Source: Brevundimonas sp. AJA228-03 (GTDB lineage: Bacteria; Pseudomonadota; Alphaproteobacteria; Caulobacterales; Caulobacteraceae). From it: a stretch of 64,000 nt of DNA. Of this stretch, positions 1 to 64,000 are shown piece after piece (the stretch's first letter is position 1; the number at the start of each line of letters is the position of its first letter). The notes below the pieces were generated by a model that was not told the DNA's origin, did no database searches, and saw only the letters and a list, made by a program, of their open reading frames with translations. Location of the stretch: contig NZ_CP059297.1 in NCBI RefSeq assembly GCF_017795885.1, forward strand, positions 1,245,001 to 1,309,000, written 5' to 3'. Position numbers and translations under genes: made by a program.

Positions 1-1570
<1,570 letters not shown>

Positions 1571-1643
1571 GTTTCTCAGCAAAACTCATTCGATTTTTCG
1601 AATACGACAATGTCTTCTCGCACATTCTGATATCCGCTTGGTT

Positions 1644-1760
1644 GACCTGGTGGTTATGTCGGAGGTTCCCCACCCGATCCCATTCCGAACTCGGTCGTTA
1701 AGCCCTCCAGAGCCAATGGTACTTCGTCTCAAGGCGCGGGAGAGTAGGTCGCCGCCGGCC
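1644..1760 (+). rRNA. rrf: 5S ribosomal RNA
   Basis: About 75 bases after the 23S end lies a sequence with the standard 5S core: CCCGATCCCATTCCGAACTC, then TTAAGCCCTCCAGAGCC and GGTACTTCGTCTCAAGGCG, ending in GGGAGAGTAGGTCGCCGCC. Order and spacing (23S, 5S, tRNA-fMet) are those of an alphaproteobacterial rrn operon. End points are estimated from the terminal helix. Confidence 0.95.
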
Positions 1761-1818
1761 CAGCCGCGATATCGAGCCAAAGCTCTTCGAACATCTTCCT
1801 TTACAACGCCGCTCTTGC

Positions 1819-1895
<77 letters not shown>

Positions 1896-2183
1896 AGATC
1901 TCAAAGTCCAAACAGGTCTCCGGACCAGGGGCTTTTTGCCAGGCGTGCCGCGCGGGCGACAGCCGCTGACAGATCCTCCTCCGGGTCAGCGTGGCAGGCG
2001 CATGACCCGGCAGCGCCCGGCATCCACCGGCCACTCCTGACTCTCGCAATCTGCCCCTGTGCTCCCGCGATCGAGACGAGCGTCCGCGGGCTGCGTGGTT
2101 GCGTCCGGGTTGTGATGGGAGTCGACCGGGGGTGCTGCTATTCCGGTAGCGGTCGGCGCGCCGACCCTGGCGCAACGCAGCGT
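1896..2183. other. spacer after rrn operon, nothing recognised
   Basis: This 288-base stretch lies between the tRNA and the first protein-coding remnant on the minus strand. It has a T-run at about 1931-1936 after a weak GC-rich hairpin (GGTCTCCGGACC), which may be the rrn terminator, but the stem is only 4-5 pairs. No RNA gene or supported ORF was seen. Confidence 0.4.
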
Positions 2184-2540
2184 CTATTGGGCCCGAACGC
2201 CCAGGCCCCGCATCAGGCCCTTCGCCCGATCCGCCAGAACCGGAACACCGTGATCGTGGGCGGCCTCGGCGGCCTCGGACAGGATGAAGGCCGCTTGGTC
2301 GGGCTCGGTGCCCATCAACTGGCTGCGCGCGATCATCACACGGGCCATGCCGATCTGGTCGATCGCCCATTCGACGGCGGACGGCGGGCCGACGCGCTCG
2401 GCCAGGCGACGACGCACGCGGGTCTCGATCCGGGTCAGGGACATGAGGTCGCCCCCGTCCAGCGCCCGCTCGATCTCGCGCGCGATCAGCAGGTCCAGGG
2501 CCAGACCGCCCAGGATGGTACCTTGGCCGGCATTGGTCAA
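2184..2540 (-). CDS. hypothetical protein, probably the C-terminal fragment of a broken gene
   Basis: From a TTG codon at 2540 preceded by GAGG at suitable spacing, this frame gives a 118-residue helical protein. It has a charged, repeat-like middle and the segment PPSAVEWAIDQIGMARVMIA near residues 60-80, and ends in a leucine/alanine-rich helix. Composition looks protein-like, unlike the frames just upstream. The helix pattern resembles the end of helical-repeat (TPR-like) proteins of Caulobacterales, but I recognise no named family. It may be the tail of the gene whose start lies at 3471. Confidence 0.45.
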   Translation of the reverse strand: MTNAGQGTILGGLALDLLIAREIERALDGGDLMSLTRIETRVRRRLAERVGPPSAVEWAIDQIGMARVMIARSQLMGTEPDQAAFILSEAAEAAHDHGVPVLADRAKGLMRGLGVRAQ

Positions 2541-2964
2541 GGTTTTCGGCCTCGCATCAGGGCCTGATCGGCGGTGGTGGACCGACGGCGCGCGCGACCT
2601 GGAGCGGCAGACCCAGTCCATCGGGCGAGGGTCGGGTGAACCGGTCGGCGGCGGCCTCGAATGATATCGTGCAAAGCCCGCGCTCGATCGCTCCGGCAGT
2701 CGTCGGTTATAGTCGCGATGCGCCGACAGTTTGGCGATCGCACAGCGCCGGGGCACGCCCGTTTCAGCCAACGTATCAAAGCGAGGACGCCTCCGCCTGG
2801 TGGTTTCTTCAGGTCGAACGTCCCGCGTCGATCCGTGCAGGCAGCGCGATTCGTGCGCTGGACGGATGCCGCCTTCCAGCGCGCAGGGCGGCGTTGGCGA
2901 GGCGCAGATCGTCTGGCTTCGAAGTCGAACGCTGTGCTGGCCATGGCATGAAGCGCCGCGTCCA
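2541..2964. other. degenerate stretch between two gene fragments
   Basis: All reading frames here give arginine-, proline- and serine-rich low-plausibility peptides, on both strands. Neither flanking frame continues through it. It looks like decayed coding sequence linking the fragment ending near 2965 to the one starting at 2540, not a separate gene. Confidence 0.4.
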
Positions 2965-3471
2965 TCAGGGGCCGCCGCGCCCAGCCGGTCGGCGGCGCTG
3001 AAGTCGCCGGAGCCGCGCCTGACGGGCTCGGATGCGGGCATGGACGCCGGCGCTGAAGGCCAGTGTGGCCAGCCGCCTCGGCGCGGTCTCGCGCGCCGAG
3101 CTCGCCGCCTCGTCCAGGGCGTCGCGGTCGCCGAACAGATCGAACGAGGTCAGCAGGGCCATGGCCCGCGACAGCCCGGCGCGGGCCTGCTCGTCCTCGT
3201 TGGTCGTGGCCTTGAAACTGTCATCAGCGGTGACGACCGCCTTGTTGATGCTGTCGCGAAGCCCGGTCCGTCGGGCATGCTCGCGCCACAGGATCGAGGC
3301 GCGCAGCCAGGTCCGGGCCGGGTGACGGCAGGATACACGGCCGCCGTCGGTGGTCAGGGCGCGCGCCTCGATGGAGAGTAGATCGACGCCGATCAGCTCC
3401 AGCCAACCGAGCTCGTCGCTGTCGCGCGCCTCGCCGAACAGCTTCCGGATGTCCCTGCCGAATTCGAACAT
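2965..3471 (-). CDS. hypothetical protein, probably the N-terminal fragment of a broken gene
   Basis: The ATG at 3471 (product begins MFEFGRDIRKLFG) has GAGG eight bases upstream and is preferred to a start at 3543. The first 140 or so residues look like real soluble helical protein (ELIGVDLLSIEARALTTDGG, ASILWREHARRTGL). The last 25 residues turn arginine-rich and end at a stop, as expected after a frameshift. No domain is recognised with certainty. The start resembles, from memory, helical-repeat proteins of Caulobacter that are several hundred residues longer. Confidence 0.5.
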   Translation of the reverse strand: MFEFGRDIRKLFGEARDSDELGWLELIGVDLLSIEARALTTDGGRVSCRHPARTWLRASILWREHARRTGLRDSINKAVVTADDSFKATTNEDEQARAGLSRAMALLTSFDLFGDRDALDEAASSARETAPRRLATLAFSAGVHARIRARQARLRRLQRRRPAGRGGP

Positions 3472-3588
3472 GGCCACGTCCTCGTCTCCACCTGTCCCGT
3501 GTCGGGACCGATCCGTCTCTTCTGCACCTCTCCTAGCAAGCACGACGCCGCCCGGACGTTCCAGCCCCGTCGCGAAAATTCCAACGGG

Positions 3589-5526
3589 TCAGCCCGTCCG
3601 GTTTTTCACCAGATCGTCCACGACCGACGGATCGGCGAGGGTCGAGGTATCCCCGAGCGCGGTCAGGTCGTTCTCGGCGATCTTGCGCAGGATGCGCCGC
3701 ATGATCTTGCCCGATCGGGTCTTGGGCAGGCCGGGGGCCCACTGGATGGCGTCGGGCGCAGCGATGGGGCCGATCTCTTTCCTGACATGGGCGACCAGGG
3801 TCTTCTTCAGATCATCATGCGGCTCGACCCCGGCGTTCAGGGTGACATAGGCGTAGATGCCCTGGCCCTTGATGTCGTGGGGAAAACCAACGACCGCCGC
3901 CTCGGCCACGTCGTCGTGCAGGACCAGGGCGCTCTCGACCTCTGCCGTCCCCATCCGGTGACCCGAGACGTTGATGACGTCGTCGACGCGGCCGGTGATC
4001 CAGTAGTAGCCGTCCTCGTCCCGGCGACAGCCGTCGCCGGTGAAATACTTGCCGGGATAGGTCGAGAAATAGGTGTCGAAGAACCGCTGGTGATCGCCCC
4101 AGACGGTGCGCATCTGTCCGGGCCAGCTGTCGGTGATGCACAGGTTGCCGGACGCGGCGCCTTCCAGCACGCCACCTTCGGCATCGACCAGCTCCAGCTC
4201 CACGCCGGGCAATGGCTTCGTCGCCGAGCCGGGTTTCAGGTCCGTGGCACCGGGCAGGGGGGCGATCAGGGCCCCGCCCGTCTCGGTCTGCCACCAGGTG
4301 TCGATGATCGGCAGTCGGCCCTCGCCGACCACCTCGTGATACCAGCGCCAGGCCTCCGGGTTGATCGGCTCGCCGACCGTGCCGAGCAGGCGCAGCGACT
4401 TGCGGCTGGACGATTTCACCGGCGCGTCACCGTCGCGCATCAGGGCCCGCAGCGCCGTGGGCGCGGTGTAGAAGATCTCGACCTGATGCTTGTCCACGAC
4501 CTGCCAGAAGCGGCGGTTGTCGGGATAGTTGGGCACCCCCTCGAACATCAGGGTCGTCGCTGCATTGGCCAGGGCCCCGTAGACGACATAGGAGTGCCCC
4601 GTGACCCAACCGACGTCGGCGGTGCACCAGAAGACCTCGCCGGGCCGATAGTCGAAGACCAGTTCGTGGGTATAGCTGACCCAGAACAGGTATCCGCCGG
4701 TGGTGTGCAGGACGCCCTTGGGTTTTCCGGTCGAGCCCGAGGTGTAGAGGATGAACAGCGGGTCCTCGGCGTTCATCGGCTCGCACGGACAGGCATCGGA
4801 AACGCCCTGACTGGCCTCGCCGTAGCGGACGTCGCGGCCGGGCGTCATCGGTACATCGGCGTTGGTATGGCTGACGACCAGGACGGTCTCCACGCCCGGG
4901 ACCTTTTCCAGCGCCGCATCGACATTGGCCTTCAACGGGACCCGCTTGCCGGCGCGCAGGCCTTCGTCCGCGGTGATGACGAACCTCGATCCGCAATCCT
5001 CGATCCGCCCGGCGATGCCGTCGGGGGAGAAGCCCCCGAACACGACCGAATGGATCGCCCCGATGCGGGCACAGGCCAGCATGGCGACGGCGGCCGCCGG
5101 GATCATGGGCAGATAGATGGTGACGCGATCGCCTTTCTGGACCCCCAGATCCTTCAGCACATTGGCCATGCGGCACACCTCGCGGTGCAGCTCGGCATAG
5201 GTCAGGCGGCCGGATCGGGCGGGGTCGTCACCCTCCCAGATGATGGCGGTCTGGTCTGCCCGCTCGGGCAGGTGCCGATCGACGCAGTTGAAACAGACAT
5301 TCAGCACGCCGTCGGCGAACCAGCGAATGCGGAAGTCGTCCTTGTTGAAGGAGACGTCCTTGACGACCGTGGGCGGGGTCATCCAGTCCAGTCGCTTCGC
5401 CTGCTCGGCCCAGAAGACGTCCGGCGTTTCGCGGGCGGCGATCCGGGCGACCTCATAGGCGGCGGCGTCCATGTGTGCACGCCCGGCCCAGTCGGTGGAA
5501 ACGGGATACAGGTCGCGGTCGGTCAT
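3589..5526 (-). CDS. acs: acetyl-CoA synthetase (AMP-forming)
   Basis: The 645-residue product has the family's normal length. It activates acetate with ATP and CoA via acetyl-adenylate, feeding acetyl-CoA to central metabolism. Signatures visible in order: the ACAS N-terminal domain, the adenylate-forming motif [12 protein letters not shown] near residue 265, DTWWQTETG near 415, [20 protein letters not shown] near 500, and the C-terminal [15 protein letters not shown], whose Lys (SGK) is the usual regulatory acetylation site. It stands alone, divergent from the lipoprotein gene at 5651, so both promoters probably lie in the 124-base gap. Recognition is firm. Confidence 0.97.
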
Positions 5527-5650
5527 GGGGGGCTCCTGGCACCAGCCTAGCGGCTGGCGAGGTAAGCGAACAAGTCATCTTGCGGCATCCACAACGGTGG
5601 AGCTTTTGTCAGCCAGCCACGTTAACCTTCGACCATCACCGGGGATCGCC

Positions 5651-6568
5651 ATGTCTGCTCAACGTCTCGTCGCCTTCGGTCTGGTCGGCGCGCTGGCGCT
5701 TTCGGCCTGCGACAGGCCCGCGGAGCCGACGGAGCCCGCGACCCCCGTGACCGGCGCGCCGACGCCAGCAGGGCCCACGACCCCGGCCATCGGCTATGCC
5801 TGCGAGAGCGGCCAGACGGTCAGTCTGCAATATCCCGACACGGCGACGGCGCAACTGACCTACAGGGGTCAACTCTATCCCCTGCGGCTGGTGCCGGCCG
5901 GAAGCGGTGCGCGCTATGCCGGGTCGGGCCTCGAGTGGTGGATCGCCACCCGCGACGGTCAGGAAAGCGCGACGCTGAGCCGCCTGGGTCTGAACGAAGA
6001 CGTCGGTGTGGCCGTGCTGGAGCGATGCAGCCGTCCATCGGCCAACCCTGCGCTGCCGGTCCCGGGACCCTCGCAGCCGTCGCTTCCTGCCCCGGGCGGA
6101 GTCATGCCAGCAGCGACGCCCTGTCAGGCCGCGAACCTGCGCCTCGGCGCTGCGGGTGGCGACGCCGGTGCCGGCAATCGCGTCGGGATCATCAGCGTGC
6201 TGAACACCGGCCCCGCGGCCTGCGGGTTGGCCGGCTATCCGGCACTGAGCCTTTTGGAGGCGCAGGGTCGCCCGATCACGACGTTGCGGATCGATCAGAA
6301 CCCGAACACCGCGACGCCTGTGACAATCCCGACGAACGGCCGGGCCTATTTCGATGTCGCCTGGTCGGTGGTGCCCGACGAGGGCGCGGGCCAGACCGTG
6401 TGTCCTTCGGTCGCCCGGATCGCCGTGCGCGTCCCGGGCAGTCCGACGCCGCTGACGCTGGCCATGGCGTTCCAGCCCTGTGGCGCGAGGATACGGGTCA
6501 ATCCCTATCGTGCCTCGGCCGATCCGGCGGATGCGCCGGCACCGATCCCGGCCTCGGCGACGACCTGA
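5651..6568 (+). CDS. lipoprotein with MliC-like and DUF4232 domains
   Basis: The start at 5651 gives a lipoprotein signal with lipobox LSAC (Cys20). A Pro/Thr linker follows, then a region at about residues 45-125 (YACESGQTVSLQYPD ... LEWWIATRDGQESATL) that looks like the MliC fold of periplasmic lysozyme inhibitors. After a second Pro-rich linker, residues 157-295 match DUF4232, with the pattern CQAANLRLG, VLNTGPAACGLAGYPAL and a late Cys (QPCG). The 305-residue protein is therefore predicted to be envelope-anchored, possibly protecting against lysozyme-like attack. Domain calls are by eye; DUF4232 is the surer of the two. Confidence 0.8.
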   Translation: MSAQRLVAFGLVGALALSACDRPAEPTEPATPVTGAPTPAGPTTPAIGYACESGQTVSLQYPDTATAQLTYRGQLYPLRLVPAGSGARYAGSGLEWWIATRDGQESATLSRLGLNEDVGVAVLERCSRPSANPALPVPGPSQPSLPAPGGVMPAATPCQAANLRLGAAGGDAGAGNRVGIISVLNTGPAACGLAGYPALSLLEAQGRPITTLRIDQNPNTATPVTIPTNGRAYFDVAWSVVPDEGAGQTVCPSVARIAVRVPGSPTPLTLAMAFQPCGARIRVNPYRASADPADAPAPIPASATT

Positions 6569-6607
6569 CGGCTTTCCCCCATCCGGGGGAGGGGGTATGA
6601 CGCGCCG

Positions 6608-7804
6608 ATGCAGATCGCCCGTTTCCACAACCGCATCGCGGCCGCGCTTTCCGACATCGACGCCCAGGGGCTCACCAAGCCCGAGCGGGTGATCCAGTCC
6701 CGTCAGGGGCCCGTGATCGAGGTCGGCGGACGCCAGGTGCTGAACTTCTGCGCCAACAACTACCTGGGTCTGGGCGGCGACGACCGGGTGGTTGCGGCGG
6801 CCAATGCGGCGACGGAAAAGCGGGGCGCGGGGACGGCTTCTGTCCGGTTCATCTGTGGCACGCTGGACATCCACAAGGACCTGGAACGGGCGATCGCCGA
6901 CTATCTCGGCTTCGAGGATTCGATCCTTTTCGCCGCCGCCTTCGACGCCAACGGCGGGCTGTTCGAGCCCCTGTTCGAAGCCGAGGATGCCATCGTCTCC
7001 GACAGCCTGAACCACGCCTCGATCATCGACGGGGTGCGCCTGTGCAAGGCGAAGCGCTACCGCTTCGCCAACTCTGACATGGCCGATCTGGAAACCCAGC
7101 TGAAGCAGGCCCGGGCGGATGGCGCGCGAGATATCGTGATCGCTACCGACGGGGCGTTCTCGATGGACGGCTATATCGCCAGGCTGGACGAGATTCGCGT
7201 GCTGGCGGGTCAGTATGGCGCGCTGATCATGGTCGACGACTGCCACGCCACGGGTTTTCTGGGTCCGCAGGGACGCGGCTCCTATGCCCACCACGGGGTG
7301 AAGGTCGACTTCGTCACCGGCACCTTTGGCAAGGCGCTTGGCGGGGCCATGGGCGGCTTCATCTGTGCGACGTCGGAGGTTGTGCAGTTGCTGAAGCAGC
7401 GGGCACGGCCCTATCTGTTTTCCAATGCCCTGGCCCCCGGAGTCTGCGGCGCCTCTCTGGAGGCGATCCGCATCGCGCAGGGATCGGAGGGCGACGCGCT
7501 GCGGGCACGGCTTACCGCCAATGCCGCCCGCTTCCGTGGTGCAATGACCGAGGCGGGCTTCGACCTGCTGCCCGGTCAGCACCCCATCGTGCCCGTCATG
7601 CTGGGCGATGCGAAGCTGGCCCAGACGATGGCGGCGCGGATGCTGGAGCTGGGCGTCTATGTCATCGGGTTCAGCTTCCCGGTGGTCCCGCGCGGCGCAG
7701 CGCGCATCCGGACCCAGATGTCGGCGGCGCACACCTTCGACCACATTGATCAGGCGGTCGCGGCCTTCACCATGGCCGGTCGGGAACTGGGAGTTATCGT
7801 ATGA
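6608..7804 (+). CDS. kbl: glycine C-acetyltransferase (2-amino-3-ketobutyrate CoA ligase)
   Basis: This PLP-dependent enzyme of the alpha-oxoamine synthase group converts 2-amino-3-ketobutyrate and CoA to glycine and acetyl-CoA. Its 398-residue length equals that of E. coli Kbl. Visible signatures: NFCANNYLGLG near residue 40, GAGTASVRFICGT near 75, DDCHATGFLGPQGRGS near 210, and the PLP lysine in TFGKALGGAMGGF near 240. The stop overlaps the tdh start (ATGA), so the two threonine-degradation enzymes are translationally coupled. Confidence is high. Confidence 0.96.
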   Translation: MQIARFHNRIAAALSDIDAQGLTKPERVIQSRQGPVIEVGGRQVLNFCANNYLGLGGDDRVVAAANAATEKRGAGTASVRFICGTLDIHKDLERAIADYLGFEDSILFAAAFDANGGLFEPLFEAEDAIVSDSLNHASIIDGVRLCKAKRYRFANSDMADLETQLKQARADGARDIVIATDGAFSMDGYIARLDEIRVLAGQYGALIMVDDCHATGFLGPQGRGSYAHHGVKVDFVTGTFGKALGGAMGGFICATSEVVQLLKQRARPYLFSNALAPGVCGASLEAIRIAQGSEGDALRARLTANAARFRGAMTEAGFDLLPGQHPIVPVMLGDAKLAQTMAARMLELGVYVIGFSFPVVPRGAARIRTQMSAAHTFDHIDQAVAAFTMAGRELGVIV

Positions 7805-8853
7805 CCACCACCATGAAGGCTCTGGCCAAGACCCAGCCCGGTATCGGCCTCGAACTGATCGATGCGCCCATCCCGGTCGCCGGGCCCGAAGACGTGCTGA
7901 TCCGCGTCCACCGCACGGCGGTCTGCGGCACGGACATCCACATCTGGAACTGGGACGAGTGGTCCCAGAAGAATGTGCCGACGCCGATGATCACGGGCCA
8001 CGAGTTCAGTGGCGAGATCGTCGCCATCGGCTCGGACGTCCAGCGCCCGCTGAAGATCGGCCAGCGGGTCTCGGCCGAAGGGCACGTCATCGACCTGAAC
8101 TCCGAGGCGGCCCGCGCCGGACATTTCCATCTGGATCCGCATACGCGCGGCATCGGTGTGAACCGTCAGGGCGCCTTTGCCGAGTTTGTCGTGGCACCGG
8201 CGTTCAACGTGATCGAGCTGCCGGACGATGTGTCGTATGAGGTCGCTGCGATGCTCGATCCGTTCGGCAATGCGGTGCACACGGCGCAGCAGTTCGATCT
8301 GCTGGGCGAGGACGTGCTGGTCACCGGCGCAGGTCCCATCGGCATGATGGCGGCGGCGGTCGCGCGACATGCCGGGGCGCGGACGGTCGTGTTGACGGAC
8401 ATCAACGACTTCCGGCTGGAGCTGGCCAAGAAGGTCGCTCCGGGCGTGCGGACCGTGAACACGACGAAAGAGGATCTGCACGACGTGATGAAGGAGCTGG
8501 GCCTGAAGGTCGGCTTCGACGTGGCGCTGGAGATGTCGGGATCGCCCATCGCCTTCAGGCAGTGTGTCGACACCCTGATCATGGGTGGCGGCATGGCGCT
8601 GCTGGGCATTCCGTCCAGACCGATGGAAACGGACTGGGGCGCGATCATCCTGAAGGCCCTGACCATCAAGGGCGTCTACGGGCGCGAGATGTTCACGACC
8701 TGGCGCAAGATGCTGGGTCTATTGAAGGCAGGGCTGGACCTTGAGCCTCTGATCACTCACCGTCTGGCTTACGACCGTTACCGCGAGGGATTCGACGCCA
8801 TGAAGTCGGGTCTGTCGGGCAAGGTCATTCTTGACTGGGACAAGGCAGCCTGA
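7801..8853 (+). CDS. tdh: L-threonine 3-dehydrogenase
   Basis: This zinc-dependent medium-chain dehydrogenase oxidises threonine to 2-amino-3-ketobutyrate, the substrate of the upstream kbl product. The 350-residue chain shows TAVCGTDIHIWNWDEWSQK near residue 40 (zinc-site Cys), GHEFSGEIVAIG near 65, and the Rossmann motif VTGAGPIGMMAAAVARHAG near 170. The first ATG overlaps kbl by four bases. The ATG four codons later matches the usual family start (MKAL) and is an equally possible start. Confidence 0.96.
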   Translation: MTTTMKALAKTQPGIGLELIDAPIPVAGPEDVLIRVHRTAVCGTDIHIWNWDEWSQKNVPTPMITGHEFSGEIVAIGSDVQRPLKIGQRVSAEGHVIDLNSEAARAGHFHLDPHTRGIGVNRQGAFAEFVVAPAFNVIELPDDVSYEVAAMLDPFGNAVHTAQQFDLLGEDVLVTGAGPIGMMAAAVARHAGARTVVLTDINDFRLELAKKVAPGVRTVNTTKEDLHDVMKELGLKVGFDVALEMSGSPIAFRQCVDTLIMGGGMALLGIPSRPMETDWGAIILKALTIKGVYGREMFTTWRKMLGLLKAGLDLEPLITHRLAYDRYREGFDAMKSGLSGKVILDWDKAA

Positions 8854-8868
8854 CTGGCTGGGGGCTGA

Positions 8869-9315
8869 ATGAGCGCTATCGTCGATTTCCTGAAAGGGGC
8901 GGGAACCGACGGTGCCGGTCGGACTGTGTTCGAGGTCGTGGCGATGAGCGATTCTGACATCGAGCACATCCACGACTTCATCCAGTGGCTGTTCCCGCTG
9001 GATGCCCCCTCCGGTGCAAACCGGAACGCGCCTGTGGTGTCGGCCGGGGATGTGGAGGCGATCCATGCCTCGGGCCTGGCCCAGATCGCCCTGGCCGCGG
9101 CGACGGACCGGATGGCGCACTTCTACGAGCGCCAAGACCATTGGCTGGTGGCGCACGATCATAACCATCTTCGGATCACGCGGATCATCAAGTCACTCCG
9201 GCTGCTGCGCGGGCCGGACGAGGCCGATGATTTTCGCCGGATCATCCTGAGACGGGATGATGAGGCCGGGCGGCCGGTCAGTCCGGGCAGCCGGCGCTAC
9301 TGGATCGACAGCTAG
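8869..9315 (+). CDS. opioid growth factor receptor-like (OGFr_N) domain protein
   Basis: The 148-residue protein contains a segment near residues 27-55 (DIEHIHDFIQWLFPLDAPSG, then NRNAPV) that is the hallmark of the OGFr conserved region, known from vertebrate opioid growth factor receptor and scattered bacterial proteins. The following FYERQDHWLVAHDHNHLRITRIIKSLRLL also fits. It starts 15 bases after tdh, so it may be co-transcribed. Bacterial members have no established function, and no signal peptide or membrane segment is visible. Confidence 0.8.
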   Translation: MSAIVDFLKGAGTDGAGRTVFEVVAMSDSDIEHIHDFIQWLFPLDAPSGANRNAPVVSAGDVEAIHASGLAQIALAAATDRMAHFYERQDHWLVAHDHNHLRITRIIKSLRLLRGPDEADDFRRIILRRDDEAGRPVSPGSRRYWIDS

Positions 9316-9442
9316 GCCTTCAGCGCCGCTATCAGGGCGGCCTCGAACCCCCTGGTACCGGCCCGGGTGCGGAAGTCCCTGACGCTGACCCTGTGATCCA
9401 CACCGCTCTTGACCCGGACGGTGTGCAGGTCGACGCAGGGCC

Positions 9443-10261
9443 ATGAACTATCGTCACAGCTTTCACGCCGGGAATTTCGCCGACCTGGTCAAGCACGCCC
9501 TGGTGCTGTGGCTGTTGCGGGAGCGGCAGAAGGTCGGGCCAGTGGTCGCGCTGGATACCCATGCAGGGGCGGGGCTCTATGACCTGACGGGCGATGCGAC
9601 CCGGTCGCGCGAGGCGGAGGCGGGTGTCGAGCGGCTGATGGCGGCGGCGGACCGGCCGCCCCTGATCGAGGCGCTGGCGCGGGAGGTGGCGGCGCTGAAC
9701 CCCGGAGGCGGGGTGCGGTTCTATCCAGGGTCGCCTGTGCTGATCGCGCGGGCCCTGCGGATCGACGACGCCTATGTCGGTTTCGAGCTCCGCGAAGAGG
9801 TCGCTGGCCTGCTGCGCGAGAGCCTGTCCGGATTCGCCCGGGCGCGGGGCGAAATCGGGGATGGCTATGAGCGGGTCCGGGTCGAGGCGAGCCAGACGCG
9901 GGCACCGCTGGTCCTGATCGACCCGCCCTTCGAGCGGCCCGACGATTATCTCCGCGCGGCCGAGACCGCCGGGGTCATCATCAGGGCAGATCCGGAAGCG
10001 ATCGTGGCGATCTGGACGCCGCTGAAGGATATGGAGACCTTCGATGGCTTCCTGCGTCGGCTGGCCTCGGTGAGCGGGGCCCCGACCCTTGTGGCCGAGG
10101 CCCGGCTGAGGCCGCTGACCAATCCGATGAAGATGAACGGCTGCGCCATGGTTGTCGTCCGTCCGCCGGAGTGGGCCGAGGCCGCTGCCTCCGAGATCTG
10201 TAGCTGGGTCGCGGCGAGCCTGGGCGAGACCAGCGCGAAGGCGGCGGTCTGGCGGGCCTGA
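9443..10261 (+). CDS. rlmJ: 23S rRNA (adenine(2030)-N6)-methyltransferase
   Basis: The protein begins MNYRHSFHAGNFADLVKHAL, the characteristic start of RlmJ (formerly YhiR/ComJ-like DUF519), which methylates A2030 of 23S rRNA. The catalytic D-P-P-F motif appears as VLIDPPFERPDDY near residue 155. Length (272) is normal for the family. Convergent with the gene ending at 10404. Confidence 0.93.
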   Translation: MNYRHSFHAGNFADLVKHALVLWLLRERQKVGPVVALDTHAGAGLYDLTGDATRSREAEAGVERLMAAADRPPLIEALAREVAALNPGGGVRFYPGSPVLIARALRIDDAYVGFELREEVAGLLRESLSGFARARGEIGDGYERVRVEASQTRAPLVLIDPPFERPDDYLRAAETAGVIIRADPEAIVAIWTPLKDMETFDGFLRRLASVSGAPTLVAEARLRPLTNPMKMNGCAMVVVRPPEWAEAAASEICSWVAASLGETSAKAAVWRA

Positions 10262-10280
10262 GCCGAACTCGAAAACACCG

Positions 10281-10316
10281 TCCGACCCGTCCGACCCGTC
10301 CGACCCGTCCGACCTT
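10281..10316 (+). repeat. 9-bp tandem repeat (TCCGACCCG, 4 units)
   Basis: Three perfect copies of TCCGACCCG are followed by a fourth, imperfect copy (TCCGACCTT). They lie just after the rlmJ stop in the gap between convergent genes. No hairpin or T-tract accompanies them, so they are not a clear terminator. Confidence 0.9.
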
Positions 10317-10403
10317 TCGGGCCAGGGGGTCGATGATTCCATATTTTCAAAGACCATTGCGCGTCATGGCTATCACGCGGCTACGCCAGATTCGGACGCA
10401 GGC

Positions 10404-10730
10404 CTATTTGATGACCTCGCCCGCCTCATAGAGGTGGGGTTCGAACGTGGCGATGGCCATGATGGGGCTCATGGCCGCGACGACAGCGGGGTTGCGGGTC
10501 ATGGCCTTCCAGTCGGCGGCTGAGCGCCAGACGGCGTGGTTGGCCACGGTCTTTCCGTTCAGGCCGCGGTGCAGGGTGGCGGAGACGAAGCCCGGCAGGC
10601 CGACCTGGGCGCGGGTCATTTCGGCCAGCAGGTCCAGCAGATCGTCCTGGCGGTCCGGCTGGACCTTGAAGACATTGATCAGCACCACCGGGACAGCATC
10701 GGAGTCACTCGTCGGGGCAGCATCGGTCAT
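10404..10730 (-). CDS. antibiotic biosynthesis monooxygenase (ABM) family protein
   Basis: The 108-residue product has the ferredoxin-like ABM pattern: VVLINVFKVQPDRQDDLLDL near residue 15, then LPGFVSATLHRGLNGKTVANHAVWRSAADWKAM. ABM proteins are small dimeric oxygenases, heme-degrading enzymes or quinol-type monooxygenases; the substrate cannot be told from sequence. It faces away from the amidotransferase gene at 10791, with about 60 bases between starts. Confidence 0.85.
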   Translation of the reverse strand: MTDAAPTSDSDAVPVVLINVFKVQPDRQDDLLDLLAEMTRAQVGLPGFVSATLHRGLNGKTVANHAVWRSAADWKAMTRNPAVVAAMSPIMAIATFEPHLYEAGEVIK

Positions 10731-10790
10731 ACCGCTGACCTAGCGCGAATGGACTTGTCCCGCCATCGGACTTCGGGTCCCTATAACGCC

Positions 10791-11519
10791 ATGAAGCCCA
10801 TTGCCATCCTGGAAACCGGCAGGCCGCCCGAGGCCCTGATCGACGCTTTCGACGACTATCCGGCGCGTTTCCGGGCCCTGCTGGGCGAGGGGGTGGCGAC
10901 GGTGCGGTTCGACGTCCAGGCCGGTCGGCTGCCGGCCGATCCCGAGGCATTCCAGGGCGCGATCGTGACGGGCTCGGCCGCCGGTGTCTATGACGACCTG
11001 CCCTGGATATCGCCCCTGCTGGACTGGCTGAGGGCCGCGCGGGGGCGGACCCGTCTGGTCGGGATCTGTTTTGGCCATCAGGCGATGGCGCAGGCCTTTG
11101 GCGGGCAGGTCGACAAGTCGGACAAGGGCTGGGGCATTGGCCTTCACCGCTATGAGGTGGTGGCGCAGGAGCCGTGGATGTTCCCCCGCGCGGCCTCGAT
11201 CGCCATTCCGGTGTCGCATCAGGATCAGGTGATCGCCGCACCGACAGACGCGCGGGTGATCGCGGCCAGCGACTTCACCCCCTATGCCGGTCTGGCCTGG
11301 GATGACGCCATGTCGTTCCAGTGTCATCCGGAATTCCAGCCGGAATATGCCGCCGCCCTGATCGAAAGCCGGCGTGGGACGCGGATTCCGGAGATCCTGG
11401 CGGATGAGGCGGTGGCCAGCCTGGCGCGGGCGAACGACCGCGCGGTGCTTACGGCATGGATAAGGGCGTTCCTTTTGCTGACACCGCCGCCCGTCGAAGA
11501 TCAGGGCAGTGGTATCTGA
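10791..11519 (+). CDS. class I glutamine amidotransferase domain protein
   Basis: The ATG at 10791 (product MKPIAILETG) is chosen because translation upstream is not protein-like. The 242-residue chain has the triad signatures of a GATase1 domain: GICFGHQAMAQAFGG near residue 90 with the nucleophilic Cys, and CHPEFQPEY near 180 with the catalytic His and Glu. Stand-alone proteins of this type resemble GMP synthase glutaminase domains or gamma-glutamyl hydrolases acting on small glutamyl compounds; the partner or substrate is unknown. Confidence 0.88.
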   Translation: MKPIAILETGRPPEALIDAFDDYPARFRALLGEGVATVRFDVQAGRLPADPEAFQGAIVTGSAAGVYDDLPWISPLLDWLRAARGRTRLVGICFGHQAMAQAFGGQVDKSDKGWGIGLHRYEVVAQEPWMFPRAASIAIPVSHQDQVIAAPTDARVIAASDFTPYAGLAWDDAMSFQCHPEFQPEYAAALIESRRGTRIPEILADEAVASLARANDRAVLTAWIRAFLLLTPPPVEDQGSGI

Positions 11520-11598
11520 GACCGCGTGCGTTCTGTCGTGCAGCAACGGTTACTCAATCTCTCTGGGTTCATATGCCATCCTCGGGATTGGGGATCGC

Positions 11599-14136
11599 AT
11601 GCTTTCATACCGCATCTTGCTGGCGGTCCTGGCTCTGGCGTTCGCAGGGACCGTCGGGCTCGCGGCCCGCGCCGAGGCCCCGGAGGCCATCGCGCCGCAG
11701 AGCGAGGAGGCCGAGAGCCTTGCCCGCTTCGTGGAACAGCGGGCATCCGCGACCAGTTTCACCGCGCTTGAGGCCTTTGGGCAAAGCGCCGCCATGCGGG
11801 GTGATCGCGAGGGTCTGAACCGGCTCTATCACGTCACCTGGACCGTCCTGAACCAGGGCGAGTTCGAGCGGGCCAAGGCCTGGAACGATCGCCTGGCCAA
11901 GGCGGCCGCCGATCAGAACGATGCCCGCTACATGGACATCGCGGCGCTGAATGCCCTGACCAACCGCTACGATCAGGGGGAGATCGGCGTGAGCTCCCAG
12001 ATGGCGGAGTACGCCCGCAGCGGCCGGGACTGGTTCGTTCGCGCGCACGGCGCGCGCCTGACCGCGCTGAGCCTGGTGCGTCAGGGCCAGATCGGTGAGG
12101 GTCTGCAGCTTCTGGCCCAAGCCCAGGCGGAGATCCCCGAAGGCGACCCCTATGCCGCCACGGCGCTGGCCGGCATCTGGGAGGTCGTCGGCATGGCGCT
12201 GAAGGACATCGACGATGTCCAGGGCGCGACCGATGCCTTCCGCAAGTTCGAGATCGACTATTCCAATCCGGCCTATCCGCGACCGGATTTCGACAGCCTG
12301 TACAACCTCACCAAGATGGCGCTGCGGATGGGTGACCTGGCACATGCCCGGCTGTTCGCGGCGGCCCATCATGCCGTCGCGGTGCGCTCCGACCTTGACA
12401 CCCTGGTCATGTACGACGCCGCCCTGTGTGCCCTGGTGGCCGATGCCAGCCAGAATTCGGCCGGGGTCCTGTCGTGCCTGTCCGCCTATGGCGAGACCCT
12501 CGGCGAGGCGAGCTTTCTGGCGCTGGATGTCCTGCCGTCGCGGGCCATGGCCCGGGCGCGGCTCGGCGACATCGCCGGCGCGCGACGAGATCTGGCAACC
12601 CTGCTTGCTCTGGAGGATCAGGCCGGCGGAAGTTCCCAGGTTCGGGAGGTCGAGGCTGAAATCCTCCAGGCGCAGGGTCGGTCGGCCGAGGCCTATCGCC
12701 TCTTGCAGGCTTATGAAGCCGACAAGGCCGTGGCGACCGCGCGCGCCTTTGCGGCCGGCGTGCACCAGGTTACCGGCGATATGCAGCAGCAGTTGGCGGA
12801 GCGACGTGACCAGCTGGACATGGCCCGGGCCAAGACCCGTCTGCAATGGATGGTGATGGCGATCGGTGTGATCCTGCTGGCCGTCTTCATCGCGGGCCTG
12901 TTCTGGCAACTGCTGCAGGGCCGTCGCCTGAAGGCCGCGCAGGAACGGGCCGAAGCGGCCAATCGCGCCAAGTCCGAGTTTCTGGCCAATATGAGCCACG
13001 AGATCCGCACCCCGCTGAACGGGGTGGTGTCGATGGCGGATGCGCTGTCGCGGCGGGACCTGGACAGCAATGCGCATCAGATGGTCGATTTGATCCGCTC
13101 GTCCGGATCGACGCTGGAGCGGCTGCTGAGCGACATCCTGGACAGCGCCAAGATCGAGGCCGGTCGGGTGACGCTGGAGCCGACCGTGTTCGACCTGAAG
13201 CATACGGTCAACGATATCGCCCTGATGTGGCGGGCCAAGGCCGAGGACAAGGGCGTGGCCCTGGTGTTCGATATGGACCCTACGGCCCCGAAGTGGGTCA
13301 AGGGTGACGCCGTGCGGCTACGCCAGGTGTTGACCAACCTGGTGTCCAACGCCCTGAAGTTCACGGAAGCCGGCACAGTTACGCTGTCGGTGAAGGTCGC
13401 CGCTGCCGGTCGCATCGGTTTCGCGGTCCACGACACGGGCATTGGATTCGACGCCGAGCAGAAGGCGCGCATCTTCCAGCGCTTCCAGCAGGCGGACGGC
13501 TCGATCACGCGGCGATTCGGCGGCACGGGCCTGGGTCTGGCCATCTCCACCGCCCTGGTCGAGCTGATGGGCGGCGAACTGGATTGCGACAGCGTGGCGG
13601 GTGAAGGCGCGGTGTTCCGCTTCGAGATCGACCTGCCCGAGACGGCGGCACCGGTCGCGGTGGTGGCGAGCGCCGGGGGCGCCGGTGACATCGCGGGCCT
13701 GCCGCTGCGTGTCCTGCTGGCCGACGACCATCCGGCGAACCGCAAGGTGGTCGAGATCATGCTGGCCGCATCCGCGATGCAACTCACCACCGTGGAGAAC
13801 GGCCGTCAGGCGCTGGAGCTCTTCATGACCGAGGAATTCGACCTCGTCCTGATGGACATGCAGATGCCGGTGATGGACGGGCTGAGCGCGACGACCGCGA
13901 TCCGGGCCTTCGAGGCTACGGCGGGGCGCGCGCCGACGCCGATCGTGATGCTGACCGCCAACGCCATGGCCGAGCACGTGGCCCAGAGCCTGGCGGCCGG
14001 GGCCGACGGTCACCTGACCAAGCCGATCACCCTCACGAGTCTGTTCGCCGCGATGACGGACGCCCTGGCTGCTGAGGGACGACGGGCGGTCGCCTGCAGC
14101 CCTACGGCCATTTCACCACGGGCGGCATCGAGCTGA
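11599..14136 (+). CDS. hybrid sensor histidine kinase with helical-repeat periplasmic sensor
   Basis: The 845-residue protein starts at 11599, giving a signal-anchor ([17 protein letters not shown]). A roughly 390-residue alanine-rich helical region, probably TPR-like and periplasmic, follows, then a membrane segment at about 416-437 ([20 protein letters not shown]). Next come a HisKA domain with phosphoacceptor His467 in [16 protein letters not shown], a HATPase_c domain with GTGLGLAIS near 641, and a receiver domain with phosphoacceptor Asp753 ([11 protein letters not shown]). No Hpt domain is present, so a separate phosphotransfer partner is expected. The last 35 bases overlap hemF, which converges on it. 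Confidence 0.92.
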
Positions 14137-14989
14137 GGATCGATTCGACGTTGCCGCCGGTCTTCAGGCCAAAGGTCGTACCGCGGTCGTAGAGCAGGTT
14201 GAACTCCACATAGCGGCCGCGGCGGATCAGCTGTTCCTCGCGGTCGTCAGCGGTCCAGGCCTCGGCCATGCGCCGCTCGACGATGGCGGCATAGGTGTCG
14301 ATGAAGGCCATGCCGACGTCGCGGGTGAAGGCGAAGTCCTTGTGATAATCGCCCGAGTCGTGGTGGTCGTAGAAGATGCCGCCGATGCCGCGCATCTCCT
14401 TGCGGTGCGGCAGCATGAAATACTCGTCGCACCACTGCTTGTATTTCGCATACCAGGTCGGGTCGTGGGCGTCGCAAGGGCTGCGCATGCCGGCGTGGAA
14501 GGCGACCGTGTCCGGAGCCTCCTGCGTGCGTTCGACATCCAGCACCGGCGTCAGATCGGCCCCGCCGCCGAACCAGCTTCTGGTCGTGGCGATGAAGCGG
14601 GTGTTCATGTGTACGGTCGGCACCTTCGGGCTGACCGGGTGGCAGATCAGGCTGATGCCGGTGGCGTAGAAGCGCGGGTCCTCCTCCGCACCCGGCACGG
14701 ATTTCGCGTAGTCGGCCGGGAAGGTGCCGTGGACGGTCGAGACGTGAACACCGACCTTCTCGAACAGGCGGCCGTGCATCATCCCCATGACGCCGCCGCC
14801 GCCTTCATGCCGGGTCCAGGGTGTGCGCACGAATCGGGCGGGCTCGCCGGGGAAGAGGTCGGCGGGGGCATCGTCTTCCAGCTGTTCGAAGCGGGCGTGG
14901 ATGCGGTTGCGCAGTTCCTCGAACCAGGCGCGGGTTTCGGTCTTCTTCAGATCCAGCGGGTCGGCGTCGGGCAGGGGGGCTTGGCTCAT
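14102..14989 (-). CDS. hemF: oxygen-dependent coproporphyrinogen III oxidase
   Basis: This enzyme decarboxylates coproporphyrinogen III to protoporphyrinogen IX using O2, a late step of heme synthesis. The start at 14989 ([12 protein letters not shown]) gives 295 residues, the usual length. Family signatures include [20 protein letters not shown] near residue 68, [11 protein letters not shown] near 140, and the C-terminal [20 protein letters not shown]. An upstream ATG would add six residues. Its 3' end overlaps the kinase gene on the other strand. Confidence 0.96.
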
Positions 14990-15030
14990 GGTGCGGATTT
15001 CAACCACGGTTCGCAGCGTTCGTCACCCGA

Positions 15031-15984
15031 TCAATGCGCCGCCCCGGCGGGCTTGTGGCGCAGCTTGCCGACCTGATGCACGACGACGGCCAGGATGGCA
15101 CCGATGGCGACGCCCACGATGGCCGAGCCTATGGCGGTCACCAGCCACGACACGACGGGACCCGCGAGGGCGAGGGTCGAGGCTGCCGCGACCGAGGCCT
15201 GGTGGATCGTCTCGTCCGGCCAGGCGAAGCCGAGTTCGTGCGCGCCGTGCACCAGGATGCCGCCCCCGACCCACAGCATGGCGGCGGTGCCCACGGTCGA
15301 GATGAAGTCCATGACCACGGGCATGCCCTTGACCAGGCCGCGCCCGAGCCCGCGCAGGCCGGCCGACGGGCCCCGGGCCAGGTGCAGGCCGATGTCGTCC
15401 ATCTTCACGATCAGGCCGACGACGCCATAGACCCCCGCCGTGATGCCCAGACCGACCAGGGCCAGGACGATGCCCTGGGTCAGGATGGGGCTGTCGGCCA
15501 CGTCGGCGAGCGCGATGGCCATGATCTCGGCCGACAGGATCAGGTCGGTACGGATCGCGCCCGACACCTTGGCAGCCTCCAGCGCGGCGGGGTCGTCGAC
15601 GAAGTCCTCGGCGGTCTCGGGATGGCCGCCGCCGAAGGCCTCCATCAGCTTTTCGGCCCCCTCGAAGCACAGATAGGCCCCGCCGCACATCAGCAGGGGC
15701 GTGATGGCCCAGGGCAGGAAGGCGCTGAGGATGAGGGCGGCGGGCAGCAGGATCAGCAGCTTGTTGCGGATCGAGCCCAGGGCGATCTTCCAGATGATCG
15801 GCAGTTCGCGCGCGGGGGACAGGCCGGTCACGTAACGCGGGGTGACGGCTGTATCGTCCACGACGACGCCAGCGGCCTTGGCGCCCGCCTTGCCCGCGGC
15901 TGCGCCGACGTCATCGATCGAGGCCGCGGCCAGTCTGGCGATGCCGGCGACGTCGTCCAGCAGGGCGGCAAGTCCGGAGGGCAT
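15031..15984 (-). CDS. DUF808 family inner-membrane protein
   Basis: Starting at MPSGLAALLDDVAGIARLAA, the 317-residue protein matches the DUF808 (YedI-type) family: a soluble N-terminal part with AASIDDVGAAAGKAGAKAAG and GVVVDDTAVTPRYVTG, then the segment ELPIIWKIALGSIRNKLLIL, then several hydrophobic helices to the C terminus. The upstream 29 residues of the open frame are not protein-like, so the internal ATG is preferred. The function of this family is unknown. Confidence 0.88.
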   Translation of the reverse strand: MPSGLAALLDDVAGIARLAAASIDDVGAAAGKAGAKAAGVVVDDTAVTPRYVTGLSPARELPIIWKIALGSIRNKLLILLPAALILSAFLPWAITPLLMCGGAYLCFEGAEKLMEAFGGGHPETAEDFVDDPAALEAAKVSGAIRTDLILSAEIMAIALADVADSPILTQGIVLALVGLGITAGVYGVVGLIVKMDDIGLHLARGPSAGLRGLGRGLVKGMPVVMDFISTVGTAAMLWVGGGILVHGAHELGFAWPDETIHQASVAAASTLALAGPVVSWLVTAIGSAIVGVAIGAILAVVVHQVGKLRHKPAGAAH

Positions 15985-16212
15985 GAAGACACAACGCAAG
16001 GAAGAGGAGAGGAGATCCACCGTGGCATGATCGGGCTGCGCGCGCCAAGGCGCGCGCGGGGCCGCGTTCACGACGTTATGGGCCCACAGGCGGGCTGGCC
16101 CACAACTTCCGCTGTCTGCTCTGGCCTGTGGGGCCGGGAACCGTCGTTGCGCTGGCGCTGGTCATCAAGTCGCTGGTCTGACACACAGATCGGATGAGCC
16201 AAGCGGGGCGCT

Positions 16213-16707
16213 TTGCGTTATGCACCCGTCATGGATTACCCCGCCTGGATCGCCATGGCCGTCTTCGTCGGCCTGAACTTCGCGGCCGCGACGAGCGGCA
16301 GCCTGTTCAAGCCGGGAGCCTGGTATGCCGGGCTCAACAAGCCGTCCTGGACACCGCCGAACCTGGCGTTCCCGATCGTGTGGAGCCTGCTGTTCGCCAT
16401 CAACGCCTGGGCCGGCTGGCTGGTGTGGGAGACGGTCGGGACCAGCTCGCCCCTGGCGTTCGGGCTGTATACCGGATCGCTCGCACTGAACGCCGGCTGG
16501 TCGTTCCTGTTCTTCGGGCAGAGGCGGATGGATCTGGCGCTGGTCGATGTAGCCCTGCTGTGGCTGTCGCTGGTAGCGATCATCGCCGTATTCTGGGGAT
16601 TGAGGCCCTTGGCGGCGCTGCTGCTGATCCCCTATTTGACCTGGGTGACTATCGCCTCGATCCTGAACCTGCGGATGCTCCAGCTGAACCCGAGAGCCGG
16701 GCTTTGA
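16213..16707 (+). CDS. tspO: TspO/MBR family membrane protein
   Basis: The 164-residue protein has five predicted membrane helices and the family motifs WYAGLNKPSWTPPNLAFPIVW near residue 40, NAGWSFLFFGQRR near 95, and LLLIPYLTWVTIASILN near the end. TspO proteins bind tetrapyrroles such as protoporphyrin IX; hemF lies about 1.2 kb away but on the other strand. The ATG at 16231 (MDYPAW) is a plausible alternative start. Confidence 0.93.
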   Translation: MRYAPVMDYPAWIAMAVFVGLNFAAATSGSLFKPGAWYAGLNKPSWTPPNLAFPIVWSLLFAINAWAGWLVWETVGTSSPLAFGLYTGSLALNAGWSFLFFGQRRMDLALVDVALLWLSLVAIIAVFWGLRPLAALLLIPYLTWVTIASILNLRMLQLNPRAGL

Positions 16708-16722
16708 CCGGGTGCGGTGCGG

Positions 16723-18081
16723 TCAGGCGGCCACGGCCGCGATGTCGAGGTGCGGCCGGGTTGCACTGGAAATCGCCGAAAGCAGCGCATCCAGCTCGAT
16801 GGGCTTGGCGACCCATCCATTCATCCCGGCTGCCGTGTACCTGGCCAGCTGGTCGTCCATGACATTGGCCGTGACGGCGATGATCGGCACGGGGCGCAGG
16901 TTCGCTATCTGCTCGCGCCGGCGAATCTCGTCGGTGGCCTCTATCCCGTTCATCGTGGGCATCTGGATATCCATCAGGACCATATCGAACCCTCCACGCG
17001 CCCACATCTGGACCGCTTCGGCCCCGTTGGTCGCCATCTGGATCTCACCGACGAACGTATTCAGCAACGCCTTGAGCACCATCCGGTTGGCCGGATTGTC
17101 CTCCGCAGCCAGAATTCGCAGGGGATGGTCAGCGGTGATCCCGGGTGTCGACGAGCCGGTTGCCGCCGGGGGTCGAGCGAGGGACAGGCAGAAGCTGAAC
17201 TGCGATCCTCGACCAGGTTCGCTTGTGACCTGAAGGTCTCCACCCATCGCCTCGACGCGTTTCCTGGCGATGGCGAGGCCAATGCCGAGGCCACCCTCGC
17301 GCCGGCTCGCCGATGCATCGATCTGGGTGAAGATCCCGAAGATGTCGGACAGGCGTTCCTGCGACATGCCCGGTCCCGTGTCCGTCACCGAGAATGAGAT
17401 GCGGCCATCCGTACAATGCGCGTCGATCCGGACCTGACCGGTCTCGGTGAACTTGACGGCATTGTTCGTCAGGATCGAGAGCGCCCGGCCCAGGTGGTTG
17501 GCATCTGCCAGCCATTCGCCATCAAGGGCGGGGTCGATGTCCACGATGAACTCAAGGCCCTTGTCGCGGCAGCTGTCAGCGTGTTTGCCCACGGCTCGCC
17601 TTACGGCCGAGCCTATGTCCACGGGCGCCAGGTTCAACTGCAGTTCGCCGACGTCCGCCGAGGCGATATCGAAGATGTCATCGATAATGGCCACGAGGTG
17701 TCGGCTCGCCTTGTGGATGACGTCGAGGTTCTCGGCGTTCAGGGCTGAAGCATCATCGCGCGCCATGGCATCCACCATGCCGACAACGGCATTCAGCGGG
17801 GTGCGGATCTCATGGCTGATGTTCGACAGGAAAAGGCTCTTGGCCCGGCTGGTCTCGGCTGCGACCCTGGCCTGGGACAGGCTTTCATTGGTCTCGGCCA
17901 GTTCGCGGGCGGCCACGGTCATCGCCCTGTGGCTGAGGGCGTTCGCCTCGTCGTGCTCGGCATAGGCCGCGTCTATGGCATTCAGGAGTTTCTCCAGATC
18001 GAGCACGCCTTCGCTATCGGTGCACCGCCGCAGTTGGCGCGCCAATAGTCTGTGCCGACCAGGACTGGACGCCTGGGTCAT
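16723..18081 (-). CDS. soluble hybrid histidine kinase, NahK-like partner of the FIST protein
   Basis: The 452-residue protein has no membrane segment. A helical N-terminal region (residues 8-80, starting HRLLARQLRRC) resembles that of NahK-type kinases. HisKA follows with His90 ([16 protein letters not shown]), then a HATPase_c domain (DTGPGMS near 235, GLGIGLAIARKRVEAMGG near 264) and a receiver domain with Asp371 (MVLMDIQMPTMNG). Its ATG directly abuts the stop of the upstream FIST gene (TGAATG), implying coupled translation and a shared signal. It probably passes phosphate to an unlinked Hpt protein. Confidence 0.9.
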   Translation of the reverse strand: MTQASSPGRHRLLARQLRRCTDSEGVLDLEKLLNAIDAAYAEHDEANALSHRAMTVAARELAETNESLSQARVAAETSRAKSLFLSNISHEIRTPLNAVVGMVDAMARDDASALNAENLDVIHKASRHLVAIIDDIFDIASADVGELQLNLAPVDIGSAVRRAVGKHADSCRDKGLEFIVDIDPALDGEWLADANHLGRALSILTNNAVKFTETGQVRIDAHCTDGRISFSVTDTGPGMSQERLSDIFGIFTQIDASASRREGGLGIGLAIARKRVEAMGGDLQVTSEPGRGSQFSFCLSLARPPAATGSSTPGITADHPLRILAAEDNPANRMVLKALLNTFVGEIQMATNGAEAVQMWARGGFDMVLMDIQMPTMNGIEATDEIRRREQIANLRPVPIIAVTANVMDDQLARYTAAGMNGWVAKPIELDALLSAISSATRPHLDIAAVAA

Positions 18082-19215
18082 TCAGGCACGCTCGCGGATG
18101 ACCGTGACGGTCATGGTCTGGTTGTGCAGCGTACGGTCCTGGGTGACGCCGTGAGGCGCAATCTCTCCATAGCTGTAGAAGCCGACCGTCGGCATGGCGT
18201 TCAGGACCTGAGCCATCTCCTCCGTTTCATCCGCGACACGCTGGCCCATCATCAGTTTGCGGCCGATGCAGCTGACCACCAGCGCCAACCCCGAATCGGG
18301 GCTGTCGCCACAGGCCTGGGCGGCGGCGCGCGCGGCCCCGTCGGCCAGCTGGTCGGGGGTTCCCCGCATCAGCTGGGCGGTCCAGCCTTCAGGAATGTCG
18401 CCGGCAAACACCAGTCCATTCCTGGCTTCGTCTATGCCGACGATCGTGCGGACCACATCGTTCTCGGACGACGCATCAGGCCGGATCGTCAGGGGGAACA
18501 GCAGGGCCGTCCCGGGGAGGCCGTCGGCCAGAGGGCCGAGATACTCCCGATAGAGATCCAGGGCCGGTTTGCCATCCAGTTCGAACAGCACATTGGCGGT
18601 CGACCGCGTGATCCGCCGCAGGGGGCCAAAGGACTCCCACCCGCCGGTTGATCCCCAGCCGATCCGCAGCGTGTCGCCGTACAAGCCGATACCGACGACC
18701 TTGCCCGGCTCCGGTGCGCCATCAAGACCCACCCGTGTCTCGCCGAAGTCGGCTCCGTCGCCGGCGAGGCCCCCTGTGACCACGATATCCTTTGGCAGCC
18801 GGGTCGAAAGGCCCTCGATCAGCGCGGTGCCATTCAGGTTGGTGCCATCGCCCAGAATCAGGACCGCCTTGAGATCAGGCTCCAGAAGCGCGTCGGCAAG
18901 GACCCGCCCGGCCTCGGCATCACCCCCTGCGGCGGCCAGATCGACAATGTGGGCGCGGACGCGGGCGGCATCGAACCGTATCGCCGCACCGACCAGGGCC
19001 TCGTCGAACACATCGACGCCGGCGATTTCTCCGCCAGTGGAACAGCTGGCGACGAGCGCGGCGGGAAAGCGCTTTCTCAGCGCCGCGACGGGTTCCGGAT
19101 TCCGGGACTGAGCGGCACCCAGAAAGGCCAGAACAAGCTGGGGCTCGAGGTCTTCGAGGGCGGGAATGCCAACCCTCCAGTCTTGATCCTCGAACGCGAA
19201 CACCTTCGTCTGCAC
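18082..19215 (-). CDS. FIST-domain sensor protein (NosP-like)
   Basis: FIST N- and C-terminal domains are recognisable: QLVLAFLGAAQSRNPEPVAALR and ALVASCSTGGEIAGVDVFDEA in the first 80 residues, VVTGGLAGDGADFGETRVG near 130, and the C-terminal SCIGRKLMMGQRVADETEEM and TVGFYSYGEIAP. I chose the GTG at 19215, preceded by GGGGGAA, over a TTG at 19242. FIST proteins encoded beside hybrid kinases include NosP, a heme protein that senses nitric oxide and inhibits its kinase. That role here is inferred from context. 377 residues. Confidence 0.88.
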   Translation of the reverse strand: MQTKVFAFEDQDWRVGIPALEDLEPQLVLAFLGAAQSRNPEPVAALRKRFPAALVASCSTGGEIAGVDVFDEALVGAAIRFDAARVRAHIVDLAAAGGDAEAGRVLADALLEPDLKAVLILGDGTNLNGTALIEGLSTRLPKDIVVTGGLAGDGADFGETRVGLDGAPEPGKVVGIGLYGDTLRIGWGSTGGWESFGPLRRITRSTANVLFELDGKPALDLYREYLGPLADGLPGTALLFPLTIRPDASSENDVVRTIVGIDEARNGLVFAGDIPEGWTAQLMRGTPDQLADGAARAAAQACGDSPDSGLALVVSCIGRKLMMGQRVADETEEMAQVLNAMPTVGFYSYGEIAPHGVTQDRTLHNQTMTVTVIRERA

Positions 19216-19566
19216 GACAGCTTCCCCCCGGCCTGATTCCAAACTTAGCCATATTGGGGTTTAGGGACTGTAAACTACGTGACTTCGCGTGATTTCGAGA
19301 AATGTGGAATGCTCTTGCTCCGATCGAGCGCAGCATTGTTGATTGTCTCGAGGCACCGCCTTGCGGACTGACCCGGCAGGTGGATCTGGCGGCCGTGGCT
19401 CCCGGTGCCTTGCGGATCGTACCGATGTATTTCGGATCAAGGGCACTGAACCCTGTTTCGGGATCGACCGGTTCCTTGACGACGGATCGACGTTGCGCGT
19501 GAAGCGGAATCGACCGCTGCAGCGCTTCCTGTCGGCGAATGGATCGGCTTTTGAAGACCCGGGCGG
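19216..19566. other. intergenic gap, no gene supported
   Basis: About 350 bases lie between the FIST gene start and the trmL end. Two short overlapping plus-strand frames exist (19302-19502 and 19343-19684), but neither has a convincing ribosome binding site or recognisable product. The part nearest 19240-19290 is less GC-rich and probably carries the promoter of the FIST-kinase operon. Confidence 0.4.
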
Positions 19567-20010
19567 TCAGGACAGGGTCTGCCGCAACCCTTCGAACAGT
19601 CCGATCCCGGCGCTGACCGACAGGTTCAGTGACCGCGCTCCGGGCCGGATCGGGATGAAGACGCGCGCGTCGGCGGCGGCATGAACGAAGTCGGGCGCAC
19701 CGGACGTTTCGGATCCGAACAGCAGGGTGTCGTCGGGCTGGAAGGCGAACCCGGTCAGGGATGTCGCGCCCCGCGTGGTGAACAGAATCAGGCGACCGGC
19801 ACCGCGGGTGGACTGGAACGCTTCCCAGTCGGCATGGCGGATCATGTGCGCCAGCGGGCCGTAATCCAGGGCCGCTCGCTTCATGGCGCGGTCGTCGAAA
19901 CGGAAGCCGGCAGGCTCGACGATGTGCAGTTCGACCCCGAAACAGGCCGACAGTCGGATGCATGCCCCGACGTTCTGCGGGATGGCTGGTTGAAAAAGGG
20001 CGAGACGCAT
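19567..20010 (-). CDS. trmL: tRNA (cytidine(34)-2'-O)-methyltransferase
   Basis: The 147-residue SPOUT methyltransferase starts MRLALFQPAIPQNVGACIRL, the family's N-terminal signature. The knotted SAM-binding end is visible as LLFGSETSGAP near residue 95 and IPIRPGARSLNLSVSAGIG near 117. TrmL modifies the wobble base of tRNA-Leu isoacceptors. Length is close to the 150-157 typical for the family. Confidence 0.94.
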   Translation of the reverse strand: MRLALFQPAIPQNVGACIRLSACFGVELHIVEPAGFRFDDRAMKRAALDYGPLAHMIRHADWEAFQSTRGAGRLILFTTRGATSLTGFAFQPDDTLLFGSETSGAPDFVHAAADARVFIPIRPGARSLNLSVSAGIGLFEGLRQTLS

Positions 20011-20087
20011 TCTATGGCCCTTCTACGCGTGAGGCCGGGCCTTGTCGCGGCCCTGTATGCGACCGCTTCTCATTAGGCGTCAGCAAC

Positions 20088-20106
20088 TTGCGGCGATGAG
20101 CCGCAA
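20088..20106. other. 7-bp perfect hairpin in the trmL-petA divergent region
   Basis: TTGCGGC and GCCGCAA are separated by a five-base loop (GATGA) between the divergent trmL and petA starts. No T-tract follows on either strand, so it is more likely a regulatory or chance structure than a terminator. Confidence 0.4.
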
Positions 20107-20206
20107 AGCCGGGCCGGGGCATGTTTCGTCCGGTGCGCTATAGGAACGCTTCCTCGCGCGGGTGCCATTGGGCGGGCCGCGTTCGGGCTTTTTCAGAAGG
20201 TGAGCC

Positions 20207-20764
20207 GTGGCCGAATCGGTCGTGAACGCAGAGCATCCCGAAGGTGGAGCGCCCGAGGGTGAAGCCACCCGCCGGGACTTCATCCATATCGCCGCCGGTG
20301 CCGCGGCCGTGGGCGCAGGGGTGATGGTGGCCTGGCCGCTGATCAACTCCATGAACCCGGCCGCGGACACCCTGGCCCTGTCGACCACCGAGTTCGACAC
20401 ATCCAAGGTCGCCGAGGGCATGCAGGTCGTCATCACCTGGCAGGGCAAGCCGGTGTTCATCCGCAACCGTACGGCCGCCGAACTGCAGAAGGTCCTAGCC
20501 GACCCGATGAGCAGCCTGAAAGACCCCCAGTCTGACCAGGACCGCACCAAGCCGGGTCACGAGCCGATGCTGGTCGTGCTGGGCAACTGCACCCACCTGG
20601 GCTGCATTCCCACCTTTGGAGCCGGTGACTACGGCGGCTGGTTCTGCCCGTGCCACGGTTCGCACTACGACGCGTCGGGCCGTATCCGTAAGGGACCGGC
20701 CCCCAAGAACCTGGTCGTCCCGGAGTATGCGTTCACCGCAGGCTCCACCATCAAGATCGGCTGA
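20207..20764 (+). CDS. petA: ubiquinol-cytochrome c reductase, Rieske iron-sulfur subunit
   Basis: The GTG at 20207 is preceded by AGAAGG. The 185-residue protein carries a twin-arginine signal ([18 protein letters not shown]) that serves as its membrane anchor, and the two 2Fe-2S ligand boxes CTHLGCIP and CPCHGSHYD in the C-terminal half. It is the Rieske subunit of complex III, passing electrons from quinol to cytochrome c1. First gene of petABC; 11 bases separate it from petB. Confidence 0.97.
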
Positions 20765-20775
20765 GAGCAGGCATC

Positions 20776-22104
20776 ATGAGCGGACACGAATCCACCTACG
20801 TCCCCAAGACGGGCATCGAGAAGTGGCTGGACACACGGCTGCCGATCGTCCGGTTCGGGGCTGACTATCTGGCCCTGCCGACGCCGAAGAACCTGAACTA
20901 CTGGTACACCTTCGGGGCGATCCTGAGCATCTGCCTGGTGACCCAGATCGCCACGGGCATCTTTCTGGCGATGCACTATCAGCCCAATACCGCCATGGCC
21001 TTCGCCTCGGTCGAGCGCATCATGCGCGACGTCAATGGCGGCTGGCTGATCCGCTATGTCCACGCCAACGGGGCGTCGATGTTCTTCGTCGCGGTCTATA
21101 TCCACATGCTGCGCGGGCTCTACTACGGCTCGTACAAGGCCCCGCGCGAGATGATCTGGATTCTGGGCTGCATCATCTTCTTCCTGATGATCGCCACGGC
21201 CTTCCTGGGCTACGTCCTGCCCTGGGGCCAGATGTCCTACTGGGGTGCCGAGGTCATCACCAACCTGATCGGGGCCATTCCCCTGATCGGCGAGCCGGTC
21301 CTGATCTGGCTGCGCGGCGGACCGGCGATCGACAATGCGACGCTGAACCGCTTCTTCTCGCTGCACTATCTGCTGCCGTTCGTGATCTTCGGCGTGGTCG
21401 TGCTGCACCTGTGGGCACTGCACACCGCCGGTCAGAACAACCCGGTCGGGATCCTGATCCCCAGGGAGCGCGAGAAGAAGGATACGGTGCCGTTCCACCC
21501 TTACTATACGGTCAAGGACGGCTTTGCCCTGATAATCTTCCTGATGATGTTCTCCTGGTTCGTCTTCTTCATGCCGAACGCCCTGGGTCACGCCGACAAC
21601 TACATCCCGGCCAACCCGCTGCAGACGCCCGCCCACATCGTGCCCGAGTGGTATATGCTGCCCTTCTACGCGATCCTGCGGGCCATTCCCGACAAGTTCG
21701 GTGGCGTGGTGGCGATGTTCGCGGCCATCGGCATCCTGTTCGTCCTGCCCTGGCTGGATACGTCAAAGGTGCGCTCGATGCGCTATCGCCCGACGATGAA
21801 GATCTTCTTCCTGATCTTCGTGGCCAACGGCCTGATTCTGGGCTGGTGCGGTGGCCAGCTGCCGGACGCCCAGGTGGTCCCGGGGATGCCCAGCTTCACC
21901 CTGCTGGACGGTCAGCTGAACAGCTATCTGTGGCTGACGCGCCTGGCGACCCTCTACTACTTTGCCTTCTTCGCCGTGATCCTGCCCTTCGTGGGGCTTA
22001 AGGAAACACCGCTGAAGATCCCGGCGTCGATCTCCGAGCCGGTCCTTTCCGGGCCGGACGCGATGAGCGGCGCGGTTCCTGCTCAAGCCGAAAAGAAGGG
22101 CTGA
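20776..22104 (+). CDS. petB: ubiquinol-cytochrome c reductase, cytochrome b subunit
   Basis: The 442-residue polytopic protein has the conserved cytochrome b features: [19 protein letters not shown] near residue 37, [19 protein letters not shown] near 93 with heme-ligand histidines, [20 protein letters not shown] near 148 (Qo site), and [13 protein letters not shown] near 291, which contains the PEWY quinol-binding motif. It sits in the inner membrane as the core of complex III. Five bases separate it from petC. Confidence 0.97.
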
Positions 22105-22109
22105 TCGCG

Positions 22110-22970
22110 ATGACGATTTCTATTCGCAAACTGGTCCTGGCCGCAGCTTCGGCCGCTCTGTTCGCTTCGGCCGGTCCGGCCCTGGCCGAGGGAGGCAAGC
22201 TGGAGCCCCGCTCGGGCGGTTTCAGTTTCGAGGGCCCGCTGGGTACGTTCGATCAGGCCCAGCTGCAGCGTGGCTACAAGGTCTACCGCGAGGTCTGTTC
22301 CGCCTGTCACTCGATGAACCTGATGCATTTCAGGACCCTGGGTGAGCGCGGGGGTCCCTTCTATGACCCCGAGGCCGCCAGCCCGGCCGAGAACCGCTTC
22401 GTCAAGGCCCTGGCCGCAGAGGTCCAGGTCGCGGACATCGACACCGAGACGGGTGATCCGATCATGCGCAATGGCATGGCCGCCGATGCCTTCCCCTCGC
22501 CGTTTCCGAACCGGACGGCGGCGGCAGCGGCGAACGGCGGGGCCGTTCCGCCCGACCTGTCGGTGATGGCCAAGGCCCGCGATGGCGGTGCCGACTATAT
22601 CTATTCGATCCTCGTCGGCTATGTGGAAACCCCGTCGGCCGAGCTGAAGGTCAATCCGGGCCAGTACTACAACCCCTATATGGCCGGGGACATGACGCCC
22701 TTCTGGTCGGGCGATCACGAGCATGTGCCGCCCGGAGGCTTCATCGCCATGCCGCCCCCGCTGGTGGAGGGCCAGGTGACCTTCGACGACGGCACCGCCA
22801 GTTCCGTCGACCAGATGGCCAAGGACGTCTCGGCCTATATCGCCTGGGCCTCGGACCCCAAGGCGACGGAACGCAAACAGTCGGGCATGGGCGTCCTGGC
22901 CTTCCTGGCCATCTTCGCCGGCCTGACCTATGCCAGCTATCGCAAGATCTGGAAGGGCGTGGCGCACTAG
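22110..22970 (+). CDS. petC: ubiquinol-cytochrome c reductase, cytochrome c1 subunit
   Basis: The 286-residue protein has a Sec signal (MTISIRKLVLAAASAALFAS, then a cleavage site after ALA), the heme c site CSACH near residue 59, conserved NGMAADAFPSPFPN and PPDLSVMAKAR, the axial-Met region near MAGDMTPFW, and one C-terminal membrane anchor (MGVLAFLAIFAGLTYASY). Its TAG stop lies inside the 6-bp target duplicated by the IS481 element that follows, so the product is intact. Confidence 0.96.
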   Translation: MTISIRKLVLAAASAALFASAGPALAEGGKLEPRSGGFSFEGPLGTFDQAQLQRGYKVYREVCSACHSMNLMHFRTLGERGGPFYDPEAASPAENRFVKALAAEVQVADIDTETGDPIMRNGMAADAFPSPFPNRTAAAAANGGAVPPDLSVMAKARDGGADYIYSILVGYVETPSAELKVNPGQYYNPYMAGDMTPFWSGDHEHVPPGGFIAMPPPLVEGQVTFDDGTASSVDQMAKDVSAYIAWASDPKATERKQSGMGVLAFLAIFAGLTYASYRKIWKGVAH

Positions 22971-22971
22971 A
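22966..22971. repeat. left target site duplication ACTAGA of the IS481 element
   Basis: ACTAGA abuts the left end of the element and is repeated exactly at 24004-24009. It fits the NCTAGN target reported for IS481. It contains the petC stop codon on the plus strand and the transposase stop codon on the minus strand. Confidence 0.92.
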
Positions 22972-23920
22972 TGTGGAGCCTCAACAGGTTGTCCCCAGTG
23001 AGGGCGAGTCTGCTGATGGGTGTTTGTCGTTTGATGCCGCCGTGTGGTCGATGCCAGTTGTATCGGTGTAGCCAGAACGGAAGCTCGGCGGCGCGTCGAT
23101 CCGAGCTCTGGTATTTCTGTGCGTAAGCCCATTCGCGCAGGGCGGTCTGGATGAAGCGCTCGGCCTTGCCGTTGGTCTTTGGCGTGTAGGGTTTTGTGCG
23201 GATGTGCCTGAGGCCCAGCGCCTTGCAGGCGTCGCGGAAGGCGAAGGCTTTGTAGCATGAGCCGTTGTCGGTCATGACCCGGGTCACGGTGACGCCGAGT
23301 CCGGCGTAGTACTCGATAGCCGCCTTCAGGAAGGGGACGGCGCTCGAGGCCTTCTCGTCGGGCCGTATCTGGCTGAAGGCGATGCGTGAGGCGTCGTCGA
23401 TGCAGACGTGGACGAACTCCCAGCCGACGCCGCGCCCGTTGGACTGTCTGGTTCGATCGCCGGTGACGCGGTGGCCGGGCTGGTCGAAGCGGCCCAGTTT
23501 CTTGATGTCGATGTGGATCATGTCGCCGGGAAGGTCGCGCTCGTAGCGGCGAACCGGCTCAGGCGGTTCCAGGTCGCGGATGCGGCTGAGGCGGACGCGG
23601 CGCAGGATCCGGCTGACCGTGGCCGGCGACACCTTGGCGTCGCGGGCGATCTGCTGGCCCGTGAAGCGCTGCCGGCGCAGGGCGATAATCTGCTCCTGGA
23701 CCCCTGTCGGTCGGGGCCCGCAGCCGGTGCGGACGCGACGAACGATCCTCAGACCCGCCGTGCCCTCGGTTCTGAACCGGTTTACCCACTTGCCGACGGT
23801 CTTGGGATCGACGCCGAAGGCCGCCGCCACGACCTTGCGCGGCTGGCCCTGATCCACCACCCGCCGCACCAGATCGGCTCGACTATGCGCCGTCAGCCGG
23901 GCATTCTCATGCACGTTCAT
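22967..23920 (-). CDS. IS481-family transposase
   Basis: The 317-residue product starts at MNVHENARLTAHSR. It has an N-terminal helix-turn-helix (VAAAFGVDPKTVGKWVNRFR), a second HTH near residue 90, and an rve/DDE integrase core with Asp138 (HIDIKKLG), Asp218 (VMTDNGS) and Glu254 (NGKAERFIQ), the last two 35 residues apart as in DD(35)E enzymes. The final Ile codon and the TAG stop are read from the flanking target duplication, outside the element. The frame is intact, so the element may be active. Confidence 0.95.
   Translation of the reverse strand: MNVHENARLTAHSRADLVRRVVDQGQPRKVVAAAFGVDPKTVGKWVNRFRTEGTAGLRIVRRVRTGCGPRPTGVQEQIIALRRQRFTGQQIARDAKVSPATVSRILRRVRLSRIRDLEPPEPVRRYERDLPGDMIHIDIKKLGRFDQPGHRVTGDRTRQSNGRGVGWEFVHVCIDDASRIAFSQIRPDEKASSAVPFLKAAIEYYAGLGVTVTRVMTDNGSCYKAFAFRDACKALGLRHIRTKPYTPKTNGKAERFIQTALREWAYAQKYQSSDRRAAELPFWLHRYNWHRPHGGIKRQTPISRLALTGDNLLRLHI
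22972..22994 (+). repeat. left terminal inverted repeat of the IS481 element
   Basis: It begins TGTGGAGCCTCAAC and ends AGGTTGTCC. It matches the right repeat at 18 of 23 positions, the differences being mostly at positions 5-8. Confidence 0.9.
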
Positions 23921-23980
23921 TCGGTCCTCCGAGGAAGTCTCTGAAGTCTGCAACTCCAGCTTCCCCGGCCTGGACCGGAT

Positions 23981-24003
23981 GGACAACCTATTGAGAGCTC
24001 ACA
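23981..24003 (-). repeat. right terminal inverted repeat of the IS481 element
   Basis: Read on the minus strand it begins TGTGAGCTCTCAAT and ends AGGTTGTCC, pairing with the left repeat. Confidence 0.9.
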
Positions 24004-24009
24004 ACTAGA
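24004..24009. repeat. right target site duplication ACTAGA
   Basis: An exact copy of the 6 bases at 22966-22971. It carries a second TAG that was part of the original petC stop region before insertion. Confidence 0.92.
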
Positions 24010-24035
24010 GCCACGTTAGATCGTGAAGAGACAAG

Positions 24036-24066
24036 GCCCGCCGGATCCGTCCGGCGGGCTTTTCCT
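24036..24066 (+). terminator. rho-independent terminator, originally of petABC
   Basis: A perfect 10-bp stem (GCCCGCCGGA with TCCGGCGGGC) and a four-base loop are followed by TTTTTCCTTTT. Without the IS it would sit about 65 bases after the petC stop. It is now over 1 kb away, behind the element. Confidence 0.9.
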
Positions 24067-24158
24067 TTTCCTTCGTCCGCCGGGAGGGGAAGCCGGATCG
24101 ACACGCCCCAAATCCCGTCCTACCCTTCGCCAGCTCCGCGCTTTCGAAGGGTCTCTCC

Positions 24159-25802
24159 ATGCGTCTGTTCTCCGCCGCCGCCGTCCTGTTGACGGCGTTT
24201 TCCCTGACGGTCGGGGCCCAGGCACAGACCTCGCCGTTCGAGGCCGCGCGGCTGTCCGAACACATCCGCGTCCTGTCCGCCGACGACTATGGCGGGCGCG
24301 GCATCGCGACGCCGGCCGAGGCCAAGGTCATCGCCTACCTCAGCGAACACTATGCGGCGGCGGGACTGCAGCCGGGCGGGGACAACGGCGGCTGGACCCA
24401 GGCCGTGGCGCTGAACCGGTTCACGGCCTCGAACATCCAGGCCCAGGTTCGGGTCGGCGACTGGACCCAGCCCCTGACCCAGGGCGAGCAGATCGTGATC
24501 TCGAGCCGACGGCCCGGCGAGGACCACGTCAGGCTGATGGACGCGCCCCTGGTCTTCGTCGGCTATGGCATCCATGCGCCGGAGCGCGACTGGGACGACT
24601 TCAAGGGCCAGGACATGCGCGGCAAGGTCCTGGTCGTTCTGGTCAATGACGCCGACTTCGAGGAGCCGGCGCTGGACACCTTCGGCGGCAAGGCCATGAC
24701 CTACTACGGCCGCTGGACCTACAAGTACGAAGAGGCGGCGCGTCAGGGCGCGGCTGGCATCATCATCGTCCACGAGACCGATCCGGCCTCCTATGGCTGG
24801 ACGACGGTGCGCAATAGCTGGTCTGGCGCGAATTTCGACATCGTGCGCGCCAATCCGGATGAGCGGGTGCCAATGGAAAGCTGGATCCAGCGCGACGTGG
24901 CTGTTGAGCTGTTCCGGCACGCGGGCCAGGATTTCGAGGCGCTGAAACGCTCGGCGCGCCGCCGGGACTTCCAGCCTGTGACCCTGACCGGGGCGGCGCT
25001 GGACGTGATGTTCGACGTGGCGTCCACCCGGATCGAGACGCACAATGTGATCGCCCGCCTGCCGGGCACGACCCATCCGGACGAGACCTTCCTCTATACC
25101 GCCCACTGGGACCACATCGGCGTCGGCACGCCCGATGCCAACGGAGACGCCATCTTCAACGGGGCGGTGGACAATGCCTCGGGCACGGCGGGCCTGCTGG
25201 AACTGGCGCGGGTGTATGGGGCCGGGCCGGCACCGGAGCGGTCGGTGGTCTTCATCAGTTTCACGGCCGAGGAGAGTGGTCTGCTGGGGTCTGAATACTA
25301 TGCGGCCAATCCGATCTATCCGTTGGCCACGACCGTGGGCGGGATCAACATGGACTCGGCCAATGTCTATGGCCGGGTCAGCGCCATGGGCGTCGTCGGC
25401 TATGGCCAGTCGGACTTCGACGACCGGATGCTGCCGCTGGTCGAGGCGCAAGGGCGCGTGATCCAGCCGGACGAGAACCCGGCCTCGGGCAGCTATTTCC
25501 GCTCCGACCACTTCCCCCTGGCCAAGCGCGGCGTGCCAATGGCCTATGCCGACTCGGCCGGAGACTTCATCGACGAACCGGTCGCCAGGCGGACGGCGGC
25601 GCGCGACGACTATACCGCCAGCCGCTATCACCAGGCCGACGACGAATGGTCGCCCGACTGGGATTACGCCGGTCAGATCCAGGACCTGGACGTCTATCTG
25701 GCGCTGGGGCGTTCGCTGGTCGATGGCCGCGACTGGCCGCAGTGGAAGCCGGGTTCGGAGTTCGCGACCGTCCGGGCACAAACGGCGGATCAGCGGCAAT
25801 AA
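24159..25802 (+). CDS. M28 family metallopeptidase, secreted
   Basis: The 547-residue protein has a Sec signal (MRLFSAAAVLLTAFSLTVGA, cleavage after AQA) and a PA-type insert before the catalytic domain. Zinc-site motifs of M28 peptidases are visible: YTAHWDHIGVG near residue 307, DNASGTAGLLELAR near 335, FTAEESGLLGSEYY near 368, INMDSANVYG near 397, and FRSDHFPLAKRGVP near 447. Such enzymes are periplasmic or secreted aminopeptidases. It is the first of two tandem paralogues, with 83 bases to the next. Confidence 0.93.
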   Translation: MRLFSAAAVLLTAFSLTVGAQAQTSPFEAARLSEHIRVLSADDYGGRGIATPAEAKVIAYLSEHYAAAGLQPGGDNGGWTQAVALNRFTASNIQAQVRVGDWTQPLTQGEQIVISSRRPGEDHVRLMDAPLVFVGYGIHAPERDWDDFKGQDMRGKVLVVLVNDADFEEPALDTFGGKAMTYYGRWTYKYEEAARQGAAGIIIVHETDPASYGWTTVRNSWSGANFDIVRANPDERVPMESWIQRDVAVELFRHAGQDFEALKRSARRRDFQPVTLTGAALDVMFDVASTRIETHNVIARLPGTTHPDETFLYTAHWDHIGVGTPDANGDAIFNGAVDNASGTAGLLELARVYGAGPAPERSVVFISFTAEESGLLGSEYYAANPIYPLATTVGGINMDSANVYGRVSAMGVVGYGQSDFDDRMLPLVEAQGRVIQPDENPASGSYFRSDHFPLAKRGVPMAYADSAGDFIDEPVARRTAARDDYTASRYHQADDEWSPDWDYAGQIQDLDVYLALGRSLVDGRDWPQWKPGSEFATVRAQTADQRQ

Positions 25803-25885
25803 CGCCAGGGTTCATGACAAAACCGTAAGGCGCGCGGGGCCGCCGCCGCCCCTAGGGTGCGCATCTCAAATCGGAGATGAGCTGG

Positions 25886-27472
25886 ATGTTGCGTGGACTG
25901 ATCGGCGGCGTGGCCGCACTGGCGTTGCTGGGCGCGGGGGCTGCGACCGCCCAGGAGTTTTCGGCCGAGCGGCTGAGCGACCACATCAAGGTTCTGTCCG
26001 ACGACAGTTTCGCCGGACGCTTCCCGGGTACCGAGGGCGAGCGGCTGACGCTGGCCTATCTGCAGAGCCAGTACGAGGCCATGGGGCTGGAGCCGGGCGG
26101 GCCGGGCGGCTCGTGGCTGCAGGATGTGACCCTGGTGCGGTTCACGCCCTCGCGGGCACCCACCGCCAGCTGGACCGGCCCTGACGGCACGACCCATGCC
26201 CTGGTCGCGGGAACGGATATCAACCTGCGGACCGCGGTCGGCGACGGGACGGTCACGGTGACCGACGCGCCGATAGTCTTTGCCGGATACGGCATCGTCG
26301 CGCCCGAGCGCGGCTGGGACGACTATGGCGACATCGACCTGACGGGAAAGGTGGTCATCATCCTGGGTGGCCAGCCCACCGCGTTCGGGGCCGATCCGAA
26401 CTTCTACGGGTCGCCGGTGCACAAGCGCGAGGAGGCCTTCAGGCGCGGGGCCGTGGGGGTCATCGCCCTGCAGGAACAGGGCACGATGCGTCCGAACATG
26501 CGGCCGCGCATGACGATCGGCGACGCAAGGGACGTGTCGTTCAGCGGCACGATCCCCATGACCACCGCCGACCAGATGGCGACGGCCATGGGTGGTCAAA
26601 TGAGCGACGCGGTGGCGATGGCCCGGGCCGGTGGCGCGTTCAGGGCGCACGAGACGGGCCTGAAGCTGTCGGTCGACATCGCCGAGACGACCGAGGTCGT
26701 GCCCTCGCACAATCTGATCGCGAGAATCACGGGCACGACACGGCCGGACGAATACGTCGTCTATTCGGCCCACTGGGACCACGTCGGGACAGCACCCGAG
26801 CCGGACGCGACGGGCGACAACGTTTTCAACGGAGCCTGGGACAATGCCTCGGGCACCTCGGGCGTGATGGAGATGGCGCGCGCGTTCAAGGAAGGCGCTC
26901 CGCCCGAACGGACGGTCATCTTCCTGCACGTCACGGCCGAGGAGCAGGGTCTGCTGGGTTCGCAATGGTATGCGGCCCACCCGGTCTATCCGCTGGAGAA
27001 GACGGCGGCGGACATCAATATCGACATGCTGCCCTTCACACCCGCGACGAAGACCATCGCCATCTTCGGGCCAGGCAAGTCGACGCTGGAGGACGATCTG
27101 GCCACGCTGGCGGCCGAGGACGGACGAAGCCTGACCGGCGACGGCGAGCCGGAGCAGGGGTTCTACTACCGCTCAGACCACTTCAACTTCGCCGTGGGCG
27201 GCGTGCCGGCGCTGATGCCCTGGACCGGTGTCGACTTCGTCGAGGGTGGCGAAGCCGTCGGGCGGCCCTACTACCAGGCCCAGATGGCGGCCTACTATCA
27301 TAATCTGAACGACGAATGGCGCGCCGACTACGACTTCACGGCGGCCCAGGCGAACCTGCACCTGCTGTACGAACTGGGTCACGGAATCGCGGATTCGGAA
27401 GCCTGGCCGCAGTGGAAGCCGACGGCCGAGTTCGCGGCCCGCCGTCGCGCCTCGGACGCCGCCCGCGACTGA
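25886..27472 (+). CDS. M28 family metallopeptidase, secreted (second paralogue)
   Basis: The ATG at 25886 is preferred to the one at 25877 because GGAG at 25873 then has normal spacing. The 528-residue product has a signal peptide ending in ATAQ, then the same architecture as its neighbour: YSAHWDHVGTA, DNASGTSGVMEMAR, VTAEEQGLLGSQWY, INIDMLPF and YRSDHFNFAVGGVP supply the two-zinc site. Both share the opening SAERLSDHIKVLSDDSFAGR-type segment, so they arose by duplication. Substrates may differ; the loops around the active site are not alike. Confidence 0.92.
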   Translation: MLRGLIGGVAALALLGAGAATAQEFSAERLSDHIKVLSDDSFAGRFPGTEGERLTLAYLQSQYEAMGLEPGGPGGSWLQDVTLVRFTPSRAPTASWTGPDGTTHALVAGTDINLRTAVGDGTVTVTDAPIVFAGYGIVAPERGWDDYGDIDLTGKVVIILGGQPTAFGADPNFYGSPVHKREEAFRRGAVGVIALQEQGTMRPNMRPRMTIGDARDVSFSGTIPMTTADQMATAMGGQMSDAVAMARAGGAFRAHETGLKLSVDIAETTEVVPSHNLIARITGTTRPDEYVVYSAHWDHVGTAPEPDATGDNVFNGAWDNASGTSGVMEMARAFKEGAPPERTVIFLHVTAEEQGLLGSQWYAAHPVYPLEKTAADINIDMLPFTPATKTIAIFGPGKSTLEDDLATLAAEDGRSLTGDGEPEQGFYYRSDHFNFAVGGVPALMPWTGVDFVEGGEAVGRPYYQAQMAAYYHNLNDEWRADYDFTAAQANLHLLYELGHGIADSEAWPQWKPTAEFAARRRASDAARD

Positions 27473-27503
27473 ACCCTCTCCACGGCGGAGGCGTTCAGCG
27501 AAC

Positions 27504-27671
27504 ATGATCCGTTTGCTGTGCGTCTCCGGCCTGTTGCTGGCCTGACTGTCCGCCTGCGATCAGCCCTGTCCCCGACGCGCAGAACCTGGCCCCAGCCACC
27601 CACCCGGCCGTTCGTCGGCCGGGTCAGGCTTCAAACTGGCGTGCCGGCACCGGGGGGCCGCGCAGGGCCAC
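27504..27671 (+). pseudogene. possible small lipoprotein gene with an in-frame stop
   Basis: From ATG 27504 the frame reads MIRLLCVSGLLLA, then TGA, then LSACDQPCPRR. Signal-peptide start and lipobox LSAC are exactly in register around the stop, the pattern of small entericidin-like lipoproteins. GGAGG-like sequence lies about 12 bases upstream. Either the gene is broken by a point mutation or the resemblance is chance. The end given is approximate. Confidence 0.3.
27602..27624. terminator. GC-rich hairpin between convergent genes
   Basis: ACCCGGCCG and CGGCCGGGT form a perfect 9-bp stem around a five-base loop. There is no clear T-tract on either side. It may serve as a bidirectional terminator between the M28 gene and the convergent DUF1501 gene. 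Confidence 0.55.
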
Positions 27672-29221
27672 TAAAGAAAGCCCAGACCCCGGCTGACCAT
27701 ATTGCCCAGATTGGGGAAGATGGTGTCGAGATTGCTTTCCGACACCCCCAGCCAGCGGCCCATGGTGGCGGCGTATTGATCCACCGAGGTGGTGGGGACC
27801 AGGTAGGATCGGCTCATGTCGGGGTTTCGGAACGTGCCGAGATCGACACCGAGGGTTGGATACTGGCCATAGATGTCGCCGCCCCGGACCGAGCCGCCCA
27901 TCACCAGATGGTGCCCGCCCCAGGCATGGTCGGTGCCGTCGCCGTTGGTGGTGAAGGTGCGCGAGAAATCCGAGGCGGTGAAGGTCGTGACCGCGTTGCG
28001 CATGTTGACGCCGGCCAGGTTGCCCAGGACGCCGTCGAAATAGGCCAGGGCGGTCGCGACCTTGGACAGGTTGTTGGACTGGGTCGTGTTCTGGAAATCG
28101 TGGGTGTCCCAGCCACCCAGGCTGACGAAGAAGACCTGGCGTTTGACGCCCAGGGTCGGAGCGGCAGCGATCATCCGGGCCACGGTCTGGAGCTGGACCG
28201 CCAGGTTGTTGGTCTCGGTCGCGCCGGTGATGGGGTTGCGGTAGACGGGTGCCGACGGCACGCTGGTCACGGCAGACGATGCGAAGACACTGTTCAGCGA
28301 CGTCGCCGCGCCGATCGAGCGTCCAGTGGTGGTGGCATAGTCGGCGGCGAACAGGCTGGCCGACGAGGTGTCCGTGATCAATTCGCGGACCCGGCCAGGC
28401 GCGACGGTCGAGCCGAACAGGTTGGCCCCGGACTGGCCGTTAATGACCACGGCGGGCTGCGCCCCCGTGCTCATCTGGTACTGGACCACCGACTGGCCGG
28501 ACAGAAAGACCGCGTTGCCGGCGGTCGAGACGGCCGTGAACAGGGCTCCCGTCCCGTTCATGCCGTTCAGCAGATCGCCGAAACGACCACCCCAGCCGGT
28601 GCGTGCCCCCTCGGTCAGGCCCGCCTGCCAGGTCGATTGCTGGTCGTTGTGACTGAACAGGTTGGCCGGGAAGGCGACCGTCCGGGCCTCGTACTGGGCC
28701 TTGGTGATCGGGCGGATCAGGGTCCCGACATTGGCGACCACGGCGAGGCGTCCCGCGTCGAACAGATCCTTCACCGGACCCATGAAGGGGTGCAGGCCGA
28801 ACGTCCGGACCGAGGCGCTGGTGCCTGCCGGGATGGGGTTCAGGGTTCGCGGCACGATCGGGAGGACGCCGCCCCAGGCCTCGGGCGAATCCGCCGTGGA
28901 GACCCGGCCGGTGATCGAGTTGGTCGCCCCGACCGGCGTCGGCGGTGTGCCGACGGGCATCAGGGCGATGGGGTCGTTGCCGGTATTGCGCGCGGCGAAA
29001 TAGCGACCCCAACTGTCATTGTCGGTCGCCAGCACCATGTTATGGCTGTCGTTGCCGCCGAACAGGAAGACGCAGACCAGGGCCTTGTAGTCCGGCGCGC
29101 TCTGGCTGACGGCAGCACCGGCGGCGGCGAGCTGGGCCGCGAAGGGGGCGGCGGCCCCCAGCATCGACAGGCCCCCGCCGATGTGGAGCAGCTGACGGCG
29201 GCTGTATTTTCCGTGGGTCAT
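27671..29221 (-). CDS. DUF1501 family protein, Tat-exported
   Basis: The 516-residue product has a twin-arginine signal (SRRQLLHIGGGLSMLGAAAP). The mature part shows the DUF1501 features: ALVCVFLFGGNDSHNMVL near residue 47, GWGGRFGDLLNG near 185, VFFVSLGGWDTHDFQ near 365, and TDHAWGGHHLVMGGSVRGG near 430, giving the metal-site pattern of alkaline-phosphatase-like enzymes. It lies 10 bases after the DUF1800 gene; the two families are very often encoded together. Biochemical function is not established. Confidence 0.92.
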   Translation of the reverse strand: MTHGKYSRRQLLHIGGGLSMLGAAAPFAAQLAAAGAAVSQSAPDYKALVCVFLFGGNDSHNMVLATDNDSWGRYFAARNTGNDPIALMPVGTPPTPVGATNSITGRVSTADSPEAWGGVLPIVPRTLNPIPAGTSASVRTFGLHPFMGPVKDLFDAGRLAVVANVGTLIRPITKAQYEARTVAFPANLFSHNDQQSTWQAGLTEGARTGWGGRFGDLLNGMNGTGALFTAVSTAGNAVFLSGQSVVQYQMSTGAQPAVVINGQSGANLFGSTVAPGRVRELITDTSSASLFAADYATTTGRSIGAATSLNSVFASSAVTSVPSAPVYRNPITGATETNNLAVQLQTVARMIAAAPTLGVKRQVFFVSLGGWDTHDFQNTTQSNNLSKVATALAYFDGVLGNLAGVNMRNAVTTFTASDFSRTFTTNGDGTDHAWGGHHLVMGGSVRGGDIYGQYPTLGVDLGTFRNPDMSRSYLVPTTSVDQYAATMGRWLGVSESNLDTIFPNLGNMVSRGLGFL

Positions 29222-29231
29222 CGTCCCGTCC

Positions 29232-30959
29232 TCACCGCTGGACCAGATATTCGGGTGAAACCATCGTCATATAGACGGCGAGCTTCGATCGGTTCAGCAG
29301 GGCCGTATCGATGGCCGACTGGTTTGTGCCGGTCGCCGCGGGGATGGCAACCGAGTTGACACTCTCGACGATGCGCGCGCGCAGGGTCGACGACATCTGA
29401 CCAAAGAGCAGCATCCGGTTCATCCGATCGGCCAGGGCATTGGCATCCGAGGCGATCGCGACTTCCCGCGTATAGGCCGAGCGGACGTCGCTGCCGGTCC
29501 CGATGCCGGTCCCGATGGCTGTCTGCATGGTGTTGGCATAGCCGGCGACGGTGACCTCGTCGACGATCTGGAACTCCGGCGCCAGCAAACTCTGGGCTCC
29601 GAGCCGGGTGTTGGGCGGGACATAGCCGGGGCGGAAGAAGTTGAACACCGAGGGCGAGGCCAGTGCCGACTGGCCCAGCGAGGTATTGGCGCTGGTAGAG
29701 TTCAGCAGATAGTTGCCGCTGACCGAGGTCGCCCCGAAGGCGCGCATCCAGTTGGTCATGCGAATGACCGGCTCACGGATCTTGCCGAACGTTGCACTGG
29801 AGCCTGTGTTGAGGTCGCGCGCCTCGGCATCCAGGAGGATCGTGCGGATTACCGCCGCCAGATCGCCGCGGACTCCCGAGCCATTGTTGACGAAGACAGC
29901 CGAGCAGCGGCTGACGGAGGCGGGCGAGGGGTTTGATGTCACCAGTCGCTGGATCAGCTGTTTGCAGATGAAGGGCGGGACGTTGACGTTGTTGAAGATG
30001 GTGTCGAGCGCGATCTTCAGCTCTGCCACACCATCGGTCGATCCGGCCGGGATGGTCACCCCCAGGAAGGTCTTGGCCGAGGTCGAGTGGTACTGCGGAT
30101 AGAGGATCATCGACCGGACGTAGGAGTCGTTGGTCCTTCCGGCACCGAAGAAGGTCTGGTTCGTTGGCGTCGCCGCATACCAGCTGAAACCTGTGAAGAC
30201 CCGCGCCAGGTTGGAAATGTCGGCGGGCGTATAGGTCGGGATGGGTTGTCCGGCACCATCGCGGCGCACAGTGCCGTCCATGTTCAACTCCTGAACACCG
30301 ATCGACATGAGCTGCATCACTTCGCGAGCGTAGTTCTCGTCCGGGGTGCGACCGGTGGCGGCGTCCTCCTTCTGGTTCGCCAGATGGGTCAGATAGATCC
30401 CCATCATCGGATGCAGGGAGACCTGCTCCAGCAGGGTGCGATAGTTGCCGAAGGCGTTGTTGCCCAGCATGTCGTAGTAGGAGGCCGCGCCGCGAATATC
30501 GATATTCGCGTCCAGCAGGGAAATGACGAACATCTCCGACAGGGCGAACTTGACCCGCTCGCGCAGCTGGGCCTGGCCGGTGGCGGAATAGAGCCAGAAG
30601 CTTTCGTAGAAATTATTGGCCCCCAGCGTCGCTGTCGGGTTGGTGAGCCGCAGCTGGGCCAGCCTGTTGTCCGCATAGGTGAGGTGCGACGAAGACTGCA
30701 GTCCGAGCTGGCCGTTGATCCAGTCGGCGTAACCCAGCGCCTTGACCGAGTCGATTTCAGCGTCGGTGGGGCCAAAGGTCGCCTGGGTCAGTAGCTTCGC
30801 CGCGCCGGCGTCACTGACGGCCGGTGTCGGTGTCGGAGACGGGTTGTTCCCGCCCCCATTGCTTGAGCCGCCGCCTCCGCCGCACGAGGCGAGGCCGATC
30901 ATAAGGGCGACAGGCAGGGCGACTGCCTTGAGCTGAGCGACTATGCCTTGTCCCTGCAC
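29232..30959 (-). CDS. DUF1800 family lipoprotein
   Basis: The GTG at 30959, preceded by a GGGGGG run, gives a lipoprotein signal with LASC (Cys26) and a Gly/Ser/Pro linker. The mature part matches DUF1800: AKLLTQATFGPTDAEIDSVK, LLEQVSLHPMMGIYLTHLAN, DENYAREVMQLMSIGVQELN and SVFNFFRPGYVPP. A TTG six codons earlier is an alternative start. It forms an operon with the downstream DUF1501 gene; the pair is presumed to act together in the envelope, role unknown. 575 residues. Confidence 0.9.
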   Translation of the reverse strand: MQGQGIVAQLKAVALPVALMIGLASCGGGGGSSNGGGNNPSPTPTPAVSDAGAAKLLTQATFGPTDAEIDSVKALGYADWINGQLGLQSSSHLTYADNRLAQLRLTNPTATLGANNFYESFWLYSATGQAQLRERVKFALSEMFVISLLDANIDIRGAASYYDMLGNNAFGNYRTLLEQVSLHPMMGIYLTHLANQKEDAATGRTPDENYAREVMQLMSIGVQELNMDGTVRRDGAGQPIPTYTPADISNLARVFTGFSWYAATPTNQTFFGAGRTNDSYVRSMILYPQYHSTSAKTFLGVTIPAGSTDGVAELKIALDTIFNNVNVPPFICKQLIQRLVTSNPSPASVSRCSAVFVNNGSGVRGDLAAVIRTILLDAEARDLNTGSSATFGKIREPVIRMTNWMRAFGATSVSGNYLLNSTSANTSLGQSALASPSVFNFFRPGYVPPNTRLGAQSLLAPEFQIVDEVTVAGYANTMQTAIGTGIGTGSDVRSAYTREVAIASDANALADRMNRMLLFGQMSSTLRARIVESVNSVAIPAATGTNQSAIDTALLNRSKLAVYMTMVSPEYLVQR

Positions 30960-31078
30960 GTCTGTCCCCCCGACCAACGCTGATGGTTGCAGCGATGCTA
31001 GACTTGTGAGGGGGTAACTGTGAAGCGATTCCGTGAAGACTTCTCCCGTTCACCTCCACCGATGCCGTGAATCAGGCC

Positions 31079-32179
31079 CTAGTTGAACAGGAAGTTCATC
31101 ACGTCGCCGTCCTTGACGATATAGGCCTTGCCCTCGGCGCGCAGCTTGCCGGCTTCACGGGCCTTCGCCTCGCCGCGAAGGGCGACGTAGTCGTCATAGG
31201 CGATGGTCTCGGCGCGGATGAAGCCCTTCTCGAAATCGGAGTGGATGACCCCGGCGGCCTGGGGCGCGGTGTCGCCGACGTGGATGGTCCAGGCGCGGGC
31301 TTCCTTGGGTCCGACGGTGAAGTAGGACTGCAGGCCCAGCAGGCTGTAGGCCTCGCGGATCAGGCGGTTCAGGCCGGGTTCGGCCAGGCCCAGGCTTTCC
31401 AGGAACTCGGCCTGTTCTTCCGGGTCCAGCACGGCCAGTTCGGAATCGATCCTGGCCGAGATCACGACCGACCTGGCGTTGTCCTCGGCGGCGCGTCTGG
31501 CGACGCGGTCGGACAGTTCGTTGCCCCTGTCGGCCGATCCTTCGTCGACATTGGAGACATAGAGGGCGGGCAGGGAGGTCAGTAGTTGCAGCATGTCCCA
31601 GGCCTTGCGGTCCTCTTTGGACACGTCGGGCAGGGCGGTGCGAGCGGGCTTGCCGGCATGCAGCTTCGCCAGGGCCAGATCGACCAGCTTCAGGCTCTGC
31701 TGGCTTTCCTTGTCCCCGCCCTTGGCGCGCTTTTCCATCTGGACGCGGCGGCGTTCCAGGCTTTCCAGATCGGCCAGCATCAATTCAGTCTCGATGATCT
31801 CGAGGTCGCTGATCGGGTCGATGCGGTTTTCGACATGGGTGATGTCGTCGTCGATGAAGCAGCGGGAGACGAAGGCGATGGCGTCGCAGTCGCGGATGTT
31901 GGCCAGGAACTGATTGCCCAGGCCCTCGCCCTTGGACGCGCCGCGCACCAGGCCCGCGATGTCGACGAAGGTGATGCGCGAGGGGATGATCTCCTTCGAA
32001 CCGGCGATCCCGGCCAGGACGTTCAGGCGCGGCTCGGGCACGGCGACGTCGCCGGTATTCGGCTCGATGGTGCAGAACGGATAGTTGGCCGCCTGTGCCG
32101 CCGCCGTCTTGGTCAGGGCGTTGAACAGGGTGGACTTGCCGACGTTGGGCAGGCCGACGATCGCGACTTTCAGAGCCAT
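31079..32179 (-). CDS. ychF: ribosome-associated P-loop ATPase YchF (OLA1 type)
   Basis: The 366-residue protein has the Obg-like G domain: Walker A GLPNVGKSTLFNALT at residue 8, FVDIAGLVRGASKGEGLGNQ near 70, and YVSNVDEG in place of the usual NKxD. A coiled-coil insert follows (ADLESLERRRVQMEKRAKGG), then a C-terminal TGS domain ending GDVMNFLFN. YchF binds ribosomes and hydrolyses ATP in stress-related translation control. Length and motifs are typical. Confidence 0.96.
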   Translation of the reverse strand: MALKVAIVGLPNVGKSTLFNALTKTAAAQAANYPFCTIEPNTGDVAVPEPRLNVLAGIAGSKEIIPSRITFVDIAGLVRGASKGEGLGNQFLANIRDCDAIAFVSRCFIDDDITHVENRIDPISDLEIIETELMLADLESLERRRVQMEKRAKGGDKESQQSLKLVDLALAKLHAGKPARTALPDVSKEDRKAWDMLQLLTSLPALYVSNVDEGSADRGNELSDRVARRAAEDNARSVVISARIDSELAVLDPEEQAEFLESLGLAEPGLNRLIREAYSLLGLQSYFTVGPKEARAWTIHVGDTAPQAAGVIHSDFEKGFIRAETIAYDDYVALRGEAKAREAGKLRAEGKAYIVKDGDVMNFLFN

Positions 32180-32263
32180 GGTATTCCTGAGGCGGGCCAG
32201 AGGGGGCCGGGTGAGGGCGAGCCTTTAGACGGTTCGCGACCGTTTGTCAGGCTCGCCCGTTGA

Positions 32264-32710
32264 TCAGGAGGCGGCCGGCGGCTGGCCGACGGTGGCGCGG
32301 ATGTCGACGGGCCGGGCGTGCTCGAAGGTCAGGGTGAGGGGGACCTGGTCGCCCGTCGCCAACGGCTGTTTCAGCTGCATCAGCATGATGTGGTTTCCGC
32401 CCGGTGCCAGCGAGACGGCTTCACCGGGCGGCAGGACCAGACCGTCCTTGAGTTCGCCCATCTTCATCATTCCATTCTCGGTGCTCATCTCGTGAATCTG
32501 GGCCAGGCCGGCGACCGGCGAGCCGACCGAGACCAGCCGGTCGGCCTGGCTGGCGGTCAGGGTCAGATAGCAGCCGGTGATGTCCCGACCGTTCGGCGTC
32601 GGTCGGCACAGGGCGTCGGCCACGGCAACGGTGGCGGGACCGGTCGGCACCGCGGCCTCGCCACAGGCGGCGAGCGTCAGCAGGCAGGCGGACAGGAGCA
32701 GGCGGGTCAT
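32264..32710 (-). CDS. PCu(A)C family copper chaperone lipoprotein
   Basis: From the ATG at 32710 (GGAA at -12) the 148-residue product has a lipoprotein signal with Cys16 (LTLAAC). The copper-site pattern of the family is present: IHEMSTENGMMKMGEL near residue 78 and GGNHIMLMQLKQPL near 112, supplying His and Met ligands. These periplasmic proteins carry Cu(I), for instance to cytochrome oxidase. The alternative start at 32734 overlaps the PepSY stop (ATGA). It closes a three-gene operon with PepSY and TonB-receptor genes. Confidence 0.9.
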   Translation of the reverse strand: MTRLLLSACLLTLAACGEAAVPTGPATVAVADALCRPTPNGRDITGCYLTLTASQADRLVSVGSPVAGLAQIHEMSTENGMMKMGELKDGLVLPPGEAVSLAPGGNHIMLMQLKQPLATGDQVPLTLTFEHARPVDIRATVGQPPAAS

Positions 32711-32730
32711 GGGACGTTCCAGTTCGAGGG

Positions 32731-34089
32731 TCATACAGCTTGCGGCGGGGTGCGGCTCAGCATCGAGACGATCCGGTCCAGTCCGACGGCCACGATCAGG
32801 CTGAGACCCGTCAGGGGATACAGGATTGCCAGCGGCAGGACGATAGCCAGTACCGCGACCTTGGCGCGCGGTCCGGGCGGGGCGACGGGGGCGCCGAGGC
32901 ACCTCTTCGGCCGCCGCTTCCACCACATGACCAGGGCGCTGATGCCCAGGATCCAGATGGCGATACAGCCCGCCAGCATCAGGTAACGATTCACCCAGCC
33001 GTACTGGGTCCCCTGATGGACACCGATGCCCCATTCATAGGCTTTCGCCCCGATGCCGAACTGGTCGTAGCGGACGTCTGCACGGACCGCGCCGGTGGTG
33101 GCGTCGATATAGAGGATGCGGTTGTCCTCGACCCGCTGGACGACGCGCGCGGCCGTATAGGCCATGGCGGGATCGGTTGGGATCGACACCGTATAGGGCC
33201 GTGCGAGGCCCTGCGCATCGGCCGTGGCGAGGACCGTCGACAGGCGGGCGGTGCCGGTGGCGTCGGGCGTCGGCATCACCATCCCCTCCATCGTCCAGCC
33301 GACACCGACGGGGGCGTCCCCGTGTTCGGCGTGGGCAAAGGCAGGCGAGGCGGCCGGGGGTTTGGGGCGGCCGAGGCCGTGGTCCTTCGCATAGCCCATG
33401 ACCTGATCGCCCCAGACGGCCGACCAGGGCATCCCCGTCGCCGCCAGGAAGACGATAATGGCCCCGGCATAGAGACCGGTCACGGCGTGAAGGTCGCGCC
33501 AGAAGGGGCGGCGCGTTACGTCCGTCGCCTTGATCGTCGTGACGCCGACGCCGCGCCTGCGCGGCCACCACATGAAGATCCCCGTGGCGACAAGGATGAT
33601 GGCCCAGCCGGCGACGATCTCAATGATCGCATTGGCCCATTTGCCCAGCAGGATCAGGCTGTGCAGCCGCTTGACCGTCTCCATGACGCCCCCGAACGGC
33701 GTGGTGCCGATCAGACGGGCGTCGTGCGGATCGACGAAGGCGGTGCGCTTTCCGCCGTCCGGAAGGTTGACGGTCAGGCGGGCGGCCTGGTCCGGGCGGG
33801 CGGGGACCAGGACATTGGCGACCCTGCCCCCGGTCCCGGCTTCGGCCGCCGCGACCCAGCGGTCGGGGGACGCGGTCTGGGTCCGGGCCTCGACCTGCGA
33901 CAGACCCCGATAGGCCAGGCCGTCGATCTCGCCCTTGAACAGGTAGAGACCGCCGGTCAGGGCCAGCAGCATCAGGAAGGGCAGGACCAGCAGGCCGGCA
34001 TAGAAATGCCAGCGCCAGACGGTGCGATAGGCCTCCGACAGGAGGCCGGGAGCGGCCGAAGCCGCCCCGGTCTGTGCGTTCGCCGGCAT
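32731..34089 (-). CDS. PepSY domain-containing inner-membrane protein
   Basis: The 452-residue protein belongs to the PepSY-associated membrane group: a first helix WHFYAGLLVLPFLMLLALTGGLYLF near residue 28, a periplasmic PepSY stretch, then MKRLHSLILLGK-type sequence, WAIILVATGIFMWWPRR near 165, WRDLHAVTGLYAG near 195 and further helices at the end. Related proteins act with TonB siderophore or metal receptors as inner-membrane reductases or permeases. Its start overlaps the TonB receptor stop (TGATG), which ties it to that receptor. Confidence 0.92.
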   Translation of the reverse strand: MPANAQTGAASAAPGLLSEAYRTVWRWHFYAGLLVLPFLMLLALTGGLYLFKGEIDGLAYRGLSQVEARTQTASPDRWVAAAEAGTGGRVANVLVPARPDQAARLTVNLPDGGKRTAFVDPHDARLIGTTPFGGVMETVKRLHSLILLGKWANAIIEIVAGWAIILVATGIFMWWPRRRGVGVTTIKATDVTRRPFWRDLHAVTGLYAGAIIVFLAATGMPWSAVWGDQVMGYAKDHGLGRPKPPAASPAFAHAEHGDAPVGVGWTMEGMVMPTPDATGTARLSTVLATADAQGLARPYTVSIPTDPAMAYTAARVVQRVEDNRILYIDATTGAVRADVRYDQFGIGAKAYEWGIGVHQGTQYGWVNRYLMLAGCIAIWILGISALVMWWKRRPKRCLGAPVAPPGPRAKVAVLAIVLPLAILYPLTGLSLIVAVGLDRIVSMLSRTPPQAV

Positions 34090-36152
34090 CAGTAAGACAT
34101 CCTGACGCCCATGAAGACCGAGGTGCCCTCGCCCGGCCAGAAGACGGCGGTGGAGGCGACTCGCGCATCGGTCACAGCGCTGAAGTTCGAGACATAGTGT
34201 TCGTCGAACAGGTTCCTGGCATCGACGAAGAGGTTCGTGCCGCTTTCCAACGTCCAGCCGAGGCCCAGGTTGACGACGGTATAGCCGGGAGCTTTCAGCG
34301 TGTTCTTGTAGTCGACCCAGGTGTCGGACGGGGTCGTCTCCACCGACGGCGCGACGAACCAGCCGGCGGGGTGATCGTAGCGCAGCTCGGCCCGATAGAG
34401 GTGCGGCGGGACCAGCGGCAGATCGTTGTCACCATAGGCCTTGTCGTCCTCGAAGAAGAAGTCGGACCAGGTGTACGTCTGGCGCAGACGCCAGCCGGTC
34501 GCAAAGCGCCAGTCGAGACCGGCCTCGATTCCCCGGTGGACGGTCGGACCCGCATTGAAGGTCGCGGCAGGGATGCCGAGGGCCGGGTTGACGACGAAGT
34601 TCAGCAGTTCGTTGTCCAATTCGGCGCGGTAGACCGCGACGTCCCATGAGAGCCGTGCGGTACGCCCGCGCACGCCCGCTTCCCAGGTCCAGGCTTCCTG
34701 GGCCTTGATGCTGGCGAAGCCGCCGATGGTGGGTGTCAGGGAGCCGAAGTTGGGCGGCTCGATCGAACGGGTGACGTTGGCATAGGCCTGTGCGCCGGAT
34801 TCGCCCTCCCAGAGCAGGCCGAGGCGGGGCGCGAACCACTCGTAGTCCTTGCCGGTGGTCAGGTTGAAGGTGGAGGAGACGCCCGGCAGAGCGAAGCTCT
34901 GATAGTCTCGCTCGGCCCGGCCCCAGGTACCGCCGGCGACGATCGCGACCTGGTCGGTGACGAACAGACGACCCTCGGCGAAGACGTCGAGCGCCTTTGC
35001 ATTCTGGCGCGCCTTGGCGGTACGGTTCCCGCTGGAGCCCCGCATATTGACGAACTGCTGGGCATCCAGATCGCCGACCCGGTACCAGGCCCCACCGAAG
35101 GCATCGGCGCGCAGCCCGAACAGCCGGCCCTCCCAGTCCAGTCGGCCAAAGGCACCGTAGTTGCGGCTCTGCTGGTCGATGACCTGGAAGATCGGATGAT
35201 GCAGGTCCTTCCAGGTGCCATAGACGGCACCTTCGAACAGCAGGTCGGGCGACAGCCGCCAGCGGGTCGACAGGGTGGTGCGGACCGAGGCGTAGTCGCG
35301 CTGATAGGCATTGGCGACATTGGCAGCGGCGGGCATGACCGGGGTGTTCAGGGCCTGGGCCAGGGTCAGGGCCCCCGGAATCTCCTGATGGATATAGGCC
35401 CCCTGGATGATCAGCCGGGCCTCGCGGTCCTCGCCGAAGCTGCGGCCGATATTGGCGGTGATGTACTGCTGCTGGCCGTCCGACTGCTGGCGCCAGCCCT
35501 CGGCGACCGCGCCGGTGACGCCGATGAAGGCGTCCCAGTCGCCACGGACGCCGCCGACCTCGGCATGCAGTCGGCCGGTGCGCCAGGAGCCGAGGTCGGC
35601 GCGGACGCTGGCGGTCTCGCCCGAGGTACGGCCGTTCGGCGTAACCAGATTGACCGCCCCGCCCAGCAGGGAGCCGCCGAAGCGCAGGGCGTTGCCGCCT
35701 TTATAGACTTCGGTGAAGCGGGCCAGCAGGGGATCGACCATCTGCACGTCGCCGAAGCCGTCGGCCTCGTTGAACGGGATGCCGTCCTGGGACACGAAGA
35801 CACCGCGCAGGTGGTTGGCGTTGCCGATGCCCGAGCCGCGGATCGAGAGGCGGACATCGCCGCCCCATTTCTTCTGGGCATAGACGCCGGGTACATCGCG
35901 CAGGACATCGGCGAGATTGGGGGCGTAGCGGCTCTCCAGGTTTTCGGCCGAGACGACGGCGACGGCACCGGGCGTGCGCGACAGGCGGCGGCGGGCTTCA
36001 GCCACCACGGGGGGATCTTCGGGATTGCGGGCACCGGTGACGATGACCTCGCCCAGGTCGATGGCGGGGCCGGTCGGGGCGGTCTGGGAGAAGGCGGGGC
36101 TGGCGAGGACGCACAGCAGAGCGGCCGGAGCCGCCGAAATGAGAAGGCGCAT
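34089..36152 (-). CDS. TonB-dependent outer-membrane receptor
   Basis: The 687-residue protein has a Sec signal (MRLLISAAPAALLCVLASPA), a TonB-box-like start (IDLGEVIVTG), a plug domain with VLRDVPGVYAQKKWGGDVRLSIRGSG (split here as VLRDVPGVYAQKK and GDVRLSIRGSG), and a beta-barrel ending in an aromatic residue (VFMGVRMSY). FecA- and copper-receptor-like features are not specific enough to fix the ligand. Coupling with PepSY and PCu(A)C genes favours copper or an iron chelate. Confidence 0.93.
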   Translation of the reverse strand: MRLLISAAPAALLCVLASPAFSQTAPTGPAIDLGEVIVTGARNPEDPPVVAEARRRLSRTPGAVAVVSAENLESRYAPNLADVLRDVPGVYAQKKWGGDVRLSIRGSGIGNANHLRGVFVSQDGIPFNEADGFGDVQMVDPLLARFTEVYKGGNALRFGGSLLGGAVNLVTPNGRTSGETASVRADLGSWRTGRLHAEVGGVRGDWDAFIGVTGAVAEGWRQQSDGQQQYITANIGRSFGEDREARLIIQGAYIHQEIPGALTLAQALNTPVMPAAANVANAYQRDYASVRTTLSTRWRLSPDLLFEGAVYGTWKDLHHPIFQVIDQQSRNYGAFGRLDWEGRLFGLRADAFGGAWYRVGDLDAQQFVNMRGSSGNRTAKARQNAKALDVFAEGRLFVTDQVAIVAGGTWGRAERDYQSFALPGVSSTFNLTTGKDYEWFAPRLGLLWEGESGAQAYANVTRSIEPPNFGSLTPTIGGFASIKAQEAWTWEAGVRGRTARLSWDVAVYRAELDNELLNFVVNPALGIPAATFNAGPTVHRGIEAGLDWRFATGWRLRQTYTWSDFFFEDDKAYGDNDLPLVPPHLYRAELRYDHPAGWFVAPSVETTPSDTWVDYKNTLKAPGYTVVNLGLGWTLESGTNLFVDARNLFDEHYVSNFSAVTDARVASTAVFWPGEGTSVFMGVRMSY

Positions 36153-36225
36153 GTGAAGGATGTCCTGAAAGACGCAAGGGTGCGCCCGCGCGCGCGTGGC
36201 GGCGGGCGGGTCTGGGAGCGTGCGT

Positions 36226-36618
36226 TCAGGCCTGGGGTGGGGCGGTCGACGGGGGCCGGGGCGGAGCACGCGCCGGGGGCGGTACGGCCTGGCCGGGCGC
36301 GACGAAGCGCGACGCCGGATAGGAGGTGGCGGCGCGGACCGACTGGAGCGCCGGGGGTGTCGGCAGGTCGGCGACGACCGCCATGACGCAGGCCGAGCAT
36401 TTGACGCCCGCCATGCCCTTGCTCGGCGCCTGCTGGCCGTCCACGCCGATCGAGATGGTCTGGGGGCCCTCGGTGGAGCAGATGACCATCGGATGGCCCG
36501 GCGTCGAGGCCGCATAGGCCGCAAAGGGCAGCAGGCTTCCGAACACGATGGCGAACGTCGCGGCCAGGAAGGCCAGCGAGCGGGCGATCGACCAGGATTC
36601 GGCCTGTGGACGGGTCAC
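36226..36618 (-). CDS. DUF2946-like small protein with a CxxC motif
   Basis: I chose the GTG at 36618 because the longer frame would start inside the hairpin following pth. The 130-residue product has one membrane segment (SLAFLAATFAIVFGSLLPFAAYA), then HPMVICSTEG, and VKCSACVMAVV with a Cys-x-x-Cys pair, ending in a Pro/Ala-rich tail. This matches DUF2946-type proteins, which often sit beside TonB and PCu(A)C copper genes. It is 73 bases upstream of the TonB receptor and probably the first gene of that operon. Confidence 0.7.
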   Translation of the reverse strand: MTRPQAESWSIARSLAFLAATFAIVFGSLLPFAAYAASTPGHPMVICSTEGPQTISIGVDGQQAPSKGMAGVKCSACVMAVVADLPTPPALQSVRAATSYPASRFVAPGQAVPPPARAPPRPPSTAPPQA

Positions 36619-36664
36619 GACGGGGCGATAGCGGATGGCGGGCCGGAAAGGAAGCGCGTCCGGG

Positions 36665-36700
36665 TCTCCTCCCCATACGCGCTTGCGCATGGGGAGGAGA
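36665..36700 (-). terminator. long perfect hairpin after pth
   Basis: TCTCCTCCCCAT and ATGGGGAGGAGA form a perfect 12-bp stem. The 12-base loop contains a further GCGC-TT-GCGC mini-hairpin. It begins five bases past the pth stop, so it probably ends that transcript, but no T-run follows. Confidence 0.6.
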
Positions 36701-36704
36701 CGGA

Positions 36705-37319
36705 TCATTCGCCCTTCGCCGCCTGGGCGGCCTGGCGGGGGCTGAACTTGGGGGCGGGGGCCAGGCGCAGGACCTCGCCCTGATAGCGTTCGTCATCGCC
36801 GGCCACGGCGAAGGGCAGGGCGTCGGCGCAGGCGTTCAGCAGGGCCTCCAGCCACGGCTGCTCGGCCTTGTGGAAGTCCCCCAGGACGTGGGGCATGACC
36901 ATCGACGGCTCGCCCGGGTGGCCGACGCCCATGCGCGCGCGGCGGAAGTCGGGACCCAGTTGGGAGATCAGGCTGCGAACACCGTTCTGGCCCGCCGCGC
37001 CGCCGCCCTTCTTCATGCGGAACCGGCCGGGGGCCAGGTCGATCTCGTCGTGGAAGACGATCACGTCCGCAGGCGCGATCTTGTAGAAGCGGGCGGCCTC
37101 TCCGACGGCATTGCCCGAGTTGTTCATGAAGGTCTGGGGCTTCATCAGCAGCACCCGGGTGCCCTCGACCTCGCCCTCGCGGATGACCGACTGGAACTTG
37201 GCGCGCTCGGGCCCGAACCGCCACCGGCGTGCGATCTCGTCTGCGGCCATGAAGCCGATGTTGTGGCGGTTGTTCTGGTATCTGGGACCCGGATTGCCGA
37301 GGCCGGCGATGATGAGCAT
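36705..37319 (-). CDS. pth: peptidyl-tRNA hydrolase
   Basis: This 204-residue cytosolic enzyme releases peptides from stalled peptidyl-tRNA. Signatures: IIAGLGNPGPRYQNNRHNIGF with the catalytic His in the first 25 residues, KPQTFMNNSGNAVG near 60, VFHDEIDLAPGRFRMKKGG near 92 and GHPGEPSMVMPHVLGDF near 137. The C-terminal extension rich in Ala/Arg is common in alphaproteobacteria. It follows rplY, as in many bacteria, but a terminator stands between them. Confidence 0.96.
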   Translation of the reverse strand: MLIIAGLGNPGPRYQNNRHNIGFMAADEIARRWRFGPERAKFQSVIREGEVEGTRVLLMKPQTFMNNSGNAVGEAARFYKIAPADVIVFHDEIDLAPGRFRMKKGGGAAGQNGVRSLISQLGPDFRRARMGVGHPGEPSMVMPHVLGDFHKAEQPWLEALLNACADALPFAVAGDDERYQGEVLRLAPAPKFSPRQAAQAAKGE

Positions 37320-37334
37320 GGCGCTGTCCTGATA

Positions 37335-37368
37335 CGAAAACGGCCCCGTCCGTCACCGAATGGGGCCG
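37335..37368 (-). terminator. rho-independent terminator after rplY
   Basis: On the minus strand CGGCCCC and GGGGCCG enclose a 14-base loop and are followed by TTTTCGT. It sits just past the rplY stop and before pth. Confidence 0.75.
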
Positions 37369-37391
37369 CGATCATGAGATGATCCGTCGGA

Positions 37392-38060
37392 TCAGTCTTC
37401 GGTCTTCTCGCCTTCGGCAGCGGCGTTTTCGTCGCCCTGTTCGGTGGCGGCGGCTTCGGCGGTCTCGTCCTCGATCTGGTCGGCGGCAGCGACGGCGGCC
37501 GACGAGACCTTGATGGCACCGATCACGAAGTCGCGGTCGGTGATGGTGGACTTCACATCAGAAGGCACCTTGACGTCCGACCAGCGCAGGGTGTCGCCCA
37601 GCTTGTGGCCAGCCAGGTCGACGACCAGGTCTTCGGGGATGTGGTTGGCCGGGACCAGGATCTCGACCGAGTGACGGACGATTTCGAGCGTGCCGCCCTG
37701 ACGGAAGGCCTTGCACTGGTCTTCGTTGATGAAGTGGATCGGCACTTCGATCTTGATGGTCTGGTTCTCGTCGACGCGCATCAGGTCGAAATGCAGGGGA
37801 CGGTCCGACACGGGGTCGAACTGCACGTCCTTGGCGATGACCGGCTGGCTCTCGTCGCCGTATTTCAGCGTGACGAGGTGGCCCAGCAGCTTGCCGGTGT
37901 ACAGGTTCTTGCGGAAGTCCTTCTCGTTGACCGAGATGGCGACGGGAGCCTTGCCGCCGCCGTACAGGATGCCCGGAACCGCGCCCGAGCGACGGGCCGC
38001 GCGCGCGCCGCCGGTGCCGGTGTTCTCGCGGACGTCCACGTTCAGAATGATCTCGGCCAT
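37392..38060 (-). CDS. rplY: 50S ribosomal protein L25 (general stress protein Ctc type)
   Basis: The 222-residue protein has the 5S-rRNA-binding L25 domain (VREN TGTGGARAARRSGAVPGIL-like start, YGGGKAPVAISVNEKDFRK) and a second Ctc beta-domain (VPIHFINEDQCKAFRQGG, VDLAGHKLGDTLRWSDVKVP). It ends in an acidic tail rich in Glu and Ala. It binds 5S rRNA in the large subunit. Length is typical for the two-domain form. Confidence 0.96.
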   Translation of the reverse strand: MAEIILNVDVRENTGTGGARAARRSGAVPGILYGGGKAPVAISVNEKDFRKNLYTGKLLGHLVTLKYGDESQPVIAKDVQFDPVSDRPLHFDLMRVDENQTIKIEVPIHFINEDQCKAFRQGGTLEIVRHSVEILVPANHIPEDLVVDLAGHKLGDTLRWSDVKVPSDVKSTITDRDFVIGAIKVSSAAVAAADQIEDETAEAAATEQGDENAAAEGEKTED

Positions 38061-38237
38061 CTGGCTCGCCTCAACAACAAAAACGCCTGCGCCGACATTG
38101 CGGCCCGCGCGGCGGGGTCATGGACCCTCGAATTCAAGAGCGCGGGTCATTACACGCAAGCGCCGGTATGCGCAACTGCGTCCGCGAGACGAAACGCGCC
38201 CATACAGCGAGCGACCGCCTCGCGAGCGCTGGCGGGC

Positions 38238-39317
38238 TCACCTTCCTGCGGGTTGCGTGGCGACGATGGAGGCGGTGGTGGCTTCCTGGGCGAAGCCTCC
38301 CACCGGCGTGACAGACGCCGTCGCCGTGTCCGGGGCGGCCGTCACGACCGGAACCGTCGCCTGGGTGGTACAGGTTGCCAGGTCGCGCACGATGTGGCGC
38401 CCGACGCAGAACATATCCTCATAGCTGGGACGCGAGGCGGCGAGGCACTGGAACAGGTTCAGCTTGGACATATCGAGGCAGAACTGGGCGTTGGTCTCGA
38501 TCGACAGGGCTTCGGTATTGGCGCGCGCCTCGTCGCCGGCGGCCCCGAGGGCGGCAAGGGCGGCGATGGCGAGGGCGTGCACGACCGCAGGGGTATAGGG
38601 CGGGGCATGGGTGGCGGGTGCCAGGTTCAGGCCAGAACCGCTGTTGGCGGCAGCGAACAGGCGCGCGGAGTCCTCGGCCGAGGGCAGCATCTGGCCCGCC
38701 GAGATGGTCTTGGCGGTTTCCAGCCGGACGGCGCGGTCGGAAATCGGCACGACGGCCCAGCGGCGGCGGGGATCGTTGCGCTCCTGGATGGTATAGGCAT
38801 CGCCCTCAATCGCGTCCGCGATGGTGGTCAGGGCGGCGATGTCCTGTCCCAGGGTGGCGATGATCAGGCCGGCGGCGACATCGGCGCCCGGCAGGCCGGC
38901 GGCATAGGCCGGATCGCGAATAATGTTGGCGACGACGTCGGCGCGGATCGCGGGATCGACGGCATAGGTGCGAACGCCGGCGACGAACTCGGGCGACTGC
39001 AGCGCCAGGATCGAGCCATAGGCGATCATGCCCCGCGACAGGGCGGCGGGGTCGTAGGCCGCGCCCTTGTGCATCGCATTCTGGATCGACTCGGCATCAG
39101 GGAAGCCGGCCTGGATCGTGCCGACGTCGCGGATGAAGGCCACATAGATGGAGGCGGCCTGGGCCACACCCTCGTTCAGGGTCACCGGAGGGGGCGGGGG
39201 AGGCGCTTCCACGACGACGGCGACGGGTTCGGGCGCCGGTGTGCTGCAGGCCCCCAGGACGGCCGTGGCGGCGGCCACCACGATCGCCAGGGTGCGACGT
39301 GAAAGAACCAGACGCAT
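38238..39317 (-). CDS. lipoprotein of unknown family, paralogue A
   Basis: The ATG at 39317 follows GGGGGATTATCC. The 359-residue product has a lipobox LGAC (Cys24) and a Pro-rich linker. A helical alanine-rich domain (LNEGVAQAASIYVAFIRD, GAAYDPAALSRGMIAYGSIL, ALQSPEFVAGVRTYAVDP) leads to a conserved four-Cys block near residue 275: CLDMSKLNLFQCLAASRPSY then FCVGRHIVRDLATC. The last 40 residues are Thr/Ala-rich. No named family is recognised. It is followed upstream by a second gene of the same design. Confidence 0.85.
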   Translation of the reverse strand: MRLVLSRRTLAIVVAAATAVLGACSTPAPEPVAVVVEAPPPPPPVTLNEGVAQAASIYVAFIRDVGTIQAGFPDAESIQNAMHKGAAYDPAALSRGMIAYGSILALQSPEFVAGVRTYAVDPAIRADVVANIIRDPAYAAGLPGADVAAGLIIATLGQDIAALTTIADAIEGDAYTIQERNDPRRRWAVVPISDRAVRLETAKTISAGQMLPSAEDSARLFAAANSGSGLNLAPATHAPPYTPAVVHALAIAALAALGAAGDEARANTEALSIETNAQFCLDMSKLNLFQCLAASRPSYEDMFCVGRHIVRDLATCTTQATVPVVTAAPDTATASVTPVGGFAQEATTASIVATQPAGR

Positions 39318-39418
39318 GGATAATCCCCCGGATACGGATACTGAGGCGCACTGCCGACGCCGAGCGTTCTATATCGCGTTGCAGAGGGTTTTCCGATCGT
39401 TAATCCCGCAGGGCGAGT

Positions 39419-40663
39419 TCACCGGTTCGGTGCCGGGGGCGCGGCGTTCAAACGCTGGGTCTGGCTCGCGCCCGGGGCGAGCGCGGGGTTCGGCGTGATC
39501 GACGGGGCAGCCGGTGTGACCGTGGTGACGGGCGTCACGGTCGCGGGCGTTTCCGGTATGGCCGAAGACCCCGGGGCGGTCGATGGCTGCAGCGGTTCGG
39601 CGCGGATGACCGGCGTGCGTGACTCCACCCGGGTCTGGACGGGCGCGTCCACGGTGATCCGTGCGGCGGGCTGGCTGGCGCCGCTCGCACAGGTGGCCAG
39701 GTCGCGGACGATGTGCCGACCCAGGCAGAATTCCACCTCGTAGCTCGGCCGCGACGCCGCGAGGCACTGGAACAGGTTCAGCTTGGAACTGGCAAGACAG
39801 TCCTGGCTGCCCAGGTCGTACTGCAGGGCGTCGGTATTGGAGACCGCGTTTTCGCCGGCACCATCCAGGACCGCGAGGGCCGCGAGGGCCAGGGCGCTGG
39901 AGACCGCAGGGGGATAGGGCGGCTGGCGCAGGCGCGCGGTCGAGACCCCGAGACCGGAGCCGGAATAGGCCGCAGCCGAAAGCCGGGCCGCATCCTCGGC
40001 ATTGGCCACCATGCGGAGGGCCGACAGGTCCTTGACGCCCTGAATGCGCGCGTCGCGATCCGGCACGGGCCGGCGGGCCCACGACGCGCGGCCATCGGCC
40101 TGGATGGCATAGGCATCGTTTTCGATGGAGTCGGCGGCGAACCGCAGCGCGGCGATATCGGCGTCGAGGACCCCCATGATCAACCCTGCGGCGGAATCGG
40201 CTCCGGCCAGGGTCGAGGCATAGGTGGGATCGGCCACGATCCGGGCGACCGTCTGATTGCGGGTCTCGCGATCCATGCCGTGCCGGCGCACCCCGGTGAC
40301 GAACTCGGGTGACTGCAGCGCCAGGATGGAGGCGTAGGCCACCAGGCCGCGCGAGATCTGATCCGGCTGATAGGCGGCACCGCGCTGCATGGCGGCCAGA
40401 ATGGCCTCGGGGCTCTCAAAGCCGCCGCGCAGGGTCGCCATGTCGCGGGTGAAACCCAGATAGATGGCGGCGGACTGGATCACGCTGTCGTTCAGCGCGA
40501 TGGGTTTGGGCCGGGCGGCCAGGGCGGCGGCGGCCGCGAGCTCGGCTGCGATCCGCTGTGCCTCGGCTTCCTCGGCGGCCTTGTTCGATGCGCAGGACGA
40601 CAGGGTCGCGGCGATCAGCAGCGCCGCCAGGGCCGATGCCCTGCGGCTCGAAAACAGTGTCAT
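39419..40663 (-). CDS. lipoprotein of unknown family, paralogue B
   Basis: The start at 40663 has GGAGG six bases upstream. The 414-residue product has a lipobox LSSC (Cys24) and the same layout as the gene at 38238. ALNDSVIQSAAIYLGFTRD, GAAYQPDQISRGLVAYASIL and ALQSPEFVTGVRRHGMDR line up with paralogue A. The four-Cys block is nearly identical (CLASSKLNLFQCLAASRPSY, FCLGRHIVRDLATC), and the C-terminal tail is longer and Pro/Thr-rich. Tandem duplication is clear. The function is unknown; both are predicted to be outer- or inner-membrane anchored. Confidence 0.87.
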   Translation of the reverse strand: MTLFSSRRASALAALLIAATLSSCASNKAAEEAEAQRIAAELAAAAALAARPKPIALNDSVIQSAAIYLGFTRDMATLRGGFESPEAILAAMQRGAAYQPDQISRGLVAYASILALQSPEFVTGVRRHGMDRETRNQTVARIVADPTYASTLAGADSAAGLIMGVLDADIAALRFAADSIENDAYAIQADGRASWARRPVPDRDARIQGVKDLSALRMVANAEDAARLSAAAYSGSGLGVSTARLRQPPYPPAVSSALALAALAVLDGAGENAVSNTDALQYDLGSQDCLASSKLNLFQCLAASRPSYEVEFCLGRHIVRDLATCASGASQPAARITVDAPVQTRVESRTPVIRAEPLQPSTAPGSSAIPETPATVTPVTTVTPAAPSITPNPALAPGASQTQRLNAAPPAPNR

Positions 40664-40733
40664 GATGATCCTCCGCAGCTTCCCCCGCCGGATTCCAACA
40701 GCAGGCTCCCGGCAGTATTGAGGCAGGGTCGCC

Positions 40734-41666
40734 TCAGTCGAACAGTTTCGATACCGATTCCTCGTTGGCAATCCGACGGATGGCCTCGCCGATCAGGGGC
40801 GCAACCGGAACGGTACGGATCTTGGCGCAGCTGGTCACCTCGAAAGGCTGTTCGATCGAATCGGTGATGACCAGTTCCTTCAGCGGACCGTCGGTCACGC
40901 GCTGGACGGCCGGGCCGGACAGGACGCCGTGGCTGATGTAGGCCGAGACGGAGGTCGCGCCGGCCTCCATCAGCGCCTTGGCGGCGTTCACGAGGGTGCC
41001 GCCCGAATCGACGATGTCGTCGAACAGGATGCATTCGCGCCCCGCAACGTCGCCGATGATGTTCATGACCTCGCTCTCGCCCGCACGGGGGCGACGCTTG
41101 TCGACGATGGCGAGGTCGACATTGAGACGTTCGGCCAGCGACCGGGCGCGCACCACGCCGCCGACGTCGGGCGAGACGATCATCAGATTGCCCCGCTGGT
41201 AGTGATCCTTGACGTCCTGGGCGAGGACCGGGGTCGCCACCAGATTGTCGGTCGGAATGTCGAAGAAGCCCTGAATCTGGCCGGCGTGCAGGTCCATGGT
41301 CAGGACGCGATCGGCCCCGGCGCGCGTGATCATATTGGCGACCAGCTTGGCCGAGATCGGCGTGCGGCCACCCGTCTTCCGGTCCTGACGCGCATAGCCG
41401 AAATAGGGCATGACCGCCGTGATCCGTCGCGCCGAGGCCCGGACCAGGGCGTCGATGCAGATCAGCAGCTCCATCAGGTTGTCATTGGCCGGATAGGAGG
41501 TCGACTGGATTACGAAGACATCCTCGCCGCGCACGTTTTCCTCGATGACGGCGAAGACCTCGTTGTCGGCGAACCGCTTCACCTGGGCCTTGGTCAGGGG
41601 CATGTCGAGGTGATCGGCGATGGCCTGGGACAGGGTCCGGTTCGAGTTGCCAGCGAGCAGCTTCAT
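40734..41666 (-). CDS. prs: ribose-phosphate pyrophosphokinase
   Basis: This 310-residue enzyme makes PRPP from ribose-5-phosphate and ATP. It starts [20 protein letters not shown], carries [20 protein letters not shown], the flexible-loop region [20 protein letters not shown], the metal site [18 protein letters not shown], and the PRPP loop [20 protein letters not shown]. It is divergent from bamD with a 188-base gap that should hold both promoters. Confidence 0.97.
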
Positions 41667-41854
41667 CCGGTCATCCTTTCGCCGTCATCGGACCGCCAAT
41701 GAAGCGCGTTCCGTCTCGCGCGCTCTTTAGCAGCGCACCGGGCCGTAGCAAGCGGTCATCGTGTCCCCGGGATGATGGCGTGCCGCGCCGGGGGGTGATA
41801 GGGAACTCGGTCTTGGATTCCGGCTGACCAGATCGGTCGTTCGGGTGGCGTGTG

Positions 41855-42727
41855 ATGAGGTTTGTCTTGCCGACTTTCTCCCGGTCTTCGTCCGCCCTGC
41901 GACGCGGCGGCCTGATCCTGATGGCCGCAGCCGTCACCCTGACCCTTGCCTCATGTAACGGCGGTGCCAATCGGCCGCGCCTGGCCTATGAGGAGCGGCC
42001 GGTCGAGCTGCTCTACAACACCGGCTACCAGCGCCTTCAGTCCAGCCGCTGGTCGGACGCGGTCGATTATTTCCAGGAAGTCGAGCGCCAGCATCCGTAT
42101 TCTGAATGGTCGCGCCGGGCGATCCTGATGCAGGTCTATGCCCACTACCAGAACGGCAACTACGAGGAATCGATCGCGGCCGCGGACCGGTTTATCGCCT
42201 TGTTCCCGGGCAGCCCCTCGGCCGCCTATGCCTTCTATATGCGCGCCACCTGCCATTTCGAGCAGATCGTCGATGTGGGCCGCGACCAGGATCAGGCCCG
42301 GCAGGCGCTGGAGGGTCTGAGGGACGTCGCGCGCCGCTATCCCGGTTCGTCCTATGCCACGGACGCCACGGTCAAGATCGACATGGTCAATGACCAGCTG
42401 GCCGGCAAGGAGATGTCGATCGGCCGCTACTACCAGCGCGCCAACCAGCCACTGGCCGCGATCGGTCGCTACAAGGCGGTCATCGACAACGAAGCCTATC
42501 AGCGCACCTCGCACACGCCCGAGGCGCTGTACCGGCTCGTCGAGGTCTATCTGAGCCTGGGCCTGAAGGACGAGGCGGAGCGCAACGGCTCGGTGCTCGG
42601 CTTCAACTATCCCGGCAGCCCCTGGTATTCCGAGGCCTACGCCCTTCTGACCGAACAGGGCGAGCAGCCGGGCACGGCCCCGACGGCGCCGCGCGAGAGC
42701 TGGTTGCAGCGGATTATTCCGGGCTGA
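41855..42727 (+). CDS. bamD: outer membrane assembly lipoprotein BamD
   Basis: The ATG at 41855 is chosen over the adjoining GTG at 41852. The 290-residue product has a lipobox LASC (Cys34). The BamD TPR pattern follows: ELLYNTGYQRLQSSRWSDAV, YFQEVERQHPYSEWSRRAIL, YHYQNGNYEESIAAADRFI-type repeats, HPGSPSAAYAFYMRATCHFE-like and YPGSSYATDATVKIDMVNDQ. It is a core part of the BAM complex that inserts beta-barrel proteins. recN follows 55 bases downstream. Confidence 0.95.
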   Translation: MRFVLPTFSRSSSALRRGGLILMAAAVTLTLASCNGGANRPRLAYEERPVELLYNTGYQRLQSSRWSDAVDYFQEVERQHPYSEWSRRAILMQVYAHYQNGNYEESIAAADRFIALFPGSPSAAYAFYMRATCHFEQIVDVGRDQDQARQALEGLRDVARRYPGSSYATDATVKIDMVNDQLAGKEMSIGRYYQRANQPLAAIGRYKAVIDNEAYQRTSHTPEALYRLVEVYLSLGLKDEAERNGSVLGFNYPGSPWYSEAYALLTEQGEQPGTAPTAPRESWLQRIIPG

Positions 42728-42782
42728 CCGTTCGCCTCCTGTTCTGGGCTAGACTGTCCGCGATGCCGAATCGTTTCGCCCC

Positions 42783-44483
42783 ATGCTGAGCCGCCTGTCG
42801 ATCCGCGACGTCGTGCTGGTCGACGTCCTCGATCTGGAGGTCGAGGGCGGACTGACCGTGCTGACCGGCGAGACGGGCGCGGGCAAGTCGATCATCCTCG
42901 ACGCCCTGGGCCTGGCGCTCGGCGGGCGAGGGGAGGCGGGGCTGGTGCGGGCCGGCGCGAAACAGGCCGTGGCCACCGCCATCTTCACCGCGCCGAACGA
43001 TGCCGACCTGATCGCCCTGATCCAGGACAAGGGGTTCGATGTGACGCCGGGCGAGGAGCTGATCCTGCGCCGGGTCCTGTCCGCTGACGGGCGCAGCCGG
43101 GCCTATATCAACGACCAGCCGGCCGGCGTCGCCGCCCTGCGCGAGATCGGCGCGCGGCTGGTGGAGGTGCATGGCCAGCACGAAACCGTCGGTCTGCTGG
43201 ACTGGAAGACCCATCGCGGCCTGCTCGATGCCTACGGTGGCCTGGCCCCGCAGCTGTCGGGCGTCGCGGCGGCGTCCGATCGTCTGAAGGCGGCGGAGGC
43301 CCGGCTGGAGGGACTGCGGGCCGCCGCGGCCGACGCAGCCGCGCGGGCCGAAGAGATCACCCTGAACCTCGCCGACCTCGACGACCTCGACCCGCGCGCG
43401 GACGAGGAGACCGAACTGGCGGGCGAGCGGGCGGTGCTGGGCGCGGCAGAAAAGGCCGTGGCCGATCTGGCCGACGCCCGGACCAACCTCGGTGGTGACA
43501 AGCTCAGCCAGAAGCTGTCGGCCGCTCTGCGGGCCGTCGAACATGCCCGCCAGCGCGCGACCCAGGCCGGGGTCGAGGCCGATCATCCCGTGCTGGTTCG
43601 CCTGACCCGTGCCGCCGAGGCCATCGACCGGACCATGGTCGAGGCGGCAGAAGCCATCGCCGAGGTCGACGCCGCCGCCCATGCCTTCGACTTTGAGCCG
43701 GGCCGTCTGGACAAGGCCGAGGAGCGGCTGTTCGCCCTGCGGGCGGCGGCCAGAAAGCTGAACACCACCGTCCACGCCCTGCCGGCCCTGCGCATTTCGC
43801 TGCGCGAGCAGCTGCGCCTGATCGGGGATGGGGCCGAGGCGATGACCGCCGCGGCGCGCGAGGCGGCGGTGGCCCGCGAGCATTACGATGTGGCCGCGTC
43901 GCTTTTGAGTTCGGGCCGCGAGGCCGCCGCCGACCGTCTGGCCAGGGCGGTGATGGAGGAACTGGGCCCGCTGAAGCTGGACCGCGCGCGGTTCCGGGTG
44001 GCGCTGGAGCCTGTGGCCGAGGGGCGGCGCGGTCCTCTGGGCGTGGAGACGGCGCGGTTCGAGATCGCGACCAATGCCGGAACCCCGTTCGGCCCGCTGG
44101 ACGCCATCGCCTCGGGCGGGGAGCTGGCGCGCTTCGCCCTGGCCATGAAGGCCGCTCTGGCGGGGCGCGAGGACCAGCGCCAGCCGGTGATGATCTTCGA
44201 CGAGGTCGATCAGGGCGTCGGCGGGGCTGTGGCCGAGGCCGTGGGTCAGCGTCTGAAACGCCTGTCGACCGGGGCCCAGGTCCTGGTCGTCACCCACAGC
44301 CCCCAGGTCGCGGCCCGGGGCCATGCCCACTGGAAGGTGCGCAAGGCCGATGCGAACGGCGCGACCACGACGACGGTGGACGCGCTGAACGACGATGCGC
44401 GGCGCGAGGAGATCGCCCGGATGCTGGCCGGGGCCGTGATTACAGAAGAGGCGCGGGCAGCGGCGCGGGCTTTGATCGGCTGA
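42783..44483 (+). CDS. recN: DNA repair protein RecN
   Basis: The 566-residue SMC-like ATPase takes part in double-strand-break repair. The ends hold the ATPase halves: Walker A GETGAGKSIILDALGLALGG near residue 35, the Q-loop region EVHGQHETVGLLD near 130, the signature FGPLDAIASGGELARFALAM near 440, Walker B PVMIFDEVDQGVGG near 470 and VTHSPQVAARGHAHWKV near 505. The middle is coiled coil rich in Ala, Glu and Arg. Length is typical. Confidence 0.96.
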   Translation: MLSRLSIRDVVLVDVLDLEVEGGLTVLTGETGAGKSIILDALGLALGGRGEAGLVRAGAKQAVATAIFTAPNDADLIALIQDKGFDVTPGEELILRRVLSADGRSRAYINDQPAGVAALREIGARLVEVHGQHETVGLLDWKTHRGLLDAYGGLAPQLSGVAAASDRLKAAEARLEGLRAAAADAAARAEEITLNLADLDDLDPRADEETELAGERAVLGAAEKAVADLADARTNLGGDKLSQKLSAALRAVEHARQRATQAGVEADHPVLVRLTRAAEAIDRTMVEAAEAIAEVDAAAHAFDFEPGRLDKAEERLFALRAAARKLNTTVHALPALRISLREQLRLIGDGAEAMTAAAREAAVAREHYDVAASLLSSGREAAADRLARAVMEELGPLKLDRARFRVALEPVAEGRRGPLGVETARFEIATNAGTPFGPLDAIASGGELARFALAMKAALAGREDQRQPVMIFDEVDQGVGGAVAEAVGQRLKRLSTGAQVLVVTHSPQVAARGHAHWKVRKADANGATTTTVDALNDDARREEIARMLAGAVITEEARAAARALIG

Positions 44484-44635
44484 AACAGCGGGCCGCGAAC
44501 GTCGGTTTTGCGGCTCTGGGTTAACGACCGCTCTCGACCCAAAGCGGCGGTCAGGAACGTCCGCTTTTCAGACCGATCAGAGCCAAAAACACTCAAACTC
44601 GGTGTCCACGAAACCGGGTGCAGCTCAGACACCCT
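44484..44635. other. intergenic stretch with GAACGTC repeat-like motifs
   Basis: The gap between recN and the convergent CehA-like gene contains GAACGTC twice, followed by related T-rich and GCGG-containing stretches, with partly inverted copies of GGCTCTG/CAGAGCC. It is less GC-rich than the genes. A motif related to 44558-44575 recurs at 47267-47284 on the other side of the next gene. Confidence 0.5.
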
Positions 44636-47080
44636 CTACCGCGCCAACTCCGTCAGCCTTGCCCGGCCCTCAGCAAAGCGGGCACGCAATTGCGGTACCG
44701 CGGCCCCCTCGTAACCTGTCGCCAGTCGAGCCTCGGCTACGTCCATCCAGCGCAGCAGATCACCCGCCGCACTGCGAGCAGCGTCAGGGTCGCTGCTTCC
44801 TCGCTCGCCCAGCCAGACAGGGGCCGTATGCGCGAACATGTAACTGTCCTGGAGCGGCCACACGGATTCACCCCCTCGGGCCCGCGCCGCAATCCATCCG
44901 CCGGCGGGTACGTCGACAGTACCCGTGAACCGGCGACTACCCTCAAGTCGACCGCCGCTCCAGACGACCCTGCCATTGACCAGAACCTCGATCTGCTCGA
45001 CCGGCGCAGAAGATGACGCATCGATCGCGAACGCGAGGCGGGTTCCCCCCTGAACCGTGCCACCGGGTCCTACGCCCTCCACGGTGAAGTCGATCATCGG
45101 CCCGTTGGTGACGAAGCTCCGGCCCTCGCGAACCGCGTCGAGGAAGCTGGCAATCCCGCCCGGACCCGCCGGTTTTGCGTACACCCGTGTTGCGCCGACA
45201 GCCATTGTCCGGTGGAAATTGTGCATCGTGTCGCTGCCACCTGACGGCATGATTGGCAGGCCCAGGTTGAGCAACCGGTACCAGAGCTCAGCCGTGCCGA
45301 GTTCGTCGCTCCAGAGACAGGCGAGCTCGATCGCATCGACGTCGCCGGCGAGTGCGTCCGGGACAAGCTCAAGCGGGATGCCCCTTGGCTCGCCTGCCGT
45401 TGGGAACGGATCGGAGACAGCCACAGGGTGTACGTAGATGTTGAGCCCACCCTGCTCTCGGGCAAACCGCAAAGGTGAGGCGTTGCTGATATCGAGCCGA
45501 TCGTACGCCGGGTATCCCGGGCCGAAAAACCACGGCGTATGGAGTGCATCGGCACCGATGACGCCGACATGGCCGAGGAAATGAGAGCGGACCTCCTGAC
45601 TGAACCGGATGAGGGGCGGCTCTGTCCGCTGCCAGCCCCAGTAGCGTGCGTCCATCAGACTGGTCTGAAGGTTCGCGAGCTGCGGGGTCGACACATCGAT
45701 AGCCTCAGCACGCAACGGCGTAATCATATCCTCCGGTTCGAGCTGAAATGGGCCGCCGTAGTTGAGGTGGCTGTGCAGGTCGCCACCAACCCAGCCACGA
45801 GCGGCCAGATCAAACTCCGGCGCGGGCAGGTCCAGATCGATTATCGCCGTCTCTCCGGCGCGGACCCGTCGCGTGGCGGTCACAGCACGGTCAAAGCCAT
45901 GGCTGGCATTGATCATGACTTCGCCGGCGGGCAGTTCGACTGTGACGGTGCCCGGCGAGTGAAAGAAGATTTTCCCATGCTGTCCGTCGAAGTAACTGAT
46001 CCCTGTATCCGGCACTGACGGATGTCCTGCACCGTCTACGACCACGAGACGTGCAGGCAGGGGTGAACCATCGCGCCGGGTCCGGATCGTGACGCGCGCC
46101 GTCGCCTCTCCCATATCCCAGGAAAGTGGCGTCAAGTCCTGAGCCAATCCGCCGGTGCTCGCGACCCGGAACAAGGCGAAGCGTTCGCTACGATCGGGCT
46201 CCACGTACCAGAGGCTTCCGTCTCGCGCCCATGCAGGCGTGAGGGGATAGGTTGCATCTTCCGCGACGCGAAGCGTTTCCCCCCCGCCGATACCCGAGAT
46301 GAGAAGCTGCGTGCGGTCGCCGTGGAGTGGTGTCAGCGCAAAGCTGCCCCCGTCGGGGCTGGCGGATAGACGGAGCTGTGGCGACAGTCCCTCTCTGCGC
46401 AGCGTCGTAATGCTGCCATCGGCAAATGAGAGAGTAGCGATAGTATCGGACGCGCCCGACACCTTGGCCACATAGACGAGACCGCCTACGATCGGTTGGG
46501 GGTTCAGCTCCTGGCCCCTGGCGGTGGTCAACCGGGTCTTCGCGCCCGAAGCAACCTCTACCTCCCAGAGGTCGAGATCACCGGCCTCGGCGGAGCTGTA
46601 GTAGACGCTCTCACCCCCCTCGGAAAAGACGGGGTCGAGTTCTATCGTAGGGGTGTCAACCAGAAGTCGTTCGCGACGGCTGGCGACATCGACGATCCAG
46701 ATGGCCGTATCACGGCTGGTGTCGCGGACGAACGCGATGCTATTGCCATCGGGCGACCAAGTGGGCCGCGAGTCGACTGAGCTGCCATGCGTCAGCCTTC
46801 GCGCCTCACGCGATTCGATGTCCATGACCCAAAGCCAGCCTCGCGCAGCGAAGGCCACCCGTCTCCCGTCCGGGGAGGGTGCCGGATCGGTCGGGGAGTT
46901 GGCGAAGGTCGGCAAATTGAAGCCTTCCAGATAGACATGGTGCGAGACGCCAGCGATCTTCGGGTAACGATTCGTCCACTCAGCCGTAGCCGGCTGAGCG
47001 AGCAACGCGGCCAAAGCCCATGCGCCCACTGCGAATGTGATTGGTCGGCGGGTAGTATGTCCGGTCATTCGATGGCTCAT
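44636..47080 (-). CDS. beta-propeller protein fused to a CehA/McbA-type metallohydrolase domain
   Basis: The 814-residue secreted protein has a signal peptide ending PATAE. Residues 60-330 contain TolB-like WD40 repeats (PAPSPDGRRVAFAARG, PTWSPDGNSIAFVRD, DPVFSEGGESVYYSS). A carboxypeptidase-regulatory-like segment follows, then a PHP-type amidohydrolase domain: GWVGGDLHSHLNYGG near 435, GGLNIYVHPVAV near 560 and LPIMPSGGSDTMHNFHRT near 620 supply metal-binding His and Asp. The substrate is unknown; CehA and McbA themselves hydrolyse carbaryl, but homologues vary. Base composition is less GC-rich than neighbours. Confidence 0.85.
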   Translation of the reverse strand: MSHRMTGHTTRRPITFAVGAWALAALLAQPATAEWTNRYPKIAGVSHHVYLEGFNLPTFANSPTDPAPSPDGRRVAFAARGWLWVMDIESREARRLTHGSSVDSRPTWSPDGNSIAFVRDTSRDTAIWIVDVASRRERLLVDTPTIELDPVFSEGGESVYYSSAEAGDLDLWEVEVASGAKTRLTTARGQELNPQPIVGGLVYVAKVSGASDTIATLSFADGSITTLRREGLSPQLRLSASPDGGSFALTPLHGDRTQLLISGIGGGETLRVAEDATYPLTPAWARDGSLWYVEPDRSERFALFRVASTGGLAQDLTPLSWDMGEATARVTIRTRRDGSPLPARLVVVDGAGHPSVPDTGISYFDGQHGKIFFHSPGTVTVELPAGEVMINASHGFDRAVTATRRVRAGETAIIDLDLPAPEFDLAARGWVGGDLHSHLNYGGPFQLEPEDMITPLRAEAIDVSTPQLANLQTSLMDARYWGWQRTEPPLIRFSQEVRSHFLGHVGVIGADALHTPWFFGPGYPAYDRLDISNASPLRFAREQGGLNIYVHPVAVSDPFPTAGEPRGIPLELVPDALAGDVDAIELACLWSDELGTAELWYRLLNLGLPIMPSGGSDTMHNFHRTMAVGATRVYAKPAGPGGIASFLDAVREGRSFVTNGPMIDFTVEGVGPGGTVQGGTRLAFAIDASSSAPVEQIEVLVNGRVVWSGGRLEGSRRFTGTVDVPAGGWIAARARGGESVWPLQDSYMFAHTAPVWLGERGSSDPDAARSAAGDLLRWMDVAEARLATGYEGAAVPQLRARFAEGRARLTELAR

Positions 47081-47266
47081 TGACGACTTGCCCCCTGACT
47101 CACCCGAGTCGAATCCGCATCACGACCACGACGGCATTGATGTGACAGCGGCGAACCGACATTGGCTGCTCGGCGACGAACAGTCCCAGATTCACCCGGA
47201 CCATGCAAAGCCGATTTCAGCGGCATCGCTCGGTGTCCGCTCACCACCCATGACGGACTCCCGAAG

Positions 47267-47284
47267 CGTCCGCTTCCGAGACCG
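47267..47284 (+). repeat. 18-bp motif also found at 44558-44575
   Basis: CGTCCGCTTCCGAGACCG here and CGTCCGCTTTTCAGACCG at 44558 agree at 15 of 18 positions in the same orientation. They flank the lower-GC CehA-like gene. Only these two copies were seen in the window. Confidence 0.6.
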
Positions 47285-47311
47285 CCCACGGGCGGGAGAT
47301 CAAGACCGGCC

Positions 47312-48220
47312 TCACACCCCCAGAATCCAGCCTTCCTCGTCCTGGACCCGGGCCACCAGGGCCTCGTCGGTGCCCTTCTTCGGGCCGAAGGCCATGGACA
47401 GGTCGCCGCGCTCGTCCAGCAAGGCCAGGGCCTCGGCCGTCGTTCGGACCTGGGCCTGATCCTTGAACTCTCCGGCAGCGACGGTGGTGGGCCACATCGA
47501 GGGCCAGACCTCGGCGACGAGCACCGACAGCGGTTCGAGGTCGGCCGTCTCCAGCGCGCGCCAGCCGGTGCCGAAGGGCCAGACGGCGGCGGAGGCCCCG
47601 AGGCTCTCCAGCAGGCGCCGAACCATGGGGATGCCGACCAGGGTCTGGCCGCCGACGGCGCCCGCCCCGTGCATCTGCCAGTTCGACTTCGGCTGCAGCT
47701 TGCCACCCTTGATGGCCAGTTCGGTGGCCCGGTACTCGGGGATGTCCGCGCCGGAGCCGGCGGGGGGCTTGGTCGTAGTCAGCCAGCGCTGGGCCTGTTT
47801 GGCCGGCGCGCCCCAGAAGGGCCAGGCCGCGTCCGTCATCAGCCGGTTCATCTTGGCCGCGATCTGGTAGCGGTTGTTGGTGTTGTCGGCCTTGTCGATG
47901 ATGTTGGAGGCCACGAACTTCCACAGGGCGGACCATGCGGGCGTGTCCTTCAGCCCCAGGCGCGCGGCGGTCCCGGCCGGGTATCCGAACGAGAAGTCGA
48001 AGCCCAGCAGGACACGGTCGCCACGCCGGGCGTGGTCGGCCAGGATCGAGCGGATCATCGCCTCCCCCTCGGCCCGGGTCGCGACATTGTGGGTCTCGGT
48101 ATAGAGGCGGAAGCGCACGTCGCGCTTGGCCACGCCGATCCAGACCGAGTTCTCGCCCAGCTTCTTGCCCTCGGCAGCGGTCCAGTCGGCGATGACATAG
48201 GCGTCGAACAGGCGGGCCAC
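47312..48220 (-). CDS. conserved protein of uncertain function (DUF429-like or CbiG-annotated type)
   Basis: The GTG at 48220, six bases after GAGGAG, gives a 302-residue soluble protein; the longer open frame upstream is not protein-like. Conserved-looking features: FDAYVIADWTAAEGKKLGE, IWIGVAKRDVRFR-like strand, VLLGFDFSFGYPAGTAARLG near residue 78, DKADNTNNRYQIAAKMNRLM near 108 and FWGAPAKQAQRWL. Relatives in alphaproteobacteria are annotated inconsistently, sometimes as cobalamin or molybdopterin enzymes, which I do not trust. The acidic residues in ADWTA and GFDFSFG suggest an RNase H-like fold. Confidence 0.75.
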   Translation of the reverse strand: MARLFDAYVIADWTAAEGKKLGENSVWIGVAKRDVRFRLYTETHNVATRAEGEAMIRSILADHARRGDRVLLGFDFSFGYPAGTAARLGLKDTPAWSALWKFVASNIIDKADNTNNRYQIAAKMNRLMTDAAWPFWGAPAKQAQRWLTTTKPPAGSGADIPEYRATELAIKGGKLQPKSNWQMHGAGAVGGQTLVGIPMVRRLLESLGASAAVWPFGTGWRALETADLEPLSVLVAEVWPSMWPTTVAAGEFKDQAQVRTTAEALALLDERGDLSMAFGPKKGTDEALVARVQDEEGWILGV

Positions 48221-48297
48221 GGCGGGCTCCTCGGGAAATACACGAAACAGGATGGCGGGGTTTAGTCCTTCCCCTCGCCAGGGGGAACCCCGAAGGC

Positions 48298-48810
48298 CTA
48301 CTTCAGCATCGCGTCCAGATGCGACAGCCAGCGGCGCCCCAGGCGCATGGCCTCGGGCGGGGATCCGGTATGGCCGGGCGACATGGCGTTCCACAGGGCC
48401 AGCTCGAACTCCGGATAGCGGGCGTCGGCGAACAGCAGGCGAAGCGTGACCAGTTCGGCATCGGGGGCCATGACGTCCAGGGTCTTTCGCGCCTCGCCGC
48501 GCCGGACGCGGGCGACGACATGGCCGTCGACGATCAGCTCGCCGCCCTCCACCTCGTCGAAGGCATAGACCAGGCCGTGGGCGCCGCGATCCCACAGGAC
48601 CGCGACCTGTCCGCCGTCGAAATCCAGGCCGGCGCCACGGCCTTCGCTCGCGGAAATCGCCTCGACCTCGGGCAGGGTCCCCAGGGATTTCAGCATGGCG
48701 CGACGCAGGCGGCGCTCGGGTTCCATCCACCAGTTCAGCGTCAGGGCGGCCGTGGTCAGGGCGGCGGCCGCGAGCGCGATCAGCAGGATGACGCGCAGGG
48801 CCTCAGCCAT
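48298..48810 (-). CDS. hypothetical membrane-anchored protein
   Basis: The 170-residue protein has one N-terminal membrane helix (LRVILLIALAAAALTTAALT) followed by WWMEPERRLRRAMLKSLG and a soluble alpha/beta part with FDGGQVAVLWDRGAHGLVYA. No family is recognised. It lies 15 bases downstream of xth and may be its operon partner. The N terminus faces the cytoplasm or acts as an uncleaved anchor. Confidence 0.8.
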   Translation of the reverse strand: MAEALRVILLIALAAAALTTAALTLNWWMEPERRLRRAMLKSLGTLPEVEAISASEGRGAGLDFDGGQVAVLWDRGAHGLVYAFDEVEGGELIVDGHVVARVRRGEARKTLDVMAPDAELVTLRLLFADARYPEFELALWNAMSPGHTGSPPEAMRLGRRWLSHLDAMLK

Positions 48811-48825
48811 TCCGGGCCTCGCCCA

Positions 48826-49620
48826 TCAGTCGGCCAGTTCGATGACGACCGGGACGTGGTCGGACGGCTTGTCCATGTCGCGGGCGTCGCGGTGTGTCTC
48901 GACGCCGACGAACCGGTCGGCGGCCTGGGGCGACAGCAGGTGGAAGTCGATGCGGATGCCATGATCGCGCTGCCAGGCCCCGGCCTGATAGTCCCAGAAG
49001 GTCCAGCTGCCGGGCGGCTGCCGGCCGAGCGCCCCGGCCTCGTAAAGACCCAGGCCCTTCAGCGCGCGGAAGGCGGCGCGGCTCTCGGGCTGGAACAGGG
49101 CGTCGGTCGTCCAGGCGGCGGGGTTCTTCGCGTCATCGGGCGTGGGGATGACGTTGTAGTCGCCGCATAGGGTGAAGGCCTCTTCCTGGCTCAGCAGATC
49201 GCGCGCATGGGCGTTCAGACGGGCCATCCAGCGCAGCTTGTAGTCGAACTTCCCGGTGCCGACCGGATTGCCGTTGGGCAGATACAGGCCGCCGACCCGG
49301 ACCGGGCGGGGGGCCTCGATCAGGGCCTCGATATAGCGGGCCTGGTCCTCGACGCCGTCCTCCAGCAGATCCGAACCGGGAAGGCCGCGCCGGACGTCCG
49401 AGACCGGATGTTTCGAGAGCAGGGCCACGCCGTTGTAGGACTTCTGGCCGTGAACCTCGACATTGTAGCCGAGGCTCTCGAAGGCCTCGCGCGGGAACTT
49501 GTCGTCGACGGTCTTGATCTCCTGGAAGCAGACGACGTCGGGCATCGCCCCTTCCAGCCATTCCAGGACGGTCGGCAGGCGGGCGTTGACGGAGTTCACG
49601 TTCCAGGTGGCGATGCGCAT
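48826..49620 (-). CDS. xth: exodeoxyribonuclease III
   Basis: This 264-residue AP endonuclease and 3'-exonuclease acts in base-excision repair. It opens MRIATWNVNSVNARLPTVLE, with catalytic CFQEIKTVDDKFP near residue 31, YNGVALLSKHPV near 64, LYLPNGNPVGTGKFDYKLRW near 112, LCGDYNVIP near 148, and the C-terminal IDFHLLSPQ and PSDHVPVVIEL. The start at 49620 matches the family start exactly, so upstream extension is rejected. Confidence 0.96.
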   Translation of the reverse strand: MRIATWNVNSVNARLPTVLEWLEGAMPDVVCFQEIKTVDDKFPREAFESLGYNVEVHGQKSYNGVALLSKHPVSDVRRGLPGSDLLEDGVEDQARYIEALIEAPRPVRVGGLYLPNGNPVGTGKFDYKLRWMARLNAHARDLLSQEEAFTLCGDYNVIPTPDDAKNPAAWTTDALFQPESRAAFRALKGLGLYEAGALGRQPPGSWTFWDYQAGAWQRDHGIRIDFHLLSPQAADRFVGVETHRDARDMDKPSDHVPVVIELAD

Positions 49621-49676
49621 CGCCGCGAGCCTAGGCAGGGTCGCCTCCCCGGGCAAGCGCCCGGGGAGGCGAACGA

Positions 49677-50675
49677 TTATGGCGCGGCAGGCGGAGCCGC
49701 GGCTTCCGGAACAATCGTCAGCTTGCAGCCGCCGCCGATGCGCTGGGCGGTCTCGCAGGGATAGACCTGCTGCACCGCATAGGCGTTGTCGAAGCGCACG
49801 ATGATGCCCTTGCCGTCGGCGCATTTGGCTTCGTAGAAGCTGCCGTTGGCATTGGCCCCCATGTAGCGGGCTTCTGTCGGGTCGCAGGCCGCAGCATCGG
49901 CGTCGCCGACGAAGCGACCCTTCAGCGTGGCAACCTGTTCGGCAGTGGTCGAGAAACGGCAGCGGCCGTTCTGACCCACGATCTCAAGGCATTCCGTCTT
50001 CTTCCAGCCCGTGGGCGTCCGTTCCAGCCAGTAACCGTCGGCGCCGTTGCAGCCGACTTCATAGATCAGATTGCCGGCGCCCGAGCGGCCGATCGAGCTG
50101 CCCTGATCCGGCGTGCAGGCCACGCCCGCCTCGGCGGCGTAGGCGCTGACGACACGCAGGACGTCCAGGTTCACCGGGTTGGCGCACTGGGTCCCGACAT
50201 CGGCGGCGGGGTCGCGGGCGCGTTCGATCTCGGCCTGACCGGCCAGAAGGACGCAGTCGGCCGCGACCGGCGGCGTGGACGAGACGAAGATGAAGCCCGG
50301 ACCGGTGGCGCAGACGGCCTCATAGAGCTTTTCCTGGGCGGGGGTCACGCCCCGAAGCTCGGCCGACGTCACCTGACATGGCGTGCTGGTCGCTGTGGCC
50401 AGGGCCTGGGCCGCGGCCAGGTTTTCGGCCGCCGTGGGGGGCGGCGGATTGGCGCGGTTGCGGGCTTCGCGCCGCTGCCGGGCGTTCTGCTCGGTTGCTT
50501 CGATGGCCGAGCCGTCTACGGGAGATTGCGATTGCGCGCCGGTGGCGGCGCCGGGGATGTTGCTCCCCGTCGCCTGTGCGCTGGCCGTCATGGGCGTGAG
50601 CCCGGTGAGCATGACCGCCGCGCCGAGCGCCGCGAGGATGGAGGATTTGAACACGAACTGGCTCCTGGACCGCAT
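49677..50675 (-). CDS. secreted hypothetical protein with three Cys-bearing repeats
   Basis: The 332-residue product (start 50675) has a signal peptide (SSILAALGAAVMLTGLTPMTASA). A linker and then three repeats of about 70-80 residues follow, each beginning with a Cys and containing a pattern like YEAVCATGPGFIFVS, YEVGCNGADGYWLE or YEAKCADGKGIIVRF, followed by another Cys pair (CVLLAGQ, CLEIVGQ, CETAQRIGGGC). This suggests disulfide-linked tandem modules in the periplasm or outside the cell. No family name is recognised; similar proteins are common in Caulobacterales. Confidence 0.85.
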   Translation of the reverse strand: MRSRSQFVFKSSILAALGAAVMLTGLTPMTASAQATGSNIPGAATGAQSQSPVDGSAIEATEQNARQRREARNRANPPPPTAAENLAAAQALATATSTPCQVTSAELRGVTPAQEKLYEAVCATGPGFIFVSSTPPVAADCVLLAGQAEIERARDPAADVGTQCANPVNLDVLRVVSAYAAEAGVACTPDQGSSIGRSGAGNLIYEVGCNGADGYWLERTPTGWKKTECLEIVGQNGRCRFSTTAEQVATLKGRFVGDADAAACDPTEARYMGANANGSFYEAKCADGKGIIVRFDNAYAVQQVYPCETAQRIGGGCKLTIVPEAAAPPAAP

Positions 50676-50784
50676 TTCCCTGTGAGCAGAGCCTTGGCGG
50701 GGCACCGGGACAAGGTCAAGACCGAGTTGCGGCCACGATGCGGCGAACCGGCGGCGTGCTGGACGAATACGGGCGGCTCTGGCA

Positions 50785-51909
50785 ATGATGGGCGCGTTGC
50801 GATTGGAGACGGACTTGGCCGACGGCGTCATCACGAGCGAAGGCGAGACCGAAACCGGCGCGACCGGTCTGCGTGGCCTCACCTATCCGCTGGGCGATCC
50901 GCCAAGGCCCGGCGAGGCTGTCCAGGCCGCACCGGGCGTCCTGTGGATGCGCCTGCCGCTGCCGATGGCGCTGAATCACATCAATGTCTATGCGATCGAG
51001 GATGGCGACGGCTGGGTGATCGTCGATACCGGACTGCAGACGCCGGACAGCGTCGAGGCGTGGGAGACGGCTCTGGCGGGTCCGCTGGGCGGCCGGCCGG
51101 TCACGCGCGTCGTCTGTACCCATATGCACCCGGATCATATCGGCCTGGCGGGCTGGCTGTGCGACCGGTTCGAAGCACCCTTGCTGATGTCGCAGCTGGA
51201 ATACGTCACCGGCCGGATGCTGGCCTCCGACACGGGTCCGGCACCCGAGGACGGCGTGCGGTTCTTTCGCGCGGCGGGTTGGGCCGAGGAACGGCTGGAG
51301 CGGTATCGGCAGACCTACGGCATGTTCTCCAGGGGAGTCGCGCCCGTGCCTGCGGCCTATCGGCGGTTGAGCGCCGGCGACACCCTGTCGATCGGCGGGC
51401 AGGACTGGTCGATTGTCGTCGGCAACGGCCACAGCCCCGAGCACGTCTGCCTCTGGCGCAGGTCGGACGGGGTGTTCATCGCGGGCGACCAGATCCTGCC
51501 GCGCATTTCTTCCAACATCTCGGTCTGGCCGACGGAGCCGATGGCCGATCCGCTGGCCGACTGGTTGCGCTCGCTGGACCGGCTGGGCGACCTGCTGCTG
51601 GCGGAGACGCTCGTGCTGCCGGGCCACGGCGAACCCTTCAGCGGCGTCCTTTCGAGGATCGAGGCGCTGAAGCGGGGCCATGCCGTCTCGCTGAAGCGGC
51701 TGGCGCGGACGCTGCGGACGCCGAGCCGGGTCATCGACGTCTTCCCATCCCTGTTCGCGCGCCCGGTCGGCGACGGCCTGCTGGGCATGGCGACCGGCGA
51801 GGCGATCGCGCATCTGAATCACCTGGAAGCGCAGGGCAAGGCCCGGCGCGAGCGCGATGCGGATGGCGTCGACTGGTGGACCACTCTCGAAACGGAGCCT
51901 GAACAATGA
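50785..51909 (+). CDS. MBL-fold metallohydrolase
   Basis: The 374-residue protein has the metallo-beta-lactamase fold metal motif THMHPDHIG near residue 110, an upstream WVIVDTGLQTP strand, and later GNGHSPEHVCLWR and LPGHGEPFSGV that complete the two-metal site. A C-terminal winged-helix-like region (HLNHLEAQGKARRERDADG) matches the BLACT_WH domain seen in LACTB2-like hydrolases. It overlaps the next gene by four bases (ATGA). Substrate unknown. Confidence 0.9.
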   Translation: MMGALRLETDLADGVITSEGETETGATGLRGLTYPLGDPPRPGEAVQAAPGVLWMRLPLPMALNHINVYAIEDGDGWVIVDTGLQTPDSVEAWETALAGPLGGRPVTRVVCTHMHPDHIGLAGWLCDRFEAPLLMSQLEYVTGRMLASDTGPAPEDGVRFFRAAGWAEERLERYRQTYGMFSRGVAPVPAAYRRLSAGDTLSIGGQDWSIVVGNGHSPEHVCLWRRSDGVFIAGDQILPRISSNISVWPTEPMADPLADWLRSLDRLGDLLLAETLVLPGHGEPFSGVLSRIEALKRGHAVSLKRLARTLRTPSRVIDVFPSLFARPVGDGLLGMATGEAIAHLNHLEAQGKARRERDADGVDWWTTLETEPEQ

Positions 51910-52682
51910 GCGACCTGATCCAGACCACGTTTGCCGACGGCACCCTGACCGTCACCCTGAACCGGCCGGAAAAGAAGAACGCCATCACCCAGGCGATGTA
52001 TGCCGCCCTGGCCGAGGCGACGCAGCGGGCGCGCAGCGACGATGCGGTCCGTGTCCTGCTGTTCCGGGCCGAGGGCGAAAGTTTCTCGGCGGGTAACGAC
52101 ATCGCCGACTTCATCGCCATCGGTTCGTCCGGCGGCGGTCAGGTGGTCGATGCGCCCGTGTTCCATTTCCTCAAGGCCCTGGCCGAGCTGGACAAGCCGG
52201 CGGTGGCGGCCGTGCGGGGCCGGGCCGTGGGGATCGGCCTGACTCTGCTGCTGCATTGCGACATGGTGGTGGTGGCCGAGGATGCCTTGCTGTCGGTGCC
52301 CTTCATCAACCTGGCCCTGGCCCCGGAAGCCGCGTCGTCGCTGCTGTTGCCCATGGTCATCGGCCATCAGCGGGCGTTCGAGATGTTCGCCCTGGGTGAG
52401 CCGATCGATGGACGCACGGCCCTGGCCTGGGGCATCGCCAGCCGCGCGGTGCCCGCCGCCGAGGTAGATGCGGTCGCAGCCGGCCTCGCGGCGAAGCTGG
52501 CCACCCGGGCTCCGAACTCGATCCGCAAGACCAAGCAGCTGATGCGGGACGCCGGAGCGCTCTGGTCGCTGATGCTGCGCGAAGGCGAGGCTTTCGGCTC
52601 CCAGATGTCCAGCCCCGAGGCCATGGAGGCCTTCATGGCCTTCAGCCAGAAGCGCGCGCCGGACTTTTCGAAGGTCGGCTGA
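51906..52682 (+). CDS. enoyl-CoA hydratase/isomerase family protein
   Basis: The 258-residue crotonase-fold protein shows VTLNRPEKKNAITQAMYAAL near residue 17, the oxyanion-hole motif AEGESFSAGNDIADF near 58, and RGRAVGIGLTLLLHCDMVVV near 99. It should hydrate or isomerise an enoyl-CoA in fatty-acid or related catabolism. Glu positions needed for hydration are not both obvious, so an isomerase is possible. Translationally coupled to the MBL hydrolase. Confidence 0.9.
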   Translation: MSDLIQTTFADGTLTVTLNRPEKKNAITQAMYAALAEATQRARSDDAVRVLLFRAEGESFSAGNDIADFIAIGSSGGGQVVDAPVFHFLKALAELDKPAVAAVRGRAVGIGLTLLLHCDMVVVAEDALLSVPFINLALAPEAASSLLLPMVIGHQRAFEMFALGEPIDGRTALAWGIASRAVPAAEVDAVAAGLAAKLATRAPNSIRKTKQLMRDAGALWSLMLREGEAFGSQMSSPEAMEAFMAFSQKRAPDFSKVG

Positions 52683-52744
52683 ACGGCGTCCCGTCACGGG
52701 TCCAAGGTTGAACCGTCGGGCCATAGGGCCTAGGTGCCCGCGCC

Positions 52745-53236
52745 ATGTCCGCGTCCCTCGCCACCGTTCCCGTGCTCCGGATCGTTCCGGAAAGCCCCGC
52801 CGACGCCGGTGAGGTCGATCGTCTTGTGCTGGACGCCTTCGGGCCGGGCCGTTTCGCCAAGACGGCGGAGCGCATTCGTGAGAGGGCCAGGCTGGCGGCC
52901 GGCTACGTCGCGCGTGAGGACGGACGGCTGGTCGGGTCCGTGCGGCTGTGGGCGATCACGGTTGGCGGCATGGACGCGGTCTTCCTCGGGCCCATCGCGG
53001 TGGCGGCCGGGGCGCGGGACCGGGGTCTGGGTGCCGATCTGGTCGGGGCCTGTCTGGGTCAGGCGCAGAGCCTGGGCTTCGCCGGCGTGCTGCTGGTCGG
53101 CGACATGTCCTATTTCGCGCGTTTCGGGTTCGAGGTCGCGGCGGAGGTGAAACTGTCCGGGCCCGTCGATCCGAAGCGGGTGCTGTGGTTGAACATCAAC
53201 GCGTCCGCGCCGCACGGTCTCGCCCTCCCGGCCTGA
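52745..53236 (+). CDS. GNAT family N-acetyltransferase
   Basis: The 163-residue protein starts MSASLATVPVLRIVPESPAD. It contains the acetyl-CoA-binding region LGPIAVAAGARDRGLGADLV near residue 78 (Q/R-x-x-G-x-G/A pattern) and a C-terminal GDMSYFARFGFEVAAEVKL. This layout fits the YhbS-type predicted acetyltransferases. Substrate unknown. Confidence 0.88.
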   Translation: MSASLATVPVLRIVPESPADAGEVDRLVLDAFGPGRFAKTAERIRERARLAAGYVAREDGRLVGSVRLWAITVGGMDAVFLGPIAVAAGARDRGLGADLVGACLGQAQSLGFAGVLLVGDMSYFARFGFEVAAEVKLSGPVDPKRVLWLNINASAPHGLALPA

Positions 53237-53275
53237 CGCCTTTCGCCGGACGGCGACGCGGCCTAAGTCTTTCCC

Positions 53276-53839
53276 ATGAGCGGATCGGAGACAGCGACAG
53301 GTCTGGCGGGCCTGACCCGGGCGGCGAAACAGGCCCCCGGCCGCGGCCTGCCGCCGGTTCATCTGTGGCATCCGGACCATTGCGGCGACATCGACATCGT
53401 CATCCGCGCGGACGGAACCTGGATGCACGAGGGCTCGCCGATCGGGCGGGCCGAGCTGGTGCGCCTGTTCTCGACCATCCTGAGACTGGATCCGGACGGC
53501 TATCACCTGGTCACGCCGGGCGAGAAGCTGAAGATCACGGTGGAGGACCTGCCGTTCCGGGCCGTGACGATGGAGCGCGAGGGGGACGATCTGGTGTTCA
53601 CCACCGACGTCGGAGACGTCGTGCGGGCCGGGCCGGAGCATGCGATCGCGGTCGAGACGGACCCAGTGACCGGCGAGCCTTCGCCACGTCTGCACGTGCG
53701 GCGCGGGCTGGAGGCCCGGATCGCGCGGACGGTCTTCTATGATCTTGTGGCGCTGGCCGAGGTGCGCGACGGGCAGTGGATGGTGGCGTCCGGCGGGGCA
53801 TGGTTCGCCCTGGGGCCGCCGGGCGCGGGCGTGACATGA
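53276..53839 (+). CDS. DUF1285 domain-containing protein
   Basis: The 187-residue product matches DUF1285: LPPVHLWHPDHCGDIDIVIR near residue 22, DGTWMHEGSPIGRAELVRLF, and STILRLDPDGYHLVTPGEK. Two beta-barrel-like halves are expected. The family has structures but no known function. It overlaps the next gene by four bases (ATGA), placing it in a run with a Nudix hydrolase and the CCA enzyme. Confidence 0.9.
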   Translation: MSGSETATGLAGLTRAAKQAPGRGLPPVHLWHPDHCGDIDIVIRADGTWMHEGSPIGRAELVRLFSTILRLDPDGYHLVTPGEKLKITVEDLPFRAVTMEREGDDLVFTTDVGDVVRAGPEHAIAVETDPVTGEPSPRLHVRRGLEARIARTVFYDLVALAEVRDGQWMVASGGAWFALGPPGAGVT

Positions 53840-54501
53840 GCCTGACGTCCCTGAAAACGCGGCTGACCGACGGCCTGTCATCGCCGGACAGGTGGCGGGC
53901 TGATGCGCGTCCCGCCCGGTCGGACTTCGACCTGAACCCTGGCGCGTCGCGCTGGGTGGAAGGACCGCTGAAGCCGGCGGCGGTACTGATTCCCGTTCTG
54001 GCGACGCGCGACGGCGCATCGGTGCTGCTGACGCGACGCGCAGACAGCCTGGCGCGGCACACGGGGCAGATCGCCTTTCCCGGCGGTCGGCTGGACACGG
54101 GTGAGACGGCGGTCGAAGCCGCACTGCGCGAGGCGCGCGAGGAGGTCGATCTGGACCCCGGGCTGGTCCAGGTTCTGGGTCTGTCGGACCCCTATGAGAC
54201 GGGGACCGGCTATCTGGTGACGCCCGTCGTCGGCTGGATCGAGTCCGAGCCCGCGCTGACGGCCTCGCCCGACGAGGTGGCCGAGATCTTCCGGACGCCG
54301 TGGGACTTCCTGATGGACCCGGCCAATCACAGCCGCGACCATCTGGAGGCGACGGACGGGGTGCGCCGCTGGTTCTGGGCCATGACCTGGCAGGATCGCT
54401 ATATCTGGGGGGCGACGGCCGGGATCATCCGGGGTCTGCGCGCGCGCCTGTATGGCGATGAAGACGACGTGGCGGATGCCGTGGCCGAGGACGCGGCGTG
54501 A
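53836..54501 (+). CDS. Nudix hydrolase, CoA pyrophosphatase type
   Basis: The 221-residue protein contains the Nudix box GGRLDTGETAVEAALREARE with EEVDL following, at about residues 82-105. It is preceded by SVLLTRRADSLARHTGQIAFP, the strand and UPF0035-like motif of NudL/CoA pyrophosphatases. The start at 53836 overlaps the DUF1285 stop, and its own stop overlaps the cca start (GTGA). Confidence 0.9.
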   Translation: MSLTSLKTRLTDGLSSPDRWRADARPARSDFDLNPGASRWVEGPLKPAAVLIPVLATRDGASVLLTRRADSLARHTGQIAFPGGRLDTGETAVEAALREAREEVDLDPGLVQVLGLSDPYETGTGYLVTPVVGWIESEPALTASPDEVAEIFRTPWDFLMDPANHSRDHLEATDGVRRWFWAMTWQDRYIWGATAGIIRGLRARLYGDEDDVADAVAEDAA

Positions 54502-55703
54502 CCCGGCTGGAAGGACAGGACTGGCTGACGTCGTCCGCCACCATGGCCGTCATGGATGCGCTGGAGGCCGCGGGTGGGCCGGACTGCGCGCGCTTCGTGG
54601 GCGGCTGTATCCGCAATGCTCTGGTCGGGCGGCCGGTCGACGACATCGACATCGCCACGCGGCTGAAGCCCGGGGACGCGATGGCGGCGCTCCAGGCGGC
54701 CGGGCTGAAGGTCGTGCCGACGGGGCTGGCGCACGGCACGGTGACGGCGGTGTCGGAGCGTCGACCCTATGAGATCACGACCCTGCGCCGCGACGTGGAG
54801 ACGGACGGGCGACGGGCGGTGGTCGCCTTCACCGACGACTGGGCCGAGGATGCGGCGCGTCGGGATTTCCGGCTGAACGCCCTCTATGCTGATCGCAGTG
54901 GCACGATCTTCGATCCGAGCGGGCAGGGGGTCGCGGATGCCCTGGCGGGGCGGGTCGTGTTCGTCGGCGATCCAGCCCGGCGGATCGAGGAAGACTATCT
55001 GCGCATCCTGCGCTTCTTTCGCTTCTACGCCTGGTACGGCCGGGCCGAGGCGGACTCGCATGGACTGGCCGCCTGCGCCGCCCATGCGGAGGGGCTGACA
55101 CGCCTGTCGGCCGAGCGGGTGTCGAAGGAACTGCTCAAGCTCCTGGCCGCGCCCGATCCGAGGCCGGCCGTTTTGGCGATGCGGAGCGCCGGCGTGCTGC
55201 AGCGGCTGGTTCCGGCCGTGGCGTCGTCTTCCGCGTTCGAGGCCATGGTCGATCTCAGCGACGATCCCGTTCTGCGCCTGTCGACCCTGCTGCCGGACGA
55301 GCCGCCCGTGGCGGTGGCTGCCGCGCAGGCCTTGCGGCTTCCTCGCGCGGCGGAGGGGCGGCTGGGCGATGCCGCCCGGGGGCCCCTCGACCCGGCGACA
55401 CCACACGCGACCTTGCGTGGCCTCACCTATCGGCTGGGACGTCAGGCCGTGCTTGACCGGCTGATGCGCGGGCTGGCCGAGGCGGCCGGGCTGGGGGATC
55501 GATCCGCTCTGGCCATCGTCGCCGACTGGCCTGTACCCCGGATGCCCGTTGGCGGGCGCGACCTGGCCAGGCTCGGCGTCGAGCCGGGGCCGGATACGGG
55601 CCTGATCCTGAAGGCCTTCGAGGACGAATGGGTGGCGGCGGATTTCCCCGCGACCGGTCACGCCGAACGGCTCAGCCGGCTGGTGGCGGCACGGCGCGGG
55701 TGA
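54498..55703 (+). CDS. cca: CCA tRNA nucleotidyltransferase / poly(A) polymerase family
   Basis: The 401-residue product starts from a GTG that overlaps the Nudix stop. The class II nucleotidyltransferase motifs are visible: FVGGCIRNALVGRPVDDIDI near residue 34, the RRDVETDGRRAVVAFTDDWA region, RRDFRLNALYAD near 118 and EEDYLRILRFFRFYAWYG near 163. It should add or repair the 3' CCA of tRNAs, though poly(A) polymerase relatives look similar. Its last 32 bases overlap the convergent EEP gene. Confidence 0.9.
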   Translation: MTRLEGQDWLTSSATMAVMDALEAAGGPDCARFVGGCIRNALVGRPVDDIDIATRLKPGDAMAALQAAGLKVVPTGLAHGTVTAVSERRPYEITTLRRDVETDGRRAVVAFTDDWAEDAARRDFRLNALYADRSGTIFDPSGQGVADALAGRVVFVGDPARRIEEDYLRILRFFRFYAWYGRAEADSHGLAACAAHAEGLTRLSAERVSKELLKLLAAPDPRPAVLAMRSAGVLQRLVPAVASSSAFEAMVDLSDDPVLRLSTLLPDEPPVAVAAAQALRLPRAAEGRLGDAARGPLDPATPHATLRGLTYRLGRQAVLDRLMRGLAEAAGLGDRSALAIVADWPVPRMPVGGRDLARLGVEPGPDTGLILKAFEDEWVAADFPATGHAERLSRLVAARRG

Positions 55704-56631
55704 AGCGGATGACCACGGCCCGGTGATCCGATCCGTTCCGGCGACCCAGGCGGCGGTCGAGCAGGGCGAGGTCAGGCGAGCGATAGACCTGGTCGATGGT
55801 CAGGGTGGCGGCCGCGGGCAGGGCGCTGTGCCAGGTCCCGGGCCAGCCGGGGGCGGGGATCAAATCGGTTTCGGCCTGGATCTGGCGGCCGATGCGCGCG
55901 CTGGAGACGCTGTTGAAATCCCCCGCCACGATCATCGGGCCGGGAAAGGCGGCCCGCCACTTCGAGAGGCCTTGCGCCTGGATGATCTGGCCCCACTGGA
56001 ATTGGTAGGGCCACGGGCGGGTCAGGTGGACGCCCACCACGGTGATCGGCCCCAGCGGGGTTTGGGCCACAACACCTGCGGCATCCAGTTGCTCGGCGAA
56101 GGTGTCCACCGGTCGGATCGGGAAGCGCGAGGCGAAGACATAGCGCGACGGGCCCCTTCGGCCCGCGTTGGCCCTGCCGATGACCCTGTGTGGATAGGCG
56201 CCGATGATGCGGTCGAGACCCGCGACGAGGGGCTCGCCGACCTCCACCAACACGACGATGTCGGCGTCCGCCGCCTGAACCGATCGGGCGACGGCCGCGA
56301 CGTCCTGGTTCTCGACCCAGACATTGGCGGAATAGAGCGAGACGACGGGCGCGCCGGCCCGGGCTTCGCCGGTCGGCGGAAACCACTGGGGCCAGCCGGC
56401 GATCAGCAGGATCAGGACCGTCGCCATGGCTGCGCCCAGCGCCACGCGCAGCCTCAGGGCCAGGCTGACGAGGGCGACCAGCGCAGCGGCGAAGATCGCC
56501 GGGCCGACGAACTGGGCCAGAATGTCGACCCACCGATGGCCGATACCGCTCAGGGCGGCCAGGCCGATGGTCAGCGGCGGCCCCAGCAGAAGCAGCAAGG
56601 CACCAGTCAGGATCAGTCGGACGCGTGCCAC
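55672..56631 (-). CDS. membrane-anchored endonuclease/exonuclease/phosphatase family protein
   Basis: A GTG at 56631 (AAGG upstream) gives 319 residues; the much longer open frame upstream is not coding. Three N-terminal membrane helices (LILTGALLLLLGPPLTIGLA, FVGPAIFAAALVALVSLALR, MATVLILLIAGW) are followed by an EEP domain: VSLYSANVWVENQD, VVLVEVGEPLVAG, TVVGVHLTRPWPYQ, IVAGDFNSVSSAR and RNGSDHRAVV carry the catalytic residues. Probable periplasmic nuclease or phosphodiesterase; substrate unknown. Confidence 0.88.
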   Translation of the reverse strand: MARVRLILTGALLLLLGPPLTIGLAALSGIGHRWVDILAQFVGPAIFAAALVALVSLALRLRVALGAAMATVLILLIAGWPQWFPPTGEARAGAPVVSLYSANVWVENQDVAAVARSVQAADADIVVLVEVGEPLVAGLDRIIGAYPHRVIGRANAGRRGPSRYVFASRFPIRPVDTFAEQLDAAGVVAQTPLGPITVVGVHLTRPWPYQFQWGQIIQAQGLSKWRAAFPGPMIVAGDFNSVSSARIGRQIQAETDLIPAPGWPGTWHSALPAAATLTIDQVYRSPDLALLDRRLGRRNGSDHRAVVIRFTRAVPPPAG

Positions 56632-56715
56632 GGGCGGCCTTTTGCGAAGACACTTGCGTTCCGGGGTGAACGCGGGTCGTTGTTCTGCGTTGACCACTCG
56701 CTTCGGGAGGGCGGA

Positions 56716-57177
56716 ATGGCGAAACGGTCGGTCGGGGATATCGAGAAGATCTGGTCCAATGTCGAGGGCGTCAAGAAGCTGTCCGACCGTGTCGTCGGCC
56801 TCGGTCCCTTCGGCATCGGGATGGACGGCCTTCTGACCTGGGTTCCTTTCGTGGGGGACGCCTATACCGTCGGGGCAGGCGGCTGGCTGATGATCCAGGC
56901 CGTACGTGCCCGCGCATCGGCCGCGACCATGGCCCGGATGGCGGCCTATCTGCTCAGCGACACCGCGACGGCGGTGGTGCCGTTCGCGGGCGCGGTCGTG
57001 GATACGCTGTTTCCGGCACACCTGCTGGCGGCCAGGGCGCTGCAGAAGGATATCGAGACCACCCACTGGGTCGAGGCGAATGAGCGCGAGGCCAGGGCGT
57101 CGGGTGAACACGACCGCCATGTCGCGACGATGCGAGCCGATCCGAAGAAGCGGCGAATTGTCTATCTGCATGATTAG
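56716..57177 (+). CDS. DUF4112 domain-containing membrane protein
   Basis: The 153-residue protein, with GGGAGG before its ATG, shows the DUF4112 pattern: LSDRVVGLGPFGIGMDGLLT, WVPFVGDAYTVGAGGWLMIQ, and a second hydrophobic stretch LLSDTATAVVPFAGAVVDTL. The C-terminal part is charged. It is probably an inner-membrane protein of unknown role. Confidence 0.9.
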   Translation: MAKRSVGDIEKIWSNVEGVKKLSDRVVGLGPFGIGMDGLLTWVPFVGDAYTVGAGGWLMIQAVRARASAATMARMAAYLLSDTATAVVPFAGAVVDTLFPAHLLAARALQKDIETTHWVEANEREARASGEHDRHVATMRADPKKRRIVYLHD

Positions 57178-57249
57178 GCGGGACGCCGCGCTTGACGCCC
57201 CGGTCTCCAACGGCCCTATTCGCGTCGGCTGTGGCTTTCGGACGGTTCC

Positions 57250-57807
57250 ATGAATGCGATGCTCACGCGCGATGAACTGGCCCTTGCCCTCGGCCGGGCG
57301 GGCGAAGGGGATCGGCGCGCCTTCAAAATCGTCTATGAGGCGACCTCTGCGAAGCTGCTGGGTGTCTGCCTGCGTATCCTGGCGGACCGCCAGTTGGCCG
57401 AGGACGTCTTGCAGGACACCTACCTTGCCGTGTGGAAGAAGGCCTCGACCTTCGACGCGACGCGCGCCAGTCCGATCACCTGGCTGGTGACCATCGCCCG
57501 CAACCGCTCGATAGACCGGCTGCGCTCGGGCGCCCCGATGCGGCGGTCGATACCGGTCGAGGATGCGCACGACCTGGCCGATGCGGCACCGCTGGCTTCG
57601 GACGTGATCGAGACGACCGACGAGGTCGGACGGCTGAACACCTGCCTGGAGACATTGGAAGACAAGGTCCGCACAGCGATCCGCACCGCCTTTATGGAAG
57701 GCGTCACCTATGATGCCCTGGCCAGCAGGGAGAACGTGCCGCCGGGGACGATGAAGAGCTGGATTCGCCGGGGGCTGCTGAGGCTGAGGAGCTGCCTCGA
57801 GACATGA
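57250..57807 (+). CDS. ECF-type RNA polymerase sigma factor
   Basis: The 185-residue protein has sigma region 2 (ADRQLAEDVLQDTYLAVWKK near residue 40, then ITWLVTIARNRSIDRLR) and a region 4 helix-turn-helix (GVTYDALASRENVPPGTMKS, WIRRGLLRL). It resembles the SigK/EcfG-unrelated group that pairs with RskA-like anti-sigma factors. Its stop overlaps the anti-sigma start by four bases, so the two are made together. Confidence 0.93.
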   Translation: MNAMLTRDELALALGRAGEGDRRAFKIVYEATSAKLLGVCLRILADRQLAEDVLQDTYLAVWKKASTFDATRASPITWLVTIARNRSIDRLRSGAPMRRSIPVEDAHDLADAAPLASDVIETTDEVGRLNTCLETLEDKVRTAIRTAFMEGVTYDALASRENVPPGTMKSWIRRGLLRLRSCLET

Positions 57808-58529
57808 CCGACACACCCATCGATCCCGCCGACCAAGACCGCGCCCTGGCCGGCGAGCTCGTCCTGCGCGTTCTGTCCGCCGAAGAGGAACAGGCCGCAC
57901 GGGCGCGCGAGCGGTCCGACCCCGCCTTCGCCGCCGAGGTCGAGGCCTGGAACCAGCACCTGGCCACCTTCGCCGACGAGATCACGCCCGTGACGCCATC
58001 GTCGGGAGTCTGGCCGCGCGTGGAGGCGGCCATCCAGCCGGTCGCCAATGACAATGGCCGCGTCGCCTTCTGGCGGACCTGGGCCGTGGCCTCGACCGCC
58101 CTGCTGGCGGCGAGTGTCGCCGGCGTCGCCATCCTGCTGGCGCGACCCGAGCCCGCGCCGATCGCCCCGTCCGCGCCGGAAGGCGGCGTGACCCGGGTGG
58201 CGACCTTGTCCCTGACCGACGGCGGCGCGCCGGCGGTGGCGCTGGCCTATGACACGGCGACCGGAAAGCTGTTCATCGCCCCCACGACCGCGCTCAGCCG
58301 GGGGACGGGCGTACCGCATCTGTGGCTGGTCAAACCCGAGGGTGGCGTCCAGCTGGTCGGGGCCATCGACGGCTCGGCCACCAGCCGCCGGACCCTGACG
58401 GCGCTTCTGGCCGACGAGGCCGGGCAGGCCAGGGCCGTGGCGATTTCGCTGGAGGCACCGGGCCATACCCCTGGGGCCGATGCGCCCGACGGCCCGGTCG
58501 TGGCGACGGGCGAGTTGCAGCCGCTCTGA
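57804..58529 (+). CDS. anti-sigma factor, RskA-like, membrane-anchored
   Basis: The 241-residue product has a cytoplasmic N-terminal region (LVLRVLSAEEEQAARARERS, with AFAAEVEAWNQHLATFADEI), one membrane helix near residues 92-113 (WAVASTALLAASVAGVAILL), and a periplasmic domain with LWLVKPEGGVQLVG and ATGELQPL typical of RskA C-terminal domains. It should hold the adjacent ECF sigma factor inactive until an envelope signal is received. Confidence 0.88.
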   Translation: MTDTPIDPADQDRALAGELVLRVLSAEEEQAARARERSDPAFAAEVEAWNQHLATFADEITPVTPSSGVWPRVEAAIQPVANDNGRVAFWRTWAVASTALLAASVAGVAILLARPEPAPIAPSAPEGGVTRVATLSLTDGGAPAVALAYDTATGKLFIAPTTALSRGTGVPHLWLVKPEGGVQLVGAIDGSATSRRTLTALLADEAGQARAVAISLEAPGHTPGADAPDGPVVATGELQPL

Positions 58530-58760
58530 CGGCATCCACGCCGCTGGCGTATGTGTCGCTGACCGTGACCGGCCCGTTTCGGTGTCGCCTCGAGCCTGAC
58601 CGCCGCGATCCGGTTCGATGTCCGCGACGTCCGGGCCAATTGTCCGCGTTCGCTCTGAAAAGCCGCGCATTTTCAATCGGCGGTCGGTTTAATGCAGGCC
58701 TGAACGCGCCCGGTATCGGGGCTGAACGACACTGAACTCCGTCCTTCAACGGAGATTTCG

Positions 58761-60218
58761 ATGCCTTCCAGCCAGAGTGCCCGCCTGAACCTGCCCTATG
58801 TCGCGGCGGGCCAGCTTCAGAAACACGTCACCGTCAACGAGGCCCTGACCCGGCTCGACGGGCTGATCCAGACCGCCGTGATCAGCCGCACGGTCGCGGT
58901 CCAGCCCGCCGATGCGGAGGATGGCGACCTCTATATCCTCCCGAGCGCGCCAGCCGGTGCGGTCTGGTCGACGTGGCGTGCGGGTGATCTGGTCCGGGCC
59001 GAGTTCGGGGGGTGGACCCGCGTGCCGGTCCCGGTCGGGATGATCGCGGTCGTCCTGGATGAGGGCCAGCTGGTGGTCCGCGGCGGCGCGGGCTGGTCGG
59101 CTCCCACGCTGTCCGGCGGCGCGATCCAGCGCCTGACGCGCCTGGGGCTGAATACGACGGCCGACGCCGCCAATCCTCTGGCCGCGCGGATCAACAGCGC
59201 CCTGTTCACCGCGCGACCGGTGGCGGAGGGCGGCACAGGCGCGCTGCGACTGGTCCTGAACAAGGACGCGGCCCCGGACGTGATGTCGATCCTGTTCCAG
59301 CGCGGCTACTCCGGACGCGCCGAACTGGGCCTGGTCGGCGACGAAGACCTCAGCCTGAAGGTCAGTGCCGACGGATCGACCTGGCGCGAGGCGTTCCGTG
59401 TCGATCCCGATAACGGGCGGGTCGCCTTTCCGGCGGGCGCGATGCGGGTCGAGGCCAGCCTCCTCACCCGTTCATTCAGCTACACGCCGCCGGCCTGGGC
59501 GCGAATGCTGACGATCACGGCTGTCGGCGGCGGAGGCGGTGGAGGGACCGGAGCGTTCGCGACCTCGGGCGACCGGTTCGGCGGCGGGGGTGGCGGGGGC
59601 AGTGGTCTCAGCGTCCTTCGGTGCAGCACGGCGGATTTGCCCGGCAGTCTGGCGGTGACCATCGGCGCGGGTGGAGCAGGCGGTGCGGACGGTCAGGCGA
59701 CGACCGTCTCGGCTTCGAGCCTGGTCATCCTGACCGCGCGCGGTGGCGGAGCGGGCGTCCCGGGCGCAGCCGGCGGGGGCGGGGGACAGCGGGGTCCCGG
59801 ACTGATCGCGTCGAACGCCGGGGGCGCATCCTCGACCACCGGCGCGGCGCAGGCGGGCCAGGGCCTGTCCGGGCCCGGAGCCCCGGGCGGCGGCGGCGGT
59901 GGTGGTGCCCTCAATGCCGCCGGGACGGTCCGGGCATCGGGCGCGGGCGGAGACGGTGCGGCGCTTCTGAAGCCGTCGCCCGGTGGGGCCGCCGCGAGCG
60001 GTGCGGGTGCCTCGGGCAGCGCGGCGGCCACGCCGGCCCTCGCCCTTGGCGGTGGAGGGGGCGGGGGCGGCGCGGCCTCGGCCTCGGCAGCGGGATTCGC
60101 AGGCGGAAACGGCGGGACGTTCGGCAGCGGCGGTGGGGGCGGCGGCGCGGGGGCCACGGCCGGCGGCATGGGCGGATCGGGTGCGGCCGGGGTCGTGCTG
60201 ATCCTGGCCGAGGGGTGA
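58761..60218 (+). CDS. DUF2793 protein with glycine-rich C-terminus, tail-fibre-like
   Basis: The first 110 residues match DUF2793 (SARLNLPYVAAGQLQKHVTV, NEALTRLDGLIQTAVISR, DGDLYILPSAPAGAVWSTW), a family found in phage and GTA tail-fibre genes. After a central beta-rich part, residues 235-485 form a glycine- and alanine-rich region (GGGGGGTGAF, GGGGGGGSGLS and many GG runs) like the tip domain of phage tail fibres. It heads a tightly packed run of phage-type lysis genes. Confidence 0.88.
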   Translation: MPSSQSARLNLPYVAAGQLQKHVTVNEALTRLDGLIQTAVISRTVAVQPADAEDGDLYILPSAPAGAVWSTWRAGDLVRAEFGGWTRVPVPVGMIAVVLDEGQLVVRGGAGWSAPTLSGGAIQRLTRLGLNTTADAANPLAARINSALFTARPVAEGGTGALRLVLNKDAAPDVMSILFQRGYSGRAELGLVGDEDLSLKVSADGSTWREAFRVDPDNGRVAFPAGAMRVEASLLTRSFSYTPPAWARMLTITAVGGGGGGGTGAFATSGDRFGGGGGGGSGLSVLRCSTADLPGSLAVTIGAGGAGGADGQATTVSASSLVILTARGGGAGVPGAAGGGGGQRGPGLIASNAGGASSTTGAAQAGQGLSGPGAPGGGGGGGALNAAGTVRASGAGGDGAALLKPSPGGAAASGAGASGSAAATPALALGGGGGGGGAASASAAGFAGGNGGTFGSGGGGGGAGATAGGMGGSGAAGVVLILAEG

Positions 60219-60222
60219 GGAT

Positions 60223-60393
60223 ATGGGCCGCCCCCAAACCCCCGAGCCGGATGAACCGGATGAGCCGGACGTGCTCGACGCCGAGGCGTGGGATCTGCCG
60301 CGCCGCATGACCCGTCTTGAGGGCGCGCTGGCCGCCGGTCCGGACTGGCGCTGGACCCAACCCCATTTTGAAAAGGACGAACACGATGAGTGA
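60223..60393 (+). CDS. short acidic hypothetical protein
   Basis: A 56-residue ORF starts four bases after the DUF2793 stop, with GGGGTGAGG immediately upstream. It has a DEPDEPD-type acidic N-terminal repeat and the C-terminal stretch RRMTRLEGALAAGPDWRWTQ. It overlaps the next gene by eight bases. Length and position suggest a small phage-derived accessory protein; nothing more can be said. Confidence 0.65.
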   Translation: MGRPQTPEPDEPDEPDVLDAEAWDLPRRMTRLEGALAAGPDWRWTQPHFEKDEHDE

Positions 60394-60652
60394 ACCCGAA
60401 CGACCGCCCCTGGCCGAGGGCCAGTGGTTGTGGCGCCGGCTGTATGTCTTTCTGGCCAGTTGCGCGCTGTGGCGGCTGCTGGCGGACGCGGTCGCCCGGA
60501 CCGAACCCCGGGCCCTGCCCGCCGTGGCCAGCGGGCTGATGACCCTCCTGGCCCTGATGCTGGTCCTCTATCTGGTCGCTCCGACGGCTCAGCAGCTGGT
60601 GGTGCTGATGGCCAATCTGCGCATCCGTCTGACGCAGGGTGGCGCACGATGA
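60386..60652 (+). CDS. small two-helix membrane protein, candidate holin
   Basis: The 88-residue protein has two hydrophobic helices (LYVFLASCALWRLLADAV at about 19-36 and VASGLMTLLALMLVLYLVAP at about 48-67) and a basic C-terminus. That is the usual size and topology of class II holins. Its stop overlaps the endolysin start (ATGA). Assignment as holin rests on topology and position, not on sequence family. Confidence 0.7.
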   Translation: MSEPERPPLAEGQWLWRRLYVFLASCALWRLLADAVARTEPRALPAVASGLMTLLALMLVLYLVAPTAQQLVVLMANLRIRLTQGGAR

Positions 60653-61032
60653 GCTTTCGACTGTCGAGCCGGTCGCATGCGCGGCTGAAGGGGGTTCATC
60701 CGGCCCTGGTCGGTATCGTCGAGGCGGCGATCCGGACCAGCCCGATCGACTTCATGGTGACCGAGGGACTGCGCAGCCCGGCGCGGCAGGCGGCCCTGCT
60801 CAAGGCCGGGGCCAGCCGGACGCTGAACTCGCGCCACATCACCGGCCACGCGGTCGATCTGGCGGCGGTGGTCGAGGGCCAGATCCGCTGGGACTGGCCG
60901 CTGTATCCGCGCCTCGCGGCGCATATCAAGGCGACCGCCATGGCCAGGGGCGTAGCCATCGTTTGGGGCGGCGACTGGCCGCGCCTGCGCGACGGTCCGC
61001 ATTTCGAGTTGGATCGGAAGGTGTTTCCATGA
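60649..61032 (+). CDS. M15 family peptidase, phage-type endolysin
   Basis: The 127-residue protein has the zinc-binding pattern of L-Ala-D-Glu or D-Ala-D-Ala endopeptidases: His63 and Asp70 in SRHITGHAVDLA, and His118 in DGPHFELD. The upstream VTEGLRSPARQAALLKAGAS completes the fold. It should cut peptidoglycan cross-peptides. There is no signal peptide, so release through a holin is expected. It overlaps its neighbours on both sides by four bases. Confidence 0.88.
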   Translation: MSFRLSSRSHARLKGVHPALVGIVEAAIRTSPIDFMVTEGLRSPARQAALLKAGASRTLNSRHITGHAVDLAAVVEGQIRWDWPLYPRLAAHIKATAMARGVAIVWGGDWPRLRDGPHFELDRKVFP

Positions 61033-61484
61033 CCGCGAAGCTTCTGACCTCGGCGCTGAGAACGCTGACCCCGCTCGGGCTGATCGCCGGGATCGTGGCC
61101 ACCGTCGCGGCGCTCGGCCTGGTCCTGGGCGGGCTCGGCTTTCGCTGGGATCCGCTCGACCTGTCTCGTCGACGCGCCGAAGCGTCCGAGGCCGCCGCCG
61201 CGCGGGCCCGGGTCGACGCCGATGCGCGCTCCGCAGAGGCAGAGGGTCAGGCCGGTCAGGTCGCTCGCCTCGATGCCTCCCTTCGGACCGCGCGGTCGCT
61301 GGATCGCGCCACGACCCTAGCCATTCAGGATGCGAGAACCGCCGATGATGCCGACCATCCCCTTTCGAACGATCGCGCTGCTCGCCTGCGCGACCATGAT
61401 CACGAGCTGTGCCGGATCGCGCCCGACCTCGTCGGTTGCGCCGCCGCGCCTGACCCTGCCGCAGCTGGCGAGCCGACCGTGTGA
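61029..61484 (+). CDS. candidate Rz-like inner-membrane spanin
   Basis: The 151-residue product has a single N-terminal membrane helix (LIAGIVATVAALGLVLGGLG, residues 18-37) followed by an Ala/Glu/Arg-rich coiled coil at about 48-100 and a Cys near the C-terminus. This is the i-spanin layout. A lipoprotein gene begins inside it in another frame, as Rz1 does within Rz. Spanins are too divergent for sequence matching, so the call rests on topology and gene order. Confidence 0.7.
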   Translation: MTAKLLTSALRTLTPLGLIAGIVATVAALGLVLGGLGFRWDPLDLSRRRAEASEAAAARARVDADARSAEAEGQAGQVARLDASLRTARSLDRATTLAIQDARTADDADHPLSNDRAARLRDHDHELCRIAPDLVGCAAAPDPAAAGEPTV

Positions 61485-61689
61485 CCTTTACCGGCTGCCC
61501 GATGATCCCGGCGTGGCCGATCTCGACGTCGGCTATATGACGCGGGGCCGCCAGATCGTCGAATGCGATCTGGCCCGGCGAATGGCAGTCGAGACATTGC
61601 TGGCCGAGCGCGAGGCCATCGACAGGTCGCGCGCCAGGCCGAGGTCATCGTTCCGGGTTCGGGCCTTCGGGCGAGAGGGGTCGCCCTGA
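61345..61689 (+). CDS. candidate Rz1-like outer-membrane spanin lipoprotein, overlapping gene
   Basis: This frame starts inside the Rz-like gene and runs 205 bases beyond it. From ATG 61345 the 114-residue product has a lipoprotein signal (FRTIALLACATMITSC, Cys22), a Pro/Ser-rich start to the mature part (SRPTSSVAPPRLTLPQ) as in Rz1 proteins, and a charged helix. ATGs at 61330 and 61348 are alternatives. The signal peptide, lipobox and embedded position agree with an o-spanin. Confidence 0.7.
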   Translation: MMPTIPFRTIALLACATMITSCAGSRPTSSVAPPRLTLPQLASRPCDLYRLPDDPGVADLDVGYMTRGRQIVECDLARRMAVETLLAEREAIDRSRARPRSSFRVRAFGREGSP

Positions 61690-61862
61690 GGCACCCTGTC
61701 CTGCATCGGCGTGCAGCGGTCACCCGGCAAATCCTGCCTGGCACCCGGCATTTCCTGCCGCTGGAGGTCAATTGCGGCACATATTGCCGGGTCACGACCA
61801 TGGTTAAGGCAACCTAACGCAGGTTTTTCAGACACTTGGCCTTGATGCGATTTTCACATTCC

Positions 61863-61877
61863 TGGCCCGACGATTGC
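61863..61877 (+). promoter_or_regulatory. sigma-54 promoter of the flagellin gene
   Basis: TGGCCCGACGATTGC matches the sigma-54 consensus TGGCACGN4TTGC at all but one position, with GG and GC at the required 12-base spacing. It lies 73 bases before the flagellin ATG, leaving a leader of about 60 bases. Flagellin genes of Caulobacter are sigma-54 and FlbD dependent. Confidence 0.8.
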
Positions 61878-61950
61878 TTCTGAAAGCCTGAGCAAAATGC
61901 TCCCGACGGTCAAAACGACGGTCGGACACCTTGAAAAAAGGCTTTTCGTC

Positions 61951-62775
61951 ATGCCGATAAACAGCGTGAACACGAACTCGGGCGCCTACACCGCCCTCCA
62001 GAATCTGAACGCCACGAACCGCGACCTGGATATCTCCCAGAACCGGATCAACACTGGCAAGAAGGTCAACAACGCCAAAGACAACGGCGCCATCTGGGCT
62101 ATCGCCCAGCAGCAGCGCTCTGAAGTCACCGCCCTGAATACCGTAAGGGAAAGTCTGGCGCGGGGGTCTTCGGCCGTCGACGTCGGCCTCGCTGCCGGCG
62201 AGTCGATCTCTGACCTCCTGGTCCAGATGAAGGACAAGGCCCTGGCTGCGACCGACAGTTCGCTGAACACGGCTTCGCGTGCCGCCCTGAACGAGGATTA
62301 CAAGGCACTCCGCGATCAGATCACCACCGTGGTCACCAACGCGTCGTTCAACGGCCTGAACATGCTGAACGCCACGACCGGCTTCAGCGCCCTGTCCAAC
62401 TCGACGGGCACCGCCCTGCGCGTCAAGGGTGAAATCCTGTCGCTGAACGGTGGCAATGTGACCGTGACCGCGACCTCCAGTATCGGCACCCGGACCCTGG
62501 CCACCGCGCAACTGACCGCGGTTAACACCTCGATCAACAATGTCTCCTCTGCCCTGGCGCGCCTGGGCACGGGCGCCAAAGCGTACGACACCCACTCGAC
62601 GTTCATCACCAAGCTGTCTGACGCCCTGGAGAACGGCGTTGGCAACCTGGTCGATGCGGATCTGGCGAAGGAAAGCGCACGACTGCAGTCGCTGCAAACC
62701 AAGCAACAGCTGGGTGTGCAGGCTCTGTCGATCGCTAACCAATCGTCCGGGACCCTGCTCGGCCTGTTCAGATAA
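61951..62775 (+). CDS. flagellin
   Basis: The ATG at 61951 (MPINSVNTNSGAYTALQNLN), after AAAAAAGG, is the family start; the 18 upstream residues are leader sequence. The 274-residue product has the N-terminal D0/D1 helix (NRDLDISQNRINTGKKVNNA, AKDNGAIWAIAQQQRSEV) and the C-terminal partner helix (NLVDADLAKESARLQSLQTK, LGVQALSIANQSSGTLLGLF) with a short variable middle, as in Caulobacter flagellins. It is exported by the flagellar secretion system to form the filament. Confidence 0.96.
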   Translation: MPINSVNTNSGAYTALQNLNATNRDLDISQNRINTGKKVNNAKDNGAIWAIAQQQRSEVTALNTVRESLARGSSAVDVGLAAGESISDLLVQMKDKALAATDSSLNTASRAALNEDYKALRDQITTVVTNASFNGLNMLNATTGFSALSNSTGTALRVKGEILSLNGGNVTVTATSSIGTRTLATAQLTAVNTSINNVSSALARLGTGAKAYDTHSTFITKLSDALENGVGNLVDADLAKESARLQSLQTKQQLGVQALSIANQSSGTLLGLFR

Positions 62776-62790
62776 CAAACCGGCGGAAGG

Positions 62791-62825
62791 GCGGGGCATT
62801 GTGCCCCGTCCGACCGCTCTTTCAG
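62791..62825 (+). terminator. hairpin after flagellin gene
   Basis: CGGGGCA and TGCCCCG form a perfect 7-bp stem around a three-base loop. A T-containing stretch (CTCTTTC) follows a few bases later. It may end or attenuate the flagellin transcript before the FlaG-like gene. Confidence 0.55.
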
Positions 62826-62855
62826 GAGCCGCCGGCCTTACCGGCGTGAGGAGCC

Positions 62856-63140
62856 ATGGAAACGAATGCGAAGCTGACCGTCGTCCCCACCGTCGTCGCC
62901 GCCCCGTCGTCAACGACGCCAGGCGGAGACTTCCAACAGGAACGCGCCGCGGATGATGCCATAAGGACTGCGCGGTACCGCCTGATCATCGAGGAAGGCT
63001 CCACCAAGGGGAGCTTTGTCTACAAGACCATGGACAGCGAGACCGGAAAGGTCGTGCGCCAGTTCCCTCGGGAACAGGTGATGAAGATGTCCGAAAGCGG
63101 CGGCTATACGGCCGGTGGGCTGATCGACACCAGCGCCTGA
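62856..63140 (+). CDS. flaG: FlaG-like flagellar protein
   Basis: The 94-residue protein has a variable N-terminal half and the C-terminal FlaG pattern YKTMDSETGKVVRQFPREQV followed by MKMSE. FlaG proteins influence flagellar filament length. It lies between two flagellin genes, 80 bases after the first, which supports the call. The second half matches better than the first. Confidence 0.8.
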   Translation: METNAKLTVVPTVVAAPSSTTPGGDFQQERAADDAIRTARYRLIIEEGSTKGSFVYKTMDSETGKVVRQFPREQVMKMSESGGYTAGGLIDTSA

Positions 63141-63278
63141 TTTTCGGGCGTCAGAAAAAGACAATCCAACCGCGCGGGCCCGCCCGACGCGGGCGATATC
63201 CGTTGCGAAACGCCGTTAACCATACGCTCACAGTTCTCGCATTAGCCTTGCGGCCAACATCCCGGGGCAAGAAGACCT

Positions 63279-64000
63279 ATGAGCAACAGCGTTCACACCA
63301 ATGCCGCAGCCGCCACCGCGCTGCAGAACCTGTCTCGCACCAACGACAACCTGACCAGCGTGCAGAACCGCGTGTCCACGGGGTTGAGAGTCCAGGGTGC
63401 CAAGGACAACTCCGCCATCTGGGCCATTGCCCAGAGCCAGCGCGCCGATATCGGGGCGCTTGCGGCCGTGAAGCAGAGCCTGGATCGCGCCACCTCGATC
63501 GCCGATGTCGCCCTCTCGGCCGGCGAGTCGATCTCGGACCTTCTGAACCAGATGAAGGAAAAGGTCGTCGCGGCCAAGGACGTTTCGCTCAGCACCCAGT
63601 CTCGGTCCTTGCTGAACTCGGACTTCAAGGCCCTGCTGCGCGCGATCAGCTCGGCCGTCGAAAACGCTTCCTTCGATGGCGGCAACATCCTGAATGGCGT
63701 GCTGACCAACGGAATCAAATTCCTGGCCAATGCCGACGCGACGTCCTTCGTCACGCTGTCAGGCAAGAACCTGACGCTGTCGGGGTCGATCATCTCGCTG
63801 GGGCTGGCCGACAGCCTGCTGACGCTCACGGGCGCGACCACGGCCCTCACCAAGCTGGACAACTCCATCAACACGCTGAACTCGGCGATGGGCGACCTCG
63901 GGTCCCAGGCCAAGCAGATCACGGCGCACAGCACCTTCGTGACCAAGCTCAGCGATACGGTGGAGAGCGGAATCGGCAATCTGGTGGACGCCGATCTGGC
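63279..64000 (+). CDS. second flagellin, truncated by window end
   Basis: From ATG 63279 (MSNSVHTNAAAATALQNLSR) the frame stays open to the end of the window. It shows the same D0/D1 features as the first flagellin: GLRVQGAKDNSAIWAIAQSQ near residue 35, ADVALSAGESISDLLNQMKE near 75, and VESGIGNLVDADLA at the cut. About 240 residues are present and some 35 are missing. The middle region differs from the first flagellin, so this is a distinct paralogue. Confidence 0.95.
   Translation, partial: MSNSVHTNAAAATALQNLSRTNDNLTSVQNRVSTGLRVQGAKDNSAIWAIAQSQRADIGALAAVKQSLDRATSIADVALSAGESISDLLNQMKEKVVAAKDVSLSTQSRSLLNSDFKALLRAISSAVENASFDGGNILNGVLTNGIKFLANADATSFVTLSGKNLTLSGSIISLGLADSLLTLTGATTALTKLDNSINTLNSAMGDLGSQAKQITAHSTFVTKLSDTVESGIGNLVDADL

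Follow-up and report, generated by a model that had tools for sequence, protein, structure and literature searches.

A conserved tail-fibre and lysis operon of Brevundimonas as a probable dispersed gene transfer agent locus

Introduction

The tail-fibre (rcc00171) and lysis (rcc00555) genes of RcGTA, the gene transfer agent (GTA) of Rhodobacter capsulatus, are separate loci, and rcc00555 encodes an enzyme of a class different from the M15 endopeptidases. At least 24 RcGTA genes spread over five loci have been described (PMC11409702), and release is reported to proceed by phage-type holin-endolysin lysis (PMC13236601). For CcGTA of Caulobacter crescentus, published accounts give a distant tail-fibre gene, ccna_02456 (PMC9632790), report no holin or endolysin homologue and attribute lysis to the CARD-NLR-like LypABC (PMC9632790, PMC13236601). 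These diverging release solutions were called intriguing in 2026 (PMC13236601). A further relevant system is the four-gene chiWXYZ operon of Serratia marcescens, a type 10 secretion operon described as needed for chitinase secretion, with ChiX as its endopeptidase (PMC5778951).

Here we describe a tail-fibre and lysis operon of Brevundimonas sp. AJA228-03, located in a window of 64,000 nucleotides, the whole stretch of DNA analysed. Like R. capsulatus, Brevundimonas has an RcGTA-type head-tail cluster, a DUF2793 tail fibre encoded outside that cluster and, probably, phage-type holin-endolysin lysis for release. It differs in having fibre and lysis genes in one operon, both spanins and an M15 endopeptidase. 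CcGTA comes from the same family and likewise has GafYZ-type regulators and a distant tail-fibre gene; the contrast, drawn from the Brevundimonas cassette genes, is between a holin-endolysin-spanin cassette and LypABC. Since C. crescentus reportedly lacks a holin and an endolysin and lyses via LypABC, release in Brevundimonas would be solved in another way, so that the Caulobacter GTA, cited in the original prediction as a parallel, cuts the opposite way. No Brevundimonas GTA lysis operon was found in print among open-licence PMC papers.

Gene content of the operon

Six closely packed genes on the + strand occupy positions 58761-61689, and the gene calls verify the coordinates, order and tail-fibre and lysis content first proposed for them. 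A gap of 4 bp separates the tail-fibre gene from the following acidic ORF, and the later junctions overlap by 8 bp, by ATGA twice and finally by nesting. As had been predicted for capsid, portal, terminase and integrase genes, the gene calls from 40.7 kb of the window to 11 kb past its right end, judged by eye and with some proteins profile-scanned, revealed no phage gene for head, portal, terminase or integrase. Searches with PADLOC (six cassette proteins), NCBIfam (five of them) and Rfam (positions 57000-64000) returned no match.

The first gene (58761..60218) encodes a 485 aa protein of the DUF2793/rcc00171 tail-fibre family (Pfam PF10983, E 8e-22) that also has a glycine-rich C-terminal domain; the same N-terminal domain is reported for the RcGTA tail fibre rcc00171 (PMC8265664). 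It is followed by an ORF for a short acidic protein of 56 aa (60223..60393), which has homologues in the same position in some relatives, and by a putative holin of 88 aa (60386..60652), named from its sequence, position and relatives. Two hydrophobic stretches were recognised by eye in the latter; neither Pfam nor PHROG (both up to E 1) nor the phage records yielded a match to it. It is 32-47% identical to same-position proteins of six viral contigs, one of which (L119) has P2-family head and tail genes.

The fourth gene (60649..61032) encodes an M15 endolysin of 127 aa, a predicted L-Ala-D-Glu endopeptidase with matches to PF13539 (E 4e-11) and to a PHROG endolysin family (E 3e-53). Its closest solved relative is ChiX (5opz, E 1.5e-37), H63, D70 and H118 align with the zinc ligands given for ChiX (PMC5778951), and the zinc-motif pattern is present in all 36 endolysins read across 37 loci, the remaining locus being without the gene (G189). 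Kinship with the chiWXYZ operon raises the possibility of a type 10 secretion-like system, in which holin, endopeptidase and spanins would have been co-opted for protein export, for example of the glycine-rich DUF2793 protein, and would not be tied specifically to GTA particles. The chiWXYZ operon indeed has holin-like and homologous endopeptidase genes; unlike the cassette, it has no known tail fibre or GTA promoter, and its cargo is described as secreted enzymes (PMC5778951). No cargo gene was identified beside the Brevundimonas endopeptidase. ChiX-like enzymes are, however, ordinary phage endolysins too, matching 1253 of 50,697 phage records, and this commonness means that likeness to ChiX does not discriminate. 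A first gene of the GTA tail-fibre family that tracks the GTA portal and a promoter that matches that of the GTA cluster (both described below) also speak against export, which we regard as unlikely.

The last two genes would encode spanins, namely an Rz-like inner-membrane protein of 151 aa with an N-terminal hydrophobic stretch (61029..61484) and an Rz1-like outer-membrane lipoprotein with a lipobox-like ITSC motif (61348..61689), whose ORF is nested inside Rz in a different frame (first ATG at 61330, later ATG at 61348, end at 61689). Family scores are weak, with no match beyond E 0.15 for the Rz-like protein and a PHROG Rz-like spanin match at E 0.059 for the lipoprotein; the naming draws on the overlap, the lipobox-like motif, position and syntenic homologues in relatives, both genes being undetected in nine of 65 loci.

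A P2-type Brevundimonas prophage (L065, L119) has homologues of the holin-like protein, the M15 endolysin, Rz and Rz1 in the same order, there set among P2-family head and tail genes and with no DUF2793 match. The lysis genes are phage-like, with this genus prophage among their relatives, and the GTA tail-fibre gene is probably the older part, to which they were joined.

Conservation and constraint

Lysis-gene homologues in viral contigs and in the P2-type prophage, together with the spanins going undetected in some loci, would suit an old prophage remnant, decaying or retained by chance. Such a reading is already contradicted by conservation and constraint. An endolysin homologue is present in 38 of 40 sampled genus genomes, far from the single-strain presence that the original prediction named as counting against it; among loci with enough sequence, 46 of 47 have a DUF2793 gene upstream of the cassette, and on the downstream side a flagellin gene is present in 65 of 65; and median dN/dS over 12-15 pairs is low (endolysin 0.15, holin 0.17, fibre 0.23, Rz 0.32). 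Given the spread of the endolysin, the synteny by flagellin genes and the low dN/dS, the cassette is not a stray prophage piece, and the promoter in common with the GTA cluster adds to the case, leaving the remnant reading with very little probability. Conserved position and low dN/dS had been put forward as signs of domestication in the original prediction, and both, along with that promoter, support its reading of a dispersed GTA locus. The flanking ECF sigma pair that it described is real, but an ECF/RskA pair lies near the cassette in only 17 of 47 loci with enough upstream sequence and was ruled out as part of the unit.

Outside the genus, 53 of 159 genomes have both DUF2793 and the GTA portal, 93 have neither, 12 have DUF2793 only and a single one has the portal only, as typed by hand (portal E <1e-100, DUF2793 E <=1e-15) after dropping 10 weaker portal and three weaker DUF2793 matches. 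Endolysin and portal distances are correlated (r 0.72, 28 genomes). As a point against a GTA link, the lysis genes of two genomes, G083 and G174, are divergent and have no fibre gene adjacent, and inspection by eye alone revealed no common promoter at these genes.

GTA cluster and common promoter

The host genome, 3.04 Mb on one contig, harbours the GTA head-tail cluster that the original prediction had proposed to seek. It is of RcGTA type, lies 1.33 Mb from the cassette and comprises Terminase_6N, portal, S78 protease, capsid, tail tube, Rcc01695 family, GTA_TIM (PF13547, E 3e-131) and Rcc01698_C genes. Near it, at G000:C1:2654618-2655732 (G000 being the host genome), there is a gafYZ-like pair formed by a GafY candidate with a DnaA_C domain and an overlapping GafZ candidate of 248 aa. 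GafY homologues are found in 60 of 61 genus genomes.

Upstream of the operon, at 58640..58661 on the + strand, lies the promoter element TTGTCCGCGNNNGCNNNGAAAA, common to cassette and GTA cluster. The pattern has exactly two exact matches per genome in three of three genomes (the host, G139 and G238), only at the GTA cluster and the fibre operon, and two of these six matches (GTA cluster of G139, fibre operon of G238) had no part in writing it. Allowing up to three mismatches returned 48 matches in the host genome vs. 28 for a reversed control, so only exact matches carry weight.

Comparing fibre and GTA promoters across 19 genomes, mean similarity was 19.3 within genomes and 11.4 between genomes, and none of 20,000 permutations reached the observed within-genome value. 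For 17 of the 19, the best alignments share one offset (-26 to -14 bp), a register also seen in 145 of 342 between-genome pairs. Of the 30 genomes that have a fibre locus, 19 entered this test, with windows ending at the gp1 start; 11 had no retrieved GTA upstream stretch, no TerL located deep enough inside it or no recognised gp1 start and were left out, and the GTA window of G139 was taken from a locus found via the motif search. An earlier comparison, which searched the 4-5 kb or so preceding the portal (19.5 kb in G162), placed the best same-strand match of the fibre promoter at the GTA promoter in eight of 21 genomes, and a first paired test with badly cut windows gave p<0.05 for four of 19 pairs. 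At the level of sequence, the common element and its register support co-regulation of the cassette with the head-tail cluster.

IHF-like sites (<=2 mismatches) occur in 43 of 76 fibre promoters, 19 of those 43 at -88/-89. The 76 come from 30 + 46 loci, with some genomes represented more than once, and comprise 61 distinct windows. Among 19 GTA promoters, 12 have such a site, which lies at -69 in 11 of these. On the other side, the Brevundimonas element differs from ACTATG, the site mapped for C. crescentus. Upstream of gafY, TTGTCCGCG is absent in the host genome within one mismatch, and a related TTGTTCGCG is present in four of 30 genomes. We infer that GafY and IHF probably bind the common promoter element.

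Lysis genes and GTA integrity

Clear GTA damage is seen in nine genomes (G073, G107, G143, G151, G155, G159, G162, G183 and G189), the calls for G073 and G151 being frameshifts or stops that may be sequencing errors. A full-length endolysin with the zinc motif is retained in eight of these nine and lost only in G189; conversely, G092 has the GTA cluster and no such endolysin. Endolysin and GTA integrity are thus not tightly coupled, which counts against exclusive dedication to the GTA. Complete cassettes were counted in nine of 22 GTA-intact and eight of 13 GTA-broken genomes, two ambiguous genomes being excluded, which shows no association of the kind that joint decay would produce (Fisher p 0.31), in a test that is unreliable in both directions: its detector missed real Rz1 genes, and absence of TerL, one of the criteria for a broken cluster, need not mean a dead GTA. 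For this reason, the strict list of nine damaged genomes and the endolysin alone were used.

Retention in damaged genomes is in keeping with the export reading and also with a GafY-regulon lysis module of wider role, a programmed lysis that would share DNA or nutrients and persist despite head-tail damage. The breadth of GafY homologues across the genus, with at least the damaged G073 and G162 included, agrees with such a module. On the other side, four of the damaged genomes (G151, G155, G159 and G183) are close relatives and the GTA losses may therefore be recent, and the operon begins with a tail fibre that has no obvious use without particles. We consider this wider role improbable.

Proposed role in particle release

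With the operon promoter matching that of the GTA cluster, the operon probably finishes and releases GTA particles. We hold with fair assurance that it is a dispersed Brevundimonas GTA locus, switched on with the head-tail cluster and supplying the tail fibre and the means of release by suicide lysis. The regulators of the GTA, of which GafY together with IHF is the likeliest choice, would turn on the head-tail cluster and, through the matching promoter, the fibre-lysis operon together with it. The tail fibre would complete the particle; holin, M15 endopeptidase and the two spanins would breach the inner membrane, the wall and the outer membrane, freeing particles by suicide lysis. We infer from these genes both the named activities of the cassette proteins and release by way of lysis.

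More tentatively, and with some doubt, we speculate that Brevundimonas GTAs exchanged their release machinery, acquiring a phage-type cassette behind the fibre gene under the GTA promoter, which would now be a cell lysis programme outliving the particle genes in several lineages, Caulobacter using the immune-type LypABC trigger. If its lysis operon is indeed linked to the fibre and to the GTA promoter, this genus of the Caulobacter family would offer a close comparison, in which divergence of release could be tested by gene deletion. A common promoter changing jointly at both sites from clade to clade would also be a sequence handle for GTA regulons without ChIP.

Leader hairpin

A hairpin is predicted in the leader at 58737..58754 (+ strand), where CTCCG..CGGAG pairing would mask the tail-fibre Shine-Dalgarno (SD). 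No compensatory change was found among 22 aligned leaders, which thus give no covariation support. The median probability of the SD being unpaired is 0.001 in 76 leaders (58 distinct) vs. 0.472 in 364 control genes.

Gene content and surroundings of the cassette

The six genes that the original prediction placed at 58761-61689 (DUF2793 fibre, acidic protein, putative holin, M15 endolysin and putative spanins Rz and Rz1) are confirmed as real by gene calls, with coordinates unchanged, and lie as close together as the genes of a translationally coupled operon. The fibre gene stop (60216-60218) is followed by a start at 60223, overlapping starts lie at 60386, 60649 and 61029, and Rz1 is nested inside Rz. 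Family profiles find DUF2793 (E 8e-22) and then a glycine-rich domain in the fibre protein, whose N-terminal part matches just one solved structure significantly, 8gtc chain S (E 4e-8), with a depositor label ("Ribonuclease III") hard to square with a tail fibre. Since family libraries score the holin and spanins weakly or not at all, their identities come from sequence shape, position and synteny and are putative.

The endolysin matches the M15 family (PF13539) and PHROG endolysins (E 3e-53). Its nearest relative among solved structures is ChiX, the endopeptidase of type 10 secretion (chitinase export), described in PMC5778951 as an L-Ala-D-Glu endopeptidase; H63, D70 and H118 align with the ChiX zinc ligands His68, Asp75 and His123 (residues counted by hand on the alignment). 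A type 10 secretion-like system, rather than release of gene transfer agent (GTA) particles, is therefore a serious rival, the cassette endolysin being an enzyme of the ChiX kind, but such relatives are also encoded by 1253 of 50,697 phage records.

The source genome is one contig of 3,038,188 bases. Between 40.7 kb in the window and a point 11 kb beyond its right end, the gene calls appear on reading to be housekeeping and flagellin genes; the few flanking genes scanned with profiles are RecN-like, poly(A) polymerase-like, DUF4112, flagellin and SSB. Downstream of the cassette, flagellin genes and one for FlaG occupy 61897-64109.

A GTA cluster and a shared promoter element

The genome-wide search for a GTA head-tail cluster that the original prediction called for found one of RcGTA type. 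It holds the only portal family (PF04860) match in the source genome, at 2.637 Mb, with terminase, S78 protease, capsid, tail tube, Rcc01695-family distal tail protein, baseplate hub, NlpC/P60 and GTA_TIM protein genes. About 15 kb past it lie two overlapping genes taken as GafY and GafZ candidates, the first for 123 aa with a DnaA C-terminal domain and the second for 248 aa (DUF6456). GafY homologues occur in 60 of 61 Brevundimonas genomes, the exception being 66% complete.

Read side by side, the regions upstream of the cassette and of the GTA cluster carry the same element, which at the cassette lies at 58640-58661 (+ strand). TTGTCCGCGNNNGCNNNGAAAA, a pattern derived from four promoters in three genomes and searched there with up to 3 mismatches, had exactly two exact matches per genome in all three, at the fibre operon and the GTA cluster, with no one-mismatch site among the matches listed. 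Two of these six sites (G139 GTA, G238 fibre) are independent of the pattern's making, and all six align past its limits. Across 19 genomes, fibre-GTA promoter similarity was 19.3 within genomes versus 11.4 between them (0 of 20,000 permutations as high), and the aligned stretch kept one offset in 17/19 pairs within genomes versus 145/342 between. From clade to clade the two promoters thus vary in step, which is what a single regulator reading both would be expected to produce.

IHF-like sites (up to 2 mismatches) occur in 43 of 76 fibre promoters (shuffles 26%), 19 of them at -88/-89, and in 12 of 19 GTA promoters (shuffles 30%), 11 of them at -69. This layout recalls the GafY-IHF arrangement mapped in C. 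crescentus (PMC11150451), although the ACTATG site of that species is a different sequence from the shared element. In four relatives of the source genome (L278-L281), gafY is preceded at ~200-230 bp by TTGTTCGCG, a near relative of the element, as would fit autoregulation; the source genome itself has none there.

Throughout Brevundimonas a leader hairpin (58737-58754 in the window) hides the fibre ribosome-binding site: 69 of 76 leaders (58 distinct) are <0.2 unpaired there. Three of eight fibre loci from other genera (L264, L266, L272) are <0.1 unpaired, with unrelated sequence. No covariation support was found for the leader hairpin, which might gate fibre translation.

Conservation and origin

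The proposed synteny and dN/dS comparison returned a conserved position across Brevundimonas loci and low dN/dS (medians 0.15-0.32). Endolysin homologues occur in 38 of 40 Brevundimonas genomes versus 8 of 159 other sampled family genomes; in two of the 38 (G083, G174) the gene is divergent and placed differently. A holin homologue adjoins 75 of 80 endolysin loci (most labelled Brevundimonas), the other five being one P2-type prophage and four second copies. DUF2793 lies upstream in 46 of 47 loci with at least 2.6 kb upstream (all except L070). Among the 65 loci with at least 3.5 kb downstream, every one has a flagellin gene there on either strand (best match within 1.3 kb in 46), and Rz or Rz1 is detectable in 56. 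Cassette endolysins form a tree group of 36 (support 0.87) that includes four viral-contig sequences, and endolysin distances correlate with GTA portal distances (28 genomes, r 0.72), which is what vertical inheritance of the two would produce. Median pairwise dN/dS, from 12-15 non-independent pairs per gene, is 0.15 for endolysin, 0.17 for holin, 0.23 for the fibre N-terminal part and 0.32 for Rz, which overlaps Rz1.

Outside Brevundimonas, DUF2793 tracks the portal: of 159 family genomes, 53 have both, 1 portal only, 12 DUF2793 only and 93 neither (portal E <1e-100, DUF2793 E <=1e-15; 10 weaker portal and 3 weaker DUF2793 matches dropped). Nine fibre loci from nine genomes outside Brevundimonas, two on contigs ending at the fibre gene, had no holin, endolysin or Rz homologue at E 0.01, and one stray Rz1 match (L268). 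In G124 the gene adjoining the fibre resembles, by reading, a different peptidase; in G083 and G174 the holin-like and endolysin genes are divergent and occupy a related site that lacks the fibre. A P2-type prophage of Brevundimonas has a homologous holin-endolysin-Rz-Rz1 run, as in the cassette. The most economical history has a phage-type lysis module added behind an old GTA fibre gene in the Brevundimonas lineage. Four Brevundimonas genomes (L101, L107, L109, L113) have a further M15 endolysin, 60-63% identical and without a holin homologue; that of L107 lies within a stretch that reads as prophage-like.

DUF2793 as a GTA fibre co-evolving with GTA genes is already published (PMC10883770, PMC8265664). 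RcGTA is released by holin-endolysin lysis (PMC13236601), and C. crescentus reportedly lacks holin and endolysin and lyses via the LypABC system (PMC9632790, PMC13236601). We found no description of a GTA lysis operon from Brevundimonas in the open-licence PMC literature.

Cassette and GTA decay

In G189 the endolysin is cleanly lost while the GTA cluster decays (L258:6669-9213); the fibre, acidic protein, holin and Rz genes are kept. The endolysin is retained in the eight remaining genomes whose GTA clusters are damaged, so either loss of the GTA was recent or the cassette serves a purpose of its own. G092 has the cluster and no endolysin. A formal test, unreliable in both directions, gave no association for joint decay.

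Internal deletions have removed portal to capsid and nearby genes from the GTA cluster of G162, and terminase and portal from that of G159; tail genes are open in both (L362, L420). In four genomes the terminase is absent from the cluster and a terminase large-subunit gene stands alone (L413:6021-7959, L414:6629-8305, L415:6017-7774, L417:5886-7660), 53-59% identical to the GTA terminase, among housekeeping-looking neighbours and, in two of the four, adjoining a small gene that reads as DNA-binding-like. This gene may be the GTA terminase moved to a new place, or it may represent a separate orphan family; G139 and G186 carry both terminases. In L337 and L360 additional genes sit immediately ahead of the portal: ~3 kb separates it from the terminase in G139, and in G131 the genes there resemble, by reading, a hydrolase and an acyltransferase.
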